DNA of 64,000 nucleotides. Origin: Pirellulales bacterium (GTDB lineage: Bacteria > Planctomycetota > Planctomycetia > Pirellulales > Thermoguttaceae). Where the stretch lies: contig JAFGDS010000118.1 in NCBI GenBank assembly GCA_016931995.1, positions 1 to 64,000 of the forward strand. The letters run 5' to 3'. The translations under genes and the position numbers were made by a program. Positions 1 through 64,000 of this stretch are shown one piece after another; the stretch's first letter is position 1; each line of letters starts with the position of its first letter. Under the pieces are notes generated by a model that ran no database searches, had not been told where the DNA came from, and saw only the letters and a list, made by a program, of their open reading frames with translations.

Positions 1-123
1 AGGTCGTTTTCGGCCGAGCGGAAGGTCGAGGCCCTGCGGAAGAAGCTGGCCGACAAGAACGAAGTGATCGCCGAGTTGGTTGATGGAGGCGAATCTCCAG
101 GCAAAAAAAGAACTTGGGAACCC
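1..123 (+). pseudogene. IS3-like transposase OrfA, 3' end only
   Basis: The window opens inside a reading frame that ends at the TGA at 121-123. The visible residues are Lys/Glu-rich (AERKVEALRKKLADKNEVIA), as expected for the coiled-coil end of an IS3-family OrfA. A run of seven A at 103-109 lies near its end. The next reading frame is in the -1 phase, the usual arrangement for programmed -1 frameshifting to make OrfAB in IS3 elements. The start lies outside the window. Confidence 0.55.
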
Positions 124-977
124 TGACCGGACGCTGGGTTCCCCACGACACGCGCGACGAGGTCGTCGATTACGTCCGGCGTTGGAAAACGCGAACGAAG
201 ATTCCCGCCGCGCGGCTGGTCACCTGGCTGGGCCTGGGCGCGAGCAAGTTCGCCTCGTGGTGGCAGCGCTACGGCAAGGTCAACGGGCATAACGGTCCCG
301 TGCCGCGCGACCCCTGGCTGCTGCCCAGCAAGCGGGAGGCGATCGTCGTGTACCACGCGGCCCATCCGGGCAAAGGCTATCGGCGGTTGACGTACATGAT
401 GATGGACGCCGACGTGGTGGCCGCCAACCCGACGAGCGTCTGGCGCGTGCTGAAGTCGGCCGGCTGCCTCGACCGGGGGAATCGCGCCGAAAGCCGCAAA
501 AACCAGGGCTTTTCGCAACCCTTGCGGCCGCACGAACACTGGCGCGTGGATATCTCCCACGTCAACTCGGGCATGACGCCCGTGCGCACCAGCCCGTACT
601 ACCCGCGGAGCAACGGCAAGATCGAACGCTGGCACAAGACGCTCAAGGGCGATTGCCTGCGGCCGGGCACGCCGCTGTCGCTCGAGGACGCGCGACGGCT
701 GGTCACGCGGTTCGTCGCGCGGTACAATCACGTGCGGCTCCACGGCGCGTTGGGCTACGTGACGCCGGCCGACCGCCTGGCGGGCCGCCACGAGGCGATC
801 TTCGCCCAGCGCGATCGAAAACTCGACCGCGCCCGAGCCGAGCGCGCCCGCCGCCGCGAGACCCCGCGAGCGGACGCTACAAAACGAGAATCGCAGGACG
901 CGGCAACCAACAGAACAGAGGAGAGGCTAGCCGGGGAGTCCAGAGGGGCGGCAATGAGCGCCCTCCGGTCTGCGTGA
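114..977 (+). pseudogene. IS3-like transposase OrfB with internal deletion of the DDE core
   Basis: This is the catalytic half of an integrase-core (DDE) transposase, in the -1 frame relative to OrfA; the listed start is TTG. The N-terminal half (KGYRRLTYMM, then WRVLKSAGCL) is the HTH_21-like region. The catalytic core begins at HEHWRVDISHVN, with the first Asp. It then jumps directly to SGMTPVRTSPYYPRSNGKIE, which in full-length relatives lies just after the second catalytic Asp (DNG motif). Roughly 60-70 residues, including the second Asp, are therefore missing without loss of frame. The third acidic residue (KIERWHK) and the C-terminal YNxxRxH region remain. The product should be inactive. 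The C-terminus after about residue 225 is Arg-rich and probably not original. Confidence 0.7.
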
Positions 978-1085
978 ACGCAAACAATACCCGCGGCGCA
1001 GCCGCTCCCCACCCCTGACGGACATATCACCAACCACACCCACAATTCACTAACCCGCGAAAGCAAAAATTCCATTTCACGGTGA

Positions 1086-1241
1086 ACCAGGACATACTAC
1101 GTTACCGAGCTTTGCAGGTCTATCAGCAACCCCAAGATTATCCAGACGCTCGCCCGACACAGCACCATGGAACTGACCATGAAGGTACACGCCAAGGTCA
1201 ACCCGTCGGACGCGGCCACGGCCGTAAAAGGGTGCAAATAG
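1086..1241 (+). pseudogene. Tyrosine recombinase (phage-type integrase) C-terminal relic
   Basis: A 51-codon stretch closed by TAG reads like the end of a tyrosine site-specific recombinase: NPKIIQTLARHSTMELTMK corresponds to the family's box II region (LARHS, then LTM). The position where the catalytic Tyr is expected carries His (MKVHAKV), so even the surviving part is defective. There is no start codon and nothing upstream in frame. It lies about 95 bp upstream of tRNA-Arg, the classical insertion site of integrases, and downstream of transposase debris. I read it as the scar of an integrated element. Identification rests on motif similarity only. Confidence 0.55.
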
Positions 1242-1336
1242 GAACCAAAAAATTGAATAATCGTGCGACATCGGGCAACAAAACGATACGATCATCGAGA
1301 CGTAAGCCGTTTAATAGTAAGACTTTATGACTATTT

Positions 1337-1409
1337 GCGCCCGTAGCTCAATGGATAGAGCAGCGGACTTCTAATCCGCAGGTTGCTGGTTCGAGTCCAG
1401 CCGGGCGCG
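1337..1409 (+). tRNA. tRNA-Arg (anticodon UCU)
   Basis: A complete cloverleaf can be drawn. The acceptor stem GCGCCCG (1337-1343) pairs with CGGGCGC (1402-1408), with discriminator G1409. The anticodon stem GCGGA/TCCGC encloses loop CTTCTAA with anticodon TCT at 1370-1372. The T-arm is GCTGG-TTCGAGT-CCAGC (1385-1401). CCA is not encoded. It reads AGA codons. Confidence 0.96.
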
Positions 1410-1554
1410 CTGGGGGCGGGGGTGGGCTGGTCCCGGGGCGGTTGCGCCTTAGGTAATGTTCGGGAGGTCGCCGGGGTTTGCCGCACCCGTCCGGCTGGGG
1501 TAGGATGGTGGCCACCGCACACGCATCGTTCCCACCAACCCGCGAGGTCCCGCC

Positions 1555-2568
1555 ATGCGCGCCGCGCTTCTCAGCCGCACCGTCCCTGTTGTCGCGTTGC
1601 TCCTTTCCCTTATCTCCGGCGCTGGGGCAATTCGGGCTGGGGAGGTTTGGGTCGAGTACTCCGGCGGCCAGGGACCGGGCCAAGGCCGGCACATCGTCTT
1701 CGTCACCGGCGACGAGGAGTATCGCTCGGAGGAGTCGATGCCCATGCTGGCCAAGATCGCCGCCGCCCGCCATGGATTCAAATGCACCGTCCTGTTCGCG
1801 ATCAATCCCAAGGACGGCACGATCGACCCGATCGTCACGAACAATATCCCGGGCTTGGCCGCGCTCGACTCGGCCGACCTGATGGTCCTGTTCACGCGGT
1901 TTCGCGATCTTCCGCCGGAGCAGATGAAGCACGTGCTGGACTACGTCAACTCCGGCCGGCCGATCATCGCGTTGCGCACCGCGACGCATCCGTTTCGCTA
2001 TCCGGCCGACAGCCCGCTGGCCCAATGGAGCTTCGACGCGGCCGACGGCGGCTTCGGCGGCCGCGTGCTGGGGCAGACGTGGATCAACCATTACGGCAAC
2101 CACATGGGCACGAGCACCCGGGCGAAGGTGGTGCCCCAGAAGGCCGGCCATCCGGTGCTCCGCGGCGTGAGCCCCGTGTTCTGGGGCCCTTCGGACGTGT
2201 ACGGCGTGTTGCCGCTGCGGGGCGATTGCACGCCGCTGGTGATGGGCGAGGTGGCCGTGGGCAAAACGCCGGACGGACCGCCGCAGGAAGGCAAGATCCT
2301 CCAGCCAGTCGTCTGGATCAAAACCTACACCGGCGCGCAGGGCAAGCCCTCGCGCGTGCTCACCACGACCATGGGCCACTGCGACGACCTAAAAAGCGAG
2401 GACCTGCGGCGACTGCTGATCAACGCCTGTTATTGGGCCACGGGCCTCGCGGACAAAATTCCGCCCAAGGCGAACGTCGAGTATCTGTCCCCCTACGAGC
2501 CCAACGCGATGGGTTTTGGCGGTTTCAAAAAGGGCCTCAAGCCGGCGGACCACGCGATGGGAGACTGA
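1555..2568 (+). CDS. Secreted ThuA-domain protein
   Basis: The protein has 337 aa with an N-terminal signal peptide (about residues 1-28, hydrophobic core VVALLLSLISG, AxA-like cleavage). It is followed by a ThuA-like glutamine-amidotransferase-fold domain: HIVFVTGDEEYRSEESMPML, DLMVLFTRFRDLP and the WINHYGNHMGTS region are typical of planctomycete ThuA proteins. Family members sit in carbohydrate-use loci, but their biochemistry is mostly undefined. The nucleophile Cys of true amidotransferases is not evident. Putative location is the periplasm. It lies 145 bp after tRNA-Arg, and a repeat element separates it from the acyltransferase gene. Confidence 0.85.
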   Translation: MRAALLSRTVPVVALLLSLISGAGAIRAGEVWVEYSGGQGPGQGRHIVFVTGDEEYRSEESMPMLAKIAAARHGFKCTVLFAINPKDGTIDPIVTNNIPGLAALDSADLMVLFTRFRDLPPEQMKHVLDYVNSGRPIIALRTATHPFRYPADSPLAQWSFDAADGGFGGRVLGQTWINHYGNHMGTSTRAKVVPQKAGHPVLRGVSPVFWGPSDVYGVLPLRGDCTPLVMGEVAVGKTPDGPPQEGKILQPVVWIKTYTGAQGKPSRVLTTTMGHCDDLKSEDLRRLLINACYWATGLADKIPPKANVEYLSPYEPNAMGFGGFKKGLKPADHAMGD

Positions 2569-2612
2569 TGACAACGTCGGCACAGTGTGAAGACGGATAA
2601 TAATCCTTGATT

Positions 2613-2793
2613 CACCACGGAGACACGGAGAGCACGGAGGAAGGGCCTCCGCCGAACGGGGAGTTTTTCTCGATCCTCTTTCTTCGTTGTTTCGAGACGC
2701 CCAGACCGGAGTGGCAATGCTCAGTTTGCGAGAAGTCGCATGGTCGGTTTCGTAGCCTGAAATCCGCTCCGTGTCCTCCGTGTCTCCGTGGTG
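2613..2793. repeat. Family A inverted repeat (CACGGAG units), 181 bp
   Basis: The left arm at 2613-2640 consists of tandem 9-mers of the type CACGGAGA. The right arm at 2767-2793 is its reverse complement (CTCCGTGTCCTCCGTGTC...). The 126 bp between them has no coding potential I can support. Other copies are at 28154-28226 (complete) and 4092-4117 and 52459-52486 (single arms). Confidence 0.85.
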
Positions 2794-2882
2794 ATTCCCT
2801 TATCGTTTTTTAGCTTCGACGACGTTCTTGAATTCCACGGGCTTCCGCCCGATTCCTTGTCCAATAGACCGCGAGGGAAAAC

Positions 2883-4070
2883 ATGGCCACGGATCCACGT
2901 GTATCGAAGGAGCGGCTGGCGGGGGTTTCGGGAGCGAGCGCGGCGGCAGCGCCGCCAAGCGAGCGGGTGTTGTCGATCGACGCGCTGCGCGGGTTTGACA
3001 TGTTCTGGATCACCGGCGGGCATGGGATCCTCGTGGCGGTCGCGACCTTGTTCGTCTTCCCGCTGCCCGACTGGTTCGAGTACCAGATCAACCATCCCGA
3101 CTGGATTGGGTTTTCGGCCTGGGACATGATCATGCCGCTGTTCCTGTTCGTGGTCGGCGCGGTCATGCCGTTTTCGTTCGCCAAACGGATGGCCGCCGGC
3201 CAGGGCCGAGTGCAGTTGTATCGCAAAGTCGTCATCCGGACGCTCGTGCTCTTCGTGCTGGGCATGGCCGCGCAGGGCAACCTGTGCGACTGCAACCTCG
3301 ACACGCTGCACATTTTCTCCAACACGCTCCAGGCCATCGCCATGGGCTACCTGTTCTCGGCCATCCTGCTCATCGAGACGCCGCTGGTGGTGCAGATCCT
3401 CGCGACGGGCGGGCTCCTGGCGGGCTACTGGGCGCTGATGACCCAGGTGCCCATTCCGGATCTCGTGGCCGGCAATCCGGCCCATCCCGCCGGCACGCTC
3501 ACGGAAGACGTGAACTTCGCCATGTACGTCGATAAGCTCGTCTTCGGTCGCTTCCAGGATCAAACCACGTACACGTGGATCGTCAGCTCGCTGGGCTTCA
3601 TCGCCACGACCATGCTCGGCGTGTTCGCCGGCAAGCTCCTTCGGACCCGCGCCGCCGGCTGGGCCAAGGTGCTCTGGCTCGTGCTGCTGGGCGCGGCCTG
3701 CCTGGCGGGCGGCTGGGTTTGGAGTTACTACCTCCACTTCCCGATCATCAAGCACCTCTGGACCAGCTCGATGGTCCTCTGGTCCGGCGGCTGGTGCTAC
3801 TTGCTCCTGGCGCTCTTCTATCTTGTAATCGACGTCATCGGATGGCGCCGCTGGGCCTATCCGTTCATCGTGATCGGGTCCAACGCGATCTTCGCGTACA
3901 TGATAGTCCACTTCATCAACTTCGAGTCCATCGCCGGCACTGTCCTCGGCGGCGTGGCCAGCCACCTCCAGCCCGAATACGGCAAGGCCCTCCTGGCCAT
4001 CTCCGGCTTCGCCGTGCTGTGGCTCATGCTTTGGTACATGTACCGCAAACGGACCTTCCTGCGGATCTGA
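2883..4070 (+). CDS. DUF5009/HGSNAT-like multipass acyltransferase
   Basis: This 395-aa integral membrane protein has roughly ten hydrophobic segments. The N-terminal motif RVLSIDALRGFDMFWITGG is the signature of the heparan-alpha-glucosaminide N-acetyltransferase-like family (DUF5009/YeiB group). It is followed by FSAWDMIMPLFLFVVGAVMPF and the conserved NTLQAIAMGYL. Family members are thought to pass acyl groups across the membrane onto sugars; the substrate here cannot be told. The ATG at 2883 has GAGGG ten bases upstream. The context (ThuA before, glycosidase after, all on one strand) suggests glycan processing, but repeats separate the genes and they need not form an operon. Confidence 0.85.
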   Translation: MATDPRVSKERLAGVSGASAAAAPPSERVLSIDALRGFDMFWITGGHGILVAVATLFVFPLPDWFEYQINHPDWIGFSAWDMIMPLFLFVVGAVMPFSFAKRMAAGQGRVQLYRKVVIRTLVLFVLGMAAQGNLCDCNLDTLHIFSNTLQAIAMGYLFSAILLIETPLVVQILATGGLLAGYWALMTQVPIPDLVAGNPAHPAGTLTEDVNFAMYVDKLVFGRFQDQTTYTWIVSSLGFIATTMLGVFAGKLLRTRAAGWAKVLWLVLLGAACLAGGWVWSYYLHFPIIKHLWTSSMVLWSGGWCYLLLALFYLVIDVIGWRRWAYPFIVIGSNAIFAYMIVHFINFESIAGTVLGGVASHLQPEYGKALLAISGFAVLWLMLWYMYRKRTFLRI

Positions 4071-4091
4071 CTTGTAGCAAGACGGGGGGAT

Positions 4092-4117
4092 CACCACGGA
4101 GACGCGGAGGCACGGAG
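4092..4117. repeat. Family A single arm
   Basis: One arm of the CACGGAG-type repeat (TCACCACGGAGACGCGGAGG...). No matching inverted arm occurs before the next gene. Confidence 0.7.
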
Positions 4118-4150
4118 AGAGGCTTCCGCCGAGCGGTCAACCCACCGAAT

Positions 4151-4268
4151 GCCACTGACTCTGCTTGCGTGCCACTGGCTCTGCTTGTGTGCCACTGGCT
4201 CTGCTTGTGTGCCACTGGCTCTGCCAGTGCGCGTCAGCAAGGGCGCACTGGCGAAGCCAGTGGCACTC
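4151..4268. repeat. Family B repeat with a four-fold 20-bp tandem array
   Basis: Units starting at 4151, 4171, 4191 and 4211 are near-identical 20-mers of the form GCCACTGGCTCTGCTTGTGT. The last runs into the canonical hairpin CACTGGCTCTGCCAGTG. An inverted arm (GCACTGGCGAAGCCAGTGGC) follows at 4245-4264. Other family B copies are at 24875, 40328, 48822, 56514 and 63305, but only this one has the arm multiplied. Confidence 0.9.
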
Positions 4269-4355
4269 GGCACGAAACCGGACTTCATACTCCGGGCGCC
4301 TCAAGTTCTTCGAAATTCAACCTTCATGCAAGTCCTTTGGCCAAGACTGTGAATC

Positions 4356-6560
4356 ATGAGAATCACCCACGCGCATCAGTCCGTCGCTTTCGCGTTGGCG
4401 GCAATCCTAACATCGTTCTGTTCCAGGGGAGTCGCGAGCGACACGCCCTCGGCGACGTTCAACTCCCAGACCGGGCAGGTCGTTCTCACCAGCGGCCCTC
4501 TGGAATTGACGATCCAAACCCAGGGGCGGATCAATCCCCGCGGTCTTCGCGATCGCGCCAGCGGCCAGGTCTTTGCCGATCGCGATTACACGTGGGGCCA
4601 CAACGAGGCGCCAAAAATGGAGGGCCCGCCGACGATGGAGGCCCTGCCCGACGGAGGCCGCCGCGTCGCGCTTTCGGGTCGATTAAACAACATCGTGGTG
4701 GAGCAGATCTTCACCGCGCTGGCGGATCCGCCTGGCGCGATCCTCGAAGAAATCACCCTCCGCAATCCGTCCGATAAGCCAATCGACGCATCGAGCTTTC
4801 GCTGCGGCTTCGTGAAGCAGGTTCGCCAGGGCGAGACCTGGGCGCCCGACGCCCAGATCGTGCGGTTTTGCCCGGTGCCGTACCGGCGCGAGACGAACGG
4901 CCAGATGCAGGAGTTCCCGCTCAAGGAGGTGGTCCAACACGGCGTGACCTTCGGCGGTTGGATGGAGCCCCAGCAGCCCACGCCCATCTGGGGCGCGGAG
5001 GGCTGGGTGTGGACGATGGGCGACCGGACATTTCTCATCGCCAAGCACAACCCCGACGGCATGGAATGGTCGCTCATGGCGCCTTGCGTGCGCGGACAAG
5101 ACACGGGTATCCGTTTCGCCGGGGCGGGACAGTGGAAGTATGGGCATCCCGAGGGTTTGACCCAATTGAAGGCCGGCGCGGCGTATCGCTTCGGCCCGAC
5201 GCTCATCCAGGCGGTCCAGGGCGACTGGAAACAGGCGTACTATGCCTATCGCCGCTGGGTCGAGAGCCACGGCTGCAGGACGCCCGCCGGCTACAACCCG
5301 CCGGTGCATTGGAACGAACTGTACGACAACGAGTTTTACCCTCGCGCTTGCGCCCTGGGCGGACAGTTCTTCGGCACGGGCGGGAAGGGTTTCTGTCCGG
5401 AGTATTACGAAGCGAACAAGAAGCTCCAGAACGAGTTCTACACGCTCGAGCTGATGAAGGGCGAGGCGGCCAAGGCCAAGGAGCTGGGTTGCGAGGCGCT
5501 CTACATGGACCCCGGCTGGGAAGTGGGCCCGAGCCGACAGATCTGGGACGCCCAGCGCCTGGGCCCCATGGAGTCGTTCGTGAAGATGGCCCGCGAGGAG
5601 TACGGTTTGAAGGTCTCCTTGTGGTGTTCGCTCGGGGGCGTTCCGCCGACGATCGGCGATCCCTCGGCGTGTCCGCCGGAAGCCCGCACGCTCGACAAAG
5701 ACGGCAAGCCGGTCGAGTTCCTCACGTGTTTCGCCTCGCCGGCGTTTCTGGACACGAAAGCGAAGGAGTTGATCGCGCTGGCCCGCTGCGGCGCGGCCTT
5801 CTTCATGTTCGACTCGAATCAGTACTCCGGCCCCTGCCACGACAGGACGCACGGCCACGAGATTCCGTCCACGCGGGAGGAGCACGCCCGAGCCTTGCTC
5901 GAATTGGCGCGCCGGGTGAAGAAGGAATACCCCAACGTCCTGATCGAGGCGCACGATTTCGTCACGGGGCCGTGCGGCATCCATTACACGCCGACCTACT
6001 ACGGCTACGCCCGGCCGCATTCGTTCGATTGCCTCTGGGGCCACGAGTTCATGTGGAACTCGATGGACGATCTGCTGTCGCGCCGGGCGGTGAGCCTGTA
6101 CTACTACAATCTGGCCTACAGCATTCCACTTTATCTCCACGTCGGCCTGAAAACGGACAACGAGCAGGCCCTGGTCTTCTGGTGGTACGCCAGCACGTGC
6201 CGCCATTTGGGCGTGGGCGGCAAGCATCCCAATCCCGCCGTGTGGGAAGCCCAAAAGAAGGCCATGCGGACGTATCTGCCGCTCAAGCGGTTCTTCACGC
6301 AGGGCGCGTTCTACGGTCTCGATGAAATGACACACGCCCACACGCTGGCGGACCAGCGGGAGTGCGTCCTCAACTGTTTCAACCTGGACGACGCCCCGGC
6401 GACCAAAGAGGTGCGATTCCGCCCGGCCGATATCGGCCTGCCGGCTGGCAAAGTCGAGGTGGAAGGCGCCTTGCCGCGAACCGACGGCGATGAGATCGTC
6501 TTGCAAATGCCCCTGGCCGCGCGAGGACATCAGTTGGTTCGGGTGAAGAGCCGGCCATAG
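4356..6560 (+). CDS. Secreted clan-D (GH36/alpha-galactosidase-like) glycoside hydrolase
   Basis: The protein has 734 aa with a signal peptide (about 1-28, FALAAILTSFCSRGVAS). An N-terminal beta-sandwich region (to about 300) resembles GH36 supersandwich domains. A TIM-barrel-like part follows (ELGCEALYMDPGWEVGP, GLKVSLWCSLGGVPP, AAFFMFDSNQYSGPCHDRTH, LIEAHDF) and then a C-terminal beta domain. In GH27/36 enzymes the nucleophile Asp sits at a strand end such as FFMFDSNQ; D in that motif is the best candidate here. The substrate is unknown; alpha-galactoside is only the family default. It is probably periplasmic and could work with the upstream ThuA and acyltransferase products. Confidence 0.7.
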   Translation: MRITHAHQSVAFALAAILTSFCSRGVASDTPSATFNSQTGQVVLTSGPLELTIQTQGRINPRGLRDRASGQVFADRDYTWGHNEAPKMEGPPTMEALPDGGRRVALSGRLNNIVVEQIFTALADPPGAILEEITLRNPSDKPIDASSFRCGFVKQVRQGETWAPDAQIVRFCPVPYRRETNGQMQEFPLKEVVQHGVTFGGWMEPQQPTPIWGAEGWVWTMGDRTFLIAKHNPDGMEWSLMAPCVRGQDTGIRFAGAGQWKYGHPEGLTQLKAGAAYRFGPTLIQAVQGDWKQAYYAYRRWVESHGCRTPAGYNPPVHWNELYDNEFYPRACALGGQFFGTGGKGFCPEYYEANKKLQNEFYTLELMKGEAAKAKELGCEALYMDPGWEVGPSRQIWDAQRLGPMESFVKMAREEYGLKVSLWCSLGGVPPTIGDPSACPPEARTLDKDGKPVEFLTCFASPAFLDTKAKELIALARCGAAFFMFDSNQYSGPCHDRTHGHEIPSTREEHARALLELARRVKKEYPNVLIEAHDFVTGPCGIHYTPTYYGYARPHSFDCLWGHEFMWNSMDDLLSRRAVSLYYYNLAYSIPLYLHVGLKTDNEQALVFWWYASTCRHLGVGGKHPNPAVWEAQKKAMRTYLPLKRFFTQGAFYGLDEMTHAHTLADQRECVLNCFNLDDAPATKEVRFRPADIGLPAGKVEVEGALPRTDGDEIVLQMPLAARGHQLVRVKSRP

Positions 6561-6716
6561 GGGAAGACGCTCTCGCGGTTTCGCGATAGAAGGCGCCCTC
6601 GCGGCGTGTAAAAAACCCGCGAGCCCCTCCCCCCGAAAGGGCGAATAGCCCTTGCCGAGCCCCGGAGTGGATCATATTTTAGGATGTATCGTGGCGTTCC
6701 CGTTTCCCAACGGAAA

Positions 6717-6729
6717 GGAAACGGTTTCC
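6717..6729. promoter_or_regulatory. Possible operator upstream of the response-regulator gene
   Basis: A perfect 13-bp palindrome, GGAAAC-G-GTTTCC, lies 38 bp upstream of the response-regulator start. It overlaps a second, imperfect palindrome (GTTTCCCAACGGAAA). Position and symmetry suit autoregulation, but there is no second copy in the window to support it. Confidence 0.3.
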
Positions 6730-6767
6730 TAGGGATGATTGCCCCCCACGCGGCGGACTAGCTGCCC

Positions 6768-7460
6768 ATGGCCCGGGAAACGATTCTCGTCGTCGAGGAC
6801 GAGGCCGAAATCCAGGAGTTGTTGCGTTATAACCTGGCCAAGGAGGGCTATCGGGTTTGCCTGGCCTCCTCCGGCGAGCAGGCGTTGATGGCGGCCCAGA
6901 GCGAATCGCCGCAGTTGGTCCTGTTGGACCTGATGTTGCCGGGCATGGACGGCCTGGAGGTGTGCCGGATGCTCCGGCGGGGACGCCAGACGCAGTCCAT
7001 CCCCATCGTGATGCTCACCGCCAAGGGGGGTGAGGCCGACATTGTCGCCGGCCTCGAGCTGGGCGCGGACGACTACGTCACCAAGCCGTTTAGCCCCCGG
7101 GTGCTCCTGGCCCGGATCCGCGCCGTGCTGCGCCGCGCCGCCGACGCGGCCGCCGAGGAGGCCGAGTCCGAGTGCCTGTGCCGGCACGAGTTGCAGATCC
7201 ATCCGGGGCGTCACGAGGTCCTGGTGGGCGAGGAGTCGGTGGAGCTCACGTCGACGGAGTTCCGCGTGCTCTGGGCCCTGGCCCGGCGGCCCGGCTGGGT
7301 GCTCACGCGCCGCCAGATCTCCGAAGTGGTTCACGGGATGGATTATCCGGTGGCCGATCGCAGCGTGGACGTGCAGATTGTGGCGCTGCGCAGGAAGCTC
7401 CTGGACGCCGGCCGGCTCATCGAGACGGTCCGCGGCGTGGGATACCGATTCAAGGAGTGA
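6768..7460 (+). CDS. OmpR/PhoB-type response regulator
   Basis: The protein has 230 aa. The receiver domain (1-120) has the acidic pocket E10/D11, phosphoacceptor D54 in LVLLDLMLPGMDG, and the conserved Lys in GADDYVTKPFS. The C-terminal winged helix (about 135-230) has the OmpR signature ELTSTEFRVLWALARRPGWV and RTVRGVGYRF-type ending (IETVRGVGYRFKE). It is followed two bases later by its sensor kinase gene, so the pair is co-transcribed. The architecture matches PhoB, but no pst or phoU genes lie nearby, so phosphate as the signal is inference. Confidence 0.93.
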   Translation: MARETILVVEDEAEIQELLRYNLAKEGYRVCLASSGEQALMAAQSESPQLVLLDLMLPGMDGLEVCRMLRRGRQTQSIPIVMLTAKGGEADIVAGLELGADDYVTKPFSPRVLLARIRAVLRRAADAAAEEAESECLCRHELQIHPGRHEVLVGEESVELTSTEFRVLWALARRPGWVLTRRQISEVVHGMDYPVADRSVDVQIVALRRKLLDAGRLIETVRGVGYRFKE

Positions 7461-7462
7461 CC

Positions 7463-9253
7463 ATGCGCGGGCGACGGTTGTTCTGGCAGCTCTATCTGTC
7501 TTATCTCGCTATTGTGATCCTGGCGCTCTTGTGCGTGACGTTGTACTCCAGCAGCGCGCTGCGCGACTGTTACCACCGTCAGGCCGCCGAGGATCTCCTG
7601 GCCCGAGCCGCGCTCCTGGAGGGGCAATTCGACGATCTCTTGGCCGGGGAGAAATGGACCGAGGTGGACGCCCTGGCGAAGCGGCTGGGCAAGCGATCGG
7701 CCACGCGGATCACGGTCGTGCTTCCCTCCGGTGAGGTCGTCGGCGACGCGGAGGAGGACCCCGCCGTGATGGACAAGCACGACGATCGGCCCGAGATCAT
7801 CGCCGCGATGCAGGGGACCCCGAAGCCCTCCTTGCGCTACAGCCACACGCTCGAGCGGATGATGATGTACGTGGCCGTGCCGATCCGACGAGCGGACGCC
7901 ACCGTCGGAGTGCTGCGGACGTCGATCCACGTCAGCGCGATCGACGAGGCGCTGGGGGTGATCGAGCGGAGGATCGCCGTGGCGGGTATGGTTCTGGCGG
8001 CGTTGGCGGCCGGCGTCGGTTTCTGGTTCTCCCGGCGGATAAGCCGCCCCTTGGAGGACCTCGCGCGGAGCGCCGAGCGGCTTGCCCGGGGCGATTTCTC
8101 CCAACGGCGCGCCGGCAGCGGCGTGCTGGAAGTCGATTCGCTCGCCGACGCCCTGGACCGGATGGCCGCCGAGCTGGACGCCCGGCTGCGGACCGTGCTC
8201 CGAGAGCGCAACCAGCGCGAGGCCGTTTTGTCGAGCATGGTCGAGGGCGTGGTGGCGGTCGACGCCCAGCAGTGCGTGATCAATCTCAATCCGGCCGCGG
8301 CAGCCTTGTTGGGCGTGGACGCGGCCGACTGCCAGGGCCGTAGCCTACCGGAGCTGATCCGCAACCCCGCCCTGCAACGGCTCGTCGCCGACGTGCTCGC
8401 CAGCCGGGAACCGCGCAAGGAGGAGATCGAGGTCTACCAGCCGCGCACGCGGCATCTGGACGCCCACGGCACGGTGCTCTTCGAGGGCGGCGAAGGCGCC
8501 GCGCGGAAGGTCGCCGGCGGGGTCCTGGTCGTGTTGCACGACATCACGGATCTGCGCCGCCTGGAGCAGGTCCGGCGCGACTTCGTGGCCAACGTGTCGC
8601 ACGAGCTCCGCACGCCCATCACCTCGATCAAGGGCTTCGTCGAAACGCTCCTGGACGGCGCGATGCGAAACCCCGCGGACGCCGAGCGATTCCTGCGGAT
8701 CGTCGCCGAGCAAACCAACCGGCTCGACGCGATCATCGAAGACCTCATGACGCTCTCGTGGGTCGAACAGGACTCGCAGGCGGCGGGCATCCCGCGCGAG
8801 CGGCGGCCCGTGCGTCCCATCCTCGAGTCGGCCGTGGGGCTCTGCCGGCCGCGGATCGGCCAGAAGGAGATCCACGTCGAGTTGGAATGCCCAAGCGATC
8901 TCGAAGCGGAAGTCAACGTCGCCCTGCTCGAAGAGGCCGTCGTCAACTTGCTGGACAACGCCGCGAAGTATAGCCCGGAAGGCAAAACCGTCCGACTGGA
9001 AGCCGAACGCGCCGCGGGCGAGATCGTCATCCGGGTCCGCGACGAGGGTTGCGGCATCGGGCGCGAGCATCTGCCGCGGCTGTTCGAGCGATTCTACCGG
9101 GTGGACAAGGCCCGCAGCAGAAAGCTCGGTGGAACCGGCCTCGGGCTGGCGATCGTCAAGCACATTGCCGAGGCGCACGGCGGCCGGGTCGAGGTTGAAA
9201 GCGCGCTGGGCGCCGGAAGCGCCTTCTCGATCCACCTGCCCGATCGGGCCTGA
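7463..9253 (+). CDS. PhoR-like sensor histidine kinase
   Basis: The protein has 596 aa and starts at the ATG two bases after the regulator's stop. A first membrane segment (about 8-30, LYLSYLAIVILALLCVTLY) is followed by a periplasmic domain of about 140 residues and a second segment (about 172-192, VAGMVLAALAAGVGFWF). HAMP, a PAS region (ILNLNPAAAALLGV-like), HisKA with H380 in NVSHELRTPITSIKGF, and HATPase_c with NLLDNAAKY, DEGCGIG and GGTGLGLAIVKHIAE boxes follow. This HAMP-PAS-HisKA order is that of PhoR. Its stop (9251-9253) directly abuts the stop of the convergent gene. Confidence 0.93.
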   Translation: MRGRRLFWQLYLSYLAIVILALLCVTLYSSSALRDCYHRQAAEDLLARAALLEGQFDDLLAGEKWTEVDALAKRLGKRSATRITVVLPSGEVVGDAEEDPAVMDKHDDRPEIIAAMQGTPKPSLRYSHTLERMMMYVAVPIRRADATVGVLRTSIHVSAIDEALGVIERRIAVAGMVLAALAAGVGFWFSRRISRPLEDLARSAERLARGDFSQRRAGSGVLEVDSLADALDRMAAELDARLRTVLRERNQREAVLSSMVEGVVAVDAQQCVINLNPAAAALLGVDAADCQGRSLPELIRNPALQRLVADVLASREPRKEEIEVYQPRTRHLDAHGTVLFEGGEGAARKVAGGVLVVLHDITDLRRLEQVRRDFVANVSHELRTPITSIKGFVETLLDGAMRNPADAERFLRIVAEQTNRLDAIIEDLMTLSWVEQDSQAAGIPRERRPVRPILESAVGLCRPRIGQKEIHVELECPSDLEAEVNVALLEEAVVNLLDNAAKYSPEGKTVRLEAERAAGEIVIRVRDEGCGIGREHLPRLFERFYRVDKARSRKLGGTGLGLAIVKHIAEAHGGRVEVESALGAGSAFSIHLPDRA

Positions 9254-10789
9254 CTACCGAAGCACGCTGCCGCTGGGGTACGAGGGGTACGACCCGTCGT
9301 AGTTGGCTGGCACCACGCCCGACGTCGCGGAACCCTGCAGCGGATACGACGTCGCCGGAGAGGTGGAGGCCGGAGTCGTGCTGCTGGTCGCGGGCCAACG
9401 CGCCTGGTACGTCGAGCAACTGCCCGGCAGGTAGGGGGCCGCCGAGGTGGCGGTATTGCTGCCGCTACTGCTGGTGGACGGCATGCTCACCGACGGTGGC
9501 GGGGCGCTCGACGACGAGTAGCTGCCCGTTCCCGGCCCGTAACCCGACGAGCTAAGCGGCGGCGGATAGCTGCTGGCCGGCGGATAGCTGCTGGCTGGCG
9601 GATAGCTGCTGGCCGGCGGATAGCTGTTGCCGGCGGCGGGCGAGTAGCCGTTGTTGCCTGGCGCGTAGCTATTGCCGGCGGGCGTATAGCTGTTCTCGGC
9701 CGGCGTGTAGCCGTTGTTGCCTGGCGTGTAGCTGTTGTTGGTTGATGACGCGGGAGAGCCGCTGCTGTACGGCGCGTAGCTGCCCGGCGCGGTCGCCGGA
9801 TAGCCGTTTTTCATTGGCGTGTAGCTGTTGGACGAGGCGCTCATGCCGTTGTAGTAAGGCCCCTCGCCCGTGACGGGCGCGGCGGAATAGGCGGCCGGCG
9901 TGGCCTGCGACGGTCCATTCGTCCCGGCGTAGGCCGGCGACGCGGCGGGATTGCCCGTGTCGCTTCCCGACGGGTAGTAGGACGAGGCCGGCGGTTCCGG
10001 CGCGACCGGCGCGGTGGATCGGTTCGGATCGTAGCTGGGCGCCGAGGCGCGATTCGTGCTCGACGCAAGGCTTGCGCCGTAATACGCGTCGGTTTGGGCC
10101 TGCGTGGCGGTCGTGCCGCCGTAACCTCCGTAGGCCGGCGCGGCGGACGTGTAACCCGTCGCGGGGCTCGTCCCGCCGGAGGGATACACGCGGCTGCCCG
10201 ACGCCATGCCGGTCGGGTCGGTGCGGTACGGATTGGCGCTGCTAAGCCCGGAGGACGAACCTGGCGCGGACGCGGTCGAGCCCCCGTAGGACGGCTGGCT
10301 GGAATAGGGCGGCGCGGCGGTCGTGGCGGCATTGGCGTCGGGCCGGCTCCAGGTGGTCTCGGCGACGTAATAACCTCGTTGCGGCGCCATCGACGCGCCG
10401 CCGGTTGCTGTTGGGCTGGACCCCGAGGCGCCGGGGTAGGAGCTGCCCGCGTAGCCCGCGCCGCTTGCATAGGGATCCCTCGCCGAATAGCCGGGAGCAC
10501 CCGAAGGGTAGGCGGACGACAGCGAGCCGGCCGTCGATGCGCCACCCGGCGACAACGACGCGGTGGGCGTGGCGCTGGCCGAAGGTCGCTCCGGATAGCC
10601 CGGGGCGCTCGGATCGGCCGAGGCGAACGACGGCGGGTCGGCCGGCGCGCGGCCCCTATGCCACGTGCCGGGATTCCAGGCGGACGTGCTCCAGCTCCTC
10701 GAGTTCCACGTGCCGTCGGTGTGGCAGCCGGCCAACCCGACGACCACCGCGACGATCACCATCCACTGCAAGGCAGACGAAAGGCGCAT
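9254..10789 (-). CDS. Low-complexity Ser/Tyr/Pro/Gly-rich lipoprotein
   Basis: The protein has 511 aa. I chose the ATG at 10789 because it gives a clean lipoprotein signal: MRLSSALQWM, then VIVAVVVGLAGC with lipobox LAGC and Cys22. A longer frame upstream has no signal. The rest is almost wholly Ser, Tyr, Pro, Gly, Ala and Thr with repeats such as SSYPPASSYPP and NGYTPAENSYTPAGNSYAPG; no folded domain can be seen. It is probably anchored to a membrane and exposed, perhaps as a cell-wall or surface spacer protein. The strong strand asymmetry creates long open frames on the other strand that are not genes. Function unknown. Confidence 0.7.
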   Translation of the reverse strand: MRLSSALQWMVIVAVVVGLAGCHTDGTWNSRSWSTSAWNPGTWHRGRAPADPPSFASADPSAPGYPERPSASATPTASLSPGGASTAGSLSSAYPSGAPGYSARDPYASGAGYAGSSYPGASGSSPTATGGASMAPQRGYYVAETTWSRPDANAATTAAPPYSSQPSYGGSTASAPGSSSGLSSANPYRTDPTGMASGSRVYPSGGTSPATGYTSAAPAYGGYGGTTATQAQTDAYYGASLASSTNRASAPSYDPNRSTAPVAPEPPASSYYPSGSDTGNPAASPAYAGTNGPSQATPAAYSAAPVTGEGPYYNGMSASSNSYTPMKNGYPATAPGSYAPYSSGSPASSTNNSYTPGNNGYTPAENSYTPAGNSYAPGNNGYSPAAGNSYPPASSYPPASSYPPASSYPPPLSSSGYGPGTGSYSSSSAPPPSVSMPSTSSSGSNTATSAAPYLPGSCSTYQARWPATSSTTPASTSPATSYPLQGSATSGVVPANYDGSYPSYPSGSVLR

Positions 10790-11421
10790 GGCTAGAATGT
10801 CCTTTGGATAGGAACGAACGAGGGGGGGCACGAGCGGCCGTCGACCTCCATGTCGATTCGCAATGCCGTCGTCCTCGTCCATGAGGACCGGGATGGGCCA
10901 CAAACGACCGGGTAAGCGTCCCGGCTTTCTCGCTCCCACAAGAAAGCACGCGAGCTTCCGGCGCTTTCACCGACAAGCAGGAGCGGATTATAGGGACCTG
11001 GCCGGCTGGGTCAACGCCAGTTGTGGGCCAAACCCACCCGCTGGTCTCCCAGAGGCCGGCGCCGCCCGACCGGGCGGCCTATGCGACCATGGTCTCCGGC
11101 GCTGCCGGACGCGCCCGCCGCGCCACTCCGCGGCGCTCGTCAGACCTCGCCTTTTTGGGTCGTCCATTCCGGGCGGAACGAAGGATCTCCTTGTCGCGGC
11201 ACGAGTTGAGGCGATTCACTTTGCCCAGCACGACGGCCGCGCTCTGGGTCCGCCGTCGGTACGCCGGATTCATCCCACCGCCAGGGGCTTGCCCCTCGGT
11301 CGCTTGCACGGTCAAGGTCAGACAGTTAGCATGAATCCAAGATAGATTCCGACAGCGAGACGCTCCCGTGGGGGGGATTCGCGGGTGCGAGGCGCTCGAT
11401 TTCTAGGGTAAGGGCAGCGCG
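10790..11421. other. Intergenic stretch, no gene supported
   Basis: This 632-bp gap lies between divergent genes and so holds both promoters. I see no convincing open frame. It contains one decayed family C repeat (listed separately). Confidence 0.6.
11160..11234. repeat. Family C repeat, decayed copy
   Basis: GAACGAAGGATCTC on the left and TTGCCCAGCACGACG on the right match the two arms of family C (canonical copies at 29294, 43468 and 45060), with several substitutions. Confidence 0.6.
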
Positions 11422-12288
11422 ATGGCTCAGCCGCGCAGGTACGCCGTTGGCGACACCCCGGTACCCGGCTATTGCCTCTTGGAGTTTCTGGGCCAGGGCA
11501 ATTTCGGCGAGGTTTGGAAGGCCACCGCGCCCGGCCAGACGGAGGTGGCCCTGAAGCTGATCGACTTGACCGGTCAGGCAGGGCTTCGCGAGTTCGCCGC
11601 GCTCGAGAAGATGCGGCGGATCCGCCACACAAACCTCATCCCGCTGCACGCCTATTGGATTCTGGACGAGGACGGCCACGTGCTCGACGTGGAATCGCTT
11701 CGGGGCCCCGCCACGGCGGTCACCTCGTCGCGGCCGGTCACGCTGGTCATCGCCATGGGCTTGGGGTCGAAGAGCCTGTTCGACCGGCTGGCCGAATGCC
11801 GCGCCGACGACAATCTCGGTATTCCGCACTCCGAACTCCTGCGATACATGGAGGACGCGGCGCGGGCGCTGGACTACCTGAACCGCCCGTACCACGATCT
11901 GGGCGAGGGGCCCGTCGCCATCATCCATGGCGACGTGAAACCGCAGAATATTCTTATTGTCGGGGACGGGGCCGCCGTGTGCGACTTTGGTCTTGCGCGG
12001 GCCGTGGACAGCCTCCGCAAGACAACCGCCACGCCCGTTACGGTCGCCTACGCGGCGCCCGAGGCCCTCAACGGCAAACCGGGACCCTTCACCGATCAGT
12101 ACTGCCTGGCCCTGAGCTACGTGGAGCTCCGCACGGGAGAACTCCCCTTCGACTCGGCGTTGTCGCTTTTGGGCGTGATAAACGTCCACCGCGAGGGTAC
12201 GTTGGATCGGCCGGGAACGACTCGCTCGAATTGGTCGTGCTCGGCGTCGGCCGCGTCGGCTTCACGGTTGGCGCGGGACCCGCCGTGA
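11422..12288 (+). pseudogene. Ser/Thr protein kinase, C-terminally truncated
   Basis: The Hanks-type kinase domain is intact to about residue 262. The glycine loop is GQGNFGEV (24-31) and the ATP Lys is K45 in VALKLI. The catalytic loop is IIHGDVKPQNIL (HGD rather than HRD, common in planctomycetes), with DFG in VCDFGLAR and APE in YAAPEAL. The sequence follows the family through FDSALSLLGVINVHREGTLD and then changes abruptly (RPGTTRSNWS...) to an out-of-frame tail that ends at 12288. The last helices of the C-lobe and everything beyond are lost. From about 12210 another frame carries an unrelated protein, so a deletion or a join lies at about 12205-12215. Confidence 0.75.
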
Positions 12289-15200
12289 CGGTCCACGGCG
12301 CCGCCGGATTCCGCGTCGACGGCGGCCCGGGCGACGACGTGCTCACCGTGGATCTCACCGCAGGCCCGCCTCCCGGCACGATCGTCTTCGACGGCGGCGA
12401 CGGCGACGATCGACTCGTGCTCCACAACTGCGGCGGATTCAACACCGCGACGACCACGTTCACCGGTCCCGACGCGGGCACCATCCAGTTGGACGTGGCC
12501 GCAACCATCGAGTACGCCAGCCTCACGCCCGTCGATATGACCGGCTCGATCGCCAACCATCTCGTCTTCAACCTGCCTTCCGACGGCGTGACCGACGACG
12601 ACGCCGTGCTCGAGGACGACGGCGCGCCGGCCAACAACACGTCCCGTATCCGAAGCCAAAATGGCACGTTCGAGACCACCACGTTCACCAATCCAACCGG
12701 CTCGGTCACGGTCAACATGGGCGCCGCCGGCGACACCTTCACGCTGGCCTCGCTCGATCCGGCCTTTGACGCCACCGTGACCGTTCTCGGCCAAAACGGC
12801 GCCGACACCGTCCTCCTGCAAGCCGCGACGGGCACGAAGACCTACGCGATCCTCGGCGGACCGGGCGACGACCGGCTGACGGGTCCGGCGGGCAACCAGA
12901 CGTGGAACGTGACGTCGTCCGACGCGGGCAACCTCGGCGGCGCGGGGGTGATCGACTTCGCGGGGATCGAAAACCTGACGGGCCAGGGCGGCGACGACCG
13001 GTTCGTGCTGGCGGACGGGGCCGGCGTGTCGGGCCGGATCGACGGCGGGGCGGGCAGCGACACGCTGGACTACGCCGCGTACACGACGCCGATCGCCGTC
13101 ACGCTGCCCGCGGCCGGCGCGGGCGCGGCGACGCACCTCGGCGGCCACGAGAACGTCGAGAACCTCACCGGCGGCCAGGCCGGCGACACGATCGCCGTCG
13201 CCCCGCTGGCCGTGGCCCGCGCGATCCTCGGCGGACCGGGCGACGACCGGCTGGGGTTTGACGCCCTGGGGACCCGCGTGACCTTCTCGGCCACCCAGAT
13301 CACGGCCAATGGCTACGGGTCCGTCGATTTCGCCGGTCTCGAGGAAATCAACGTTTCAAACACCACCGGCCAGGCCACGCTCGCCGGAGGCGCGGGCCCT
13401 GATGTCCTCGCCATTACCGCCGTCGACGACGATACGTTGGTTTACGTCCTTAATGCCTCCTTCCCCACGGTCAACCTCGACGGGCTTGACTCCTTCGCAT
13501 TCCAGGGTGGCGCGGGAGACGACCAGACGACTGTTGACGTGGCCACGGGGACCTTGCTCGCGGCGGATGTTTCCATTGACGGCCAGACCGACACCGGCGC
13601 GCCGGGCGACCGGCTCGCCGTGCGCGGCGGCGGAGCTGGCGTCGTGACCTACACGCCCGACGGCGTGACGTCCGGCAAGGGCTCGCTCGTGATCGACGGC
13701 CGGAGCCTGAAATTTGCCGGCCTGGAACCCATCGACATCGCCGACGTGGCCCACGTCACCGTGACCATGCCCAACGTGGACGATCAGGTCACCCTGGCCG
13801 ATGGAACCGGCTTCCTCACTGCCGCGCAGGCTCTTCGCCTGAGCGGGCAAAGCGGCGGCGTCCCGTTCGAAACCGCGGCCATTTGGAACGTCCAAACGCT
13901 CGTGGTCGATACCAGCCCCAACGGCAACGACGCGGTCACCATCGCCGCCGCAGCGGGCGCCCACAACGTCACCAACCTGACCGTGCGCGCGGGCGGTGGC
14001 GGGGGAACCGTGCAGATCGCCGGTCCCGTAACGCTTCTCGGCAATCTCGTCGTCGATTCCGGAGGCTCCGTTAACGGCGACGGCCTGGTCACGGCGGCCA
14101 CGGTCGACTTGAACGCGGCCCTGGGCATCGGCAACGCGGTGGGCCTGCGCCTGGCAACCTCCTTGTTCGAGGCGGATACGCTCGCCGGAAACGTCGCCCT
14201 CCACAACCAGCCCACCGGTCCGGCGACCGCGACCAGCCTGACCACCGGCCTGGGCTCCATCAACTTCGAGCAGGCGGGCAACCACCTGCTCACGCTGCCT
14301 TTGGTCGACACGGATAACGGTTCCATCCAGATCGTCGCCGGGGGCACGATCCGCGCCGACAGCCTGGACGCTTCCGGCACTGACAACGGCGCGAACGCCA
14401 TCGCGGTGAGCTCCGCCACGGGCGACGTCGTCGTCGGACTGGTCAACGCCGGATCGCTCAACGGAGTAACCTTGGTCGCCGGCGGCGCGGTCGTCGACGG
14501 CGACGCGGCCACCGACGACGACGTCCTCGCCGGCAGTCTGGCCATGACGGCCGCGCTGGGGATCGGCGCCGCGGGCGACCCGGCCACGCTGGAGACGACC
14601 GTCGCCGCGCTGGCCGCCAATGCCGGCGCGGGCGGCCTGTACCTGGCCAACACCGGCCCGCTCGCGATCGACCTTGTCGGAACGGTCGACGGCGTCGCCG
14701 CCGCGGGTCCCATCGACGTGCGCAACTCCGCGGCGATGACGGTCCGTCGCGGCGTCCACGGTCAGGCCGACGTCACGCTCACCGCCGGCAGCACCCTCGC
14801 GCCCGGCGACGACCTCGTGGTTCAAGGCGGCGGCGCCGTCACGACGACCGGCGGTGACGTTGTCCTCCAGGCCGGCGACGAGGTGGCGCTGGACGCCGGC
14901 TCCACGGCAAACGCTTCGGGTCGGATCACGCTGAACCTCGGCTACCAGGACGCCGACGGGATCGGCTCCGGCCGCATCGCCGGCACGTTGGCCAGCCCCG
15001 TGACCGTCGAGGTCAACGGCGGCACGGCCGACGACACGCTGACAATCTTCCACGAAACGGCGGTCCTGCCCGCGACGGGTCTGGTCTTCGACGGCGGCGC
15101 CGGCAGCAACACCCTGACCATCGAGGGCAGCGACGCTCAGGACGTTGTCACGGTCGGGGAAGCAACCCGCCAGGTCGCCGTCGAAGGACACGGCCTAGTA

Positions 15201-15977
15201 ACCTACGACAACATCGACAGACTCAACATCAACGGCAACGGCGGCGACGAGCGGATCACCTTTGAGATGGCCCCGGCCGGCACGCTGGACGTCTACGTCG
15301 ATGGCGGCGGCGACACCTTCACCGGTGGCGCCTACAACGATCTCTACGATGCTTTCAAGATCAAGGGCACCCCAGGCAGCGACGTGATCGTTGTCGTCGA
15401 AGGCAGCCTTGGCGGCCCGGGACCCGAGCGGTTTTCCGTCGAGGGCCTCGAGTCGCTGCAAGTCTTCGGAGAAAACGGCGACGACGCGATCTGGAACAAC
15501 ACGACGGTCCCGTCCTTGCTGGTCGGCGGCAACGGCAACGACGTCATCCACGGCGGTAACGCGTCGGGCAACGCAGGGCCCAGCGGGCCGTCGCTGGGCG
15601 ACGTGATCTTCGGCGGCGACGGCATTGACCAGTTGTTCGGCGAGGCAGGCAACGAATTCCTGTTTCTCGACCACGACTACGCGCCCGGCTACCCGCCCCT
15701 GCAACTGCCGCCCCCCGCGCCGCAGCCGGTCTCCACCCACGTCCAATCGGGCGACGAGGCGCAAGGCGGCAACGGTTCGGACACGATCGTCGCCCTGGGC
15801 ACCGATACGGTCAATGGCGGCGGCGCCACGAACACGATCATCGGCAGCGGACTGCACATCTCGATTGTCGACTGGCTCTTCGCCCGGTTCCTCGAACCGA
15901 CGCCGGCAACCATCGACGCGGCGCTCGCCGCCGCGCTCCTGCGACCGTGGACGTTTTTCGTCGTCCCGGCCGCGTAG
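12210..15977 (+). pseudogene. RTX/beta-helix-type repetitive surface protein lacking its N-terminus
   Basis: About 1,255 codons are open, without a credible start, signal peptide or ribosome site. The sequence is made of glycine/aspartate repeats of the RTX nonapeptide type (GGPGDDVLTVD, GGDGDDRLVL, GGAGSDTLDY, GGNGNDVIHGG) mixed with Val/Thr-rich beta-helix stretches. Such proteins are exported, bind calcium and act as adhesins or surface-layer components. The C-terminus is complete (stop 15975-15977), with no visible autotransporter barrel. The reading frame continues leftward into the kinase only as an out-of-phase shadow. Expression would need translation from an internal GTG, which I cannot support. 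Confidence 0.7.
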
Positions 15978-16060
15978 GCAAACCAGCGACGGACTCCACC
16001 AGCGCCCCGGCCGATGGCGACGGCGACGGGGAAGGCCGTCCCCTTTCCGCGCGCCGCGGC

Positions 16061-17929
16061 CTATTCGACCGTGACGCTCTTGGCCAGGTTGCGGGGCTTG
16101 TCCACGTCGCATCCCCGGGCAACCGCGATGTGGTACGCGAGAAGCTGCAAGGGAATAATGCTGATGATCGGCTGCAGGTAGTCGTCCACCGAGGGGATCT
16201 CGATCACGTCGTCGGCCAGTTCGGCCGCCTCCGTGTCCCCCCGGCCGACCACGGCGATGACCGGTCCGCCCCGGGCTTTGATCTCCTGCATGTTGGCCAT
16301 CACCTTGTCGTACACGTGGCAATGCGGCGTGACAAACACGCTCGGCGTGGTCTCGTCCACCAACGCGATGGGACCGTGCTTCATCTCCGCCGCCGGATAA
16401 CCCTCGGCGTGGATGTAACTGATCTCCTTGAGCTTGAGCGCTCCTTCCAGCGCCGTCGGGAAGTTGAACTGCCGGCCTAGATACAGGAAATTCGTGCACC
16501 GGGCGTACTTCTGCGCGATCTGATAGACCTGGTCGTTGGTCTGGAGGGCCTCGCCGACCTTGTCGGGCAGCTCCTGCAACTGCCCGATGATCCGCATGCC
16601 CGCGTCAAAGCTCAAATGGTGCAACCGGCCGAAATAGAGCGCCAGGAGACTCATGACGACGCATTGCGACGTGAACGCCTTGGTCGAGGCAACGCCGACT
16701 TCCGGACCCGCGTGCAGATAGACCCCGCCGTCCGCCTCGTTGGCGATGGTGCTGCCCACCACGTTGCAGATGGCCAGCGTCGGGTGGCCTTTCCGTTTGA
16801 TTTCCCGCAGCGCCGCGAGCGTGTCGGCCGTCTCGCCGCTTTGCGTGATGGCGAAAAGGAGCGTATTGCGGTCCAGGGGAGGATTGCGGTAGCGCAGCTC
16901 GCTGGCGTAGTCCACGTCGACGGGGATGCGCGCCAGCGACTCGATGAGATACTCGCCCACCAGCGCGGCGTGCCAGCTCGTGCCGCAGGCCGTCATGAGG
17001 ATCCGTTCGACGGAGTGAAGCTGCCCGGGTGAAAGGTTCAGCCCCCCCAGCCTCGCCGTGGCCGCGTCGAGATCCAGCCGACCCCGCATGGCGTTGGCCA
17101 CGGATTCGGGCTGCTCGAAGATCTCCTTGAGCATGTGGTGCTCGTGATGGCCCAGCTCGACGTCGGTCGACTGAAGGTCCAACACGCGCACCCGATGGGC
17201 CACGTGGCCCTGGTCGCGGTGGACCACGCGGAGCGAACGACCGGTGACCACCGCCAGCTCGTGGTCGGCCAGGAAGACGATCTTGTCGGTACGTCCGGCC
17301 AAAGGCGACGTGTCGCTGGCGATGAAATGTTCGCCGACGCCCACGCCGACGATCAAGGGGCTACCCCGCCGCGCGGCCAAGAGCACGTCCGGATAGTCGC
17401 GAAACAAAATGGCCAGTCCGAACGTGCCCTGCAATTGGAACAGCGCGCTCTGGACCGCGGTGATCAGCGGCTGATGGCCCACGGCGGCCATGTCGTCGGT
17501 CGGCGGCTGCTTGGCCAACTCCGCCGCGACCAAATGCGCGATCGCCTCGGTATCGGTCGCCGAGGTGAACGCGTGGCCTTCGTTCTCCAACCGCTGCCTG
17601 AGGGACTGAAAATTCTCGATCACGCCGTTGTGGACCACGGCCACGACGCCATCGCCGCCGAGATGCGGATGGGCGTTGGCCAGGGTCGGCGCGCCGTGGG
17701 TGGCCCAGCGGGTGTGGCCGATTCCGATCCGGCCAGGGGTCGGCGTTTGGGCAAGCCGCAGCTCGAGATCATCGATCCGGCCGACGCTCTTGGCCATCGC
17801 CAGCCGCCCGCTCGACGTGATCGTCGCCACGCCCGCGCTGTCGTAGCCCCGGTACTCGAGCCGTCGCAGCCCCCCGATCAGGTAGTCAACCGCCTCGCCA
17901 GGCCCCACGTATCCCACAATGCCGCACAT
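16061..17929 (-). CDS. glmS: Glutamine--fructose-6-phosphate aminotransferase (isomerizing)
   Basis: The protein has 622 aa, the full family length. It makes glucosamine-6-phosphate from fructose-6-phosphate and glutamine, the first step to UDP-GlcNAc. The N-terminus MCGIVGYVG exposes the catalytic Cys after Met removal. The class II amidotransferase domain covers about 1-230 (GHTRWATHGAPT, AVVHNGVIENF). Two SIS sugar-isomerase domains follow (TACGTSWHAALV, ITQSGETADTLAAL, EVGVASTKAFTSQ). The C-terminus DKPRNLAKSVTVE is the canonical ending that lines the active site. No glmS ribozyme motif is evident upstream. It stands alone on the minus strand. Confidence 0.98.
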   Translation of the reverse strand: MCGIVGYVGPGEAVDYLIGGLRRLEYRGYDSAGVATITSSGRLAMAKSVGRIDDLELRLAQTPTPGRIGIGHTRWATHGAPTLANAHPHLGGDGVVAVVHNGVIENFQSLRQRLENEGHAFTSATDTEAIAHLVAAELAKQPPTDDMAAVGHQPLITAVQSALFQLQGTFGLAILFRDYPDVLLAARRGSPLIVGVGVGEHFIASDTSPLAGRTDKIVFLADHELAVVTGRSLRVVHRDQGHVAHRVRVLDLQSTDVELGHHEHHMLKEIFEQPESVANAMRGRLDLDAATARLGGLNLSPGQLHSVERILMTACGTSWHAALVGEYLIESLARIPVDVDYASELRYRNPPLDRNTLLFAITQSGETADTLAALREIKRKGHPTLAICNVVGSTIANEADGGVYLHAGPEVGVASTKAFTSQCVVMSLLALYFGRLHHLSFDAGMRIIGQLQELPDKVGEALQTNDQVYQIAQKYARCTNFLYLGRQFNFPTALEGALKLKEISYIHAEGYPAAEMKHGPIALVDETTPSVFVTPHCHVYDKVMANMQEIKARGGPVIAVVGRGDTEAAELADDVIEIPSVDDYLQPIISIIPLQLLAYHIAVARGCDVDKPRNLAKSVTVE

Positions 17930-18079
17930 AGATCCCCCTACGGAGTGGATGCCGCGTGTCCGTTTTCCATAAGAAGGATACCATGGGTGGGGCCCGGCGA
18001 CGACAAGACGATCCCCTTATTATGGACCCGCAAGGCCATCTAATACACCACCCGTCACGGGGGTGTGTGGGCGGGCAAG

Positions 18080-18098
18080 GAGCCGCTCGCGGCTTCGC
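18080..18098. repeat. Family F repeat arm, diverged
   Basis: GAGCCGCTCGCGGCTTCGC is one arm of the GCGAAGCCGCAAGCGG family. It is itself a hairpin (GCCGCTCGCGGC) and lies between glmS and the deacylase gene. Confidence 0.5.
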
Positions 18099-18124
18099 AA
18101 TGGTCCTGCGTCGTTGCGGGGTCC

Positions 18125-18604
18125 TCACGCCGACGCCGTGTCGCTGTAGGTCAGATGCAGAATCTTGGGCTTCACGAGCCGGGCGAAGTCGGCGTAGCAC
18201 ATCCGCACGAGCTCCGTGTGCGTGCCGGCGTTGAAAGCAATCTCCTCCTCGTGCACCAGGCTCTCCGAGGCGTAGACGGTCATCCCGTAGAGATTTCCCA
18301 ATGGCGGCATGGCCCCAAGCTCGCAGCCGGGAAACTGATCCTGGAATTCCCTCTCGGTGGCCAATTCCACGTCGCTGGCCCCCAACGCGTCGCGCAGGAA
18401 TGGAAAGACGATCTGGTCCGCGGCCGGCAAAACGACCATCGCCATCTGGCCGTCGATCTTCACGATGACCGTCTTGGCCACGTCCTTGCCCGAAATGTGC
18501 GCCGAATGCGCAATCTCCTGCGCCGTGTACGCCGGCGAGTGCCGGATCGACGTGTACTTCACCTGATTCTGGTCGAGATACTCCTTCAACTGTTTGGCCG
18601 GCAT
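18125..18604 (-). CDS. YbaK/EbsC-type aminoacyl-tRNA deacylase
   Basis: The 159-aa protein covers the whole YbaK/ProX (tRNA_edit) domain: SPAYTAQEIAHSAHISGKDVAK followed by TVIVKIDGQMAMVVLPA, and the ending GAMPPLGNLYGMTVYASESL...FNAGTHTELVRM. These enzymes hydrolyse mischarged aminoacyl-tRNA, such as Cys- or Ala-tRNA(Pro), in the cytoplasm. Exact substrate preference cannot be read here. The start at 18604 is fixed by a very strong Shine-Dalgarno GGAAGGAGG. The longer upstream frame lacks family similarity. Confidence 0.85.
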   Translation of the reverse strand: MPAKQLKEYLDQNQVKYTSIRHSPAYTAQEIAHSAHISGKDVAKTVIVKIDGQMAMVVLPAADQIVFPFLRDALGASDVELATEREFQDQFPGCELGAMPPLGNLYGMTVYASESLVHEEEIAFNAGTHTELVRMCYADFARLVKPKILHLTYSDTASA

Positions 18605-18764
18605 GACGAACCTCCTTCCAAGAACATGGGGGGAAAGGCCGCAATCCCGCTGGGGTTTGTGTTCGTTTCGCGCCGCTGGCACCGCTATTACTCTATACCT
18701 GCGCAACGAAGAAACCCACCCAACCAAAGAAGGAGAAGACCCCGGAATTTCACCGCCAGACAAT

Positions 18765-18786
18765 CGGGAGGGCGAGGCTCCTCCCG
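18765..18786. repeat. Hairpin CGGGAGG...CCTCCCG
   Basis: A 7-bp stem (CGGGAGG/CCTCCCG) with an 8-nt loop sits in the gap after the 18826-20208 gene. It could be a terminator (no clear U-tract) or another dispersed hairpin; there is only one copy in the window. Confidence 0.35.
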
Positions 18787-18825
18787 GGCCGCGAAACCAA
18801 CGAGGATGCCAGCGCGGGCGTCTGT

Positions 18826-20208
18826 CTACGGATTGGCTGCCACGTCGTGATCGGTGAACTGGAACGAACGGACCAGATCGCCGTCGGCGTTGCCGAGCCG
18901 CTCCACGAGCCGGCCCTCGACCGTGAACGTGAAGGCCACTTGCCGGCCGTGCTGGTCGGCCACCAGGTAATAATGCCACTGGACGGGCACTTCGGACACC
19001 TCGCCCCGCGCAACGACGCGCAACACCCGGTAGTCCTTTTCGTTGGCCCGCTGACCGGCCGAGACGAATTCCTTGAAGTCCTTTCCCAATGCCTTCCGCA
19101 CGTCGTCCTGAAACTGCTCGAGCGTGGCCTGTTTGCCGGGCGCGACGGGCGCCAGCGGGGCCACGTTGCACTGAGCCACCAGCTCGCCGCCGTCCACGTA
19201 GCACAGCGAGCCCGCGTCGTCCTCGCTACCCCGGGCGTACCAACGCCGATCGTGCGAAAACCGCCAACCCCCGCCGGCTGGCTCAAACACCAGCCGCACC
19301 AGGGCGTCGTCGGGTTCCCGCGGCAGCTTGGCCAGCGCCTCGTCAGTCAGGTCGTCGGATTCCGCGAGTGGTTGGACCTGAAGACGAAGCCGCGCCACCA
19401 CGTCGAAGCCCTGGTTCACGGCGCTGGCGGAGCGATCTTCATGCACGAGCAAACCCAGCCAGTCGATCCGTTTGCTAGCAAGGTTGAATCGGTATTTGGC
19501 CTTCACCTCGATCCGCGCCGCGCCGCCGCCGTCGACGCCTTCGACCTTGCCGCTCATCTCCACGAGGGCCGACGTCTTGTCCACCTGCGCAAGCGTGCTG
19601 GCCACCGTGTTGCCGCGGACCGAGTCCAGTCCGAGCAAGGCCGCCACCACGGCGTCCGAGTGCGACCAACGTTCTCTTTGGCGCACCGGTCCGCCCGGCA
19701 GAAGACGGTCCACAACCAGGCTGTTGCCCAGGACGTCGACCAGGTCCAGTTCGTCGCGGGTGAGGTTGCCCTGGGGCGAGAAAAGGGTCGGCGAGGCCGC
19801 GTCGGCGGCGACGCCGATCAGCCGTCGCTGCGGCCGCAACGACGGCTTGATCGTCTGGTCGCCCGCCGTAATGACCGCGTCCGCCCGATCGTAGTGCCGG
19901 ATGGACGAACACGTCCCGTCCCGACCGGCGGGCCAATCGAGCGTCCGCTCGTCGTAGAGCAGATTGGCCGCGACGTTGATCTTCGGAGACGCGGTCTTGC
20001 CGTTATTTTCGGCTTTCAACTCGCCCCCGACCTCCAATACCGCCACCACGCGATCCACCGTGCCTGCGCGCCGTCCGCTCCGCAACACCACGGACGACGC
20101 GTCCCCCGTCCTTTGGGGGGAAGGCCGAAGAGGCGTCTCGGCCGCCGCCGCCGGCACGGCAACAGTAATAAGAGTAATAAGGACAAGCAGTAGGCTGGTT
20201 CTGGACAT
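18826..20208 (-). CDS. Secreted protein of unknown function
   Basis: The protein has about 460 aa. I chose the ATG at 20208 (a TTG at 20226 is also open) because it begins the signal peptide: MSRTSLLLVLITLITVAVPAAAAE, AxA cleavage at about residue 23. The mature protein is soluble-looking and alternates beta-rich stretches (AARIEVKAKYRFNLASKRIDWLG, DYRVLRVVARGEVSEVPVQWHYY). I recognise no catalytic motif. The ending is IKYYLVADQHGR-like, with VAFTFTVEGRLVERLG. Planctomycetes carry many such exported proteins, and the function cannot be stated. Confidence 0.7.
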   Translation of the reverse strand: MSRTSLLLVLITLITVAVPAAAAETPLRPSPQRTGDASSVVLRSGRRAGTVDRVVAVLEVGGELKAENNGKTASPKINVAANLLYDERTLDWPAGRDGTCSSIRHYDRADAVITAGDQTIKPSLRPQRRLIGVAADAASPTLFSPQGNLTRDELDLVDVLGNSLVVDRLLPGGPVRQRERWSHSDAVVAALLGLDSVRGNTVASTLAQVDKTSALVEMSGKVEGVDGGGAARIEVKAKYRFNLASKRIDWLGLLVHEDRSASAVNQGFDVVARLRLQVQPLAESDDLTDEALAKLPREPDDALVRLVFEPAGGGWRFSHDRRWYARGSEDDAGSLCYVDGGELVAQCNVAPLAPVAPGKQATLEQFQDDVRKALGKDFKEFVSAGQRANEKDYRVLRVVARGEVSEVPVQWHYYLVADQHGRQVAFTFTVEGRLVERLGNADGDLVRSFQFTDHDVAANP

Positions 20209-20837
20209 CGTCTCGCCGCTCCGCAATCAGGCCTCCGGCAGCGTGTGCCGCAACAAAGTGGCCGGCGCGCCAGGTTCACGCCGCGCTGTAGACGCATGAT
20301 CGACCTGACCGGCTGGCCAGGTTGACCGGAATGAAACGGTTTTTCGGCCGACCATGCCCATGGCGCGGCAAGAAATAACACCAATGAGTCACCGTATTTA
20401 GCCCAGATTGGCTTTTTCTTGCCATGTCCTCCCGAACGCAGCAATCACGTCATCCCGAGCGCAGCAATCACGTCATCCTGAGCGCAGCGAAGGATCTTCT
20501 TGGCATTGCTCGACTTGAGACGATTCACATCGCTCAGCGGCACGAACACATCCGGGCTCTGCGGCAGGTTCGTGCCACCAACTGGACATAATACCCCACC
20601 CGAAGGTTGTGGCTGAAATCCTGATTGAGGAATCCGGAATCGTTTCCCTGTAACCTTCTTGGCCCCGGCGCGTCTAACCAAGTGGTTTGTGGACGTGATC
20701 TTCGCACCAAGTCGGGGCGCGTTTCGTAGACAATCTCGACGGGAGTGGCGAGCCGGCTGTCCTGGGATGACAACCTTACGCCGGCGTCCTCATTCCGACC
20801 CCTCCCCCCGGAGGGGAAAGTAAGCGCAGGTACGACG
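20209..20837. other. Divergent intergenic region
   Basis: About 630 bp lie between the secreted-protein gene and the sigma-factor gene. It holds a family C repeat with tandem arms and, close to the sigma start, a CCCCTCC/GGAGGGG hairpin (about 20800-20816). No coding frame is supported. Confidence 0.6.
20425..20545. repeat. Family C repeat with three 23-bp tandem arm copies
   Basis: Near-identical 23-mers begin at about 20425, 20448 and 20471 (CGTCATCCCGAGCGCAGCAA form). The third runs on into the canonical GCGAAGGATCT of the family. The inverted right arm (CGATTCACATCGCTCAGCGG...) ends at about 20545. Confidence 0.8.
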
Positions 20838-22517
20838 ATGAACGCGGACTATCGAAATCCCGCCATCCGGCAGCTTCGCGACCAGCAGGTCCGCTTTGCG
20901 CCGCGAGAGAAGAAACTCGAGCAAGTGGATCTTGCCGAGAAGCTCTTGGGCGAATTGGACCCGGCGCGGACCTACAGCTACGAGTACCTCTGCTACCGGA
21001 TCACGAAGTACCGGCCCGAGTCGTTCCCCGACGTGCGGCTGTCCGGCAGGGAGGCCAGTCACGATCTGCGGCTCTTCGTGGAGGACGTGTCGGACGCGGC
21101 CAACGTGCCCTCGAACGCGGCCGGCGAGCGGGTTATGACGATCGAGGACCTCAGCAAGCGATTCCGCGTGTCGACGAAGACGATTTCGCGCTGGCGCGAG
21201 CAGGGGCTCGTGAGCCGGCGGTTCCTCTTTGGCGGTCGGAAGCGGGTTGGGTTCCTCGAGAGCTCCGTCAATCGCTTCGTCCGCCGCAACGAGGAGCGGG
21301 TTCGCCGCGGCGGACAGTTCAGCCAGCTCGAGGAAACCCAACGCGGCGACATCATCGAAACGGCCCGGCGCATGGTTGCCGCCGGCGCGTGCCCCGCCGA
21401 GGTCACCAGGCGAATCGCCCGCGAGACGGGCCGGAGCGTCGAGACGATCCGGTACACGATTAAACAATTCGACCGCGCGCATCCGGATCTGGCCGTCTTT
21501 CCGCGCCAGAGCGGTCCGCTTCGCGAACCGAACAAGGCGGAAATCTACACCCGCTACCGTCGGGGCGAGCCCGTCGAACGCCTCGCCATCCGCTTCTGCC
21601 GCACGAAGACGAGCATCTATCGGGTCATCGGCGAGATGCGGGCGAAGGAGATCCTGGGGTTGTCTCTGGAGCACATGAACGCGGACCAGTTCACCGCGGT
21701 GCGACCTGGCAGCATCGCCGAGAAGGAGATACTCGGCCCGATGCCCAAGAATACCGAGCTCCCCAAGAAGGCCAGGCTCCCCGCGGGGCTGCCGCCGTAC
21801 CTGGCAAGCCTCTACGACGTGCCCCTTTTGACCCGCGAACAGGAAGTCCACCTTTTCCGGAAGTTCAACTACCTCAAGTACAAGGCGAGCCGGCTGCGGA
21901 CACGACTCGATCCGGCGCAGCCGCGCACGGGCCTGATGGACCGGATCGAGCAGCTCTTCAAACGCGCCACGTCCGTTAAGAACGAGATCGTTCGGGCGAA
22001 CCTCCGGCTCGTTGTGGCCATCGCGAAGCGGCACGTGGGACCTGCAGCCGGGTTCTTCGACCTAGTGAGCGACGGCAACATCTCGCTGATGCGCGCGGCG
22101 GAGAAGTTCGACTATACGCGGGGAAACAAGTTCAGCACGTACGCAAGCTGGGCGATCATGAAGAACTTCGCCCGGACGATCCCCGACGAGCACCGTCATC
22201 GCGACCGCTTCCGCACCAGCCACGAGGAAATGTTCGTCACCACGCAGGACGAGCGAACCGACCAGTACGAGGCCGAGTCGGCCCAACTGCGGCGCAAAAA
22301 CCAGATCGCCCGGATCCTCCAGCGGCTGGACGAGCGGGAGCACAAGATCATCGTCACGCGGTTCGGACTCGCCCTGGGCGAGGAGCCGCGCACGCTCAAG
22401 CAGGTGGGCGCGGAGATGGGCGTGACGAAGGAGCGAGTCCGCCAGATCGAAGCCCGCGCCCTAAGCAAGCTCCGCCAGGCCGCTCACGAGGAGAAGCTCG
22501 AGACGCCAGACCAGTAG
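20838..22517 (+). CDS. Sigma-70 family factor with helix-turn-helix-rich N-terminus
   Basis: The protein has 559 aa. Residues about 325-450 are region 2 (KNEIVRANLRLVVAIAKRHV, FFDLVSDGNISLMRAAEKFD, KFSTYASWAI), the core-binding and -10 recognition part. Residues about 490-550 are region 4 (LKQVGAEMGVTKERVRQIEA), the -35 reader. The first 300 residues contain three helix-turn-helix-like segments (about 102-125 IEDLSKRFRVSTKTISRW, 185-212 and 242-268) in place of regions 1.1 and 1.2. Region 3 is very short. This is a planctomycete-style group 2/3-like sigma factor. The ATG at 20838 was chosen because similarity begins there; a longer open frame upstream is in repeat-like DNA. Confidence 0.85.
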   Translation: MNADYRNPAIRQLRDQQVRFAPREKKLEQVDLAEKLLGELDPARTYSYEYLCYRITKYRPESFPDVRLSGREASHDLRLFVEDVSDAANVPSNAAGERVMTIEDLSKRFRVSTKTISRWREQGLVSRRFLFGGRKRVGFLESSVNRFVRRNEERVRRGGQFSQLEETQRGDIIETARRMVAAGACPAEVTRRIARETGRSVETIRYTIKQFDRAHPDLAVFPRQSGPLREPNKAEIYTRYRRGEPVERLAIRFCRTKTSIYRVIGEMRAKEILGLSLEHMNADQFTAVRPGSIAEKEILGPMPKNTELPKKARLPAGLPPYLASLYDVPLLTREQEVHLFRKFNYLKYKASRLRTRLDPAQPRTGLMDRIEQLFKRATSVKNEIVRANLRLVVAIAKRHVGPAAGFFDLVSDGNISLMRAAEKFDYTRGNKFSTYASWAIMKNFARTIPDEHRHRDRFRTSHEEMFVTTQDERTDQYEAESAQLRRKNQIARILQRLDEREHKIIVTRFGLALGEEPRTLKQVGAEMGVTKERVRQIEARALSKLRQAAHEEKLETPDQ

Positions 22518-22669
22518 CGCCGTCGCCCACGGCGTTGGGCTCGGCGCCGAACTCGGTCCAGATCTGATCCTCGACCCAGCCGAAGCGGTCCAGGCCGGTG
22601 ACATTGCCGGCGCCGTCCAGGTAGCTGAGCTTCACGTCCGCCTCCTGATAGTCCTCCGGAAGGCCGGAC
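22518..22669 (-). pseudogene. RHS/YD-repeat-like protein fragment
   Basis: About 50 codons read GLPEDYQEADVKLSYLDGAG, then NVTGLDRFGWVEDQIWTEFG. This resembles the YD-repeat stretches of planctomycete RHS-type proteins (YxDxxGxxTGLDRFGRVxDQ). There is no start, and it is bounded by the sigma-factor stop on one side and symporter debris on the other. The assignment is tentative. Confidence 0.4.
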
Positions 22670-22674
22670 TACAT

Positions 22675-23245
22675 CAATTGCGTTTCCGGCCAACCCAACC
22701 GGTAAACGAGTGGCCACGAAATAGGGGTAAATCGCGTCGAGACGGTGGGCCTCTTTCAGCGCCGCGACGGCTGGATCGGGCGTCGTGGCATAATAGACGA
22801 AAAGAGCCGTGCCCACGAAATGAAACAAGTAACCGAACGGAATGTAAGCCAGCGCGGCCACCCACACGCTGAGCTTGGCTTTGTGCGTGGTGGGCGTCGT
22901 GAGATAGCGCTGAGTCATGTCCTGCTGGGTTCCCCAGGTGCGGATGCCGTCGAGGACGGCAAGAGAATCAACCAGACGGACAGTTTTCGGGTCGGATCGA
23001 AGCCCTCCCGGTAGACCTGAAACTTGTGGTGCTCGGTGGTAATCCGCACGAAATCCGTCCATCCGGTGACCATCAAAACGAGGACAATACTAACGGCGGC
23101 GCCGATGAAGATAATGCACGCCTGGACAAAATCGTTCCATACGACGGCCGTGATGCCGCCGATCATCGTATAGAGTGTGACCACGGCGCCCACGATGACG
23201 ATCGTTGCCACCAGGGCTTTCCCGTCTTGACTTTTTCCCGCGCTG
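22675..23245 (-). pseudogene. Sodium:solute symporter (SSS) fragment with frameshift
   Basis: Two overlapping frames together give the middle of an SSS-family transporter. The first has TLYTMIGGITAVVWNDFVQA, the family signature in TM4-5, then GAAVSIVLVLMVTG. The second, after a frameshift near 22960, has IRTWGTQQDMTQRYLTTPTT followed by a membrane span (YIPFGYLFHFVGTALFVYY). Both ends are missing, so it cannot make a transporter. It abuts the RHS-like fragment. Confidence 0.65.
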
Positions 23246-23305
23246 CCCGATAGTGGGCGGTAGGGGATTGACCGGTCATCGAGGGCCCACGGCAGGAGAA
23301 GCGTG

Positions 23306-24751
23306 ATGCAACACGAGGAGGGGATGAGCATCGTCGTGGTGGGCGCCTCGGGCGATTTGGCGCGGAAGAAGATCTTCCCGGCCCTGTTCTCCCTCTATTG
23401 CCAGGGCTGTCTGCCCGAGCGATTCCAGATCTTCGGCTTTGCCCGCTCGCGGTTCGACCACGCCGAGTTTCGCCAGCGGATCATGGAACATCTGACGTGC
23501 CGGTATGCCCCGGGCGAGTCGTGCGCGGCCCGGATGGAGGAGTTCCTCGCGCGGTGCTTCTACATGGCCGGCGGGTACGACTCGACCGACGCCCTGCTCG
23601 ACCTGTTCGTGCTGATGCGCGAGCAGGAAGGGGGCGGCCGAGCCGACCGGTTCTACTACCTCGCCATTCCGCCGTCCATCTTTCTCGACGTCGCCCGGTC
23701 GATCGGCAACGCGGGACTGGTCAGTTGCGGCGTCGAGCGGCCGTGGTCGCGCGTGGTGCTCGAGAAACCGTTTGGACACGACCGCGCGTCGTCCGACATG
23801 CTGGCCGAGGCCATGGCCGACGTGTTCGTCGAGCCGCAGACGTACCGGATCGACCACTATCTGGGCAAGGAAGTGATCCAAAACCTCATGGTCCTGCGCT
23901 TCGCCAATCTGGTGTTCGAGCCCGTCTGGAACCGCCGCTATATCCGCAACGTCAAGATCCTGTGGAAGGAGAATCTCAGCACGGAGGGCCGCGGCGGCTA
24001 CTTCGATCAGTACGGCATCATCCGCGACGTGTGCCAGAATCATCTCTTGCAGATTCTCTCGCTCGTGGCCATGGAACCGCCCGGGCGGTTCAACGCCGCG
24101 AGTATCGCCCTGGAGAAGGTCAACGTGCTCCGCGGCGTGCCGCCGCTTACGCTGGACGATGTCGTGCTGGGGCAGTACGTGGCGGGCGAGCACGCCGGTC
24201 GGCGCTGGGCGGCCTACACGGACGACCCGACCGTGCCGGACGACTCGCGGACGCCGACCTACGCCGCCGCGCGGCTGGCGATCGACAACGACCGCTGGCG
24301 GGGCGTGCCCATCCTGATCGAGGCCGGCAAGGGCCTCGACGCCCGGATGACGGAAATCCGCGTCCAGTTTCGCGACGTGCCGCAAGACCTGTTCCCGGAC
24401 GCGAACGGCTCTCCAGCGGCCAACGAGCTGGTGATCCGCGTGCAGCCGGACGAGTCGATTCAGCTCTCCATCGTGAACAAGGTGCCCGGCATGGGCATGA
24501 AGATGGCCAACCGGAACCTCGACCTCCGCTACAAGGCGGCTTTTTCCGAGCAGATCCCCGACGCGTACGAAAGCCTGTTGTTGGACGTGATGCGGGGCGA
24601 TCGGAGTCTGTTCATCCACCGCGAGGAGCTTCAGGCGGCGTGGGACATCTTCACGCCGCTCTTGCACGAGATTGACGCCCGCCGCGTCGTCCCCCAGTCG
24701 TATCCCTTCGGCGCGAGCCGCCCGACCGCCGCCGAGAAGCTCGTGCCGTGA
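23306..24751 (+). CDS. zwf: Glucose-6-phosphate 1-dehydrogenase
   Basis: The protein has 481 aa. It oxidises glucose-6-phosphate to 6-phosphogluconolactone with NAD(P)+ reduction, the entry to the oxidative pentose phosphate pathway. The nucleotide-binding motif GASGDLARKKIFPALF is at the N-terminus. The substrate-binding signature RIDHYLGKE and the downstream KEVIQNLMVLRFAN are intact, as are the C-terminal features EAGKGLDARMTEIRVQF. The ATG at 23306 (overlapping GTG 23303) has CAGGAG seven bases upstream. It follows the symporter relic; no gnd or pgl lies nearby. Confidence 0.96.
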   Translation: MQHEEGMSIVVVGASGDLARKKIFPALFSLYCQGCLPERFQIFGFARSRFDHAEFRQRIMEHLTCRYAPGESCAARMEEFLARCFYMAGGYDSTDALLDLFVLMREQEGGGRADRFYYLAIPPSIFLDVARSIGNAGLVSCGVERPWSRVVLEKPFGHDRASSDMLAEAMADVFVEPQTYRIDHYLGKEVIQNLMVLRFANLVFEPVWNRRYIRNVKILWKENLSTEGRGGYFDQYGIIRDVCQNHLLQILSLVAMEPPGRFNAASIALEKVNVLRGVPPLTLDDVVLGQYVAGEHAGRRWAAYTDDPTVPDDSRTPTYAAARLAIDNDRWRGVPILIEAGKGLDARMTEIRVQFRDVPQDLFPDANGSPAANELVIRVQPDESIQLSIVNKVPGMGMKMANRNLDLRYKAAFSEQIPDAYESLLLDVMRGDRSLFIHREELQAAWDIFTPLLHEIDARRVVPQSYPFGASRPTAAEKLVP

Positions 24752-24874
24752 CGGGGGGGCGGGGGGTGGGGGGCGAGGGTGGTTGATCCCCACGGCCGCG
24801 CCTCGGCGCCGCGTCGTTGGCCGCCGCTTGTGTTGTGATTCCGCATTGTGGGATCGTGGGGAAAGCCGTCTTTT

Positions 24875-24953
24875 GAGTGCCACTGGCTCCGCCAGTGCGC
24901 GCCGTCGTGGGCAATCGGCGTGGAATCCCTCACTGGCAGAGCCAGTGGCACTC
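24875..24953. repeat. Family B repeat, canonical 79-bp copy
   Basis: The arm GAGTGCCACTGGCTCCGCCA... is mirrored by ...GGCAGAGCCAGTGGCACTC. Each arm holds its own hairpin CACTGGC/GCCAGTG. This is the cleanest copy and defines the family. Confidence 0.92.
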
Positions 24954-25061
24954 ACTGAATAAGACCCCAACAGCGTGAATCACTACGCTAGCGGTTTCGC
25001 GGGGAAGAACGCTCCCCTGGACCATCGTCGGGCAGCCGGTCCCAAAAAAACGGCTGGGTTC

Positions 25062-25089
25062 TTGACTTTTTCATTATCAGTAATAAGAT
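25062..25089 (+). promoter_or_regulatory. Promoter with Fur/PerR-box-like operator
   Basis: TTGACT (25062-25067) and TAAGAT (25084-25089) are separated by 16 bp, a sigma-70-like pair that stands out in this GC-rich DNA. Between and over them lies TTATCAGTAATAA (25074-25086), a near-palindrome with TTAT/ATAA ends like PerR/Fur boxes. This fits autoregulation of the following gene. Confidence 0.5.
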
Positions 25090-25111
25090 TTGATAGTATT
25101 AAAGGTGGGTG

Positions 25112-25573
25112 ATGAACGGACCCGGACCACGGCGAAACACGCGGCAGCGAGCGGTGGTGCTCGAAGAGTTGCGCGGGGTGAATACACACCCCACCGCGGT
25201 GGAGCTTTACCAGATCGTCCGCCGGCGGCTTCCGAAAATCAGTCTCGGGACGGTCTACCGGAACCTCGAGCTTCTCAGCCGGGCCGGGACCATCCGGAAA
25301 CTGGACCTCGGTTCGGGCGAGGCCCGCTTCGACGGCGACACGCGGCGGCACGAGCACGTGCGGTGCGTGCGGTGCGGGCGCGTGGGCGACGTGGACGCCT
25401 CGCCCGAGGAGATGGCGGGCCGGGGAGCTTTGGAGCGACTATCTACCCAAGCGGGCGGATACCAGATTTTGGGGTATCGGTTGGAGTTCCTGGGCGTGTG
25501 CCCCCGCTGCGCCGCCGCGGAGACGACGCGGCCGGGCTGCCCACCCATGGACAACCAGGGCAAAGTGGAGTAG
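25112..25573 (+). CDS. Fur-family metalloregulator (PerR-like)
   Basis: The protein has 153 aa. The winged helix (about 10-85) has HPTAVELYQIVRRRLPKISL and GTVYRNLELLSRAGTIRKL, the Fur family DNA-binding signature. The dimerisation/metal domain has RRHEHVRCVRCGRVGDV (His and CxxC) and a second zinc-type CPRC near the end, so the structural Zn site is present. The next genes encode ferritin and a peroxiredoxin, the classical PerR/Fur regulon, so it probably senses peroxide or iron. PerR versus Fur cannot be settled by eye. It starts at the ATG overlapping a GTG at 25109. Confidence 0.88.
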   Translation: MNGPGPRRNTRQRAVVLEELRGVNTHPTAVELYQIVRRRLPKISLGTVYRNLELLSRAGTIRKLDLGSGEARFDGDTRRHEHVRCVRCGRVGDVDASPEEMAGRGALERLSTQAGGYQILGYRLEFLGVCPRCAAAETTRPGCPPMDNQGKVE

Positions 25574-25690
25574 GAACCAGCGGTGTCCGGGAGGGTAAAT
25601 CCCCGGCCGGAGCGCTTCGGCTCGACCGGGACTTTGTCCTTCCGAAAGCGATTTTTCTTCCAACGGTCAATTATGCAAGGAGTTGCCAAG

Positions 25691-26209
25691 ATGCTTAATC
25701 CCAGGATTCAAGAAGCGTTCAACAAGCAGATCAACGCGGAGCTGTTTTCCAGCTACATGTACTTGTCGATGGCTGCGTACTTCGAGTCGCGGAGCATGCG
25801 CGGCATGGCCAATTGGATGCGCGTGCAAGCGCAAGAGGAAGTGGTCCACGCGACGAAGTTCTTCGACTTCATCCACGACCGCGACGGCCAGGTGACCCTC
25901 ACGGCCATCGGCGCGCCGCCCGTGCAATGGGACTCCGCCGCGCAGGTGTTCGAGCACGCCTACGAGCACGAGTGCAAGGTGACGGCGATGATCCACGACC
26001 TGGTCCGCCTCGCCCGGAACGAGAACGATCCGGCGGCCGACAACTTCCTGCAGTGGTTCGTCACGGAGCAGGTCGAGGAGGAGGCCAGCGCGCAATTGAT
26101 GGTCGATAAGCTCCGGCTCGTGGGCGACAACGGGGCGGGCCTGTTCATGGTGGACACCGAGGCGGCCCAGCGCGCGTTCGCGCCGCCCGCGCCCGGCGCG
26201 GCGACGTGA
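25691..26209 (+). CDS. ftnA: Bacterial non-haem ferritin
   Basis: The protein has 172 aa with the four-helix ferritin fold. It oxidises Fe(II) and stores ferric mineral in a 24-mer cytoplasmic shell. Every ferroxidase ligand expected from FtnA is at its usual place: E17, E50, H53, E94, Q127, E130. The start is fixed by AAGGAG eight bases before the ATG at 25691; longer frames are not supported. It lies 117 bp after the Fur-family gene and 49 bp before the peroxiredoxin gene, likely one regulated unit. Confidence 0.95.
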   Translation: MLNPRIQEAFNKQINAELFSSYMYLSMAAYFESRSMRGMANWMRVQAQEEVVHATKFFDFIHDRDGQVTLTAIGAPPVQWDSAAQVFEHAYEHECKVTAMIHDLVRLARNENDPAADNFLQWFVTEQVEEEASAQLMVDKLRLVGDNGAGLFMVDTEAAQRAFAPPAPGAAT

Positions 26210-26258
26210 TTGATCGGCGATTCGTGAACACACAAAAAGAAACGATAAGGAGAAACCC

Positions 26259-26846
26259 ATGTGCAATCTCGTGACCTGTGAAGCGCCGGACTTCACGGCG
26301 AAAGCGGTGATGCCGGACAACTCGTTCGCCGATTTGACGCTTTCCTCGTACCGAGGGCGGTACGTCGTCCTGTTTTTCTACCCGCTCGATTTCACGTTCG
26401 TCTGCCCTTCCGAGATCATTGCGTTCGACAAGGCCCTGGCGCGGTTCGAGGAGAAAGGCGCGGCGGTGATCGGCGCGTCGGTCGATTCGCACTACACGCA
26501 CCTGGCGTGGAAGAACACGCCGCGCGACCACGGCGGCATCGGTCCGATTCAGTTTCCGCTGGTGGCCGACCTCAATAAGGAGGTCGCGCGGAAGTACGGC
26601 GTGCTCTTGAACGATTCTATTGCCCTGCGGGGGCTGTTTCTGATCGACAAGGCGGGGATCGTTCGGCACGAGCTGGTGAACGATCTGCCGCTGGGCCGCA
26701 GCGTGGACGAGGTGTTGCGGTTGCTCGACGCGCTTCGGTTCACCGAGCAGCACGGCGAGGTGTGTCCGGCCAACTGGCGAGCGGGCGAAACGGCGATGAA
26801 GCCCACGGCCGAGGGCGTGGCGGAGTATCTCGCGCAACACGCGTAG
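26259..26846 (+). CDS. Typical 2-Cys peroxiredoxin (AhpC/Prx1 type)
   Basis: The protein has 195 aa. It reduces hydrogen peroxide and organic peroxides with thiol reductants. Peroxidatic Cys49 is in FYPLDFTFVCPSE and resolving Cys169 in HGEVCPANW, with the conserved Thr in DFTFVC. It has a good ribosome site (AAGGAGAAACCC before the ATG). No ahpF is beside it, so the reductant is probably a thioredoxin encoded elsewhere. It completes the regulator-ferritin-peroxidase module. Confidence 0.95.
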   Translation: MCNLVTCEAPDFTAKAVMPDNSFADLTLSSYRGRYVVLFFYPLDFTFVCPSEIIAFDKALARFEEKGAAVIGASVDSHYTHLAWKNTPRDHGGIGPIQFPLVADLNKEVARKYGVLLNDSIALRGLFLIDKAGIVRHELVNDLPLGRSVDEVLRLLDALRFTEQHGEVCPANWRAGETAMKPTAEGVAEYLAQHA

Positions 26847-26903
26847 CGCCCGCCATAGATCATTCCAAGGCGGCGGCCGCCTGGACGACGTCACCACGAT
26901 CGT

Positions 26904-28097
26904 CTACATCGCGTACTGAGGCACCTTCAGCCGCTCGCCGCCCTTGAGGGCCGACTGGTGGGCGATGACGCCGGGCACGGTCAGGTTCAACGCCGTGGCC
27001 ACGTCCACCAGCGGCTTGCGGCTCTCGATGATGGACAGGACAAACTCGTTGCAGAGATAGCCGTGCGCGCCGCCGTGGCCGCCGGGCTCCACGGTGGGCG
27101 GAAGCGGGGGGCGGCGGAGATTCGGCAGCTCCGGCGCGGAGCCGACGTAGTTCATGCCGTCCATCCAGCCCAGCTCGCCGAACACCCTGCCCGTCTCGCC
27201 GCCCTTGCGCTTGGTCGACTTGCACATGAGCATCCGCGACGCGCCGCCCTCGGCCGTCTCGAACAGGGCAATCTCGTCCGAGAAGGGGTTGTCGTATTTG
27301 TTTCCGCCCGGCTTGACGAAATCCTGCACGCCCGTGAATCCCTCGCACGACACGCTCGTGAACGTCTTCTCCGTCACGCCGACGTAGTAGGCGGTTGAGT
27401 GCGTGGGGTACCAAAGCGGCGGCATGCCGGTCCGCCATTCCTTGTACGACGGGATGGGCGTCGCCGCGTAATGGTAATACTCGCCTTCGGAATACACGAG
27501 CCGGCCGAACCCGCCCGCCTGGTAGATCCGGCGCATGGCGTAGCAGTCCGCGTGGAAACACGAGGTCTCGAACATCATGTAGTTCAGGCCGGACGCCTTA
27601 ACCGCCTCCAACAGCTTGTCGGCGTCCTCGACCGAGCCGAACACGGCGGGCACGGCCGTGGCCACGTGCTTGCCGTGCTCGAGCACGTCGATGCAGTGCC
27701 GGCAGTGGCTCGGGGCGTCCGTGGCCACGAACACGGCCTCGATCTGGTCGTCCTTCACCAGCTCTTCCAGTGACGGATACGTCTTCTCGCACCGGCACGC
27801 CTGGGCCAACGCCGCGCGCCGGTCGGCAAACAAGTCGCTGACGGCCACCACCTCGACGTTCGGATGATCCTGAAACCCAAACGCCGCGCCAAACTTGCAC
27901 ACGCCGTAGCCGACGATGCCGACGCGGATCTTCCGGTCCGACACCGGCTGCCAGCCCTTGGAAGCCTCGGGATCGACCGCCTTTTCAAAACCTTGGATTT
28001 GCGGCTCTTGGCCCCGCGCCGCGCCGCCCAACCCCAGCGCCGCCGCGCCAAGGCCGACCGCCTGCAAAAACGAACGTCGCGAAGTGGACTCGCTCAT
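26904..28097 (-). CDS. Tat-exported Gfo/Idh/MocA family oxidoreductase
   Basis: The protein has 397 aa. The ATG at 28097 (AGGAG eight bases upstream) opens a twin-arginine signal, TSRRSFLQAVGLGAAALGLGG. The NAD(P)-binding fold (about 56-175) has VGIVGYGVCKFGAAF, and the catalytic-type EKP motif is replaced by TAVPAVFGS. The C-terminal Gfo/Idh/MocA domain follows (GRLVYSEGEYYHY). Planctomycetes carry dozens of such exported sugar oxidoreductases with unknown substrates. The missing EKP Lys is odd and casts doubt on classical dehydrogenase chemistry. Confidence 0.85.
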   Translation of the reverse strand: MSESTSRRSFLQAVGLGAAALGLGGAARGQEPQIQGFEKAVDPEASKGWQPVSDRKIRVGIVGYGVCKFGAAFGFQDHPNVEVVAVSDLFADRRAALAQACRCEKTYPSLEELVKDDQIEAVFVATDAPSHCRHCIDVLEHGKHVATAVPAVFGSVEDADKLLEAVKASGLNYMMFETSCFHADCYAMRRIYQAGGFGRLVYSEGEYYHYAATPIPSYKEWRTGMPPLWYPTHSTAYYVGVTEKTFTSVSCEGFTGVQDFVKPGGNKYDNPFSDEIALFETAEGGASRMLMCKSTKRKGGETGRVFGELGWMDGMNYVGSAPELPNLRRPPLPPTVEPGGHGGAHGYLCNEFVLSIIESRKPLVDVATALNLTVPGVIAHQSALKGGERLKVPQYAM

Positions 28098-28153
28098 GGT
28101 AGGTGCTCCTGGAGGATGATTGGGAGGGAAGGAATCTTTGACCGTGCGAAATT

Positions 28154-28226
28154 CACCACGGAGACACGGAGAACACGGAGTTTGTTTCTTTTGCGACTCT
28201 CCGTGTCCTCCGTGTCTCCGTGGTGA
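28154..28226. repeat. Family A inverted repeat, short form (73 bp)
   Basis: Arms 28154-28180 and 28197-28226 are the CACGGAGA-type tandem units and their complement, with only 16 bp between them. The spacer is about 110 bp shorter than in the 2613 copy. Confidence 0.85.
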
Positions 28227-28252
28227 TCTCTTCATGCAAATATACAAAGGGT

Positions 28253-29224
28253 CTACTGCGACCACTCAGTCGGCTCGCGGTCCCAGCGGTGTTGGGTCAG
28301 TTCAGCCAGCAACTCCGCGTCGAGCGGCCCGGCGTCGCTCGCGGCGAGGTTGGCCTCCACGTGGGCGGGCTTGCGCATCCCGGGGATGATCGTACTCACC
28401 GTCGGCTCGGCCAGGATGAACCGCAGCGCCATTTCGGGCATCGTCATTCCGGAGGGCACAAGCGGTTTGAGTCGCTCGGCGCGCTCCACGCTTCTGGCCA
28501 AGTTCTCCGGCACGAAATACGTGTTGCGCCAGTCGCCCCGCGGCCAGCGGCTTGCGCGGGTGAGCGTGCCCGTGAGCGTGCCCTCGTCGAAGGGCACCCG
28601 GGCGATCACCGCCACGTCGTGCTCGCGGCACGCGGGAAACAGCTCGTCCCGCGGATTCTGATCGAAGATGTTGTAGATCACCTGCACGCAGTCGACCAGC
28701 CCGCTGGCCACGGCCCGCACGCCGCTTGTCGGTTCCCACCGGTTCAGGCTCAGGCCCACCGCGTGGAACAGCCCTTGCGACTTGAGGTCCGCAAGCGCCG
28801 CGATCCAGCGGTCGTCGTCGAGCCAGGCGTCTTCCCACGTGTGCAATTGGATCACGTCGAACGAGTCAAGTCCCGCATTTTCCAGGCTGCGGTGGACGTA
28901 CTCGCGGACGTGATCCGGCGGGAAGCAGTCGTCGAGCGTGAAACCCCGCCGGCTGGGCCACCGGCGGTTTTTGGGCGGGATCTTCGTGGCCGTGTGGAGC
29001 CGCTTCGTGGGGTTGGCGCGAACCAGTTCGCCCAGCAGGGCCTCGCTTTTGCCTTCGCCGTAGGCCCAGGCGGTGTCGAAGAAGTTGCACCCCAGGTCCA
29101 CGGACCGCTGGAGCGACTTGCGCGACTGGTCGTCGTCCGAGCCGGTCCAGCCGCCCATGCCCCACATCCCATATCCGATCTCGCTCACCTGCCAGCCGGC
29201 GCGTCCGAATCGGCGGTATTTCAT
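28253..29224 (-). CDS. Aldo/keto reductase
   Basis: The protein has 323 aa with an AKR (alpha/beta)8 barrel. The catalytic tetrad is partly recognisable: Asp and Tyr in NFFDTAWAYGEGKSE, Lys in TATKIPP, His in VIQLHTWED. The C-terminal NADPH-binding part is FILAEPTVSTIIPGMRKPAHV. It reduces aldehydes or ketones, substrate unknown. The ATG at 29224 starts the family similarity; the frame extends upstream only because it reads through the family C repeat. It lies on the same strand as the oxidoreductase gene, separated by a family A repeat. Confidence 0.9.
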   Translation of the reverse strand: MKYRRFGRAGWQVSEIGYGMWGMGGWTGSDDDQSRKSLQRSVDLGCNFFDTAWAYGEGKSEALLGELVRANPTKRLHTATKIPPKNRRWPSRRGFTLDDCFPPDHVREYVHRSLENAGLDSFDVIQLHTWEDAWLDDDRWIAALADLKSQGLFHAVGLSLNRWEPTSGVRAVASGLVDCVQVIYNIFDQNPRDELFPACREHDVAVIARVPFDEGTLTGTLTRASRWPRGDWRNTYFVPENLARSVERAERLKPLVPSGMTMPEMALRFILAEPTVSTIIPGMRKPAHVEANLAASDAGPLDAELLAELTQHRWDREPTEWSQ

Positions 29225-29293
29225 GGTCGTTCTCCGTGTCTTTTTTTGTTGGATCAAAGTGGTTGCGGCGAACTGGTTTGCTTTCCCTTCCAA

Positions 29294-29362
29294 GTCATCC
29301 TGAGCGAAGCGAAGGATCTCGTCCAAGAATCACACGAGATTCTTCGCTTCGCTCAGAATGAC
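29294..29362. repeat. Family C repeat, canonical 69-bp copy
   Basis: GTCATCCTGAGCGAAGCGAA is mirrored by TTCGCTTCGCTCAGAATGAC. Each arm holds the small hairpin ATCCT...AGGAT. Confidence 0.92.
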
Positions 29363-29455
29363 TGGCTTTGGCGCCACGCCATTCACTGTACCCCAAGCGT
29401 GCCACCGACTGATCCTCGGGGTGTGTTACCCACTCAAAACAACCTCACCATCCTA

Positions 29456-31549
29456 CTACCCCACGTCGCCCAATTCCAGGACCTTGCCGTAGCGGGCGAC
29501 GACCATGCGGCGCAAGAGCGCGTGCTCGTCCCGGGCAAGCCCCGGATCGGACGCGACCAGGGCCAGGGCGTCGCGCCGCGACTCGTCCAACACCTCGCCG
29601 TCCCGCGTCAGATCGGCGATCCGCATCGGCGGCAGCCCGTGCTGCTTCGTCCCAAACAGCTCGCCCGGCCCGCGAAGCTCGAAATCCACCTGGGCCAGCT
29701 GAAAACCATCCGTGGTTGATACGAAGGCGTCCAGTCGTTTGCGCGATTCGTCCGACGTCGGGTTGGCGAACACCGTGCAGAAGCCCGGGTGGCTCCCCCG
29801 GCTGATCCGCCCGCGAAGCTGATGCAGTTGCGCCAGGCCGAACCGCTGGCCGTCCTCGATCGTCATGAGCGTCGCGTTGGGCACGTCCACGCCCACCTCG
29901 ACCACCGACGTGCATACGAGCGCTTGCAGCCGGCCCGCGCGGAAGTCCTCCATCACGGCGTCTTTCTCGGCCGAGGTCATCCGCCCGTGGATCAACCCGA
30001 CGCGAAAGGCCTCGAGCGGCCCGTTCACCAGGGCCTCGTACGTCTCCTCGACGCTCACGGCGGGCGTTTGATCCGATTCGTCGACCAGCGGCGTCACCAC
30101 ATACCCCTGCCGGCCCTCGCGGAGCTTGCGCGAGAAGAAGTCCCACCACTTCGCCCGCTTGGTCTCGTCGGCCAGATAGGTTTTCACCGGCTGGCGGCCG
30201 GGAGGTGCGTCGCGCAGGGTGGAAACGTCCAGGTCGCCAAAGAGCGTCATGGTGACGGTTCGCGGGATGGGCGTGGCCGTCATCACCAGGTAGTGCGGAT
30301 CGTCGCCCGCGCGGCGGAGCGTCGCCCGCTGACGGACGCCGAACTTGTGCTGCTCGTCGATCACCACCAGCGCGAGCTTCGCAAACGCGACGTCCTCCTG
30401 AATGACCGCCTGCGTGCCGACGATCAGGTCCGCCTCGCCCGCCGCGATTCGCGCAAGCGTCTCCTGCCGCGCGCCGGCCGACAGCCCGCCCACCAGCGAG
30501 GCGATCCGCACCTGGCTGCCGGCCAGAAGCCGCTCGAGCGTGAGCGAATGTTGCTGGGCGAGCACTTCGGTGGGCGCCATGAGCACGGCCTGATGCCCGT
30601 GGGCGACCGCCACGAGCATGGCGTAGGCCGCCACCACGGTCTTGCCGCTGCCCACGTCGCCCTGCAGGAGCCGGTTCATGGCGACCGGTTGGGCAAGATC
30701 CGCCGCGATCTCGGCGATCGCCGCCTTTTGCCCCGCCGTTAGCTCGAACGGAAACAGCCGCCGGATCCGCGCGTCGATCTTGGCCGTGGTCTCCAGCGCC
30801 GGCGCCCGACGCGATGCGCGCTGCTGCGCCCGACGCAAAGCCAGTCCGAGCTGAAGAATAAACAGCTCCTGATAGACGAACCGCCGGCGCGCCCGGGCGA
30901 GATTATCCGCGTCGCTGGGAAAATGGACCTCCGGCAGCGCCTGGCGAATCGGCCACAAGTCGTGTTCCTTTAGATACGCCTCGGGAAAGACCTCTTCCAA
31001 CGCGCCGGCGCATTGGTCGAGCGCGCCGCGGACGATCCGGCGAAGCTGCCACTGCTTGATGCCTTCCGTCAGAGGGTACACCGGCAGGAGCTGGCCCTCG
31101 GGATTCCGCTCGTCGTCGGCCAAGGGCGTGACCACCGGATGGGCCATCTCCCAGAACAGGCCATTGAGCTTGGGCTTGCCCGACATGCTGACGCGCTGTC
31201 CCCGGGCGAACCGCTCCTGCATGGTCGGCTGATTGAACCAGATCGCCCGCAGAAATCCGCCCTCATCGTCGCGCACCAGCACACCGAGGATGCACTTGCC
31301 GGAGTCGGTGCCGCGGGCTTCGAACTCCTCGACCGTGCCGGTCACGGTTTGCAGATCGCCCTCGACCAATTGGCTGACCGAGCGGAGCCGCGAGAAGTCC
31401 TGATAGCTCCGCGGGAAGAGAAAGAGCACGTCGGCGGCCGTGTGCAGCCCCAGCCTGGCCAGCGTCTCCGCGCGCCTCGGCCCCACGCCCGGCAGGAATT
31501 GCACCGGCGCCGCGAGCACATCGGCGGCAGACTTCTCAGGTACGTTCAT
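29456..31549 (-). CDS. recG: ATP-dependent DNA helicase RecG
   Basis: The protein has 697 aa from ATG 31549; an ATG three codons upstream is also possible. It reverses stalled replication forks and branch-migrates Holliday junctions. The wedge/OB domain is N-terminal (VQFLPGVGPRRAETLARLGL). Helicase motif I is LLQGDVGSGKTVVAAYA, motif II is the RecG-type VIDEQHKFGVRQR, and motif III is MTATPIPRT. Motifs V-VI are VVEVGVDVPNATLM and QLHQLRGRISRG. The C-terminal DFELRGPGELFGTKQHGLP is diagnostic of RecG. It is followed downstream on the strand by a family C repeat. Confidence 0.98.
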   Translation of the reverse strand: MNVPEKSAADVLAAPVQFLPGVGPRRAETLARLGLHTAADVLFLFPRSYQDFSRLRSVSQLVEGDLQTVTGTVEEFEARGTDSGKCILGVLVRDDEGGFLRAIWFNQPTMQERFARGQRVSMSGKPKLNGLFWEMAHPVVTPLADDERNPEGQLLPVYPLTEGIKQWQLRRIVRGALDQCAGALEEVFPEAYLKEHDLWPIRQALPEVHFPSDADNLARARRRFVYQELFILQLGLALRRAQQRASRRAPALETTAKIDARIRRLFPFELTAGQKAAIAEIAADLAQPVAMNRLLQGDVGSGKTVVAAYAMLVAVAHGHQAVLMAPTEVLAQQHSLTLERLLAGSQVRIASLVGGLSAGARQETLARIAAGEADLIVGTQAVIQEDVAFAKLALVVIDEQHKFGVRQRATLRRAGDDPHYLVMTATPIPRTVTMTLFGDLDVSTLRDAPPGRQPVKTYLADETKRAKWWDFFSRKLREGRQGYVVTPLVDESDQTPAVSVEETYEALVNGPLEAFRVGLIHGRMTSAEKDAVMEDFRAGRLQALVCTSVVEVGVDVPNATLMTIEDGQRFGLAQLHQLRGRISRGSHPGFCTVFANPTSDESRKRLDAFVSTTDGFQLAQVDFELRGPGELFGTKQHGLPPMRIADLTRDGEVLDESRRDALALVASDPGLARDEHALLRRMVVARYGKVLELGDVG

Positions 31550-31631
31550 CCCCCGCATTGTACGGAGGGCGAACGGGGATCGGCAAGAGGCGGGCGAGGT
31601 AATGGTCCGTCCAGCGCTCGGCCATGCGCCG

Positions 31632-32252
31632 TCACTTCGGAAGCAGCGCCTTCACAAGGCGGTAGACGTGCGAACCCGTCTTCCTTGGCCAAGCCTCCTT
31701 TGGAGACTCATCGAGTCTCTCTGCCCGCTGAACCGCGAGGGCCACCCTGTCGAGGGAGAAGTGCGACCCGTCGATTCTGCACTTGTTGTAGCCGCCAAGG
31801 ATCTCCCGAAGACGTTTGACCACGTCCTGACATCGAGCAAACTGTTTGGAGGGGTCGAGGTCTTCCAGATGCAGAAGCAGCCACGTCTCGAAACAGGGGT
31901 TGCTGTGCGCAAGTTGGAAATGTTTCTGTTTTGCCTCCTGGCAGACTTCGCAGAAGTCGTCGATATGGTTGCGCTCAGTCCAATGATCCGTGTCCAACAG
32001 GAGCCAGAGCTCATCACCGTCGTCCGTCTCGTACTCCTTGATGAACTCGTCAAGACGATCAAGCACGTGTTTCGGCGATGAGAGCCCACCTTCGGTGGGC
32101 AGAATTCGCATCTTGATCCGTGGATTGCGGAAGAGTCGGAAGTACTGGCTCGGCGCGTACGTGTCCTCCGTTGCGATGACGAAGAGACGGGCATCCCGAT
32201 AGTCCCCATCTTCGCGAACGAGTGGACGCGGCTTCTTGCGGCGGAGATTCAC
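31632..32252 (-). CDS. rloB: RloB/AbiLii-like TOPRIM protein of a defence pair
   Basis: The protein has 206 aa. The family hallmark SNPCFETWLLLHL is intact. The preceding acidic motifs FVIATEDTYAPSQYF and LWLLLDTDHW suit a TOPRIM-like nuclease fold. RloB proteins occur with RloA ATPases in restriction loci and correspond to the effector half of AbiL abortive infection. Its start overlaps the end of the ATPase gene by four bases (ATGA), so the two are translationally coupled. Base composition is lower in GC than its neighbours, which suits horizontal transfer. Confidence 0.85.
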   Translation of the reverse strand: MNLRRKKPRPLVREDGDYRDARLFVIATEDTYAPSQYFRLFRNPRIKMRILPTEGGLSSPKHVLDRLDEFIKEYETDDGDELWLLLDTDHWTERNHIDDFCEVCQEAKQKHFQLAHSNPCFETWLLLHLEDLDPSKQFARCQDVVKRLREILGGYNKCRIDGSHFSLDRVALAVQRAERLDESPKEAWPRKTGSHVYRLVKALLPK

Positions 32253-33649
32253 TCGCTGGTCTCCGCGCTGGCCTGCTGTTCCATCAATTGGTCGATGCCG
32301 CCCAGAAAGGGAATCGCGCCAAATCTCCCCTCAAGATAGCCCTTGTCGATCCGCAAGTCATTTCGGACCTTGAAGTCGGACAGGGAGTACAGGTGCGTGG
32401 CGCCCTCGGGATCCTTCTCGGCAAACCAGATCTCGTCGCGCCGCATCAAGTCCTGATCCAAGAGCGTGGACTCGTGCGTGGTGAAGATCAGTTGGCCTTT
32501 GGCGTTGGGCACCGCTTTCAGGAAGAACTCCACGAATTTCCTGGCGAGCATCGGGTGCATGCTGCGCTCGAGTTCGTCAATTACACACACTCCACCATCC
32601 TTGGTGAGGCGATAGAGAGCAGGCAAGAGATTGAGCAGACGTTGAGAGCCATCCGATTCCTCTTTGAGTGGAAGTCGGTGCAACGCTGTGCCTAAGCCAT
32701 GTTGTGCCACAATCCTGTGTGTCGCAATCGTGCGAACAGTGATCGTGCCCTTTGCCGTTCTCTCAACGAGCATCTCCTCGCCATCGGGACCGGGAAAAAC
32801 AAGGGATTCTCCTGTCGAGAGGCGATCGATTGCCCTGTCCAGGAATTCTGTCGGGATCGACATGAACCCGGACTTCTCAATTGGCTCAGTATGGACCTCG
32901 AGCCCGGAAATCCCGGTGCTCGCCTCACGCAAGAACTTCCCAGCGAAATCCGCAAACGTCTGGTCCGTGGCAATCGTATTTGCGACCGGCATATAGACCG
33001 CGCCGGGTTTGATGGTCCTAAGGGAGGACGAGAACCATCTGATAGCGTCTCGAAAACGCGGGCCTTGTGCCTCTGCATTGTCCAGGTTTACAACCTCGTT
33101 CAGGAACAATTGGTTCGGCCGAGCACCGACATTCGCTAACGCCTCGATCCTCTTGGGATGAGTGGCAGCCTTACCTGCGGTACCCAATTCAACGGTGACG
33201 GTTCCATCTTCCGAGTTGCGCCGTGCGTAGAGACTGAGTTCCTTCTTGCCTTCGTAGACGTCTAGCCACTCCTCATGCACTCGCTCGCTGTCGTAGCACA
33301 CGCCAAAGCGAAATACTTGACCGTCTTGGAGGAATTGGAGCTCGAAGGTGGTCGGCTCGGCCGGGGAATTGTTGTCAAGCAGAAATGGCTCGCAGGGAAC
33401 TCGTTCACCTGGCGACGTGCCGTGAAGAACCAACCGCCTCAGAAGTGCAAGGGCTCGGACGAGATTCGACTTCCCTGCCCCATTCGCTCCATACAAAGAG
33501 GCGACACGGAGGGCGTGCTCCTCCATGCCCGGAATGGGAAAACAATGGGGAGACTGCTCTGTGTCGCCCAGCCGTTTCGACGCCAGCAGGTTGAGCGTTT
33601 GCTCGCTTCGGAACGAACGGTAGTTGGTGATAGAAAAAGAGAGCAGCAT
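32249..33649 (-). CDS. rloA: RloA/AbiLi-like AAA15 ATPase of a defence pair
   Basis: The protein has 466 aa. The ATG at 33649 gives the family's standard N-terminus MLLSFSITNYRSFRSEQTLN. Walker A is GANGAGKS (54-61), Walker B is GVCVIDELERSMHP, and a switch His is in IFTTHEST. A signature-like SDGSQRLLNLLPAL lies between them. This is the overcoming-lysogenisation-defect-type ABC-like ATPase found with RloB, in AbiL and related to the PARIS and retron ATPases. It likely senses phage invasion and controls the RloB effector. It lies between recG and a response regulator. Confidence 0.88.
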   Translation of the reverse strand: MLLSFSITNYRSFRSEQTLNLLASKRLGDTEQSPHCFPIPGMEEHALRVASLYGANGAGKSNLVRALALLRRLVLHGTSPGERVPCEPFLLDNNSPAEPTTFELQFLQDGQVFRFGVCYDSERVHEEWLDVYEGKKELSLYARRNSEDGTVTVELGTAGKAATHPKRIEALANVGARPNQLFLNEVVNLDNAEAQGPRFRDAIRWFSSSLRTIKPGAVYMPVANTIATDQTFADFAGKFLREASTGISGLEVHTEPIEKSGFMSIPTEFLDRAIDRLSTGESLVFPGPDGEEMLVERTAKGTITVRTIATHRIVAQHGLGTALHRLPLKEESDGSQRLLNLLPALYRLTKDGGVCVIDELERSMHPMLARKFVEFFLKAVPNAKGQLIFTTHESTLLDQDLMRRDEIWFAEKDPEGATHLYSLSDFKVRNDLRIDKGYLEGRFGAIPFLGGIDQLMEQQASAETSE

Positions 33650-33859
33650 ATCGCCCTCGTGTGATTCTTTCGCACCAAATGGCCGTACCATGCCCCAATG
33701 GAAGCCTAGCACACGCCCTTACTGTGATTCTATCGCGGATGTCGCCGGAACGGCAATGCCACCCTAAAGAGGTATTTCCCGGGCGGGAGCGACACCCAGC
33801 ACGTCAAGCACAGTTCCTCGGAGGGTTCCGTAGCACCCGGACACGCAGCGTTCTCGGCT

Positions 33860-34027
33860 TCAAACTGGGCTCGTGATCCGGAAAACGAAGCCCAGGAAGG
33901 CCCCCACAGCGGCTGTGGCAATGGCGACACCGGTGATCGAGGGGATCTTCAGGTGCAGTGCGATTCCCATTCCCACCCCACCGTCCAGCGCGGCCCCCAC
34001 AACCGCTCGCAATAGACGTCCTTGCAT
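33860..34027 (-). CDS. Small hypothetical membrane protein (55 aa)
   Basis: ATG 34027 to TGA 33860. Two hydrophobic, glycine-rich segments (LLRAVVGAALDGGVGMGIAL and ITGVAIATAAVGAFLGFVF) are joined by a short polar turn, HLKIPS. The sequence looks like a glycine-zipper two-helix membrane protein. It lies 210 bp upstream of rloA on the same strand and shares its lower GC. The Shine-Dalgarno (GGTAGGG, about 9 bases upstream) is moderate. No family recognised. It may be unrelated to the defence genes or an accessory to them. Confidence 0.5.
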   Translation of the reverse strand: MQGRLLRAVVGAALDGGVGMGIALHLKIPSITGVAIATAAVGAFLGFVFRITSPV

Positions 34028-34101
34028 GACGGCGCCCTACCAGTTATCCAATCGCTGGACCAATCTGATTGCCGTGCTTGCGATCGCTCACGGACCGGTC
34101 C

Positions 34102-34530
34102 TCACTCATCCATCCCGTCAATATACTTCCGCAGCCGTTCCAGCTCGTCGGTGACGTGGCGCAGGCGGAGCATGTTGTCGACGCGCTTGAGAAGTTCGAG
34201 CTTGTTGATCGGCTTGCTCAGGAAGTCGTCGCAGCCGGCGCTCACCGCCCGCTCGATGTCGCCCAGCTCGTTCAAGGCGGTGACCATGAGGATCATGATG
34301 CCGCGCGTGTCGGGGTCCTCCTTGAGCTGCTGGCAGACCTCGAACCCGCTCAGCTTGGGCATCATGATGTCCAAGAGGATCAGATCGGGCTTGAACCGCT
34401 CCACCTGCTCGAGCGTGTTCCGCCCGTCCGTGGCCACGGCCACCTTGCAGTCGTATTCCGACAAATACGCCTCGAGCAGCTCGACGTTCGTCGGGTTGTC
34501 GTCGGCGATCAAGATTCGATTCGCGGCCAT
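34102..34530 (-). CDS. Single-domain response regulator (CheY-like)
   Basis: The 142-aa protein is a receiver only: D10/D11 acidic pair, phosphoacceptor D54 in LILLDIMMPKLSG, Thr in LMVTALNE, Lys in DDFLSKPINKLEL. The C-terminal tail (LRLRHVTDELERLRKYID) is helical and may dimerise. There is no output domain and no kinase beside it. The ATG at 34530 was chosen because the longer start adds non-family residues. Family C-terminal extensions of this kind are found in PleD- or cyclic-di-GMP-linked receivers, but nothing here proves that. Confidence 0.9.
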   Translation of the reverse strand: MAANRILIADDNPTNVELLEAYLSEYDCKVAVATDGRNTLEQVERFKPDLILLDIMMPKLSGFEVCQQLKEDPDTRGIMILMVTALNELGDIERAVSAGCDDFLSKPINKLELLKRVDNMLRLRHVTDELERLRKYIDGMDE

Positions 34531-34551
34531 GATGAAGTCCAATAGGGATGA

Positions 34552-34632
34552 AACCACGGATGAACACGGATGAACACGGATGGGCGGTCCATATTCAGAT
34601 CCATCTGCGTTTATCCGTGTTCATCCGTGGTT
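34552..34632. repeat. Family D inverted repeat (CACGGATGAA units), 81 bp
   Basis: The left arm (34552-34582) has three units of CACGGATGAA type. The right arm (34602-34632) is the complement (TTATCCGTGTTCATCCGTGG). A second, diverged copy is at 49596-49697. Confidence 0.88.
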
Positions 34633-34657
34633 CTTTTCTCGTCAAGAGAGTCGTGTG

Positions 34658-35902
34658 TTACGCCGCGTCGGCGGGGACGGGGAACCTCGCGCAAAGCTCC
34701 AACACCTCGCTGTGGATCTTCCGGCTCAGGGCCTCGTCGGTCGGGGCCTTGAGCGTGGCGACGATCCACTGGCCGATCTTCTTCATTTCGTCCCTGCCCA
34801 TCCCCCGCGTGGTCAGGGCCGGCGTGCCGATCCGGATGCCCGACGGATCCATCGGCTTGCGCTGGTCGAAGGGGATCATGTTCTTGTTCACCGTGATGCC
34901 GCAGCGATCGAGGGCTTCCTCGGCCTGGCGGCCGGTCGTGCCCAGCGGGGTAACGTCGGCCAGGAGCAGGTGGTTGTCCGTGCCGCCGCTGACCAGGGCG
35001 AGCCCGCCGGCCAAGAGCTCCTCGGCCAGCGTCTGGGCGTTGTCGATGACTTGTTGGGCGTATTTTTTGAACGAAGGCCGGAGGGCCTCGCCGAAGCAGA
35101 CGGCCTTGCCGGCGATTACGTGCATCAAGGGTCCACCCTGCGTGCCGGGGAAGATCGACCGGTCCACCGCCTTGGCGTATTCCTCCTTGCACAAGATGAG
35201 CCCGGCGCGCGGACCCCGGAGGGTCTTGTGCGTCGTGGTCGTCACGAAGTCGGCCACGGGCACGGGGTCGTCGTGCAGCCCCGCGGCCACGAGGCCGGCG
35301 TAGTGGGCCATGTCCACCATGAGCTTCGCGCCGCAGTCGGCGGCGATCTGGGCGAACGTGCCGTGCGGGATCTCGCGGGGATAGGCGCTGGCGCCGGCGA
35401 CAATCATCTTGGGTTTGTGCTCCCGGGCCATTTGGGCCAGGCGGTCGAAGTCGATCCGGTGCGTCTGGGGATGCACGCCGTAGCCGATGAAGTTGAACAG
35501 CCGGCCCGAGATGTTGATCTTCAGCCCGTGCGAGAGATGTCCGCCGTGGGCCAGGTCGAGCCCGAGCACGGTGTCGCCCACCTCGAGAGCCGCCAGATAC
35601 ACGCCGGCGTTGGCCTGCGAGCCGCTGTGGGGCTGGACGTTGGCGTGCTGGGCGCCGAAGAGCTTTTTGGCCCGGTCGATGGCCAGGCTCTCGGCCACGT
35701 CGACCCATTGGCACCCGCCGTAATACCGCTTGGCGGGGTAGCCTTCGGCGTATTTGTTGGTCAGCACGCTGCCGACCGCCTGCATCACGGCGGGGCTGGT
35801 GTAGTTCTCGCTGGCGATCATCTCCAGGCCGTCGCGTTGCCGCTCGATCTCGCCGGCAATGGCGGCCCAGACCTCTGGATCCTGGGACTGAAGGTAGTTC
35901 AT
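34658..35902 (-). CDS. glyA: Serine hydroxymethyltransferase
   Basis: The protein has 414 aa. It is a PLP enzyme interconverting serine and glycine with tetrahydrofolate, the main source of one-carbon units. The N-terminal [20 protein letters not shown] and [16 protein letters not shown] are diagnostic. The PLP Lys is in [14 protein letters not shown], and the folate-site region is [14 protein letters not shown]. The ATG at 35902 matches the usual family start ([15 protein letters not shown]); an ATG five codons upstream lacks support. A family D repeat follows the gene. No glycine riboswitch fold was seen upstream. Confidence 0.97.
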
Positions 35903-36076
35903 CGAGACACCCTGCATGAAGGAAAACCATGCCCGCCAACAGAAGGGGGCACCCCAGCCCGGCAGCCGGAAACACCTTATTTTCTCAGATGGGTGGGATT
36001 CGTCAATCGGGCAGCGAGCAGCGGATCCGTGTGGCCACTGGCCGAGACCGAGCGATCCCCCCGTTTGGCACCGTTA

Positions 36077-36104
36077 ATTTTACGAAATGGCCGTTTCGTA
36101 AAAT
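36077..36104. promoter_or_regulatory. Perfect AT-rich inverted repeat upstream of glyA
   Basis: ATTTTACGAAA and TTTCGTAAAAT, 11-bp perfect arms, flank the 6-bp centre TGGCCG. It sits 175 bp upstream of glyA and 88 bp beyond the end of the preceding gene on that strand. It could be an operator or a bidirectional terminator stem; the A/T-only ends and symmetry slightly favour an operator. Confidence 0.45.
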
Positions 36105-36191
36105 AACGACGACCTCGGAGCGGTCCTTATTGTGCGATTGTGAAATTACGGGCCACCACAACAAGCGACAAAACCACCATGGCGGGGGTGG

Positions 36192-37754
36192 TCATGGCGG
36201 GACCACTTCCACCGTCGCCGCGCCCCGGTTGTCGTCCAGCTCGGCGGCGGAGTCGTTGATCTTGAAGAAGAGGGTACCCGACTGCGACGGGGTGAGGTCG
36301 GTCCCGAGGCCAACGACGGTGGGTTTCAGGAAGACGCTCGGGCTTGGCGGGGGGCCGTCGGGGTGGACGGCGACCAGGAGGACGCCCAGGGGGCGACCCT
36401 GATAGTAGCGGATGGTCACCCCACCGGGTTCGCAGGGCCACGGCTTTGCCCCGAGGGCCACCTGATACCGACCCGCGGCGCGAAGCCGATACGTCCGATC
36501 CGCCTCCAGACGCACGCCGGAGTTTTGCCAACCGCGATCGGCGGCCACCTCGATCTTTGTCCCCTCGGGCGGCAGCGGACGGCCGGGCGCGAAGTCGATC
36601 GCCGAGCGGGCGACGTCGTAGCCGTACTCCATCCCGGCGACAAAAACCTGCCACTCCTCGGCCAGGTGCTCTCGGTCGTCGCCCAACGATTGCAGGAAGC
36701 GATCCGTGAAGTCCGATTCCAGCACGTGCGCGTGCAGCCGGTGGAACCGGTCGCGATAGCGGGGATGACGGTCCAATATCGCGCACAGGGCCCAGCACCA
36801 GGCGTACGGCTCCGTGCGCAGATGGGCCCGCGGACCGTAATTGAGCACGCCGCGAAGCGACATGGCCCGTCCGGCGGCGAAGCCCTCTTGCACGATTTTG
36901 ATCCGCCCGAGCATGGGCACTTCGTTGCGGTCCTTCGGGAAGTAGTTCAACTGGAGCCGGCCGTCTTGCCAGCGATGGGTGGCCAGGAGTTCGGCGACGC
37001 CTTCCATGTACCACGGCGGGCCGCACGCGCCCAACAGCGTATTCATGAAGCAGTGCGTGCCTTCGTGCAGCACGAGATGGCGGCGGTAGTAGTCGCTGGG
37101 CTGTTCGTAGAGCCAGAATTCGCGATTGCGGGCGTAGGCGTGTTGGAAGGGCGGGAGATCCGCGGGCAGCGCGCCGGCCTGTTGGAATTTTGTCTTCTGG
37201 CCCATCAAGAAACCCAATACACGCCAGTCGGCGTGTTCGGCTGGAGCAACTCCGAACAGCGCGCACCACTGGGCGAAGGCCTGATCGAAGGCGGCGGGCA
37301 GCGAGTCGATCTCGGGGCTCGAGGGCAGGTCGGTATAGAGCGTCAGTCGGCGGCCTTCGACTTTGCGGAGCCCCGCGGCGGCCGCACGGGCGTCGTCCAC
37401 CCGCATGGGCGGCACGTCGGCGAGCATCCGCGCGGCCGAGTCGGCGGGTTGGTCGTCGGGATCGTTGTGCTCGCGCGGCGGCGTCGAGGGGACCGACGCG
37501 GATTCCGCTCGAGCGCCCTGCGGTGGTCGGGATGAAGTGGCGGTGGTCTCCTTCGGCGGAGACGTCGAGCCGCCCTTGACCGGGGGCGATTCACGCCGCG
37601 CGTTTCGGGCAGACGGGACGGTCCGCTCGGGCGAGACCTCCGGCGACGGAGCCTCGCGGCACCCGAACAGCGCGCCGCCCAGCGCGATCGCAAACCCAAG
37701 CGCCCCGCGGGCGAGCGGCCGAGGGCGGAACGAGTTGCGTTGCGAGCCGGCCAT
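36192..37754 (-). CDS. Lipoprotein with a gluzincin-like HEGTH metallopeptidase motif
   Basis: The protein has 520 aa. The ATG at 37754 gives a lipoprotein signal ending in LFGC (Cys32). A Pro/Ser/Thr-rich linker (about 35-110) follows, and then a domain with HLVLHEGTHCFMN (H230, E231, H234 type) and WYMEGVAELLATH about 25 residues on. That is the HExxH plus E layout of gluzincins, as in the DUF1570-type planctomycete proteins. The C-terminal 130 residues form a beta-rich domain. Putative function: membrane-tethered, outward-facing zinc peptidase. Substrate unknown; activity is inference. Confidence 0.65.
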   Translation of the reverse strand: MAGSQRNSFRPRPLARGALGFAIALGGALFGCREAPSPEVSPERTVPSARNARRESPPVKGGSTSPPKETTATSSRPPQGARAESASVPSTPPREHNDPDDQPADSAARMLADVPPMRVDDARAAAAGLRKVEGRRLTLYTDLPSSPEIDSLPAAFDQAFAQWCALFGVAPAEHADWRVLGFLMGQKTKFQQAGALPADLPPFQHAYARNREFWLYEQPSDYYRRHLVLHEGTHCFMNTLLGACGPPWYMEGVAELLATHRWQDGRLQLNYFPKDRNEVPMLGRIKIVQEGFAAGRAMSLRGVLNYGPRAHLRTEPYAWCWALCAILDRHPRYRDRFHRLHAHVLESDFTDRFLQSLGDDREHLAEEWQVFVAGMEYGYDVARSAIDFAPGRPLPPEGTKIEVAADRGWQNSGVRLEADRTYRLRAAGRYQVALGAKPWPCEPGGVTIRYYQGRPLGVLLVAVHPDGPPPSPSVFLKPTVVGLGTDLTPSQSGTLFFKINDSAAELDDNRGAATVEVVPP

Positions 37755-37886
37755 ATCTTTTGGAGCGGGGGAGAGCACGCGTGGGGGACAAGAGAATGGT
37801 GGGGGACAGCCCGCGATCCGTCAAGGGGAAAACCACCCCGCTGGCCCGCATCGCAAGCGCGTCGATCGCCGTCCGATGCCCCCGAT

Positions 37887-38026
37887 CGTCATCCCGAGCC
37901 CCACTCGTCATCCCGAGAGCCCCACTCGTCATCCCGAGCCCCACTCGTCATCCCGAGCCCCGATCGTCATCCCGAGAGCCTCGCGCTTGTCATCCTGAGC
38001 GAAGCGAAGGATCTCAATGCGATGAC
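37887..38026. repeat. Family C repeat with a five-fold tandem arm array
   Basis: CGTCATCCCGAG cores begin at 37887, 37906, 37927, 37946 and 37965 (spacing 19, 21, 19, 19). A canonical TGTCATCCTGAGCGAAGCGA arm at 37988 and a short right end (GCGATGAC) follow. The array enters the 3' end of the FliL-like gene, whose stop (38014-38016) lies in the repeat. Confidence 0.9.
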
Positions 38027-38613
38027 GGGGTGGGCCAGGGCGACGTCCCGGCCGTCTCCGAGGCAGGCGGCTTCTCCGGCGTGCCTCCCCGACGGATCCG
38101 CAGATCCGTGATGATCACGTCGGCCACGGCCCGCATCTCCAACGTCCGGTTGATCCGCTCCTGGATCCGGCGTTTCAGCTCTCCCAAGGTAGGGTCCAGG
38201 AAGTCTCCTCCGTGGGCCTGTCGGAGGAGTTCCTCGATATCCTGCTGGACGCGATGCTTCCGCTGGACCAGGCGTTGGCGCGCCTCGCGATCGACCTCGC
38301 CGATCGGGGCCACGAAGAGGGAGAAGGACACTTCGCCAATCTGGCTTTGCTCCGCGGGATCCGTCGAGAAGACTTGCGGCCCCAGGGCGATTTCCGCGTC
38401 GGGCTTCGTGGCGCCGTGTTGCGCGACGATGAAGTAGGCCAACCCCATGCCTTGAACGACCAGAAGCACAATCACCAGCACGCCCAGCGTGGGGGTTGTG
38501 ATGAATCGGCTCAGCCGCTTGCCCTTGGGCTTGGGCATCGCCGGCGCGTCGTCGGGCTGGGTTGCGGCCGGTTTTTCGGCCTGCTTGGCGTTTTGGGCTG
38601 GTTCGGGAGTCAT
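38014..38613 (-). CDS. fliL: FliL-like flagellar basal-body-associated protein
   Basis: The protein has 199 aa. A cytoplasmic Lys/Pro-rich head is followed by a single membrane segment (about 39-60, LGVLVIVLLVVQGMGLAYFI) and a periplasmic domain with FSLFVAPIGEVDREARQRLV and ERINRTLEMRAVADVIITDL. This is the shape of FliL, which sits around the stator in the flagellar motor. No other flagellar gene is adjacent. The last codons (PTPSSH and the stop) are supplied by a family C repeat, so the native C-terminus may have been replaced. A structured RNA-like region lies about 290 bp upstream. Confidence 0.65.
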   Translation of the reverse strand: MTPEPAQNAKQAEKPAATQPDDAPAMPKPKGKRLSRFITTPTLGVLVIVLLVVQGMGLAYFIVAQHGATKPDAEIALGPQVFSTDPAEQSQIGEVSFSLFVAPIGEVDREARQRLVQRKHRVQQDIEELLRQAHGGDFLDPTLGELKRRIQERINRTLEMRAVADVIITDLRIRRGGTPEKPPASETAGTSPWPTPSSH

Positions 38614-39395
38614 GGCAATTGTCCCCGTGTGCGGCCTCGATCGTCGCGCCCGTGCCCCACCGCCGGTTCCCATTCAGGAGAAGCGGCGCGGTCGGACCAC
38701 TACTACTCACTAAAAATGTAGCTTGCGGCCGTTGAGGAAGCGAAACGACCGGCCGACCAAGGAGGATCGCCGGACCACCCAATTCGGAAATCGGGAAAAC
38801 CCGGCCAAAACCAGCCCCCATCCAGAGGGACCCGTGGGAGAGAAACCGAGCGTCTTTCGAGTCGCGTCGTGGGCGGGGCTGCCACCGGCGGAGGGGAGCC
38901 AAGAAAAAAATGGGGGCCTCTGACGAGCCACATCCACAGTGGCTTGACCCGACGGCAAGGGCAAGGTAACCGCCGGGTACCGTTTTCGTCAGAGGCCCCA
39001 CGGGCCAGTACGCGTTGTGTGCGACCGTGTTTTGGTCAGCGGCTGACGCAAACGCAGTTGGCGTGCCATTGTCGCGGGATCCTCCATCGCGAACGTTTTA
39101 TGCTCCATAAGTCGTTGTTGGAAATAACTTTATGGGTTTTGCTCAACCGGCGGCGGGCGGCAGGGAGCCGAGATGCCCGGCTGGTCGTCACTGTAGCGTT
39201 CTGCTACAAAAAGGGCAGTATTGCGCGACACTCGCCCGCCTTTCGCTCCGGGCCGGGATTGGGCACTTGGGCCGAACGCTTCAGGCGGCTGTACCGTAGC
39301 AGGAGGGGCGTTGCGCGGTGAGAGCGACGGGCTTTGCCCCGGTCGAGCGAGGCCGGTGTTCTGCCAATATGCCGATCGAGTGGGCCTAAGCCCCC
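38614..39395. other. Intergenic region with a candidate structured RNA
   Basis: This gap is about 780 bp between divergent genes. I found no supportable coding frame. It holds the branched inverted-repeat structure at 38901-38999 and a small TGTAGC/GCTACA hairpin (39192-39208). Confidence 0.6.
38901..38999 (-). ncRNA. Candidate branched RNA with intrinsic terminator
   Basis: Read on the minus strand, a 14-bp perfect stem (GGGGCCTCTGACGA, 38999-38986, with TCGTCAGAGGCCCC, 38926-38913) encloses two inner hairpins. These are CCCGGCGG/CCGTCGGG (one mismatch) and GCCAC/GTGGC with a 7-nt loop. Immediately after the outer stem comes CATTTTTTTCTT, a U-tract. The result is a three-way junction ending in an intrinsic terminator, like a riboswitch, attenuator or small RNA. 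It lies 288 bp before the FliL-like gene on the same strand. No known class recognised. Confidence 0.5.
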
Positions 39396-40352
39396 ATGTC
39401 TGACGTGCTCCGATCCTGTTGCGAGGCATCGCGCGTGCTGATCGTGGTTAATCCCGCGGCCGGGGCTTCGTCGCCAGAGAGCCGCGTGGATCAGTTGGCC
39501 GGCTTGCTCACCGCGCGGGGACTGCGGGTCGAGGTGCTCACCGATTTGGACGGCGCGGCCCAGCGGGCGATCGCCTCCCATCGCGAGAGATCGCTTCGAG
39601 CCCTGGTGGGCGTGGGCGGCGACGGGACGGCGGCCGAACTGGTCAACCGCACGGATGCCGGCGTGCCCATCACGATGTTGCCGGCCGGAACGTCGAATCT
39701 ATTGTCCGGATACCTCGGCATGGAAAAATCGCCGGAGGGAGTTTGTCGCACCATCACGCACGGACGTTGCATCCAGCTTGACGCGGGTCGGGCGGCGGGA
39801 CGGCTGTTTACGCTGATGATGAGTTGTGGATTCGACGCCGACGTGGTTCAACGCCTGCATCGCGGCAGGTCCGGCCACATCGGACGCTACTCGTACGTCC
39901 CTCCGATCCTTTCCTCCATCCGGCACTACCGGTATCCTGAACTGCGGATCCACTGGGACGATTCCGAGGACGCCGCCGCGGCCCGTTCGACGTTGTCGGC
40001 AAGATGGTTCTTCGCGTTCAACCTGCCGTGTTACGCCGGCTGGCCGCCCGTGGCGCCGGAGGCCCTGGGCGACGACGGGCTGTTGGACGCGTGCACGTAC
40101 GCGCGCGGGTCGTTTTGGCACGGGGTGCGGCTGTTGACGGCCGTGTTGCGCCAGCGGCAGAACCGGCTGGCCGGCTTCGCGGTGCGACGGATCCGCCGCG
40201 TGCGGGTCGAGGCGTCCGAGGAGGTGCCCTATCAGATTGACGGAGATCCGGGCGGAGTATTGCCGGTCGAGGTGGAAGTGGTTCCCCGGAGATTGACGTT
40301 TCTCGTGCCAGGGGAAACGACGACGTCTGCCACTGGCCTTGCCCGTGCATGA
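39396..40352 (+). CDS. Diacylglycerol/sphingosine kinase-like lipid kinase
   Basis: The protein has 318 aa of the DAGK_cat fold. VLIVVNPAAG opens the domain, the nucleotide loop is ALVGVGGDGTAAELVN, and TMLPAGTSNLLSGYLGM matches the family's GTxNDxA region. The C-terminal lobe has the EVPYQIDGDPGG (DGE-like) motif. Such enzymes phosphorylate diacylglycerol or other lipids at the inner membrane. YegS-like and sphingoid-base kinases are alternatives. The final residues (TTSATGLARA) run into a family B repeat, so the C-terminus is repeat-derived. Confidence 0.85.
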   Translation: MSDVLRSCCEASRVLIVVNPAAGASSPESRVDQLAGLLTARGLRVEVLTDLDGAAQRAIASHRERSLRALVGVGGDGTAAELVNRTDAGVPITMLPAGTSNLLSGYLGMEKSPEGVCRTITHGRCIQLDAGRAAGRLFTLMMSCGFDADVVQRLHRGRSGHIGRYSYVPPILSSIRHYRYPELRIHWDDSEDAAAARSTLSARWFFAFNLPCYAGWPPVAPEALGDDGLLDACTYARGSFWHGVRLLTAVLRQRQNRLAGFAVRRIRRVRVEASEEVPYQIDGDPGGVLPVEVEVVPRRLTFLVPGETTTSATGLARA

Positions 40353-40429
40353 ATCGCGTGTGCCACGGGCTTTGCCAGTGTACGAATCACGGCAATACAT
40401 GAGCGGCACTGGCAGAGCCAGTGGCACTC
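40328..40429. repeat. Family B repeat overlapping the lipid-kinase 3' end
   Basis: TGCCACTGGCCTTGCCCGTG..., a second internal arm (GTGCCACGGGCTTTGCCAGTG), and the inverted arm GGCAGAGCCAGTGGCACTC at the right. The first 25 bp are coding for the upstream gene. Confidence 0.85.
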
Positions 40430-40461
40430 AACATTGACGACACGACACAAGGAGAGACGCC

Positions 40462-41292
40462 TTGCCTGCCAACCCTGCCCGCGTGGGACCGTATCACTGT
40501 GGTCGGGGCGAACCGCTTCTGGTGATCGCCGGCCCGTGCGTGCTCGAGACCGAGGCGCTGGCGCTGGAGATTGGCCGGCGTCTGGCGGATATTGCCGGGC
40601 GGTTGCGGGTTCCGCTCGTGTTCAAGGCGTCGTTCGACAAGGCCAACCGGACGAGCGTCGAGTCGTATCGCGGGCCGGGTCTGGAGGCGGGATTGGCGAT
40701 TCTGGCCAAGGTGGCTGGCGAGACGGGCCTGCCCGTGACGACGGACATCCACGAGCCCGCTCAGGCGGCCCCCGCGGCCGAGGTCTGCCAGGTGCTCCAG
40801 ATCCCGGCGTTTCTTGCCCGGCAGACGGATCTGTTGGCCGCGGCCGCGCGGACCGGGCGGACCGTGCACGTGAAGAAGGGGCAGTTCATGGCCCCGTGGG
40901 ACATGCGTCACGTGGTGGGCAAGCTCGAGGCGAGCGGCTGCCGCGATATTCTCTTGTGCGAGCGCGGGACGTTCTTCGGCTATGGCCGGCTGGTCAGCGA
41001 CATGCGTTCGATCCGCCAGATGCAGTCGCTGGGCGCGCCGGTCGTGTTCGACGCGACGCACAGCGTGCAGGAGCCCGGCGGACTAGGGGCCGCGACCGGC
41101 GGCAACCGCGAGATGGTCGAGCCGCTTGCCCGGGCGGCCGTCGTCGTCGGCGCGGACGCCTTGTTTTTTGAAACCCATCCCGATCCCGATCATTCGCCCA
41201 GCGACGGCCCGAACATGGTGCCGTTGGACGCCTTCGAGGCGATGCTGGGGCGACTTGCCGCCCTTCGACGAACCGTGGAGGAATTCTCGTGA
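40462..41292 (+). CDS. kdsA: 3-deoxy-8-phosphooctulonate synthase (Kdo-8-P synthase)
   Basis: The protein has 276 aa and condenses phosphoenolpyruvate with arabinose-5-phosphate for the Kdo of lipopolysaccharide. [51 protein letters not shown] and [12 protein letters not shown] are all diagnostic. Cys in AGPCVLE suggests the metal-dependent class, but I did not verify the full set. The start is TTG at 40462 with GGAGAG eight bases upstream. It is coupled to the next gene by a 4-bp stop/start overlap (GTGA). Confidence 0.96.
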
Positions 41293-42929
41293 ACCCGCGC
41301 AACACACCGTTTGCCTTTCGTTTCATTCCCGCTTGCCCGCGCCTGGCCGCCGCGCTGTGTTTGGCGGCGTTGGGAATGGTCTCGCCCGGCTGCCGCAAGG
41401 CGAGCGACGTCGGTTTTGAGGACATGGCCGCGTCGGAGAGCACGGCGGCCGGCCGCGAGGAATACCTGCAATACGCCGTGCGCAGCCTGAACCGGCTCGA
41501 CCAGTTCGGCCCGGGCGAAATGCAGCCGCAGATCGTCGACTGGCTCAACCAGTGGATCAAGGATCAGACGGTCCCGTCCGACTGGAAGGTCGATCCCCTG
41601 GTTGGCACGCTGCCGGCGGAACTGGCTGGGATGGACGAGGTGAAATCGCTCGACCGGTTGACGTTTCGCCGCGACGACGGGTCGGCTTTGCAGGAAGCCG
41701 TTTGGATGCGGGACGTATCCAATCGCGCCCGCGGCGGGCAACTCGACGATCTGGTTCGCGCCCGCCGGCTGTTCGATTGGGTTGTGCAAAACGTGCAGCT
41801 TGAGCCGGACCCAGCCGACCCGGCCAAGGCGATCCCCAACCGGCCCTGGGAAACGCTGCTGTTGGGGCGGGGAACGGCGGTGGAGCGCGCGTGGGTGTTC
41901 CTGCTGCTGTTGCGCCATCAAGACATCGACGCGGCGATTCTCGCGCTGCCGGCGGAGGGCGGCGCGGCGCGGCCTTGGGCGGTGGGCGCGCTGGTAGAAG
42001 GGCAGCTCTACCTGTTCGACCCGGCGCTCGGGCTGCCCATTCCCGCGCCCGACGGCGTGCAATTTGACGACGAGGGCCAACTGAACGTCCAGCCGGCCAC
42101 GCTCGCTCAGGTCGCGGCCGACGACGCCCTGCTGCGGCAGCTCGATCTCGAAGGCGCGCCGTACCCCGTCCGCGCCGAGCAACTCAAGGACGTGGTGGCG
42201 TGGGTCGAAGGCTCGCCGGCGGCGCTTTCCGCGCGGATGGCCATGGTCCAGTCGCGTCTGACGGGCCCCGACAAGGTTCTCTTGACCGCCGAGCCCAGCC
42301 GCGCGGCGAAGCACATTGGCGACGCGCCCGGCGCGGGCGAGGCGCGGCTTTGGCCGTGGCCCTTCGAGGTGGCTCGCCGCCGCGCGCAGCTTGGCCCGGC
42401 GGAAACGGCCCAGGTCGAAACGGCCATGCGTCCGTTCCGCGTCGGCCGGTCCTACCCGCTGTGGCGGGCAAGGACGCTGTACTTCAAGGGCGAGCTCTCC
42501 GGCCCGCAGGGCGCGGCGTTCTTCTTCCGTCAGGCCCGACCGCCACAGTGGAGACAGGCCGAAATGTGGAAAGCGGCCTCGGAGACGGCCGATACGTCGA
42601 CGGACGCCGACGACGCGCGGACCACCACCGAGGCATTCCAGCGGGCGAAGGTGGACGCGAGCTATTGGGCGGGCTTGGTGGCCTCGGCCCTGGGCAACTA
42701 CGACGCGGCGGCGGATTATTTCCACGTCCGCACCCTGGAAGACAACCCGAACGGCCCCTGGACGGCCGGCGCCCGCTACAACCTCGCCCGGCTGCTGGAG
42801 CGCCTGGGCCGGCGGAGCGAGGCGATCGCCCTGCTCGAGCAAGACGACGCTTCCCCCAGCGCCCCCGGCAACCGCCTCCGCGCCGCCTGGCTGAAGACCG
42901 CGAAAGCGGAGGCGACGCTGCCGGGATAA
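41289..42929 (+). CDS. Lipoprotein with transglutaminase-like and TPR regions
   Basis: The protein has 546 aa and a GTG start overlapping the kdsA stop. The lipobox SPGC places the acylated Cys at 35. Residues about 150-210 ([36 protein letters not shown]) resemble a transglutaminase-like fold. The expected catalytic Cys in the GRGT...ERA helix is absent, so it may bind rather than catalyse. The C-terminus (about 455-535) reads as TPR ([32 protein letters not shown]). Coupling to kdsA suggests an envelope role; the precise function is unknown. Confidence 0.7.
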
Positions 42930-43014
42930 GAGACTCGCCTCCAACGTCACGATCCTCTTACCGTCCTAACTCCTTCGGCAGATCGGGATTTTCTACGGAG
43001 CAGATTATTTTCGT

Positions 43015-43425
43015 CTACAGATCCAGGATCACTTCCGCCAGCCAACCGTTGGGCTCTTCGCGAACGACCAGGCCGTGGTAGGTGATGGCTTTCACCTCTC
43101 GATCGAGAACGTGCCGGGCCGGGTCGAAGGGCTCGCCGTGGGCCGTGGCCGATATGCCCGACGCGCTTGGCCGGACGTCGAATCGGGTCAACAGCAGCCG
43201 CTGCGTCGCGAAGGTGTAGAGCAGCTCGTCCAGCCAGTCGACAAGCAGATCCTCGCGATGGGCGCCCTTGACCTCGATGGCGACGGACTCGGCGGGCTCG
43301 ACGGCCTCGGGATTCGACACAAGCACGGCCAGGAATCCTCGGCCGGCTTCAGCGAGGAGTTCGGCCCACGTGCCCGCGCGGACGCGGATGCCCAGATCGG
43401 CCGTGTGCTCGAAGATCTCGTACAT
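43015..43425 (-). CDS. Archease
   Basis: The protein has 136 aa, the family's usual length. The ATG at 43425 begins MYEIFEHTADLGIRVRAGTW, the archease signature with the metal-binding Asp. Further hallmarks are HREDLLVDWLDELLYTF and the C-terminal AITYHGLVVREEPNGW...VILDL. Archease activates the RNA ligase RtcB by helping guanylylation. No rtcB lies in the window. The longer frame upstream enters a repeat region and is not supported. Confidence 0.92.
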   Translation of the reverse strand: MYEIFEHTADLGIRVRAGTWAELLAEAGRGFLAVLVSNPEAVEPAESVAIEVKGAHREDLLVDWLDELLYTFATQRLLLTRFDVRPSASGISATAHGEPFDPARHVLDREVKAITYHGLVVREEPNGWLAEVILDL

Positions 43426-43467
43426 GCCGCGCCTAGATCCCATCCCAGAACCCTCGCCCGAGCAGCA

Positions 43468-43541
43468 CGTCATCCTGAGCGCAGCGAAGGATCTCGTTGG
43501 CGTTGAAGGAGTCGAGATGCTTCGCTGCGCTCAGCATGACG
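43468..43541. repeat. Family C repeat
   Basis: CGTCATCCTGAGCGCAGCGA is mirrored by TTCGCTGCGCTCAGCATGACG. It carries compensating changes (GCAGCG/CGCTGC) relative to the 29294 copy, so pairing is conserved while sequence varies. Confidence 0.92.
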
Positions 43542-43556
43542 ACTTTTGGATGGCGC

Positions 43557-44948
43557 CTAGTTGGCGATTTCCGGCTTGGCCACGTCGGAATCCATCTTGG
43601 GCGGAAGCCGCCAGACGTGATCGCCGGTCTTGTTGGTGAAATAGAGCCGCGACTCCGAGGGCTTGCGGCCGTGGCCGTCGGCCCACAGGGCGTAGAAATC
43701 GGGATCGGCGTCGACGGGTTTGCGGCAGTACGTGTGGTTGAAGGGGCTGTCGTGGGTGAGCTGCTTGACCTTCTTCCACGAGTGGCCCTGGTTGGTGCTG
43801 GTCCATATGGCCACCTCGCCGCCGGGGTTGAACGGCTGAGGGCCGGGCTCGGTGGGCGCGATGAGTCGCCATGTGCCGTCCGCCTCGATCCGCATGTCGC
43901 CCATGTCGTAGTTGTTGTCCGATTGGATGGAGCCTTGGATGTCCCATGCCTGCCCGGTCCAATGCGCGGTCTGCCAGATCCGCGGGCTGTTCTTCGGGCC
44001 GGACTCCCACCCGCCGCTCGTGAGATACAGGATCACCGGCCGACCCTCGGCGTCGAAGGCCACGTCCTTCATGTACACGTTGCGGTGCTTTGAGCGGTAC
44101 TCGGCCACCAGCGCCGGGTTGTCCACCGTGGTGAGCGGCAGCTCCAGCGCCCGGCCGTCGGCCGTGGTCCACGTGCGGCCGAAGTCGCTGGTCTCCATGT
44201 AGTAGAGGTTGGTCCGCCAGTTGAGCCCCTGGGGCTTGGGGTGGAAGTTGAAGGCGGCGCCGATCTTGTCGCCGTGGCGCCCGCTCACCTGGTAGTGGCC
44301 CATCTCGACGCCGGACAATAACCGCGGCTCGCTCCACATCCGCCCGTCAGGGCTGGTCATCTGGTAGAGCTGCCGGCCGCCGGTGTAGCGGGTGTGCAGG
44401 AAGAAGAATCCCCTGCCCGGCACGAAATACGGCTGGGGATACGAGAAGTTCGTCTTGAGCACGCGGTCGAACGCATCGATCGAGTAGGGTTTCGTGCTCA
44501 CGGAAATGTACGAAGGCCGAGCCGTGCCGTGCGAACTGGAGAAGATCCAGATGTGGCCTCGATCGTCCATCGAGATGACCGGGTTGTCGTGGGCGTCGGT
44601 CGTTTTCTTGTCCAACAGGATCCGCGGCCGGGGGACCGTGCCGGTCTTGTGGTCGAAGTACGACACCATGTGCAGGAGCGTTTTGTTGCCGGGCGTGGTT
44701 CCGCCGTAACAGAAGAACGTCTTGTTGGCCTCCTTCGCGTAGACGGCGAAGGGCCGGTGCTTGGCGCAGTACGTGCCCAGCCCGCCGCTGTATTTGTAGA
44801 CGTATTCGTCGCCGGGCTGCTTTTGATTGGAATACCAGATGCCGCGGTAGCCGTCGGCCGTGGGTAGCTCGTCGGCGGCGGCGGGCAGGGCCAGGATCAA
44901 TTGAAGCAACAGGAGGCCGCACGGCGACGCCGCGATGAGTCGTCTCAT
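43557..44948 (-). CDS. Secreted BNR-4-type beta-propeller protein
   Basis: The protein has 463 aa with a signal peptide (MRRLIAASPCGLLLLQLILA, AAADE cleavage). The mature part (GYRGIWYSNQKQPGDEYVYK) and repeated Asp-box-like blades (SPDGRMWSEPRL, TSDFGRTWTTADGR, STNQGHSWKKVKQL) give a five- or six-bladed BNR propeller as in sialidases and related glycosidases. The sialidase Arg triad and nucleophile Tyr are not obvious. It could act on host or algal glycans or only bind them. Start at ATG 44948; an upstream frame lacks a signal. Confidence 0.8.
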   Translation of the reverse strand: MRRLIAASPCGLLLLQLILALPAAADELPTADGYRGIWYSNQKQPGDEYVYKYSGGLGTYCAKHRPFAVYAKEANKTFFCYGGTTPGNKTLLHMVSYFDHKTGTVPRPRILLDKKTTDAHDNPVISMDDRGHIWIFSSSHGTARPSYISVSTKPYSIDAFDRVLKTNFSYPQPYFVPGRGFFFLHTRYTGGRQLYQMTSPDGRMWSEPRLLSGVEMGHYQVSGRHGDKIGAAFNFHPKPQGLNWRTNLYYMETSDFGRTWTTADGRALELPLTTVDNPALVAEYRSKHRNVYMKDVAFDAEGRPVILYLTSGGWESGPKNSPRIWQTAHWTGQAWDIQGSIQSDNNYDMGDMRIEADGTWRLIAPTEPGPQPFNPGGEVAIWTSTNQGHSWKKVKQLTHDSPFNHTYCRKPVDADPDFYALWADGHGRKPSESRLYFTNKTGDHVWRLPPKMDSDVAKPEIAN

Positions 44949-45059
44949 GGGAGGATTCCTTGGGGAGGGGATTGGTGAAGGAAGGACGTCGACATTGATT
45001 TGGTGGCACGTTCTGGGCGATGCGAAGGGCGTGGCGAATTCCGGTTCAGGGCGGTGGTA

Positions 45060-45133
45060 CGTCATCCTGAGCGAAGCGAAGGACCTCGTTGACCTTGAAG
45101 GAGGTCGGATGCTTCGCTTCGCCCAGCACGACG
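45060..45133. repeat. Family C repeat
   Basis: CGTCATCCTGAGCGAAGCGA is mirrored by CTTCGCCCAGCACGACG, upstream of the BNR gene. Confidence 0.88.
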
Positions 45134-45216
45134 ACGCGGCCCGAATCCGGCGACGACACGCATGGTCAGGTTACCTTATCGCCGCGGCGACGGCAAGACG
45201 GCGGAGTACGTTTATT

Positions 45217-45639
45217 CTATTCCCCGGCGGTGACGCGTTCGACAAAGGATTTTCCGCCGGCCCAGGTGAGGCGGATCACCAGATCGTCGTTGGGGCCGTC
45301 GATCGTCGCGGAGAGGCCGGACGTTCGCGGGTTGGCGTACTTCTTGGGGGCGTGCCAGCGCTGCGTGCTGCCGCTTAGGGGCTCGGCGGCGAGCACGCTC
45401 ACCGGGTGGGCGCCCGGCACGACGCCATCGCCGGGCTCGAAGGTGGTGAGCGTAAAGCGGCCCTCGGCGTCGAGCGTGGCCGTGGCGGGCCGGGCGCCCA
45501 TGGGCGTCAAGCGGATGAACCCGTACGCAAGCGGTTTGTCGTCAATCAGCACGCGGCCGGAAACCGGCACCCGCTTGGGCCGTCCGCCGTCGCAGCCGGG
45601 AAGGATCGCGATCGCAAGGCATATAGCAGACGCACCCAT
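45217..45639 (-). CDS. Small lipoprotein with carboxypeptidase-regulatory-like domain
   Basis: The protein has about 140 aa. The signal is MGASAICLAIAILPGC, with Cys16 the probable lipidation site. Then comes a single Ig-like/CarboxypepD_reg-type unit: VPVSGRVLIDDKPLAYGFIR, ATLDAEGRFTLTTFEPGDGV. Such proteins occur right after DUF1559 genes in planctomycetes. The start is uncertain. ATG 45639 abuts a family F repeat arm (45641-45656). An in-frame ATG at 45729 gives 30 extra residues and would overlap the preceding gene's end. Confidence 0.7.
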   Translation of the reverse strand: MGASAICLAIAILPGCDGGRPKRVPVSGRVLIDDKPLAYGFIRLTPMGARPATATLDAEGRFTLTTFEPGDGVVPGAHPVSVLAAEPLSGSTQRWHAPKKYANPRTSGLSATIDGPNDDLVIRLTWAGGKSFVERVTAGE

Positions 45640-45640
45640 G

Positions 45641-45656
45641 GCGAAGCCGCAAGCGG
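45641..45656. repeat. Family F repeat arm
   Basis: GCGAAGCCGCAAGCGG, identical to the left arm of the complete copy at 61046. It sits directly against the start of the small lipoprotein gene. Confidence 0.6.
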
Positions 45657-45694
45657 TGGCTGCCTTCCGCGCCGACGACCCGATGGAAGACTCG

Positions 45695-46636
45695 CTAGCG
45701 TGCGTCGCCGGCCCCCTCGAAGATCTCATTGCCGTCTCGCGTGGACATGGATTGATAGACGTACAAATCGACGTTGTCCTCGACGAAGTCGACCCGCCCG
45801 TCGCCGAAAGCAAAATTCGCCCCGCCGGGATGCCGGCTGCCGAACGCGCCGTTGACCTTCAACCCGTAGTTGGACATGTAGATCGGATCACCGGGCGGCG
45901 TATTCAGCGGATTCGAGGTCGAGCGGTGGCAGTCCATTTCGCGCAAGGCCCGGCTCCAGATGTTCGACGAGTTGATCTTGTGCCCCTCGACCACCTCGCC
46001 GACGAACATCGTTTTGCTCAGCCCGTCGGCGATCTCCTCGACCTTGTGGGCGGCGAGGTAGTAGAACACGCCCGTATTGTCGAATTTGCACGCCGACGTG
46101 AGCCCCTGCGCCGCGCCGATGGCGCCGGCCACCAGGGCGTAGCTGCCGGTGGCCGCCGGCAGGCTGCCGATCGCATACGCGCCGCCCACGACGGGGTCTT
46201 CGGAGATGGGCTCCGACTCGTCGCTCGGGCACACGAACACGGCGGGACGCTCGGCGATGCCCCTGGCGTTGGGGGCCACCCACGTCGTGTTGTAGGTCCA
46301 GGGCCCATCGTTGAAATTGAAGGAGTCGTACACGCCCTGCTGTTCGAGCCGCGGCAAGATGAGCACCAGGGCGCTCGTGCCCACCTGCTGCTTCGCCTGA
46401 GGGCAGAGAGTCGTGTTTCCATCGCATCCCACGCGGCCCGGCGGAAACACGCGATAGGCCGATTCGTAGGCCGCCAGGGCGAGAGAGACCTGTTTGAGGT
46501 TGTTGCCGCATTGCAGCCGTCGGGCGGCCTCGCGGGCGGCCTGCACGGCGGGCAACAACAAAGCGATCAACACGCCGATGATCGCGATGACCACCAGCAA
46601 TTCGACCAGCGTGAATCCCCGGCGACGCGTCGTCAT
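45695..46636 (-). CDS. DUF1559 protein with type IV pilin-like N-terminus
   Basis: The protein has 313 aa. The prepilin signal is [20 protein letters not shown], with cleavage before Phe. The DUF1559 body follows ([29 protein letters not shown]), and the C-terminal H-x9-DG motif is in [18 protein letters not shown]. These proteins are strongly expanded in planctomycetes and are probably pseudopilins of a type II-like export system. The start is fixed by the prepilin motif (ATG 46636). The frame is open far upstream only as the antisense of the polyphosphate kinase gene. Confidence 0.95.
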
Positions 46637-47176
46637 GGCACCAGCCCTCGCTTCCTCCAAACCGATCGCGCCGGAACCGGCGCGCCCGGCAGCCCCGAGA
46701 CGTTTCCATCGCGCGGGCGTCCTCGCCGTCCACCCCTCGTCGGCGCGAGGGGACAAGGGGTGGACGCTTGGGAGAACGCTCGTTGGCGGCCGCCCCGCGG
46801 CGTCGAAGAGACCCGGCTGTCGGCGGCCACCACCCTCATTCTGCCCACGCCGCCCTTGGCGACAAGGAAAAATTGCGTCAATCTCACTCAGGAAATGCGT
46901 CAGGTCGCGTCGGCCTTCCTCGCCCTGAGCGTGGCCCCCGTCATCCTGAGCGAAGCGAAGGATCTCGTTGCCGCGGAACAACGGAGATGCTTCGCTCGGC
47001 ATGACGCGGCTCCACGGCGGCCACGTCCAGGTCAAACGCCGCGCAAGCGATACAGACGCTACCACCGCGCCAGACGGATGCGCGTGCCTGCCGTCTGGTT
47101 GGCCAAACACGGACGCGGCACAACGTGGCATAAAATTGGGAGGAACGCGCCGCCGCGCCACGGAGGAAGTACTGCC
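46637..47176. other. Intergenic region between divergent genes
   Basis: This 540-bp gap contains one family C repeat (46939-47006). I see no gene in the remainder; it should carry promoters for DUF1559 and the PPK2 gene. Confidence 0.55.
46939..47006. repeat. Family C repeat
   Basis: CGTCATCCTGAGCGAAGCGA is mirrored by TGCTTCGCTCGGCATGACG. The right arm has lost a few bases. Confidence 0.88.
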
Positions 47177-48661
47177 ATGCTCGAACTGGTCGATCTCGAC
47201 AAACGGCTCGACGAAGACGTCCACGACCGCGTGTTTCCGGAGTTGGAGATCCGCCTGGGCGAGTGCCAGCGAGCCGCCCGGGCGGCCAACGTGCCGGTCG
47301 TGGTCGTCTTCGAAGGCTGGGACGCCGCGGGCAAGGGCACGATCATCAACCGGCTCACGCAGGCGCTCGATCCCCGCGGCTTCCGCGTCCACCCGATCTC
47401 GGCGCCCAACGAGGACGAGCGGCTGCACCCGTGGATGGGCCGGTTCTGGAAGAAGCTCCCTCCCGCCGGCGCCCTGGCCATCTTCGACCGCTCGTGGTAC
47501 GGCCGCGTGCTGACCGAACGGCTCAACGAGGGTCTTTCCAAACGCCGGTGGCGCGAGGCCTACGACGAGATCCAACAATTCGAGCGGCAATTGGCCGACG
47601 CGGGCACGGTCATCGTCAAGTTCTGGCTCCACATCAGCCGCAAGGAACAACGGAAGCGATTCAAACGGCTCGAAAAAACCGCGGCCACCGCGTGGAAGGT
47701 GGGCAAGGACGAGTGGGCCCAGTCGCGCCACTACGACCGATGGCTCGCCGCCGCCGAGGAAATGCTTGCCCGCACCAGCACGGCTTACGCCCCCTGGACC
47801 GTGGTGGAAGCCACCGACGCGCGGTTCCGCCGCGTCAAGGTTTTCGAGGTCCTCACGCAGGCGATCCAGACGGAGATCGATCGCCGCGCCGCCGCGCCGC
47901 CGGTCGTGCTCAAACCCATGGACGTGCCCGAGCCGTCGCCCACCGACGAGCAAACGATTCTCGACCGGCTCGACCTGACGCTGTCGCTTTCGCGAGAAGA
48001 GTACGAAAAACAGTTGGACAAGCTCCAGAAGCGGCTCTTCCGCCTGGAGCACGAGATGTACGTCGCCCGCGTGCCCGCGGCAATCGTCTACGAGGGCGCG
48101 GACGCGGGCGGCAAGGGGGGCAACATCAAACGGCTCACCGCCGGGCTCGACCCGCGGGGCTACGAAGTGGTGCCCGTCGGTCCGCCCGACGCCCCGGAGA
48201 AAGCCCACCATTTCCTCTGGCGGTTCTGGCGCGACGTCCCCAAGGCCGGCCACATCACGATCTTCGACCGGTCGTGGTATGGCCGCGTGCTGGTCGAGCG
48301 GGTCGAGGGCTATTGCTCGGAGGACGAGTGGCGCCGGGCCTACCGCGAAATCAACGAATTCGAGCGGCAACTGACCGAATTTGGCGCCGTGCTCGTCAAA
48401 TTCTGGCTGCACATCGACCGTGACGAGCAGCTCCGCCGGTTCGAGGCCCGGCGGGACGAGCCGGCCAAGCAGTGGAAAATCACGGACGACGATTGGCGCA
48501 ACCGGGAAAAATGGCGACAATACAACGTGGCTGTCGTCGATATGCTCGAAAAGACGAGCACCCCGTACGCCCCCTGGACCGTGCTCGAGGCCAACTGCAA
48601 GCTCCACGCCCGGATCAAGGCCCTGCGAACCGTGGCCGACGCCCTGGAAGCCGCCCTGTGA
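47177..48661 (+). CDS. pap: Two-domain PPK2 (polyphosphate:AMP phosphotransferase type)
   Basis: The 494-aa protein has two PPK2 domains in tandem (about 20-245 and 270-490). Each has Walker A ([24 protein letters not shown]) and lid/Walker B blocks ([28 protein letters not shown]). Two-domain PPK2 enzymes use polyphosphate to phosphorylate AMP to ADP. In such proteins usually one domain is catalytic, and here both loops look intact. The start has GGAGGA nine bases upstream. It stands alone and may serve energy storage. Confidence 0.93.
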
Positions 48662-48690
48662 CGGCCGATCGGCGGCCAGGGCGTGTCTGA

Positions 48691-48710
48691 AAGCCGCTTG
48701 CGGCTTCGCG
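48691..48710. repeat. Family F repeat arm
   Basis: AAGCCGCTTGCGGCTTCGCG, a single arm that forms the hairpin AAGCCGC/GCGGCTT 30 bp after the PPK2 stop. It may double as a transcription stop. Confidence 0.6.
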
Positions 48711-48821
48711 GCACCGAACCCAAGCAAACCGCGGCGTGTCACCTGGAATTGGCCGGCGCGGGCGCCATGCCCAAGTGAAGTGCGTCAGAATCATTGAGGG
48801 ATCGTGTCGAAAACCCGTTCT

Positions 48822-48889
48822 GAGTGCCACTGGCTCTGCCAGTGCTCCCAAAACACACGCGATTCAGCACTGGCAGAGCCAGTGGCACA
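48822..48889. repeat. Family B repeat
   Basis: GAGTGCCACTGGCTCTGCCA is mirrored by TGGCAGAGCCAGTGGCAC, upstream of leuD. Confidence 0.92.
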
Positions 48890-48965
48890 CGCTGAACAAT
48901 GTCCGATCCGCGTGACGCACTACCCTAGTCCTCCCCCACAACACAATCCCCGAACGGTCACCCCC

Positions 48966-49559
48966 ATGCAGCCCTTCACCACCCACGCCGGACTGGTCGC
49001 CCCGATGGATCGGGCGAACGTGGACACCGACCAAATCATCCCCAAGCAGTTCCTCAAGCGGATCGAGCGGACCGGCTTCGGCCAGTTTCTCTTCTTCGAC
49101 TGGCGGTTCCACGAGGACGGGTCGGACAACCCCGAGTTCGAGCTGAACCGGCCCGAATGCGCTGGCGCGACGATCCTTCTGGCCCGGCGGAATTTCGGCT
49201 GTGGGTCGAGCCGGGAACACGCCCCCTGGGCGCTGGCCGACTACGGATTTCGCGCGATCGTCGCCCCGAGCTTCGCCGACATCTTTTACAACAACTGCTT
49301 CAAGAACGGCCTTCTGCCGATCCGCCTGGATGAGCCGGCCGTGGACGATCTCTTCGCCCGCGCGGCCCGGCACGCCGGCTACCGGCTCACGGTGGACCTC
49401 GCCGCGCGGACGCTTTCCGACGAACACGGCTTGTCTCTCGCCTTCGAGGTGGACGACTTCCGCCGCCACTGCCTCCTAAACGGCCTGGACGATATCGGCC
49501 TCACGCTCCAGCACGAGCCGGAAATCGCCGCGTACGAGAAATCCCGCGGGATCGCCTGA
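48966..49559 (+). CDS. leuD: 3-isopropylmalate dehydratase small subunit
   Basis: The protein has 197 aa. With LeuC it isomerises 2-isopropylmalate to 3-isopropylmalate in leucine synthesis. Signature segments: [40 protein letters not shown] and [17 protein letters not shown]. LeuC is not in the window, so the subunits are encoded apart. The frame is open upstream only across a family B repeat, so ATG 48966 is the sensible start. Confidence 0.96.
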
Positions 49560-49595
49560 CGGGTAGATCACAGTTTTGTGAACCGTCAGGGGAAA

Positions 49596-49697
49596 GAAAC
49601 CGCGGATAGACGCGGATGAACGCGGATTGAGATGTCTCAAGATCGGGACGTTTAAGCAATCAACTATCTGCGTGTATCTGCGTTCATCCGCGGTTTC
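49596..49697. repeat. Family D inverted repeat, GC-shifted copy
   Basis: GAAACCGCGGATAGACGCGG... is mirrored by TATCTGCGTTCATCCGCGGTTTC. Both arms show A-to-G type shifts (CACGGA to CGCGGA) with pairing kept, relative to the 34552 copy. Confidence 0.85.
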
Positions 49698-49746
49698 TTC
49701 GCTTTGTCCTTGGCAAGAAGCATTCAGCGTGCGCCGTCGCGGCGTC

Positions 49747-51420
49747 TCATTCCTCTGTCTTCTCGCCCGCCCGGTAGGGCACGATCGCGCCGGATTTGTA
49801 GCGCCGCCAGTAGTTGTCCAGCCGCCGGCGGACCTTGCCGCTTAGAAGGACCACGCCGAAGATGTTCGGAAACGCCATCGAGAGGATCATCAGGTCGGAA
49901 AACTCGAGCAGCTTCGATGCCGTGACCACGGAACCGAGAAACACGAAGCAAAGGAAGATGCACCGGTAGACCATCGACCAGCCGCGGCCGAACAGGTACG
50001 ACCAGCACCGCTCGCCGTAGTACGACCACGAGATGAGCGTCGAGTAGGCGAAAAGCACCACGGCCACGGTCAACACGTAGGGAAACCAGGAGATCTTCTC
50101 GGCGAACGCCGCGTTGGTCATGGGGGCGCCCTTGCCCGCGTTCGCAAGCTCGGCGAACTCCGGGTTGTTGTACACGCCGGTAATGACCATCACCAGGCCG
50201 GTCATCGTGCAGATCACCACCGTGTCGATAAACGGCTCGAGCAGCGCGACGATGCCCTCGGTCACCGGCTCCTCCGTCTTGGCCGCCGCGTGGGCGATGG
50301 GCGCGGAGCCGATCCCCGCCTCGTTCGAGAACGCCGCCCGTTTGATCCCGATCACCATCACGCCCAGGAAGCCGCCGTATCCCGCCTCGGGCGTGAACGC
50401 CTGATCGAAAATCAGCCAAAAGGCGTGTGGGACGTAGCGCCAATGCGTTCCGATGATAAAAAGCGCCGCGGCCATGTAGACCATGCACATCATCGGCACG
50501 ATCTTCTCCGCCGTGGCCGCGATCCGCCGGATCCCGCCGATCACGACCACCCCGGCCAGGACGACCATCACGAGGCCATAAATCCACGGATAGCGAACCA
50601 GCAGGGACAAACCCTCCATTTCCTGGAGCTGGGCGAGCGACTGGCTGATCTGAAAGACGCATCCGCCGCCGAACGATCCGCCCATGCACATGATCGTGAA
50701 CACGATGCTCAGGGCAATTCCCAGTCGGCGATGGCCCAACTCCGCCAGCCCGTCGCGCAGATAGTGCATCGCGCCGCCGGAGACGGTGCCGTCGTGGTCC
50801 ACCTTGCGGTACATCTGCCCGAGCGTGCACTCGGTAAACTTGCTGCTCATGCCGAGCAATCCGGCCAGGATAAGCCAGAAAACCGCGCCGGGCCCGCCGG
50901 TGCCCACGGCGATGGCCACGCCCGCGATATTGCCCAGCCCCACCGTGGCGGACAGCGCCGAGGCGAGCGCTTGGAAATGGGACACCTCGCCCGCGTCGGC
51001 CGGGTTGTCGTAGTCGCCTTTGGTCAGACGGATGGCGTGCCAGAACGCCCGAACGTTAATGAACCGCATCCGCAGCGTGAAGAAGATCGCCCCCGCCAGG
51101 AGCCACAACACGACCAACGGCACGCTCGCCCCCAGCCAGTGTTTCGTCCCGAAATCGTAGAAGAGCAGCCAGGCGAGGGAGTCCACGACGTAGGTGCCGA
51201 ATTTCTCGTCCACCCAGCTCATCCAGTCGGAAGCCCCCCCTGGTGGCGGGTTTCCACCAGCCGGTTTCGCCTCCGGGGCCACCACTTCCGCCCCGGCCGC
51301 CGCGGGCTCATCGGACGTCGGCCCGGCCGCGACCGCCCCAAGAAGGCTCCCCCCGATCACGACGGCGAGAATCGCAACGAGCAGGCCGGATCGACAACCG
51401 GGCGTCAAACGTCGCATCAT
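49747..51420 (-). CDS. Alanine/glycine:cation (AGCS) symporter
   Basis: The protein has 557 aa with about eleven membrane spans and imports alanine, glycine or similar amino acids with sodium. The AGCS signature region is clear: [40 protein letters not shown], and [20 protein letters not shown]. It carries an unusual N-terminal export-type signal plus a linker rich in Ala, Glu and Pro (about 1-70) before the first conserved helix, longer than in AlsT/DagA. The substrate within the family is uncertain. Confidence 0.93.
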
Positions 51421-51456
51421 GGGCAGCCGGGGGATAGGGGCCGCGATCGATTAGAC

Positions 51457-51530
51457 CTGTGGGAGGCGACTCCCGTCGCCGAACCATGCCTGCCTGCCAC
51501 GGAATCGGCGACGGGAGTCGCCTCCTACAG
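51457..51530. repeat. Family E inverted repeat
   Basis: CTGTGGGAGGCGACTCCCGT... is mirrored by ...ACGGGAGTCGCCTCCTACAG. Each arm carries the hairpin GGCGAC/GTCGCC. The other full copy is at 60046 (in the atp operon) and a half copy at 57477. Confidence 0.9.
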
Positions 51531-51697
51531 GGTTTTCCCGACGCTACGGCGGACACCCAAGGCGGCGTCCACTAAAACCCTCCTAGTCGAACGGATCCGC
51601 GCGGGCCTTGTCAAGCATCTTGGGGTGGCTTCTTCGCGCGACCAGAGGGGGTTTCGCGTCACCAAGGGTGGGATTATACTGGCGGGTCAACGAATAA

Positions 51698-51775
51698 GGG
51701 TGCCATGTCCACGCTCGTCGTGGACATGCCTTTCCGCCACACAACACGTCCACGACGAGCGTGGATATGGCACCC
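51698..51775. repeat. Family G inverted repeat upstream of nuoB
   Basis: GGGTGCCATGTCCACGCTCG... is mirrored by ...GAGCGTGGATATGGCACCC. Each arm forms its own hairpin ATGTCCACG/CGTGGACAT. It is the only copy in the window, and ends 42 bp before the nuoB start. Confidence 0.85.
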
Positions 51776-51816
51776 AGCCCGGTTGTCTTGAGCGGGAACG
51801 AGTGCGCGAGGACGCC

Positions 51817-52422
51817 ATGACGGAACCCTGGATCGAAGGACGCTTCGAACATAACGTGCTGACCACCACGGTCGAGCAGGCAATCAACTGGGCAAGGCAG
51901 TCCAGCCTGTGGCCCATGACCTTTGGGCTGGCCTGCTGCGCGATCGAAATGATGTCGGCCGGGGCCAGCCGGTTCGACCTGGACCGCTTCGGCGCGGGCG
52001 CCTTCCGCCCCAGCCCCCGCCAGGCCGACCTCATGATCGTCGCCGGCACCGTCACGATGAAGATGGCCAGCCGCCTGCGCCGCCTCTACGACCAGATGCC
52101 CGAGCCCAAGTACGTCATCGCGATGGGCGCCTGCGCGATCGGCGGTGGTCCGTATTTCGAGCACGGCTACCACGTCGTCAAGGGCGTGGACCTCCTCGTG
52201 CCGGTTGACGTCTACGTGCCCGGCTGCCCGCCCCGCCCCGACGCCCTGCTGGAGGGCCTCATGCGACTCCAGGATAAAATCAAGGGCCACCGCATCGCCA
52301 AGCGTCCCCCGGCCGACGGCCAAAAAACCTGGAAGACCTTCGCCCGCCCCGGCGTCAAGCTCCCCGACGAGCTCCCCTTGCCGCTCTCCACCGGGTTCGT
52401 CAAGACGGACGAGAACCCGTAG
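51817..52422 (+). CDS. nuoB: NADH-quinone oxidoreductase subunit B
   Basis: The protein has 201 aa and is the complex I subunit that binds the terminal N2 [4Fe-4S] cluster. The cluster ligands are present: C40 and C41 in [10 protein letters not shown], Cys in [13 protein letters not shown], and Cys in [15 protein letters not shown]. It stands alone; no other nuo gene is in the window. ATG 51817 fits the family start; the frame open to its left has no family similarity. An isolated second NuoB (or 20-kDa paralogue) is possible. Confidence 0.95.
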
Positions 52423-52458
52423 GTCGGGCTGTGCCTGACACCGCGGGGGCATCAGGTT

Positions 52459-52486
52459 CACCACGGAGGCGGCGGAGGCACGGAGA
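52459..52486. repeat. Family A single arm, diverged
   Basis: CACCACGGAGGCGGCGGAGG followed by CACGGAG matches one family A arm; no inverted partner is near. Confidence 0.55.
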
Positions 52487-52521
52487 ACGACGGCATTCGA
52501 CCGGGCTTCGGGCTCATCGTC

Positions 52522-53331
52522 ATGACCTCAAACCTCGACGACGCCGGCCCTGCTATTCCACCGGCGGTCGACGGCGCGACGCGCCCGCCCGCGAGGCGTC
52601 GGTTCCAGTACTCGCTCCGCACGCTCCTGATCGTCGTGGCCGTGTTCGCCGCCTTGTTCGGGTCGGGCGTTTGGGCTGTTCAGAAAGCTCGCGAACGCGA
52701 ACGCAAAAGACTCGTGATGGAGGATTTCCGAGTGGTGCCCCTGGCGTTGGAGAACTACTATAAAGCGCACCACAGATGGGCACCCGCCGTTTGTCGCGAC
52801 CAAGATGGCAAACCACTGTGCAGTTGGCGATTCCTTTTGTTTCCGTACGTTGAGGAGTCGTGCCATTATTATGATCCAAGGAGTGAACCCTGGAATGCGC
52901 CCCGAAATCGGGACATTGTTGGGATTCCCGGAGACAGCATCGCGTTCACCCTTCACCTCCCCGACGCCAGTCGTCAGGCCCGCATCGTCGCCATCACCGG
53001 ACCGGGTACGGCGTTTGAAGAAGGGGTGAGGCGCAAGGTGGAGGAACTCCCGCCGGATCTGATCGTGCTGGTCGAGACGCGCAACTCGGGCGTCCACTGG
53101 ATGGAGCCGGGCGACCTGGACGTCCGGACGATGCCGCGGACGATCGACGCCGCCGACGGCAAGGGCATCTCGGCCAACTTCGGCGACCGCGTCCACGTCG
53201 CCTTCGCCGACGGCACGGTCTGGGCCCTTTCCACGGACGTGCCCTTCGCCACCGTCGAGAAGTTCCTCACCATCGACAGCGCCAAGCGCCACGACCGCGA
53301 CGTCCTGCTCGGGCCGTACCAGCGCCCATGA
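52522..53331 (+). CDS. Planctomycete single-span membrane protein, DUF1559-related
   Basis: The protein has 269 aa. A basic cytoplasmic N-terminus (ARRRFQYSLRTLLI) leads to one membrane span, LLIVVAVFAALFGSGVWAV. The exported part begins with MEDFRVVPLALENYYKAHHR like DUF1559 proteins (ALxNYHxxxxxxP), and ends with HVAFADGTVWALSTDVP, a degenerate H-x-DG motif. The FQYSLRTLLI motif is common in planctomycete proteins of unknown function. Tentatively pseudopilin-related. Confidence 0.75.
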   Translation: MTSNLDDAGPAIPPAVDGATRPPARRRFQYSLRTLLIVVAVFAALFGSGVWAVQKARERERKRLVMEDFRVVPLALENYYKAHHRWAPAVCRDQDGKPLCSWRFLLFPYVEESCHYYDPRSEPWNAPRNRDIVGIPGDSIAFTLHLPDASRQARIVAITGPGTAFEEGVRRKVEELPPDLIVLVETRNSGVHWMEPGDLDVRTMPRTIDAADGKGISANFGDRVHVAFADGTVWALSTDVPFATVEKFLTIDSAKRHDRDVLLGPYQRP

Positions 53332-53530
53332 CGGGGCACGTGGTTCCGGCTCCACCACCCGGTAAATCCTACAGCCCTGCCCGCTCCGCTTGGCGATGGC
53401 ATCGCGCCGAAGCGACCCGCAAATGGCCGGAACGGGATTCCTTCCACCCCCCAACCGGCCGGGCAATCCCAACCTATCTTTTCCTATGACCTATGTTGCT
53501 TGACGTAAGACGGGCAGCCCCTCGCGCGGG

Positions 53531-55507
53531 ATGAACCGATTGATGACGGACCCTCTCCATGCGGCCATCCTCCTGATCGCCCCGGACGGCGCCTCGCGCG
53601 ACCGCCTGGGCGGCGTTCTCGACGGCATCCGCGTGGATCATGTTGCCGATCTGCCCGCGGCTGTGGAGGCCCTTCGGGCGGCCATCGCGCGACGCCGACC
53701 CTACGGATTGGCCGTGGTCGCCGCGGCCTCGGGCGTCGGCCGAACGCCGGGCGACCGGGAGCGGCTCTGGCAGATGGACTCGAACCTGACGGTGGTCGTG
53801 CTCGACGAGTCGGACGAAGCCAGACGCGCCGACGAGACCGCGGCGTCCTGGGATCCGGCGAGCCGGGTGCTCCACGTCGCCTGGCCGCCGAGCGAGACGG
53901 CGCTTGCCCAGCTCGTCGGCCTGGTTCGCCAGCGGCGGCATCTGCAGGATCGTCTGGCGCGGTGGGAATGCGATCTCGCGTCCACCCGCCGAGCGTTGGC
54001 CTGCGCGAAGGAGGAAGTGCTCGACGCGGCGCGGGCCAAAAGCGAATTCATGGCCAACGTCAGCCACGAGATCCGCACGCCCATGAACGCGATCCTGGGC
54101 TTCACCAGCCTCTTGATGCAGGAGCCCCTGAGCGACGCGCAGCGGGAGAAGCTCCTGTACGTACGCGAGGCCGGCGAGACGCTGCTGCACGCGATCACGC
54201 ACGTGTTGGATTACTCGAAGCTCACCACGGGCGAAGTCCGGTTGCAGCCGACGCTATTCGACGTGGACGAGGCCGTTCACGCCACGATCGACGAGGCTCT
54301 GCCCGCGGTGCGCAACAAGGGGCTGACGCTCCGCTGCCACATCGAGGAAGCCGTGCCGTTGCGGCTTCAAGGCGACCGGAACCGCTTTTGCCAGATTCTA
54401 ACCAACCTGCTGGACAACGCGGTCAAGTTCACCGCGCATGGCTCGATCCACGTTCGCGTGACGTCGGATGAAGAGACGGAGAAGACGGTCACGTTGCGGG
54501 TCATGGTGACCGATACGGGCGTGGGGATTCCACCCGACCGGCAGGGCATCGTCTTCGACGGCTTCTGCCAGGCCGACGGATCGTCCACCCGGCGTTTCGA
54601 GGGCGTCGGCGTGGGACTGGCCATCTGCCGGCAACTCGTCACGTTGATGGGAGGCCAGATCGGCCTGCAAAGCGCCGCCGGCGAGGGCAGCACCTTCTGG
54701 TTCACCGTCACGTTGCGCAAGCCGGCCGCCTCGGCTGCGGCGTCTGGCGAGCCCTCTTGTCCGCGTCCGCGAACGACGTTGGTGACCGCCTCGGGCGAGG
54801 GGACCGCGCGCGCGGTGGACGGCGCCGCGCCGCGTCCGCACATCCTCGTGGCCGACGACGATTCGCTCAGCCGCGTGCTCTTGGAGATGCTCCTGGGCCG
54901 CGCCGGATGCGTCGTCGAGACGGTCGGCAACGGACGCGAGGCGATCACGCTCTTCAAGAGCCGCCAATACGACCTGGTCTTCATGGACGTGGACATGCCC
55001 GAAATGGACGGCCGAGAAGCCATCTGGCTGGCGCGGCAACACGAGATGACCACGGGCGCGCACGTGCCGATTGTCGTGCTTTCGGCCGGGGCTCTGCCGG
55101 CCGACCGCCAGCAGTGTCTTGAAGCCGGCGCCGACCGATACATCACGAAGCCGTTCAACGTCGATGAACTTTTGGAGTTGATACGGGAGTACTTCCCGGC
55201 AATACCCAGACGCGGCGACGCGGCGCCCGGCGCCGATGCTCCGGCGCCGTCCGCCGACGGCCTGCGGGAGCGCGTCGAGGCGACGGTCCGCGCGCTCGAC
55301 GCGGCCGATCTCGGCGGAGTGGAAAGCCGAGCCGGCGCCGTGCGGGAGTTCGCCCGGCGAGCGGGATACCAGGGCGTGGCGGACCAGGCCATGCGGGCGC
55401 AACTGGCCGCGCGCCGCGGCGACCGCGCGCTGACCGAACGGACCGTGGCGCGGCTCCGCCAAACGGTCGAGGAACAATTCGTGTCCGTACAGGAACCCGT
55501 TTCATAA
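53531..55507 (+). CDS. Hybrid sensor histidine kinase with C-terminal receiver
   Basis: The protein has 658 aa, apparently soluble. A degenerate receiver-like N-terminus (about 1-130) lacks a clear phosphoacceptor. HisKA follows with H179 in ANVSHEIRTPMNAILGF. HATPase_c boxes are NLLDNAVKF, DTGVGIPPDR and GVGVGLAICRQLV. The receiver (about 435-555) has D486 in LVFMDVDMPEMDG and Lys in YITKPFN. The tail (about 580-655) reads like an HPt bundle, but the H-x-LKG motif is replaced by GGVESRAGAVREF, so it has no phosphorylatable His. It is followed 66 bp later by the tandem-receiver gene, a likely partner. Confidence 0.9.
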   Translation: MNRLMTDPLHAAILLIAPDGASRDRLGGVLDGIRVDHVADLPAAVEALRAAIARRRPYGLAVVAAASGVGRTPGDRERLWQMDSNLTVVVLDESDEARRADETAASWDPASRVLHVAWPPSETALAQLVGLVRQRRHLQDRLARWECDLASTRRALACAKEEVLDAARAKSEFMANVSHEIRTPMNAILGFTSLLMQEPLSDAQREKLLYVREAGETLLHAITHVLDYSKLTTGEVRLQPTLFDVDEAVHATIDEALPAVRNKGLTLRCHIEEAVPLRLQGDRNRFCQILTNLLDNAVKFTAHGSIHVRVTSDEETEKTVTLRVMVTDTGVGIPPDRQGIVFDGFCQADGSSTRRFEGVGVGLAICRQLVTLMGGQIGLQSAAGEGSTFWFTVTLRKPAASAAASGEPSCPRPRTTLVTASGEGTARAVDGAAPRPHILVADDDSLSRVLLEMLLGRAGCVVETVGNGREAITLFKSRQYDLVFMDVDMPEMDGREAIWLARQHEMTTGAHVPIVVLSAGALPADRQQCLEAGADRYITKPFNVDELLELIREYFPAIPRRGDAAPGADAPAPSADGLRERVEATVRALDAADLGGVESRAGAVREFARRAGYQGVADQAMRAQLAARRGDRALTERTVARLRQTVEEQFVSVQEPVS

Positions 55508-55573
55508 CGTGGCGGGGCCGCACTCGGCCGTGCGAAAACGGCCCCGACAGCCGTGAACAAAGAGGCTCGAACC

Positions 55574-56443
55574 ATGCGATTCCTTGTTGTTGACGACGAC
55601 CGCGCCTGCCGCGCGCTCCTGGAAAACATCCTCGGGCGGTACGGCGAGTGCGACGCGGCGTGCGATGGGGACGAGGCCATCCAGCGCGTTCGCGAGGCCC
55701 TGGACGCGCGGCGGCCCTACGACCTCGTCTGTCTGGACATCATGATGCCCAACCGCGACGGCCACCAGACGCTGGACGCCATCCGCCAGATCGAATACGA
55801 ACACGGCGTCTTCGGGTCGGACGGCGTCAAGGTCGTCATGGTCACGGCCTTGTCCGACTCGAAGCACTGCATCCGGGCCTTCCACGAGGGGTGCGAGAGC
55901 TACGTGACCAAGCCGATCGACGCGATGGTCCTGCTCGACCAGGTCCGGGTCCTGCTGGGCAGGCTCGAGACGGTCCCGCCCACGTCGGTCCGGCCGGCCA
56001 CGCCGACCCGCCGCCCCTCGCACGGCCGCCCGCGCTACCTGATCGTCGACGACGACCGGATTTGCCGCGAGCTATTGCGGTCGTATCTGGAGCCGCTGGG
56101 CGAATGCGATTTCGCCTACGACGCGGACGAGGCGATCGACGCCGTGCGTCTGGCCCTGGCCGACGGCCGCCCGTACGACCTCGTCTGCCTCGACATCATG
56201 ATGCCCGGCAAATCCGGCCACGACGCCCTGACCGAGATCCGCATGCTCGAATCCGACCACGGCGTGCTGGGCTCCGACGGCGTGCCCGTCATCATGACCA
56301 CGGCCCTGAAGGACTCGAAGCACTGCATTCGGGCGTTCGCCGAAGGGTGCGAAAGCTACGTCACCAAGCCGATCAACCAGGACGATCTGCTGTCGGCCAT
56401 GCGCGACTTGGGCGTGCCCTGCGCGAACCCCGCGGCAACGTAG
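55574..56443 (+). CDS. Tandem double-receiver response regulator
   Basis: The 289-aa protein consists of two receivers and no output domain: 1-130 with D55 (YDLVCLDIMMPN) and K113, and 153-285 with D207 (YDLVCLDIMMPG) and K265. The halves share long near-identical stretches (PYDLVCLDIMMP, DSKHCIRAF, EGCESYVTKPI), so a recent internal duplication is likely. Both sites look functional. It probably serves as a phosphate relay or sink for the hybrid kinase just upstream. The ATG at 55574 was chosen over a GTG at 55553. Confidence 0.92.
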   Translation: MRFLVVDDDRACRALLENILGRYGECDAACDGDEAIQRVREALDARRPYDLVCLDIMMPNRDGHQTLDAIRQIEYEHGVFGSDGVKVVMVTALSDSKHCIRAFHEGCESYVTKPIDAMVLLDQVRVLLGRLETVPPTSVRPATPTRRPSHGRPRYLIVDDDRICRELLRSYLEPLGECDFAYDADEAIDAVRLALADGRPYDLVCLDIMMPGKSGHDALTEIRMLESDHGVLGSDGVPVIMTTALKDSKHCIRAFAEGCESYVTKPINQDDLLSAMRDLGVPCANPAAT

Positions 56444-56513
56444 TCGCTTTGGAGCGCGGCGACTTGTCGCCGTTTTCCGCGCGGGCATCGAGCGACGCGG
56501 GATGTGACGGCGC

Positions 56514-56577
56514 GTGCCACTGGCTCCGCTAGCGTGGAATCGTCCGCGTTTCCGAGCACTGGCGGAGCCAGTGGCAC
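56514..56577. repeat. Family B repeat
   Basis: GTGCCACTGGCTCCGCTAGC... is mirrored by GCACTGGCGGAGCCAGTGGCAC. It is immediately followed by the family H palindrome. Confidence 0.88.
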
Positions 56578-56583
56578 TCTACG

Positions 56584-56636
56584 GTAGGTCAGGCCGTGCC
56601 TGACAACACGTTCACGTCAGGCACGGCCTGACCTAC
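56584..56636. repeat. Family H perfect 21-bp-arm palindrome
   Basis: Arms 56584-56604 and 56616-56636 are perfectly complementary, starting GTAGGTCAGGCC, with an 11-nt loop. Inside each arm is a further hairpin GTCAGG/CCTGAC. The right arm encodes the last residues and stop of the Fe-S protein on the minus strand. Confidence 0.93.
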
Positions 56637-57357
56637 GCGAATCAATCGCCTGCCCTCGGAGCGATATCGTCACGTCGCGCGCCTCGACCGTCCGCCCGGC
56701 CAGCGCCTGCGCCTGCTTGGCGATTCGCAGCAAGCCCGAGCAGCAGGGCACCTCCATGTGGACCACCGTCAGGCTCCGCACGGAGGACTCGCGAAGGATC
56801 GCCGCGAGCTTCTCAACGTGGGCCGCCGCGTCGTCGAGCTTGGGGCAGGCCACCACGACGGGTCGCTCCCGCAGGAGCCGCGCGTGGAAGTCGGCCATCG
56901 CAAACGGCACGCAATCGGCCACCAGCAGCAAGTCGGCGTCCCGGAGGAACGGCGCGCCCGGCGCGACCAACCGAAGTTGCACCGGCCAATGCCCTAGCCG
57001 CGAGGCCGCGCCCTCGTCGCCCGACGCGACGTCCGCCTGCGCCGCCATGGCCAACGGCACGAACGTTTGTGACCGCGCGCCGGGGCAACCGCATGCCTCG
57101 GTCGAGGGCGACGCCGCGGTCGCCGCATGCCGCCGAGCCGCCTCCTCGTCGAACGCCTCGGCCTGCCGCTCGACGATCCGGATGGCCCCTCGCGGGCATT
57201 CGCCCAGGCAGGCGCCCAACCCGTCGCAATACACGTCCGACACGAGCCTGGCCTTGCCGTCGCGGATTTCGATGGCCCCCTCCGCGCACGCCGTGGCGCA
57301 CAGCCCGCACCCATCACACTTCTCGGCGTCAATCTCCACGATCTTCCGCACCGCCAT
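56617..57357 (-). CDS. Ferredoxin-type 4Fe-4S protein with C-terminal domain
   Basis: The protein has 246 aa. Two 4Fe-4S motifs at the N-terminus: CDGCGLCATAC and the second site CDGLGACLGECP. A central region (about 85-175) has AxCxCPGxRSQ-like ACGCPGARSQ. The C-terminal part has VVACPKLDDAAAHVEKLAAI and HMEVPCCSGLLRIAK. This layout occurs in 4Fe-4S proteins of anaerobic and planctomycete genomes with uncertain electron partners. The ATG at 57357 has GGGAGAG before it. The last six codons and the stop come from the family H repeat. Confidence 0.8.
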   Translation of the reverse strand: MAVRKIVEIDAEKCDGCGLCATACAEGAIEIRDGKARLVSDVYCDGLGACLGECPRGAIRIVERQAEAFDEEAARRHAATAASPSTEACGCPGARSQTFVPLAMAAQADVASGDEGAASRLGHWPVQLRLVAPGAPFLRDADLLLVADCVPFAMADFHARLLRERPVVVACPKLDDAAAHVEKLAAILRESSVRSLTVVHMEVPCCSGLLRIAKQAQALAGRTVEARDVTISLRGQAIDSRRSGRA

Positions 57358-57476
57358 GGCAGCTCTCCCGCAAAACGAAGAACGATGTTTTCGCAACGTC
57401 CACGCTGGAATCCTACCGCGAGGCGTTGCGGCCGTCCTTGATTTGGGTCAATCGCATGTTCCGCGGTGATGGAGTC

Positions 57477-57508
57477 CGTGGGAGGCGACTCCCAGGGCCG
57501 ACTCCCTA
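57477..57508. repeat. Family E half copy
   Basis: CCGTGGGAGGCGACTCCCAG matches one arm of family E. The mirror arm is lost. Confidence 0.6.
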
Positions 57509-57662
57509 GACGACCCGCTCGCCACCGTCGGCAACACGTTGCGCGGCAACGCCTTACGGCACAATCCGAATTTGGCCCAGGAGTTGCCAGCGCGCGTCGA
57601 ACCGCCACGCAAGGTAGATTTCAGATAGGCCATTGTCGGCTCATCATCAAGGGGCCCTTGCC

Positions 57663-58070
57663 ATGCCGCTGGGATCGGTTTTGAACACGGCGCTGTCGGG
57701 CTTGGCCGCGGCCGAGAGCATGTTGGACGCGGCCGCGCATAACATGGCCAACGTCCGCACGCCCGGCTTCACCCCGCTGAGGCCCATGTTCGCCACGCAG
57801 ACGTCGCGGACGATCGATCCCGGCGCGGCCCCCACCGACGCGTCCGGCGGCAGCAATCCGGTGCAGCGGGGCCGGGGCGTCATGGCGCTCGGCACGGAGC
57901 CGGTCTCCGACGAGCCGCCCGCCGACTCCGGTGGAATGTCCACGCAGGTGATGATCGACAGCTTGTTGGATCTGAACGCGGCTTCCACCCAATTCCGCAT
58001 CAATCTGCCCGTGATGAGCGAGACGGACAGGCTCCTGGACGAACTGATGAACATCGGCCGCCCGGCGTAG
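57663..58070 (+). CDS. Flagellar basal-body rod protein (FlgB/FlgC-like)
   Basis: The protein has 135 aa. The N-terminus MPLGSVLNTALSGLAAAESM followed by LDAAAHNMANVRTPGF is the rod/hook N-terminal motif (LxxAxxNxANxxTPGF). The C-terminus (VMIDSLLDLNAASTQFRINL) ends in a coiled-coil-like rod tail. It is shorter than typical FlgC. Which rod subunit it is cannot be told. It is an orphan, with no flg cluster adjacent; with the FliL-like gene it suggests dispersed flagellar genes. Confidence 0.75.
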   Translation: MPLGSVLNTALSGLAAAESMLDAAAHNMANVRTPGFTPLRPMFATQTSRTIDPGAAPTDASGGSNPVQRGRGVMALGTEPVSDEPPADSGGMSTQVMIDSLLDLNAASTQFRINLPVMSETDRLLDELMNIGRPA

Positions 58071-58086
58071 CTCTTCCGCCGCGACG

Positions 58087-58115
58087 CGTCATCCTGAGCG
58101 AAGCAAAGGACCCGT
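58087..58115. repeat. Family C single arm
   Basis: CGTCATCCTGAGCGAAGCAA in the gap between the convergent rod-protein gene and atpC. The mirror arm is missing. Confidence 0.75.
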
Positions 58116-58139
58116 CGAAAGAAACACGGGGAATCGGCC

Positions 58140-58547
58140 CTACGCCTCCGCGCGCGCCCGGCGGGCGACGCGGGCCTGGGCGCGGTATTGCGCCACGGCG
58201 CGGTCGCGCTGGGCCATGAGATCGGGCGTGGTCGCCTTGCGGCTTCGGGCGGTGTCCAGCTCCTCGAGCACGACCGCTTCGTCCAGCGCCTCGGCCGGCA
58301 CGGCCTGGCCGGCCAGTACGGAGACCACGTCGCCGAGCACCTCGACGAAGCCGCCCTCGACGTAGTAGCGCCAAACGCGATCGCCCGCCGTGATCCGCAG
58401 CTCGCCGGCGCCCAGCCGCCCGATCATCGGGCCGTGGCCCGGCGCAACGCCGATCTCGCCGTCGTAAAGCGGCAGCGCGACGAACTCGGCGGGCGTGTCC
58501 CGGAGCGTCTCCTCGGGCGTCACGACGATACAGCGCATCTCGGACAT
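58140..58547 (-). CDS. atpC: ATP synthase epsilon subunit
   Basis: The 135-aa subunit is part of the F1 rotor stalk and inhibits ATP hydrolysis. The N-terminal beta-sandwich has ETLRDTPAEFVALPLYDGEI and GVAPGHGPMIGRLGAGELRI, which are typical. The C-terminal helices are short and basic (KATTPDLMAQRDRAVAQYRA). It follows atpD after 4 bp, the last gene of the operon seen here. Confidence 0.95.
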   Translation of the reverse strand: MSEMRCIVVTPEETLRDTPAEFVALPLYDGEIGVAPGHGPMIGRLGAGELRITAGDRVWRYYVEGGFVEVLGDVVSVLAGQAVPAEALDEAVVLEELDTARSRKATTPDLMAQRDRAVAQYRAQARVARRARAEA

Positions 58548-58551
58548 TTTG

Positions 58552-60114
<1,563 letters not shown>

Positions 60115-60130
60115 GGCCGTGGTCTCCAAA

Positions 60131-61021
60131 CTATTCATTCAGCGCCTCCGCGCCGCCGATCACTTCGAGCAGTTCGGAGGTGATCTGGCCTTGTCGGGCT
60201 CGGTTGTAGGCCATCGACAGGTGGGAAATCATCTGGTCCGCGTTCTCCGTGGCGGCTTTCATGGCCATCATCCGAGCGATCTGCTCGCTCACGGCCGCGT
60301 CGAGGAAGCACTTGAGGAGCTTCACCTTGAAGCTGGTCGGCACCACCTCGTCGAGAATCGCCCTGGCCGACGGGAGGAAATCGTACTGGACCTCGGCGGC
60401 CGACCGGTTGTTTCCGTTTTCTTCGTCCGCGGCGCCAAGTCCGGCCAGCGGCAGCAAGGTTTCCTTCACCGCGGTCTGCCGGCTGAGGCTCTCGAATTTC
60501 GTGTACACCACGTCGAGCTGGTCGATCCGCCCGGTCTCGAACCAATCGAGATACCGGTTGGCCAATAGCTCGACCTCGCCGAAGCTGGGGCGGTCCTCGA
60601 AATGCGTGAACCGTTCGTCCGGCGCGATCTTGCGGAAGCGGAACGCGGAGATGCCCCGCTTGCCGGAGACATCGAGCCGGACCTCCTCAAGTTGGGTTTT
60701 CCATTCGGCCAGCCGTCGGTGCGCCAGGCGGAGCACGTTTCCGTTGTATCCGCCGCACATCCCCCGGTTGGCCGACAAGATCAGCAAAACGCCCCGGCGG
60801 ACGTGCTCGCGCGGCGCCAGGAGCGGATGGCTCACTTCCAGTCCGCTTTGGGCCAGGTCGCGGACCACCTTGATGATCCGGTCCGTGTACGCGCTGGCCG
60901 CCGTGGCCCGATCCATCGCGCGCTTGAACCGCGCGGTGGAGATCAGCTCCATCGTCCGCGTGATCTTGCGGATGTTGCGGATCGATCGGCGTCGTCGGTC
61001 GAGTGCGCGGGCCTTGGCCAT
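60131..61021 (-). CDS. atpG: ATP synthase gamma subunit
   Basis: The 296-aa central rotor shaft of F1. The N-terminus MAKARALDRRRRSIRNIRKI followed by TRTMELISTARFKRA, and the C-terminus MAYNRARQGQITSELLEVIG, are diagnostic coiled-coil ends. The middle has LILSANRGMCGGYNGNV. Start ATG 61021. It lies after atpA with a 110-bp gap containing a family F palindrome. Confidence 0.97.
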   Translation of the reverse strand: MAKARALDRRRRSIRNIRKITRTMELISTARFKRAMDRATAASAYTDRIIKVVRDLAQSGLEVSHPLLAPREHVRRGVLLILSANRGMCGGYNGNVLRLAHRRLAEWKTQLEEVRLDVSGKRGISAFRFRKIAPDERFTHFEDRPSFGEVELLANRYLDWFETGRIDQLDVVYTKFESLSRQTAVKETLLPLAGLGAADEENGNNRSAAEVQYDFLPSARAILDEVVPTSFKVKLLKCFLDAAVSEQIARMMAMKAATENADQMISHLSMAYNRARQGQITSELLEVIGGAEALNE

Positions 61022-61045
61022 GTTCTTTCGTTATTATTCGTTGTT

Positions 61046-61093
61046 GCGAAGCCGCAAGCGGATTTCAAAATCACAAGCCGCTTGCGGCTTCGC
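61046..61093. repeat. Family F inverted repeat within the atp operon
   Basis: GCGAAGCCGCAAGCGG (61046-61061) is perfectly mirrored by CCGCTTGCGGCTTCGC (61078-61093), with a 16-nt loop, in the atpA-atpG gap. Confidence 0.92.
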
Positions 61094-61131
61094 ACGGAAT
61101 TCCCATCACGCCATGCAATTCTCACTGCGCA

Positions 61132-62670
61132 TTACGCCATCACGGTTTCCCGCGGCTTCTTCTCTTCGAGGAAGATCGCGTTGAACTCGCCGATGGCCGC
61201 GTCCAGGTTGGCCGCCGTGTCGTCGTCCATCCGCCCCGAGTCGGTCAGACGCTGCCACAGGTCGTGCTTCCGGTCGTGGATAAATTCGAGGAACTTCGGT
61301 TCCCACTCGCGGACCTGCTCGACCGGAACGCGGTCCACCCAGCCGCGGGTGCCGGCGTAGATGACCATGACCTGGTCGGTCACGTGCATCGGCTTGCCGA
61401 GGCCTTGCTTCAACAGTTCGGTCATGCGGTAGCCGCGGTCGAGCCGGGCCTGCGTCGCGGGATCGAGGTCGGTGCCCAACTGGGCGAACGCCTCGAGCTC
61501 GCGAAACGCGGCGAGGTCCAGCCGCAACCCGCCGGCCACCTTCTTCATCGACGGCACCTGCGCCTTGCCGCCCACGCGCGACACGGAAATGCCCACGTTC
61601 ATGGCCGGGCGCTGGCCGGCGAAGAACAGGTCGGGCTGAAGGTAGATCTGCCCGTCGGTGATGGAAATCACGTTGGTCGGGATATAGGCGGACACTTCGC
61701 CTTCAAGAGTTTCGACGATGGGAAGCGCGGTGAGCGACCCGCCGCCCAGCTTGTCGCTCAGTTTGGCCGCCCGCTCCAACAGTCGGCTGTGGCAGTAGAA
61801 CACGTCGCCCGGATACGCCTCGCGGCCCGGCGGACGCCGCATCAACAGCGAAAGCTGGCGGTAGGCCGTCGCCTGTTTCGAGAGGTCGTCGTAGATAATC
61901 AGGGCGTGGCCGCCGTGGAACATGAAGTGCTCGGCCATCGCGCAGCCGGCGTACGGGGCGACGTATTGCAGCGGCGCGGGGTCGCTCGCCCCGGCCACAA
62001 TGACCGTCGTGTAGTCCATGGCCCCGTTCTTGCGGAGCATTTCAACCAGCCGAGCGACGTTCGATTCCTTCTGGCCGATGGCCACGTAGAAGCATTTGAC
62101 GCCGGTGCCCTTCTGGTTGAGGATCGTGTCGACGCAGATGGCCGTCTTGCCGGTCTTGCGGTCGCCGATGATCAGTTCGCGCTGGCCGCGTCCGATGGGC
62201 GTCATCGCGTCGATGGCCTTGATGCCGGTTTGAAGCGGCTCGTTGACCGGCTGCCGCCCCGCGATGCCCACGGCGATCGTCTCGACGTCGCGGCGCTCGG
62301 TGGTCTGGATGGGGCTCTTGCCGTCCAGCGGATTGCCCAAGGGGTCGATCACGCGGCCCAGCACGGCCTCGCCCACGGGCACGCTCAGAAGCCGGCCGGT
62401 GCTGCGGACCTCGTCGCCCTCGTTGATGCCGAGGAAGTCGCCGAGGATGATCACCCCGACGGAGTTCTCTTCGAGATTGAAAGCCAAGCCGTTGACCCCG
62501 CCGGGAAATTCGACCATTTCGCCGGACATGACGCCCGACAGGCCGTACACGCGCGCAATGCCATCGCCCACCTCCAGCACCCGACCGACCTCCCGGACGT
62601 CGATCTGGGATCGGAACTGTTCAATTTCCTGCTGGATTACGGAAGCGATCTCGTCGGCTTTGAATTTCAT
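61132..62670 (-). CDS. atpA: ATP synthase alpha subunit
   Basis: The 512-aa regulatory F1 subunit. The P-loop is [18 protein letters not shown]; other signatures are [20 protein letters not shown] and the Ser/Arg region [20 protein letters not shown]. The start is ATG 62670 with AGGAG eight bases upstream. It overlaps the 3' end of atpH by 50 bp, so translation of the two is probably coupled. Confidence 0.97.
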
Positions 62671-63274
62671 GGACGCTCCTGTCAATCATTTTCTGCCGCG
62701 CGTTCTGAAGTGCGGCAGCCAGAGAACCGTCGTATACCGTATCGCCCACGCGAACCACCGCGCCGCCGATCAGGTCGGGATCGACGCGATACTCCATCAG
62801 CGGCTCGCCGTCGATGAGCCCCGCCAACTGCTGGGTAATCCGCTGGGCCCTCGCGGCGTCGACCGCCACGGCCGTGGTCAACGTCACGGGCACCCGGCGG
62901 CGAAGCCGATCGTATTGCACGTGAACCTGCTGGTGAATCGCCCGCAGGCAGTCCAGCCGCTCGTGCCGGGCAACCACCTTCAGGAAGTCGAGAAACACGG
63001 CCGGCGCCCGCGGACCAAACACCCGGTCGAGGATCCCGTATCGCTCCTCCTGCGGGATCAGGGCGGAGCCGAGCACCTGCTCGAAGTGCGGGAACGCGTC
63101 GAGCACGTCCTCCACCAGCGAGTCGAACACGCCCAGGAGCGATTCGGTCGCCCGAGCGTTCTCGCTCACGGCCAGAAACGCCTCGGCATAGACGGCGCCG
63201 ACGTGCTCCCGGTTGACGTCGACGTCCATGTCGGCCGCCTGGCGCGCGTCGTGGGCCGTGTTGTCTTCAACCAT
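62621..63274 (-). CDS. atpH: ATP synthase delta subunit
   Basis: The 217-aa stator connector between F1 and the b subunit. The N-terminal helical domain ([20 protein letters not shown]) and the C-terminal domain with [20 protein letters not shown] are typical (the latter is the family's Prosite-like motif). It is longer than the usual roughly 177 aa at both ends. The last 16 codons overlap atpA. A family B repeat lies in the gap to atpF. Confidence 0.95.
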
Positions 63275-63304
63275 GACTGCGTCCCGGTTCCGTCACTTTT
63301 TTGG

Positions 63305-63410
63305 GTGCCACTGCTGGCTTGTCCAGCAGTGCCTTCCTCGCGTGTGCCACTGGCTCCGCCAGTGCTTAACCAGCTTCCATGGTCCAGCACTGGCATAGCC
63401 AGTGGCACTC
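63305..63410. repeat. Family B repeat within the atp operon
   Basis: GTGCCACTGCTGGCTTGTCC..., an altered first arm, then GTGCCACTGGCTCCGCCAGT and its mirror GCACTGGCATAGCCAGTGGC, in the atpF-atpH gap. The first arm changed in both halves of its hairpin (CTGCTGG/CCAGCAG) and still pairs. Confidence 0.9.
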
Positions 63411-63418
63411 TGTTCGTG

Positions 63419-64000
63419 TTACCCCTTCTTCTCTCCCCGTTTCTCGTCGCCGGCAAACCCGGCCACGGCCTCGTCCAACAGCCGGGCGTGGTCGTCGGGC
63501 CGAAGCTCGGCACGGACGATCTTTCCGGCAAGCTGGACAGCCAGGTCGGCGCTGCGCCGGGCAAGGTCCTTCAAGGCGTCGCCCGTCGCGCGGTCGATCT
63601 CCGCCAGCGCCCGCTGGTGCTCCGCCCGGGCTTCGCCCTGCGCGGCCTCGACGATCTTCCGGCCGGTCACGTCGGCGTTGCGCCGGGCTTCGTCAAGGAT
63701 CCCCCGGACGTCGTCCTTGGCGCCCTCGAGCTTCTGCTCGTACTGCGCCAAAATCGCCCGGGCGTCGGCGTTCTGCTTCTGCGCCTCGGCGATGTCGTTG
63801 GCGATGCCCCGCTCGCGCTGGTCCAGCCCGTCGCGGATGGGTCCCCAGGCAAACTTCCATAGCACCGCCAGAAGCACCAGGAAGATAACGAACGTCCACA
63901 GTGCCAGGTCCTTCTTGAACTCCAGCGGACTGGCGTTTGGCGCCGCGCCGTGGGCCCCGCCGTGCTCTTCGCCCGACGCGGTGGAATGCGTTCCATTCGT
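63419..64000 (-). CDS. atpF: ATP synthase b subunit, 5' end beyond the window
   Basis: At least 193 aa are visible; the frame runs off the window edge. A His/Gly/Ala-rich stretch leads to the membrane anchor (KDLALWTFVIFLVLLAVLWK, then FAWGPI), typical of F-type b. A long charged coiled-coil stalk follows (RERGIANDIAEAQKQNADAR...). The N-terminal extension before the anchor (HSTASGEEHGGAHGAAPNAS) is longer than in E. coli b and may include a signal peptide beyond the edge. Confidence 0.95.
   Translation of the reverse strand, partial: TNGTHSTASGEEHGGAHGAAPNASPLEFKKDLALWTFVIFLVLLAVLWKFAWGPIRDGLDQRERGIANDIAEAQKQNADARAILAQYEQKLEGAKDDVRGILDEARRNADVTGRKIVEAAQGEARAEHQRALAEIDRATGDALKDLARRSADLAVQLAGKIVRAELRPDDHARLLDEAVAGFAGDEKRGEKKG

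Follow-up and report, generated by a model that had tools for sequence, protein, structure and literature searches.

Inverted hairpin pairs of a Pirellulales genome and a RAYT clade flanked by GTG(C/G)-footed hairpins of varied stem

The window analysed here, a stretch of 64,000 nucleotides from a Pirellulales genome (G000; 5.43 Mb in 153 contigs), contains two 24-nt arms that are 96% complementary and separated by a spacer of 33 nt. On one side of them a zwf-like (glucose-6-phosphate dehydrogenase-like) gene ends at 24751, and on the other a fur-like regulator gene starts at 25109; both genes are named from a reading of their translations. Each arm is a hairpin of seven base pairs and a 3-nt loop with the tetranucleotide GTGC, its foot, at the outer end (GTGC, then CACTGGC-TCC-GCCAGTG, plus the inverted partner), and the feet point outward. 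Folded as single-stranded DNA, the segment reaches -34.6 kcal/mol (z -8.3; equalled by 0 of 200 shuffles), and in its lowest-energy fold the arms pair with each other rather than forming two small hairpins. This element belongs to a repeat family, B, found at six loci of the window (Table 1).

Hairpin families in the window and across the genome

An earlier note on this DNA had ascribed a single layout, a hairpin within each arm and two arms facing each other, to six families (B, C, E, F, G and H). Inverted hairpin pairs beyond chance expectation are indeed found for B, C, E, G and H, but the description fails for F, since its 14 arms in a 458-kb sample (the window plus 20 stretches of the genome) include one adjacent pair, of opposite orientation; F is a real repeated hairpin that is rarely paired. 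Under one strict rule, the window holds seven inverted pairs of perfect hairpins (four B, two E and one H), and among 30 dinucleotide shuffles 29 yielded no pair and one yielded a single pair. Counted by family, E is present as two pairs, G as one pair, H as one pair and a lone arm, and C as several pairs. A further hairpin family, CACTGCTGG, absent from the earlier list, is also present. The foot of E and H is GTAG, as had been stated, both in the arms examined and in the matching RAYT flanks of relatives described below; that of B and G is GTGC. An Rfam search at gathering thresholds returned one tRNA and nothing else.

Several arrays depart from the simple pair. At 4150-4229, left arms of B form a tandem array with a 20-nt period, accompanied by degenerate right arms, and at 37880-37980 tandem CGTCATCCCGAG units, each a degenerate C arm, lie about 19-21 nt apart and lead up to a full C arm. 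Two more inverted-pair families, of CACCACGGAGACACGGAG and CACGGATGAACACGGAT types, have arms composed of short tandem units that form no hairpin; they gave six and up to ten matches, respectively, in the 458-kb sample.

Table 1. Positions of repeat features in the window and of the gene L006 (numbering is that of the window unless a contig is given)
Feature	Position	Strand	Remarks
Family B, tandem left arms, then inverted pair	4150..4266		
Family B pair of the earlier note	24874..24954		GTGC feet outward, 33-nt spacer; from arm complementarity and DNA fold
Family B pair, one arm degenerate	40328..40427		another degenerate arm between
Family B pair	48824..48888		23/23 complementary
Family B pair	56514..56577		degenerate left arm
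Family B pair	63344..63408		
Lone CACTGCTGG-family arm	63305..63331	+	GTGC foot
Family G pair	51698..51775		hairpins of GGGTGC, then CATGTCCACG
Family E pair	51456..51531		foot GTAG/GTGG, stem GGCGAC
Family E pair	60046..60114		foot GTAG
Family H pair	56584..56636		GTAG, then GTCAGGC-CGT-GCCTGAC
Family H arm, alone	52419..52439	+	
Family C pair	29293..29363		CGTC type
Family C pair	43468..43541		
Family C pair	45060..45133		degenerate in part
Family C pair	46936..47009		degenerate in part
Family F hairpins, inverted orientation	61045..61094		sole such pair seen
CACCACGGAGACACGGAG/CACGGATGAACACGGAT-type inverted pairs	2609-2797, 28153-28226, 34552-34632, 49594-49699		
RAYT gene L006	G000:C134:21554-22126		191 aa from presumed ATG; B hairpins either side

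The families extend across the genome. Perfect family B hairpins number 668, and a search for B with its foot, allowing up to two mismatches, gave 514 + 512 matches by strand (some hairpins being counted twice) against 4 + 2 for a backwards control. There are 115 G-type hairpins, 115 of the CACTGCTGG family, and 342 arms (178 + 164) of family C, which is a CGTC-tagged repeat. Of 75 footed B arms in the 458-kb sample, 59 lie in clusters, and neighbouring arms stand 21 times with feet outward, never with feet inward and 12 times in tandem, with 10 of the 21 outward spacers measuring 21-23 nt. Outward pairs were also counted for E (4), G (6), H (2) and C (12, from 13 adjacent cases), although one of the two H cases and at least one G case are a single palindromic hairpin read on both strands. 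Two inverted hairpins with outward feet and a short spacer, the arrangement of a REPIN or BIME dimer, are thus found repeatedly. In 59 B arms picked for a perfect GTGC foot and stem, and judged beyond the picked letters, a G two bases before the foot and a T at the first loop base occur in 59 of 59 and a C follows the hairpin in 80%; conservation ends sharply at the hairpin unit.

Compensating changes, reported earlier for several copies, were tallied by hand from the listed arms for G and C, where the claim is borne out by three pair types each. At stem position 5 the bases pair in all 13 G arms (six C-G, five T-A and two G-C, the partner base being read freely), and at the second, variable position they do so in 31 of 33 C arms (22 C-G, seven G-C and two T-A), the other two being G-T. 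In B, where six left-arm changes were usable, three are compensated and three are not, and the claim is unproven.

A RAYT-type gene beside family B and its homologues

Searching for Y1/RAYT genes with matching hairpin flanks, as the earlier note had proposed, gave seven Y1_Tnp matches in G000, one of which, L006 (the sole gene of its type in this genome), is closely boxed in by a genome-repeated hairpin: a B hairpin ends 19 nt before the presumed ATG and two more start 16 and 46 nt past the stop. A genome combining no RAYT-like gene with no covariation between arms had been named as the counter-case; G000 has seven Y1_Tnp matches, and its G and C arms covary. L006 scores 28.9 bits against PF01797 (cut-off 23) and 70.4 bits (E 1.5e-19) against the RAYT model NF047646 of NCBIfam, which is below the cut-off of 80 for that model; relatives of the clade above it include L126 (104.9) and L127 (102.4). 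The HUH histidines (H63, H65) and Y143 are invariant in 35 aligned clade sequences, giving the protein an HUH motif and a single Y1-type tyrosine. The structure predicted for L006 (pLDDT 91.4) comes closest, among solved ones, to 4ER8, in which a RAYT binds a REP hairpin (TM 0.62 by query, 0.71 by target), and on this model L006 has the predicted fold of a solved RAYT.

By itself the bracket at L006 is weak evidence, because B arms are frequent, at one per about 8 kb, and are also found close to L001 (within about 200 bp on both sides), L003 and L005, three further Y1 genes of G000. L001 was rejected as the B enzyme, its own, different hairpin pairs being nearest and the B arms outside them mere neighbours. 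L003 was rejected as the enzyme of either E or B, for the lone arm of each sits inside the 3' part of its reading frame. Since the bracket in its own genome proves little, the assignment of B to L006 is carried by comparison between genomes.

These other loci have features of their own. L001 (1360-2060 of C34) is an IS200-like Y1 gene (NF033573, 58.2 bits) bracketed by its own hairpins, CCCAGGGTTGCGGCGCAGCCGCTACCCTGGG and CCCCAACGGGG, in inverted copies, and may recall the published class 3 TnpA-REP. At L003 (1219-1285 of C13) a RAYT-like frame ends in the lone E arm and lone B arm; repeats have therefore landed in or beside a RAYT gene. The RAYT-like genes L002, L004 and L005 adjoin short direct repeats whose cores, GGGGAC or GGGACAG, lie near ...TATTGACA and which resemble the published GGGGWSAS motif; L004 contains an in-frame TGA.

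Of 197 relatives, 79 carry homologues of L006. A second collection consists of the best 80 among 539 confirmed loci; most of its records are titled Planctomycetota, and a small number bear the name Desulfomonile, Armatimonadetes or just 'bacterium'. The L006-type genes L219, L241 and L242, in records titled Desulfomonile and Armatimonadetes, represent either transfer between phyla or mis-binned contigs. Among these best 80, B hairpins adjoin 18 of 19 homologues with at least 59% identity (on both sides in 13) and one of 61 below that line, which was chosen after the list was seen; the exceptions are L186 (61%), which has no B, and L184 (55%), which does. After removal of 16 loci shared with the first set, the corresponding figures are 14 of 15 and one of 49. 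More distant members are boxed by other stems, among them CACTGCTGG, CACTGCCGG, CACTGGTGG, CATGCCCACG (of family-G type, as at L079) and CACGGC, which follow GGGTGC, GTGTGC or GGGTGG. Four distant members (L038, L040, L044 and L090) have long interrupted hairpins in their flanks in place of simple ones, and hairpin size therefore also varies within the clade.

The two flanks of a locus correspond to each other. Upstream flanks compared with their own downstream flanks in inverse scored 26.2, against 10.5 with those of other loci (reached in 0 of 2000 permutations), and the best partner was the opposite flank of the same gene in 44 of 68 loci with usable flanks. GTG(C/G)-foot hairpins were found in 51 of 69 and 46 of 69 flanks (upstream and downstream mixed, both orientations counted), compared with 4 and 2 in letter-shuffled flanks, 3 of 69 gene bodies and 13 of 126 segments lying 700-1000 bp away. 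Hairpins with other feet were counted in the same flanks: 2 and 6 for GTAG (shuffled, 3 and 1), and 2 and 2 for CGTC (shuffled, 2 and 3). Feet point outward in 55 upstream and 54 downstream cases of the clade, and inward in 17 and 13.

Stem sequence, moreover, follows enzyme sequence. Stem distance and protein distance are correlated over 52 loci (Mantel r 0.633; 0 of 5000 permutations) and over an enlarged set of 109 (r 0.573; 0 of 2000), and the 22 stem labels of these 109 loci call for at least 32 changes on the tree, while each of 1000 shuffles needed at least 50. These tests took 52 of 69 first-set and 57 of 64 new loci, the others (17 in the first set) having no GTG(C/G)-foot hairpin that passed the filter. 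The feet of the 109 loci, from a search limited to GTG(C/G), are GTGC in 82 and GTGG in 27. Of 35 genomes, 25 have an L006-type gene, and 20 of these contain five or more copies of one of three hairpin families; none of the other 10 does. This contrast is support and not a survey, because the 25 were partly chosen for known flanks. In G058, whose L006-type gene (L022) is flanked by CACTGCTGG, there are 558 CACTGCTGG hairpins and 28 of B.

Very probably, the hairpin pairs represent REP dimers (REPIN/BIME type) that RAYT-group HUH/Y1 enzymes have disseminated in single-stranded form, and family B belongs to L006. The L006-type enzyme would recognise foot, stem and loop on the folded strand, nick beside the foot and re-insert the element. 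Mobility of the pairs is here deduced; no insertion or excision event was seen among them.

Families E, G, H and C and the alternatives to dedicated enzymes

Among 30 RAYT loci taken from 60 relatives, members of two further RAYT clades have H- and E-type hairpins at their flanks. L109 and L110 are flanked by hairpins of the H design, GTAG followed by GTCAGG(T/C)AC, and L119 by four elements with the foot and stem of E, one of them with a stem mismatch; the loops at L119 have three bases, those of most window E copies four. Genes of the L119 type occur in six of 194 genomes, all six with a GTAGGAGG-kind hairpin on at least one side (both sides in four, by script) and with the stems GGCGAC, GGCGGC, GGCGAA, GGCGTC (twice) and GGGCTC. 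In G000 no match to an L119-type gene was obtained at E 1e-20, and its seven Y1 loci include no enzyme for E, G or H; these families look orphaned there because no matching enzyme was found. Together with the CACTGCTGG family, they would be leftovers of enzymes that the lineage has lost. The reading of the families as BIME-like pairs mobilised by RAYTs is accordingly supported, within limits: B, E, G and H have matching RAYTs here or in relatives, C has no Y1 gene beside it in the loci examined and F is mostly unpaired, and in G000 itself B alone is accompanied by its enzyme.

G and CACTGCTGG might not be orphans at all if L006 moved every GTGC-footed hairpin in trans, reading mainly the foot, an account that we regard as unlikely. 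B, G and CACTGCTGG share that foot and coexist in G000 (668, 115 and 115 hairpins) with one L006-type gene, and stem swaps were only mildly harmful in one group-3 enzyme described in the text of PMC8266576; against this, flanking stems track enzyme sequence tightly across the clade, and the hairpin balance of G058 leans to the stem that flanks its own gene rather than to B. Loss of dedicated enzymes is the reading that we retain for these families.

Family C resembles the others in its feet-outward pairs and coexists with B in G000, and could in principle be moved in trans by one of the same RAYTs. We judge this improbable, however, since C is confined to 13 of 197 genomes, all in one family, against 79 with L006 homologues; one C-bearing genome, G002 (15 C arms), lacks an L006 homologue; and no C arm was found beside the seven Y1 loci of G000 (the nearest C pair lying about 1.1 kb from L006) or in 30 of 49 Y1 loci of five other C-bearing genomes. 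The family is abundant in G000 and G034, and most relatives have none of it. By the definition of PMC3733652, as given in its text, C has the foot and stem start of a CGTC REP (CGTC/TGTC foot, A-T pairs at the first two stem positions), but the stem of 8-9 bp is replaced by a 5-bp outer stem, and the unpaired CCA-like tail by sequences like CTCG.

That the hairpins are instead unmoved intergenic signals under selection (transcription ends, mRNA stability or DNA binding), near RAYT genes because they are common between genes, is very improbable: the 24874-24954 pair is intergenic and strongly folding and B arms are likewise found close to other Y1 genes, but the hairpin flanking a RAYT is predicted by its protein across genomes, 0 of 10 genomes without an L006-type gene reach five copies against 20 of the 25 (partly chosen for flanks) with one, and conservation stops sharply at the hairpin unit.

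A candidate recognition patch and comparison with known REP systems

The clade was searched for residues that change together with the stem, after eight distant loci had been dropped. On a tree of 101 leaves the stem changes on 17 branches, and the nine protein columns best coinciding with these changes all fall within residues 79-123 (45 of 167 columns), where a mean of 2.7 is expected and nine never occurred in 2000 length-weighted random branch sets; the stretch was named after the ranking was seen. After correction none of the columns is exceptional on its own: the best p was equalled in 274 of 2000 random draws. The stretch is a lead for stem recognition, which would lie at about these residues. 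In the text of PMC8266576 a DNA-binding helix and the region after it are suggested to make the stem contacts of one RAYT group, and from its place after the HUH motif that helix may correspond to the helix of the L006-clade patch. We see about even chances that the L006 clade is an unrecognised RAYT branch whose enzymes read hairpins with a GTG(C/G) foot and whose target stem has switched on many occasions, the switch possibly sitting in one patch made up of the helix 79-99 and the strands at about 108-118. If so, it would amount to a naturally assembled set of enzymes with their matching hairpins, from which a recognition code could be read.

The nearest known systems are the GTAG REPs with their RAYT/TnpA-REP genes, or REPtrons (PMC3733652, PMC6006769, PMC8266576), which as described in those texts share with the present families a short hairpin with a four-base foot at one end, feet-outward dimers, hundreds of copies, an HUH/Y1 gene boxed by the same hairpin and a hairpin family particular to each enzyme; E and H carry GTAG itself. 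B and G, in contrast, have the foot GTGC, outside the published GT(A/G)G rule, and we therefore name them GTGC-foot REPs of a RAYT clade. Extrapolated from the guide rule of PMC8266576, by which GTAG selects CT or CA and GTGG selects CC, a GTGC foot would be predicted to select GC or GA. Further differences are that the L006 clade keeps its foot type and repeatedly switches its stem, and that four families of G000 have no matching enzyme there. Probably each of the many families of one design in a single genome traces back to an enzyme of its own, and most of these enzymes have since disappeared.

Family C is like the CGTC REPs of PMC3733652 in having CGTC before a stem that starts with AT, feet-outward dimers and, in the loci examined, no transposase beside it; it differs in its 5-bp outer stem, interrupted inner part and lack of the unpaired, mostly CCA, tail that the text of that paper describes with stems of 8-9 bp. 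The same text lists five phyla for CGTC REPs without Planctomycetes, and its abstract mentions both super-families in that phylum. Its statement that CGTC REPs have no dedicated transposase agrees with our result for C, which keeps the question of the missing CGTC enzyme alive and names genomes in which to look.

Unusual feet or structures have been published for deep-branching, GTGG-enriched TnpA-REPs (subclass 2.6 and class 3, in the text of PMC6006769). Class 3 is mostly planctomycete, and the L006 clade likewise has GTGG feet at 27 of 109 loci; yet class 3 is described there with a Y....Q motif whereas L006 has Y...N, and 82 of the 109 feet, in a search covering GTG(C/G), are GTGC. The REPs of Pseudomonas and Stenotrophomonas, as presented in the text of PMC3686654, are comparable in that copy number depends on a matching RAYT, loss of the enzyme leaves orphans and REP classes are defined by closeness to RAYT genes; the present case differs in phylum, in foot and in a wider range of stems within one clade.

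No GTGC-foot REP was found in the published text searched, and an earlier sighting may exist in figures or supplements holding consensus sequences, which lie outside that scope; among the matches listed for GCCACTGGC with 'repeat' in the full-text literature, all concern other subjects. Co-evolution of RAYTs and REPs is already published (in the texts of PMC3686654, PMC6006769 and PMC8266576). New are the GTGC foot, a RAYT clade whose natural stem specificities are numerous, the breadth of its stem switching, the candidate recognition patch and the linking of four families of one genome to enzyme clades. How a RAYT chooses its own hairpin has been resolved in vitro for few pairs (three were studied in PMC8266576, by its text); here one clade offers dozens of enzymes paired with hairpins whose foot hardly varies while the stem does, so that foot recognition becomes separable from stem recognition and the residues to swap are indicated.
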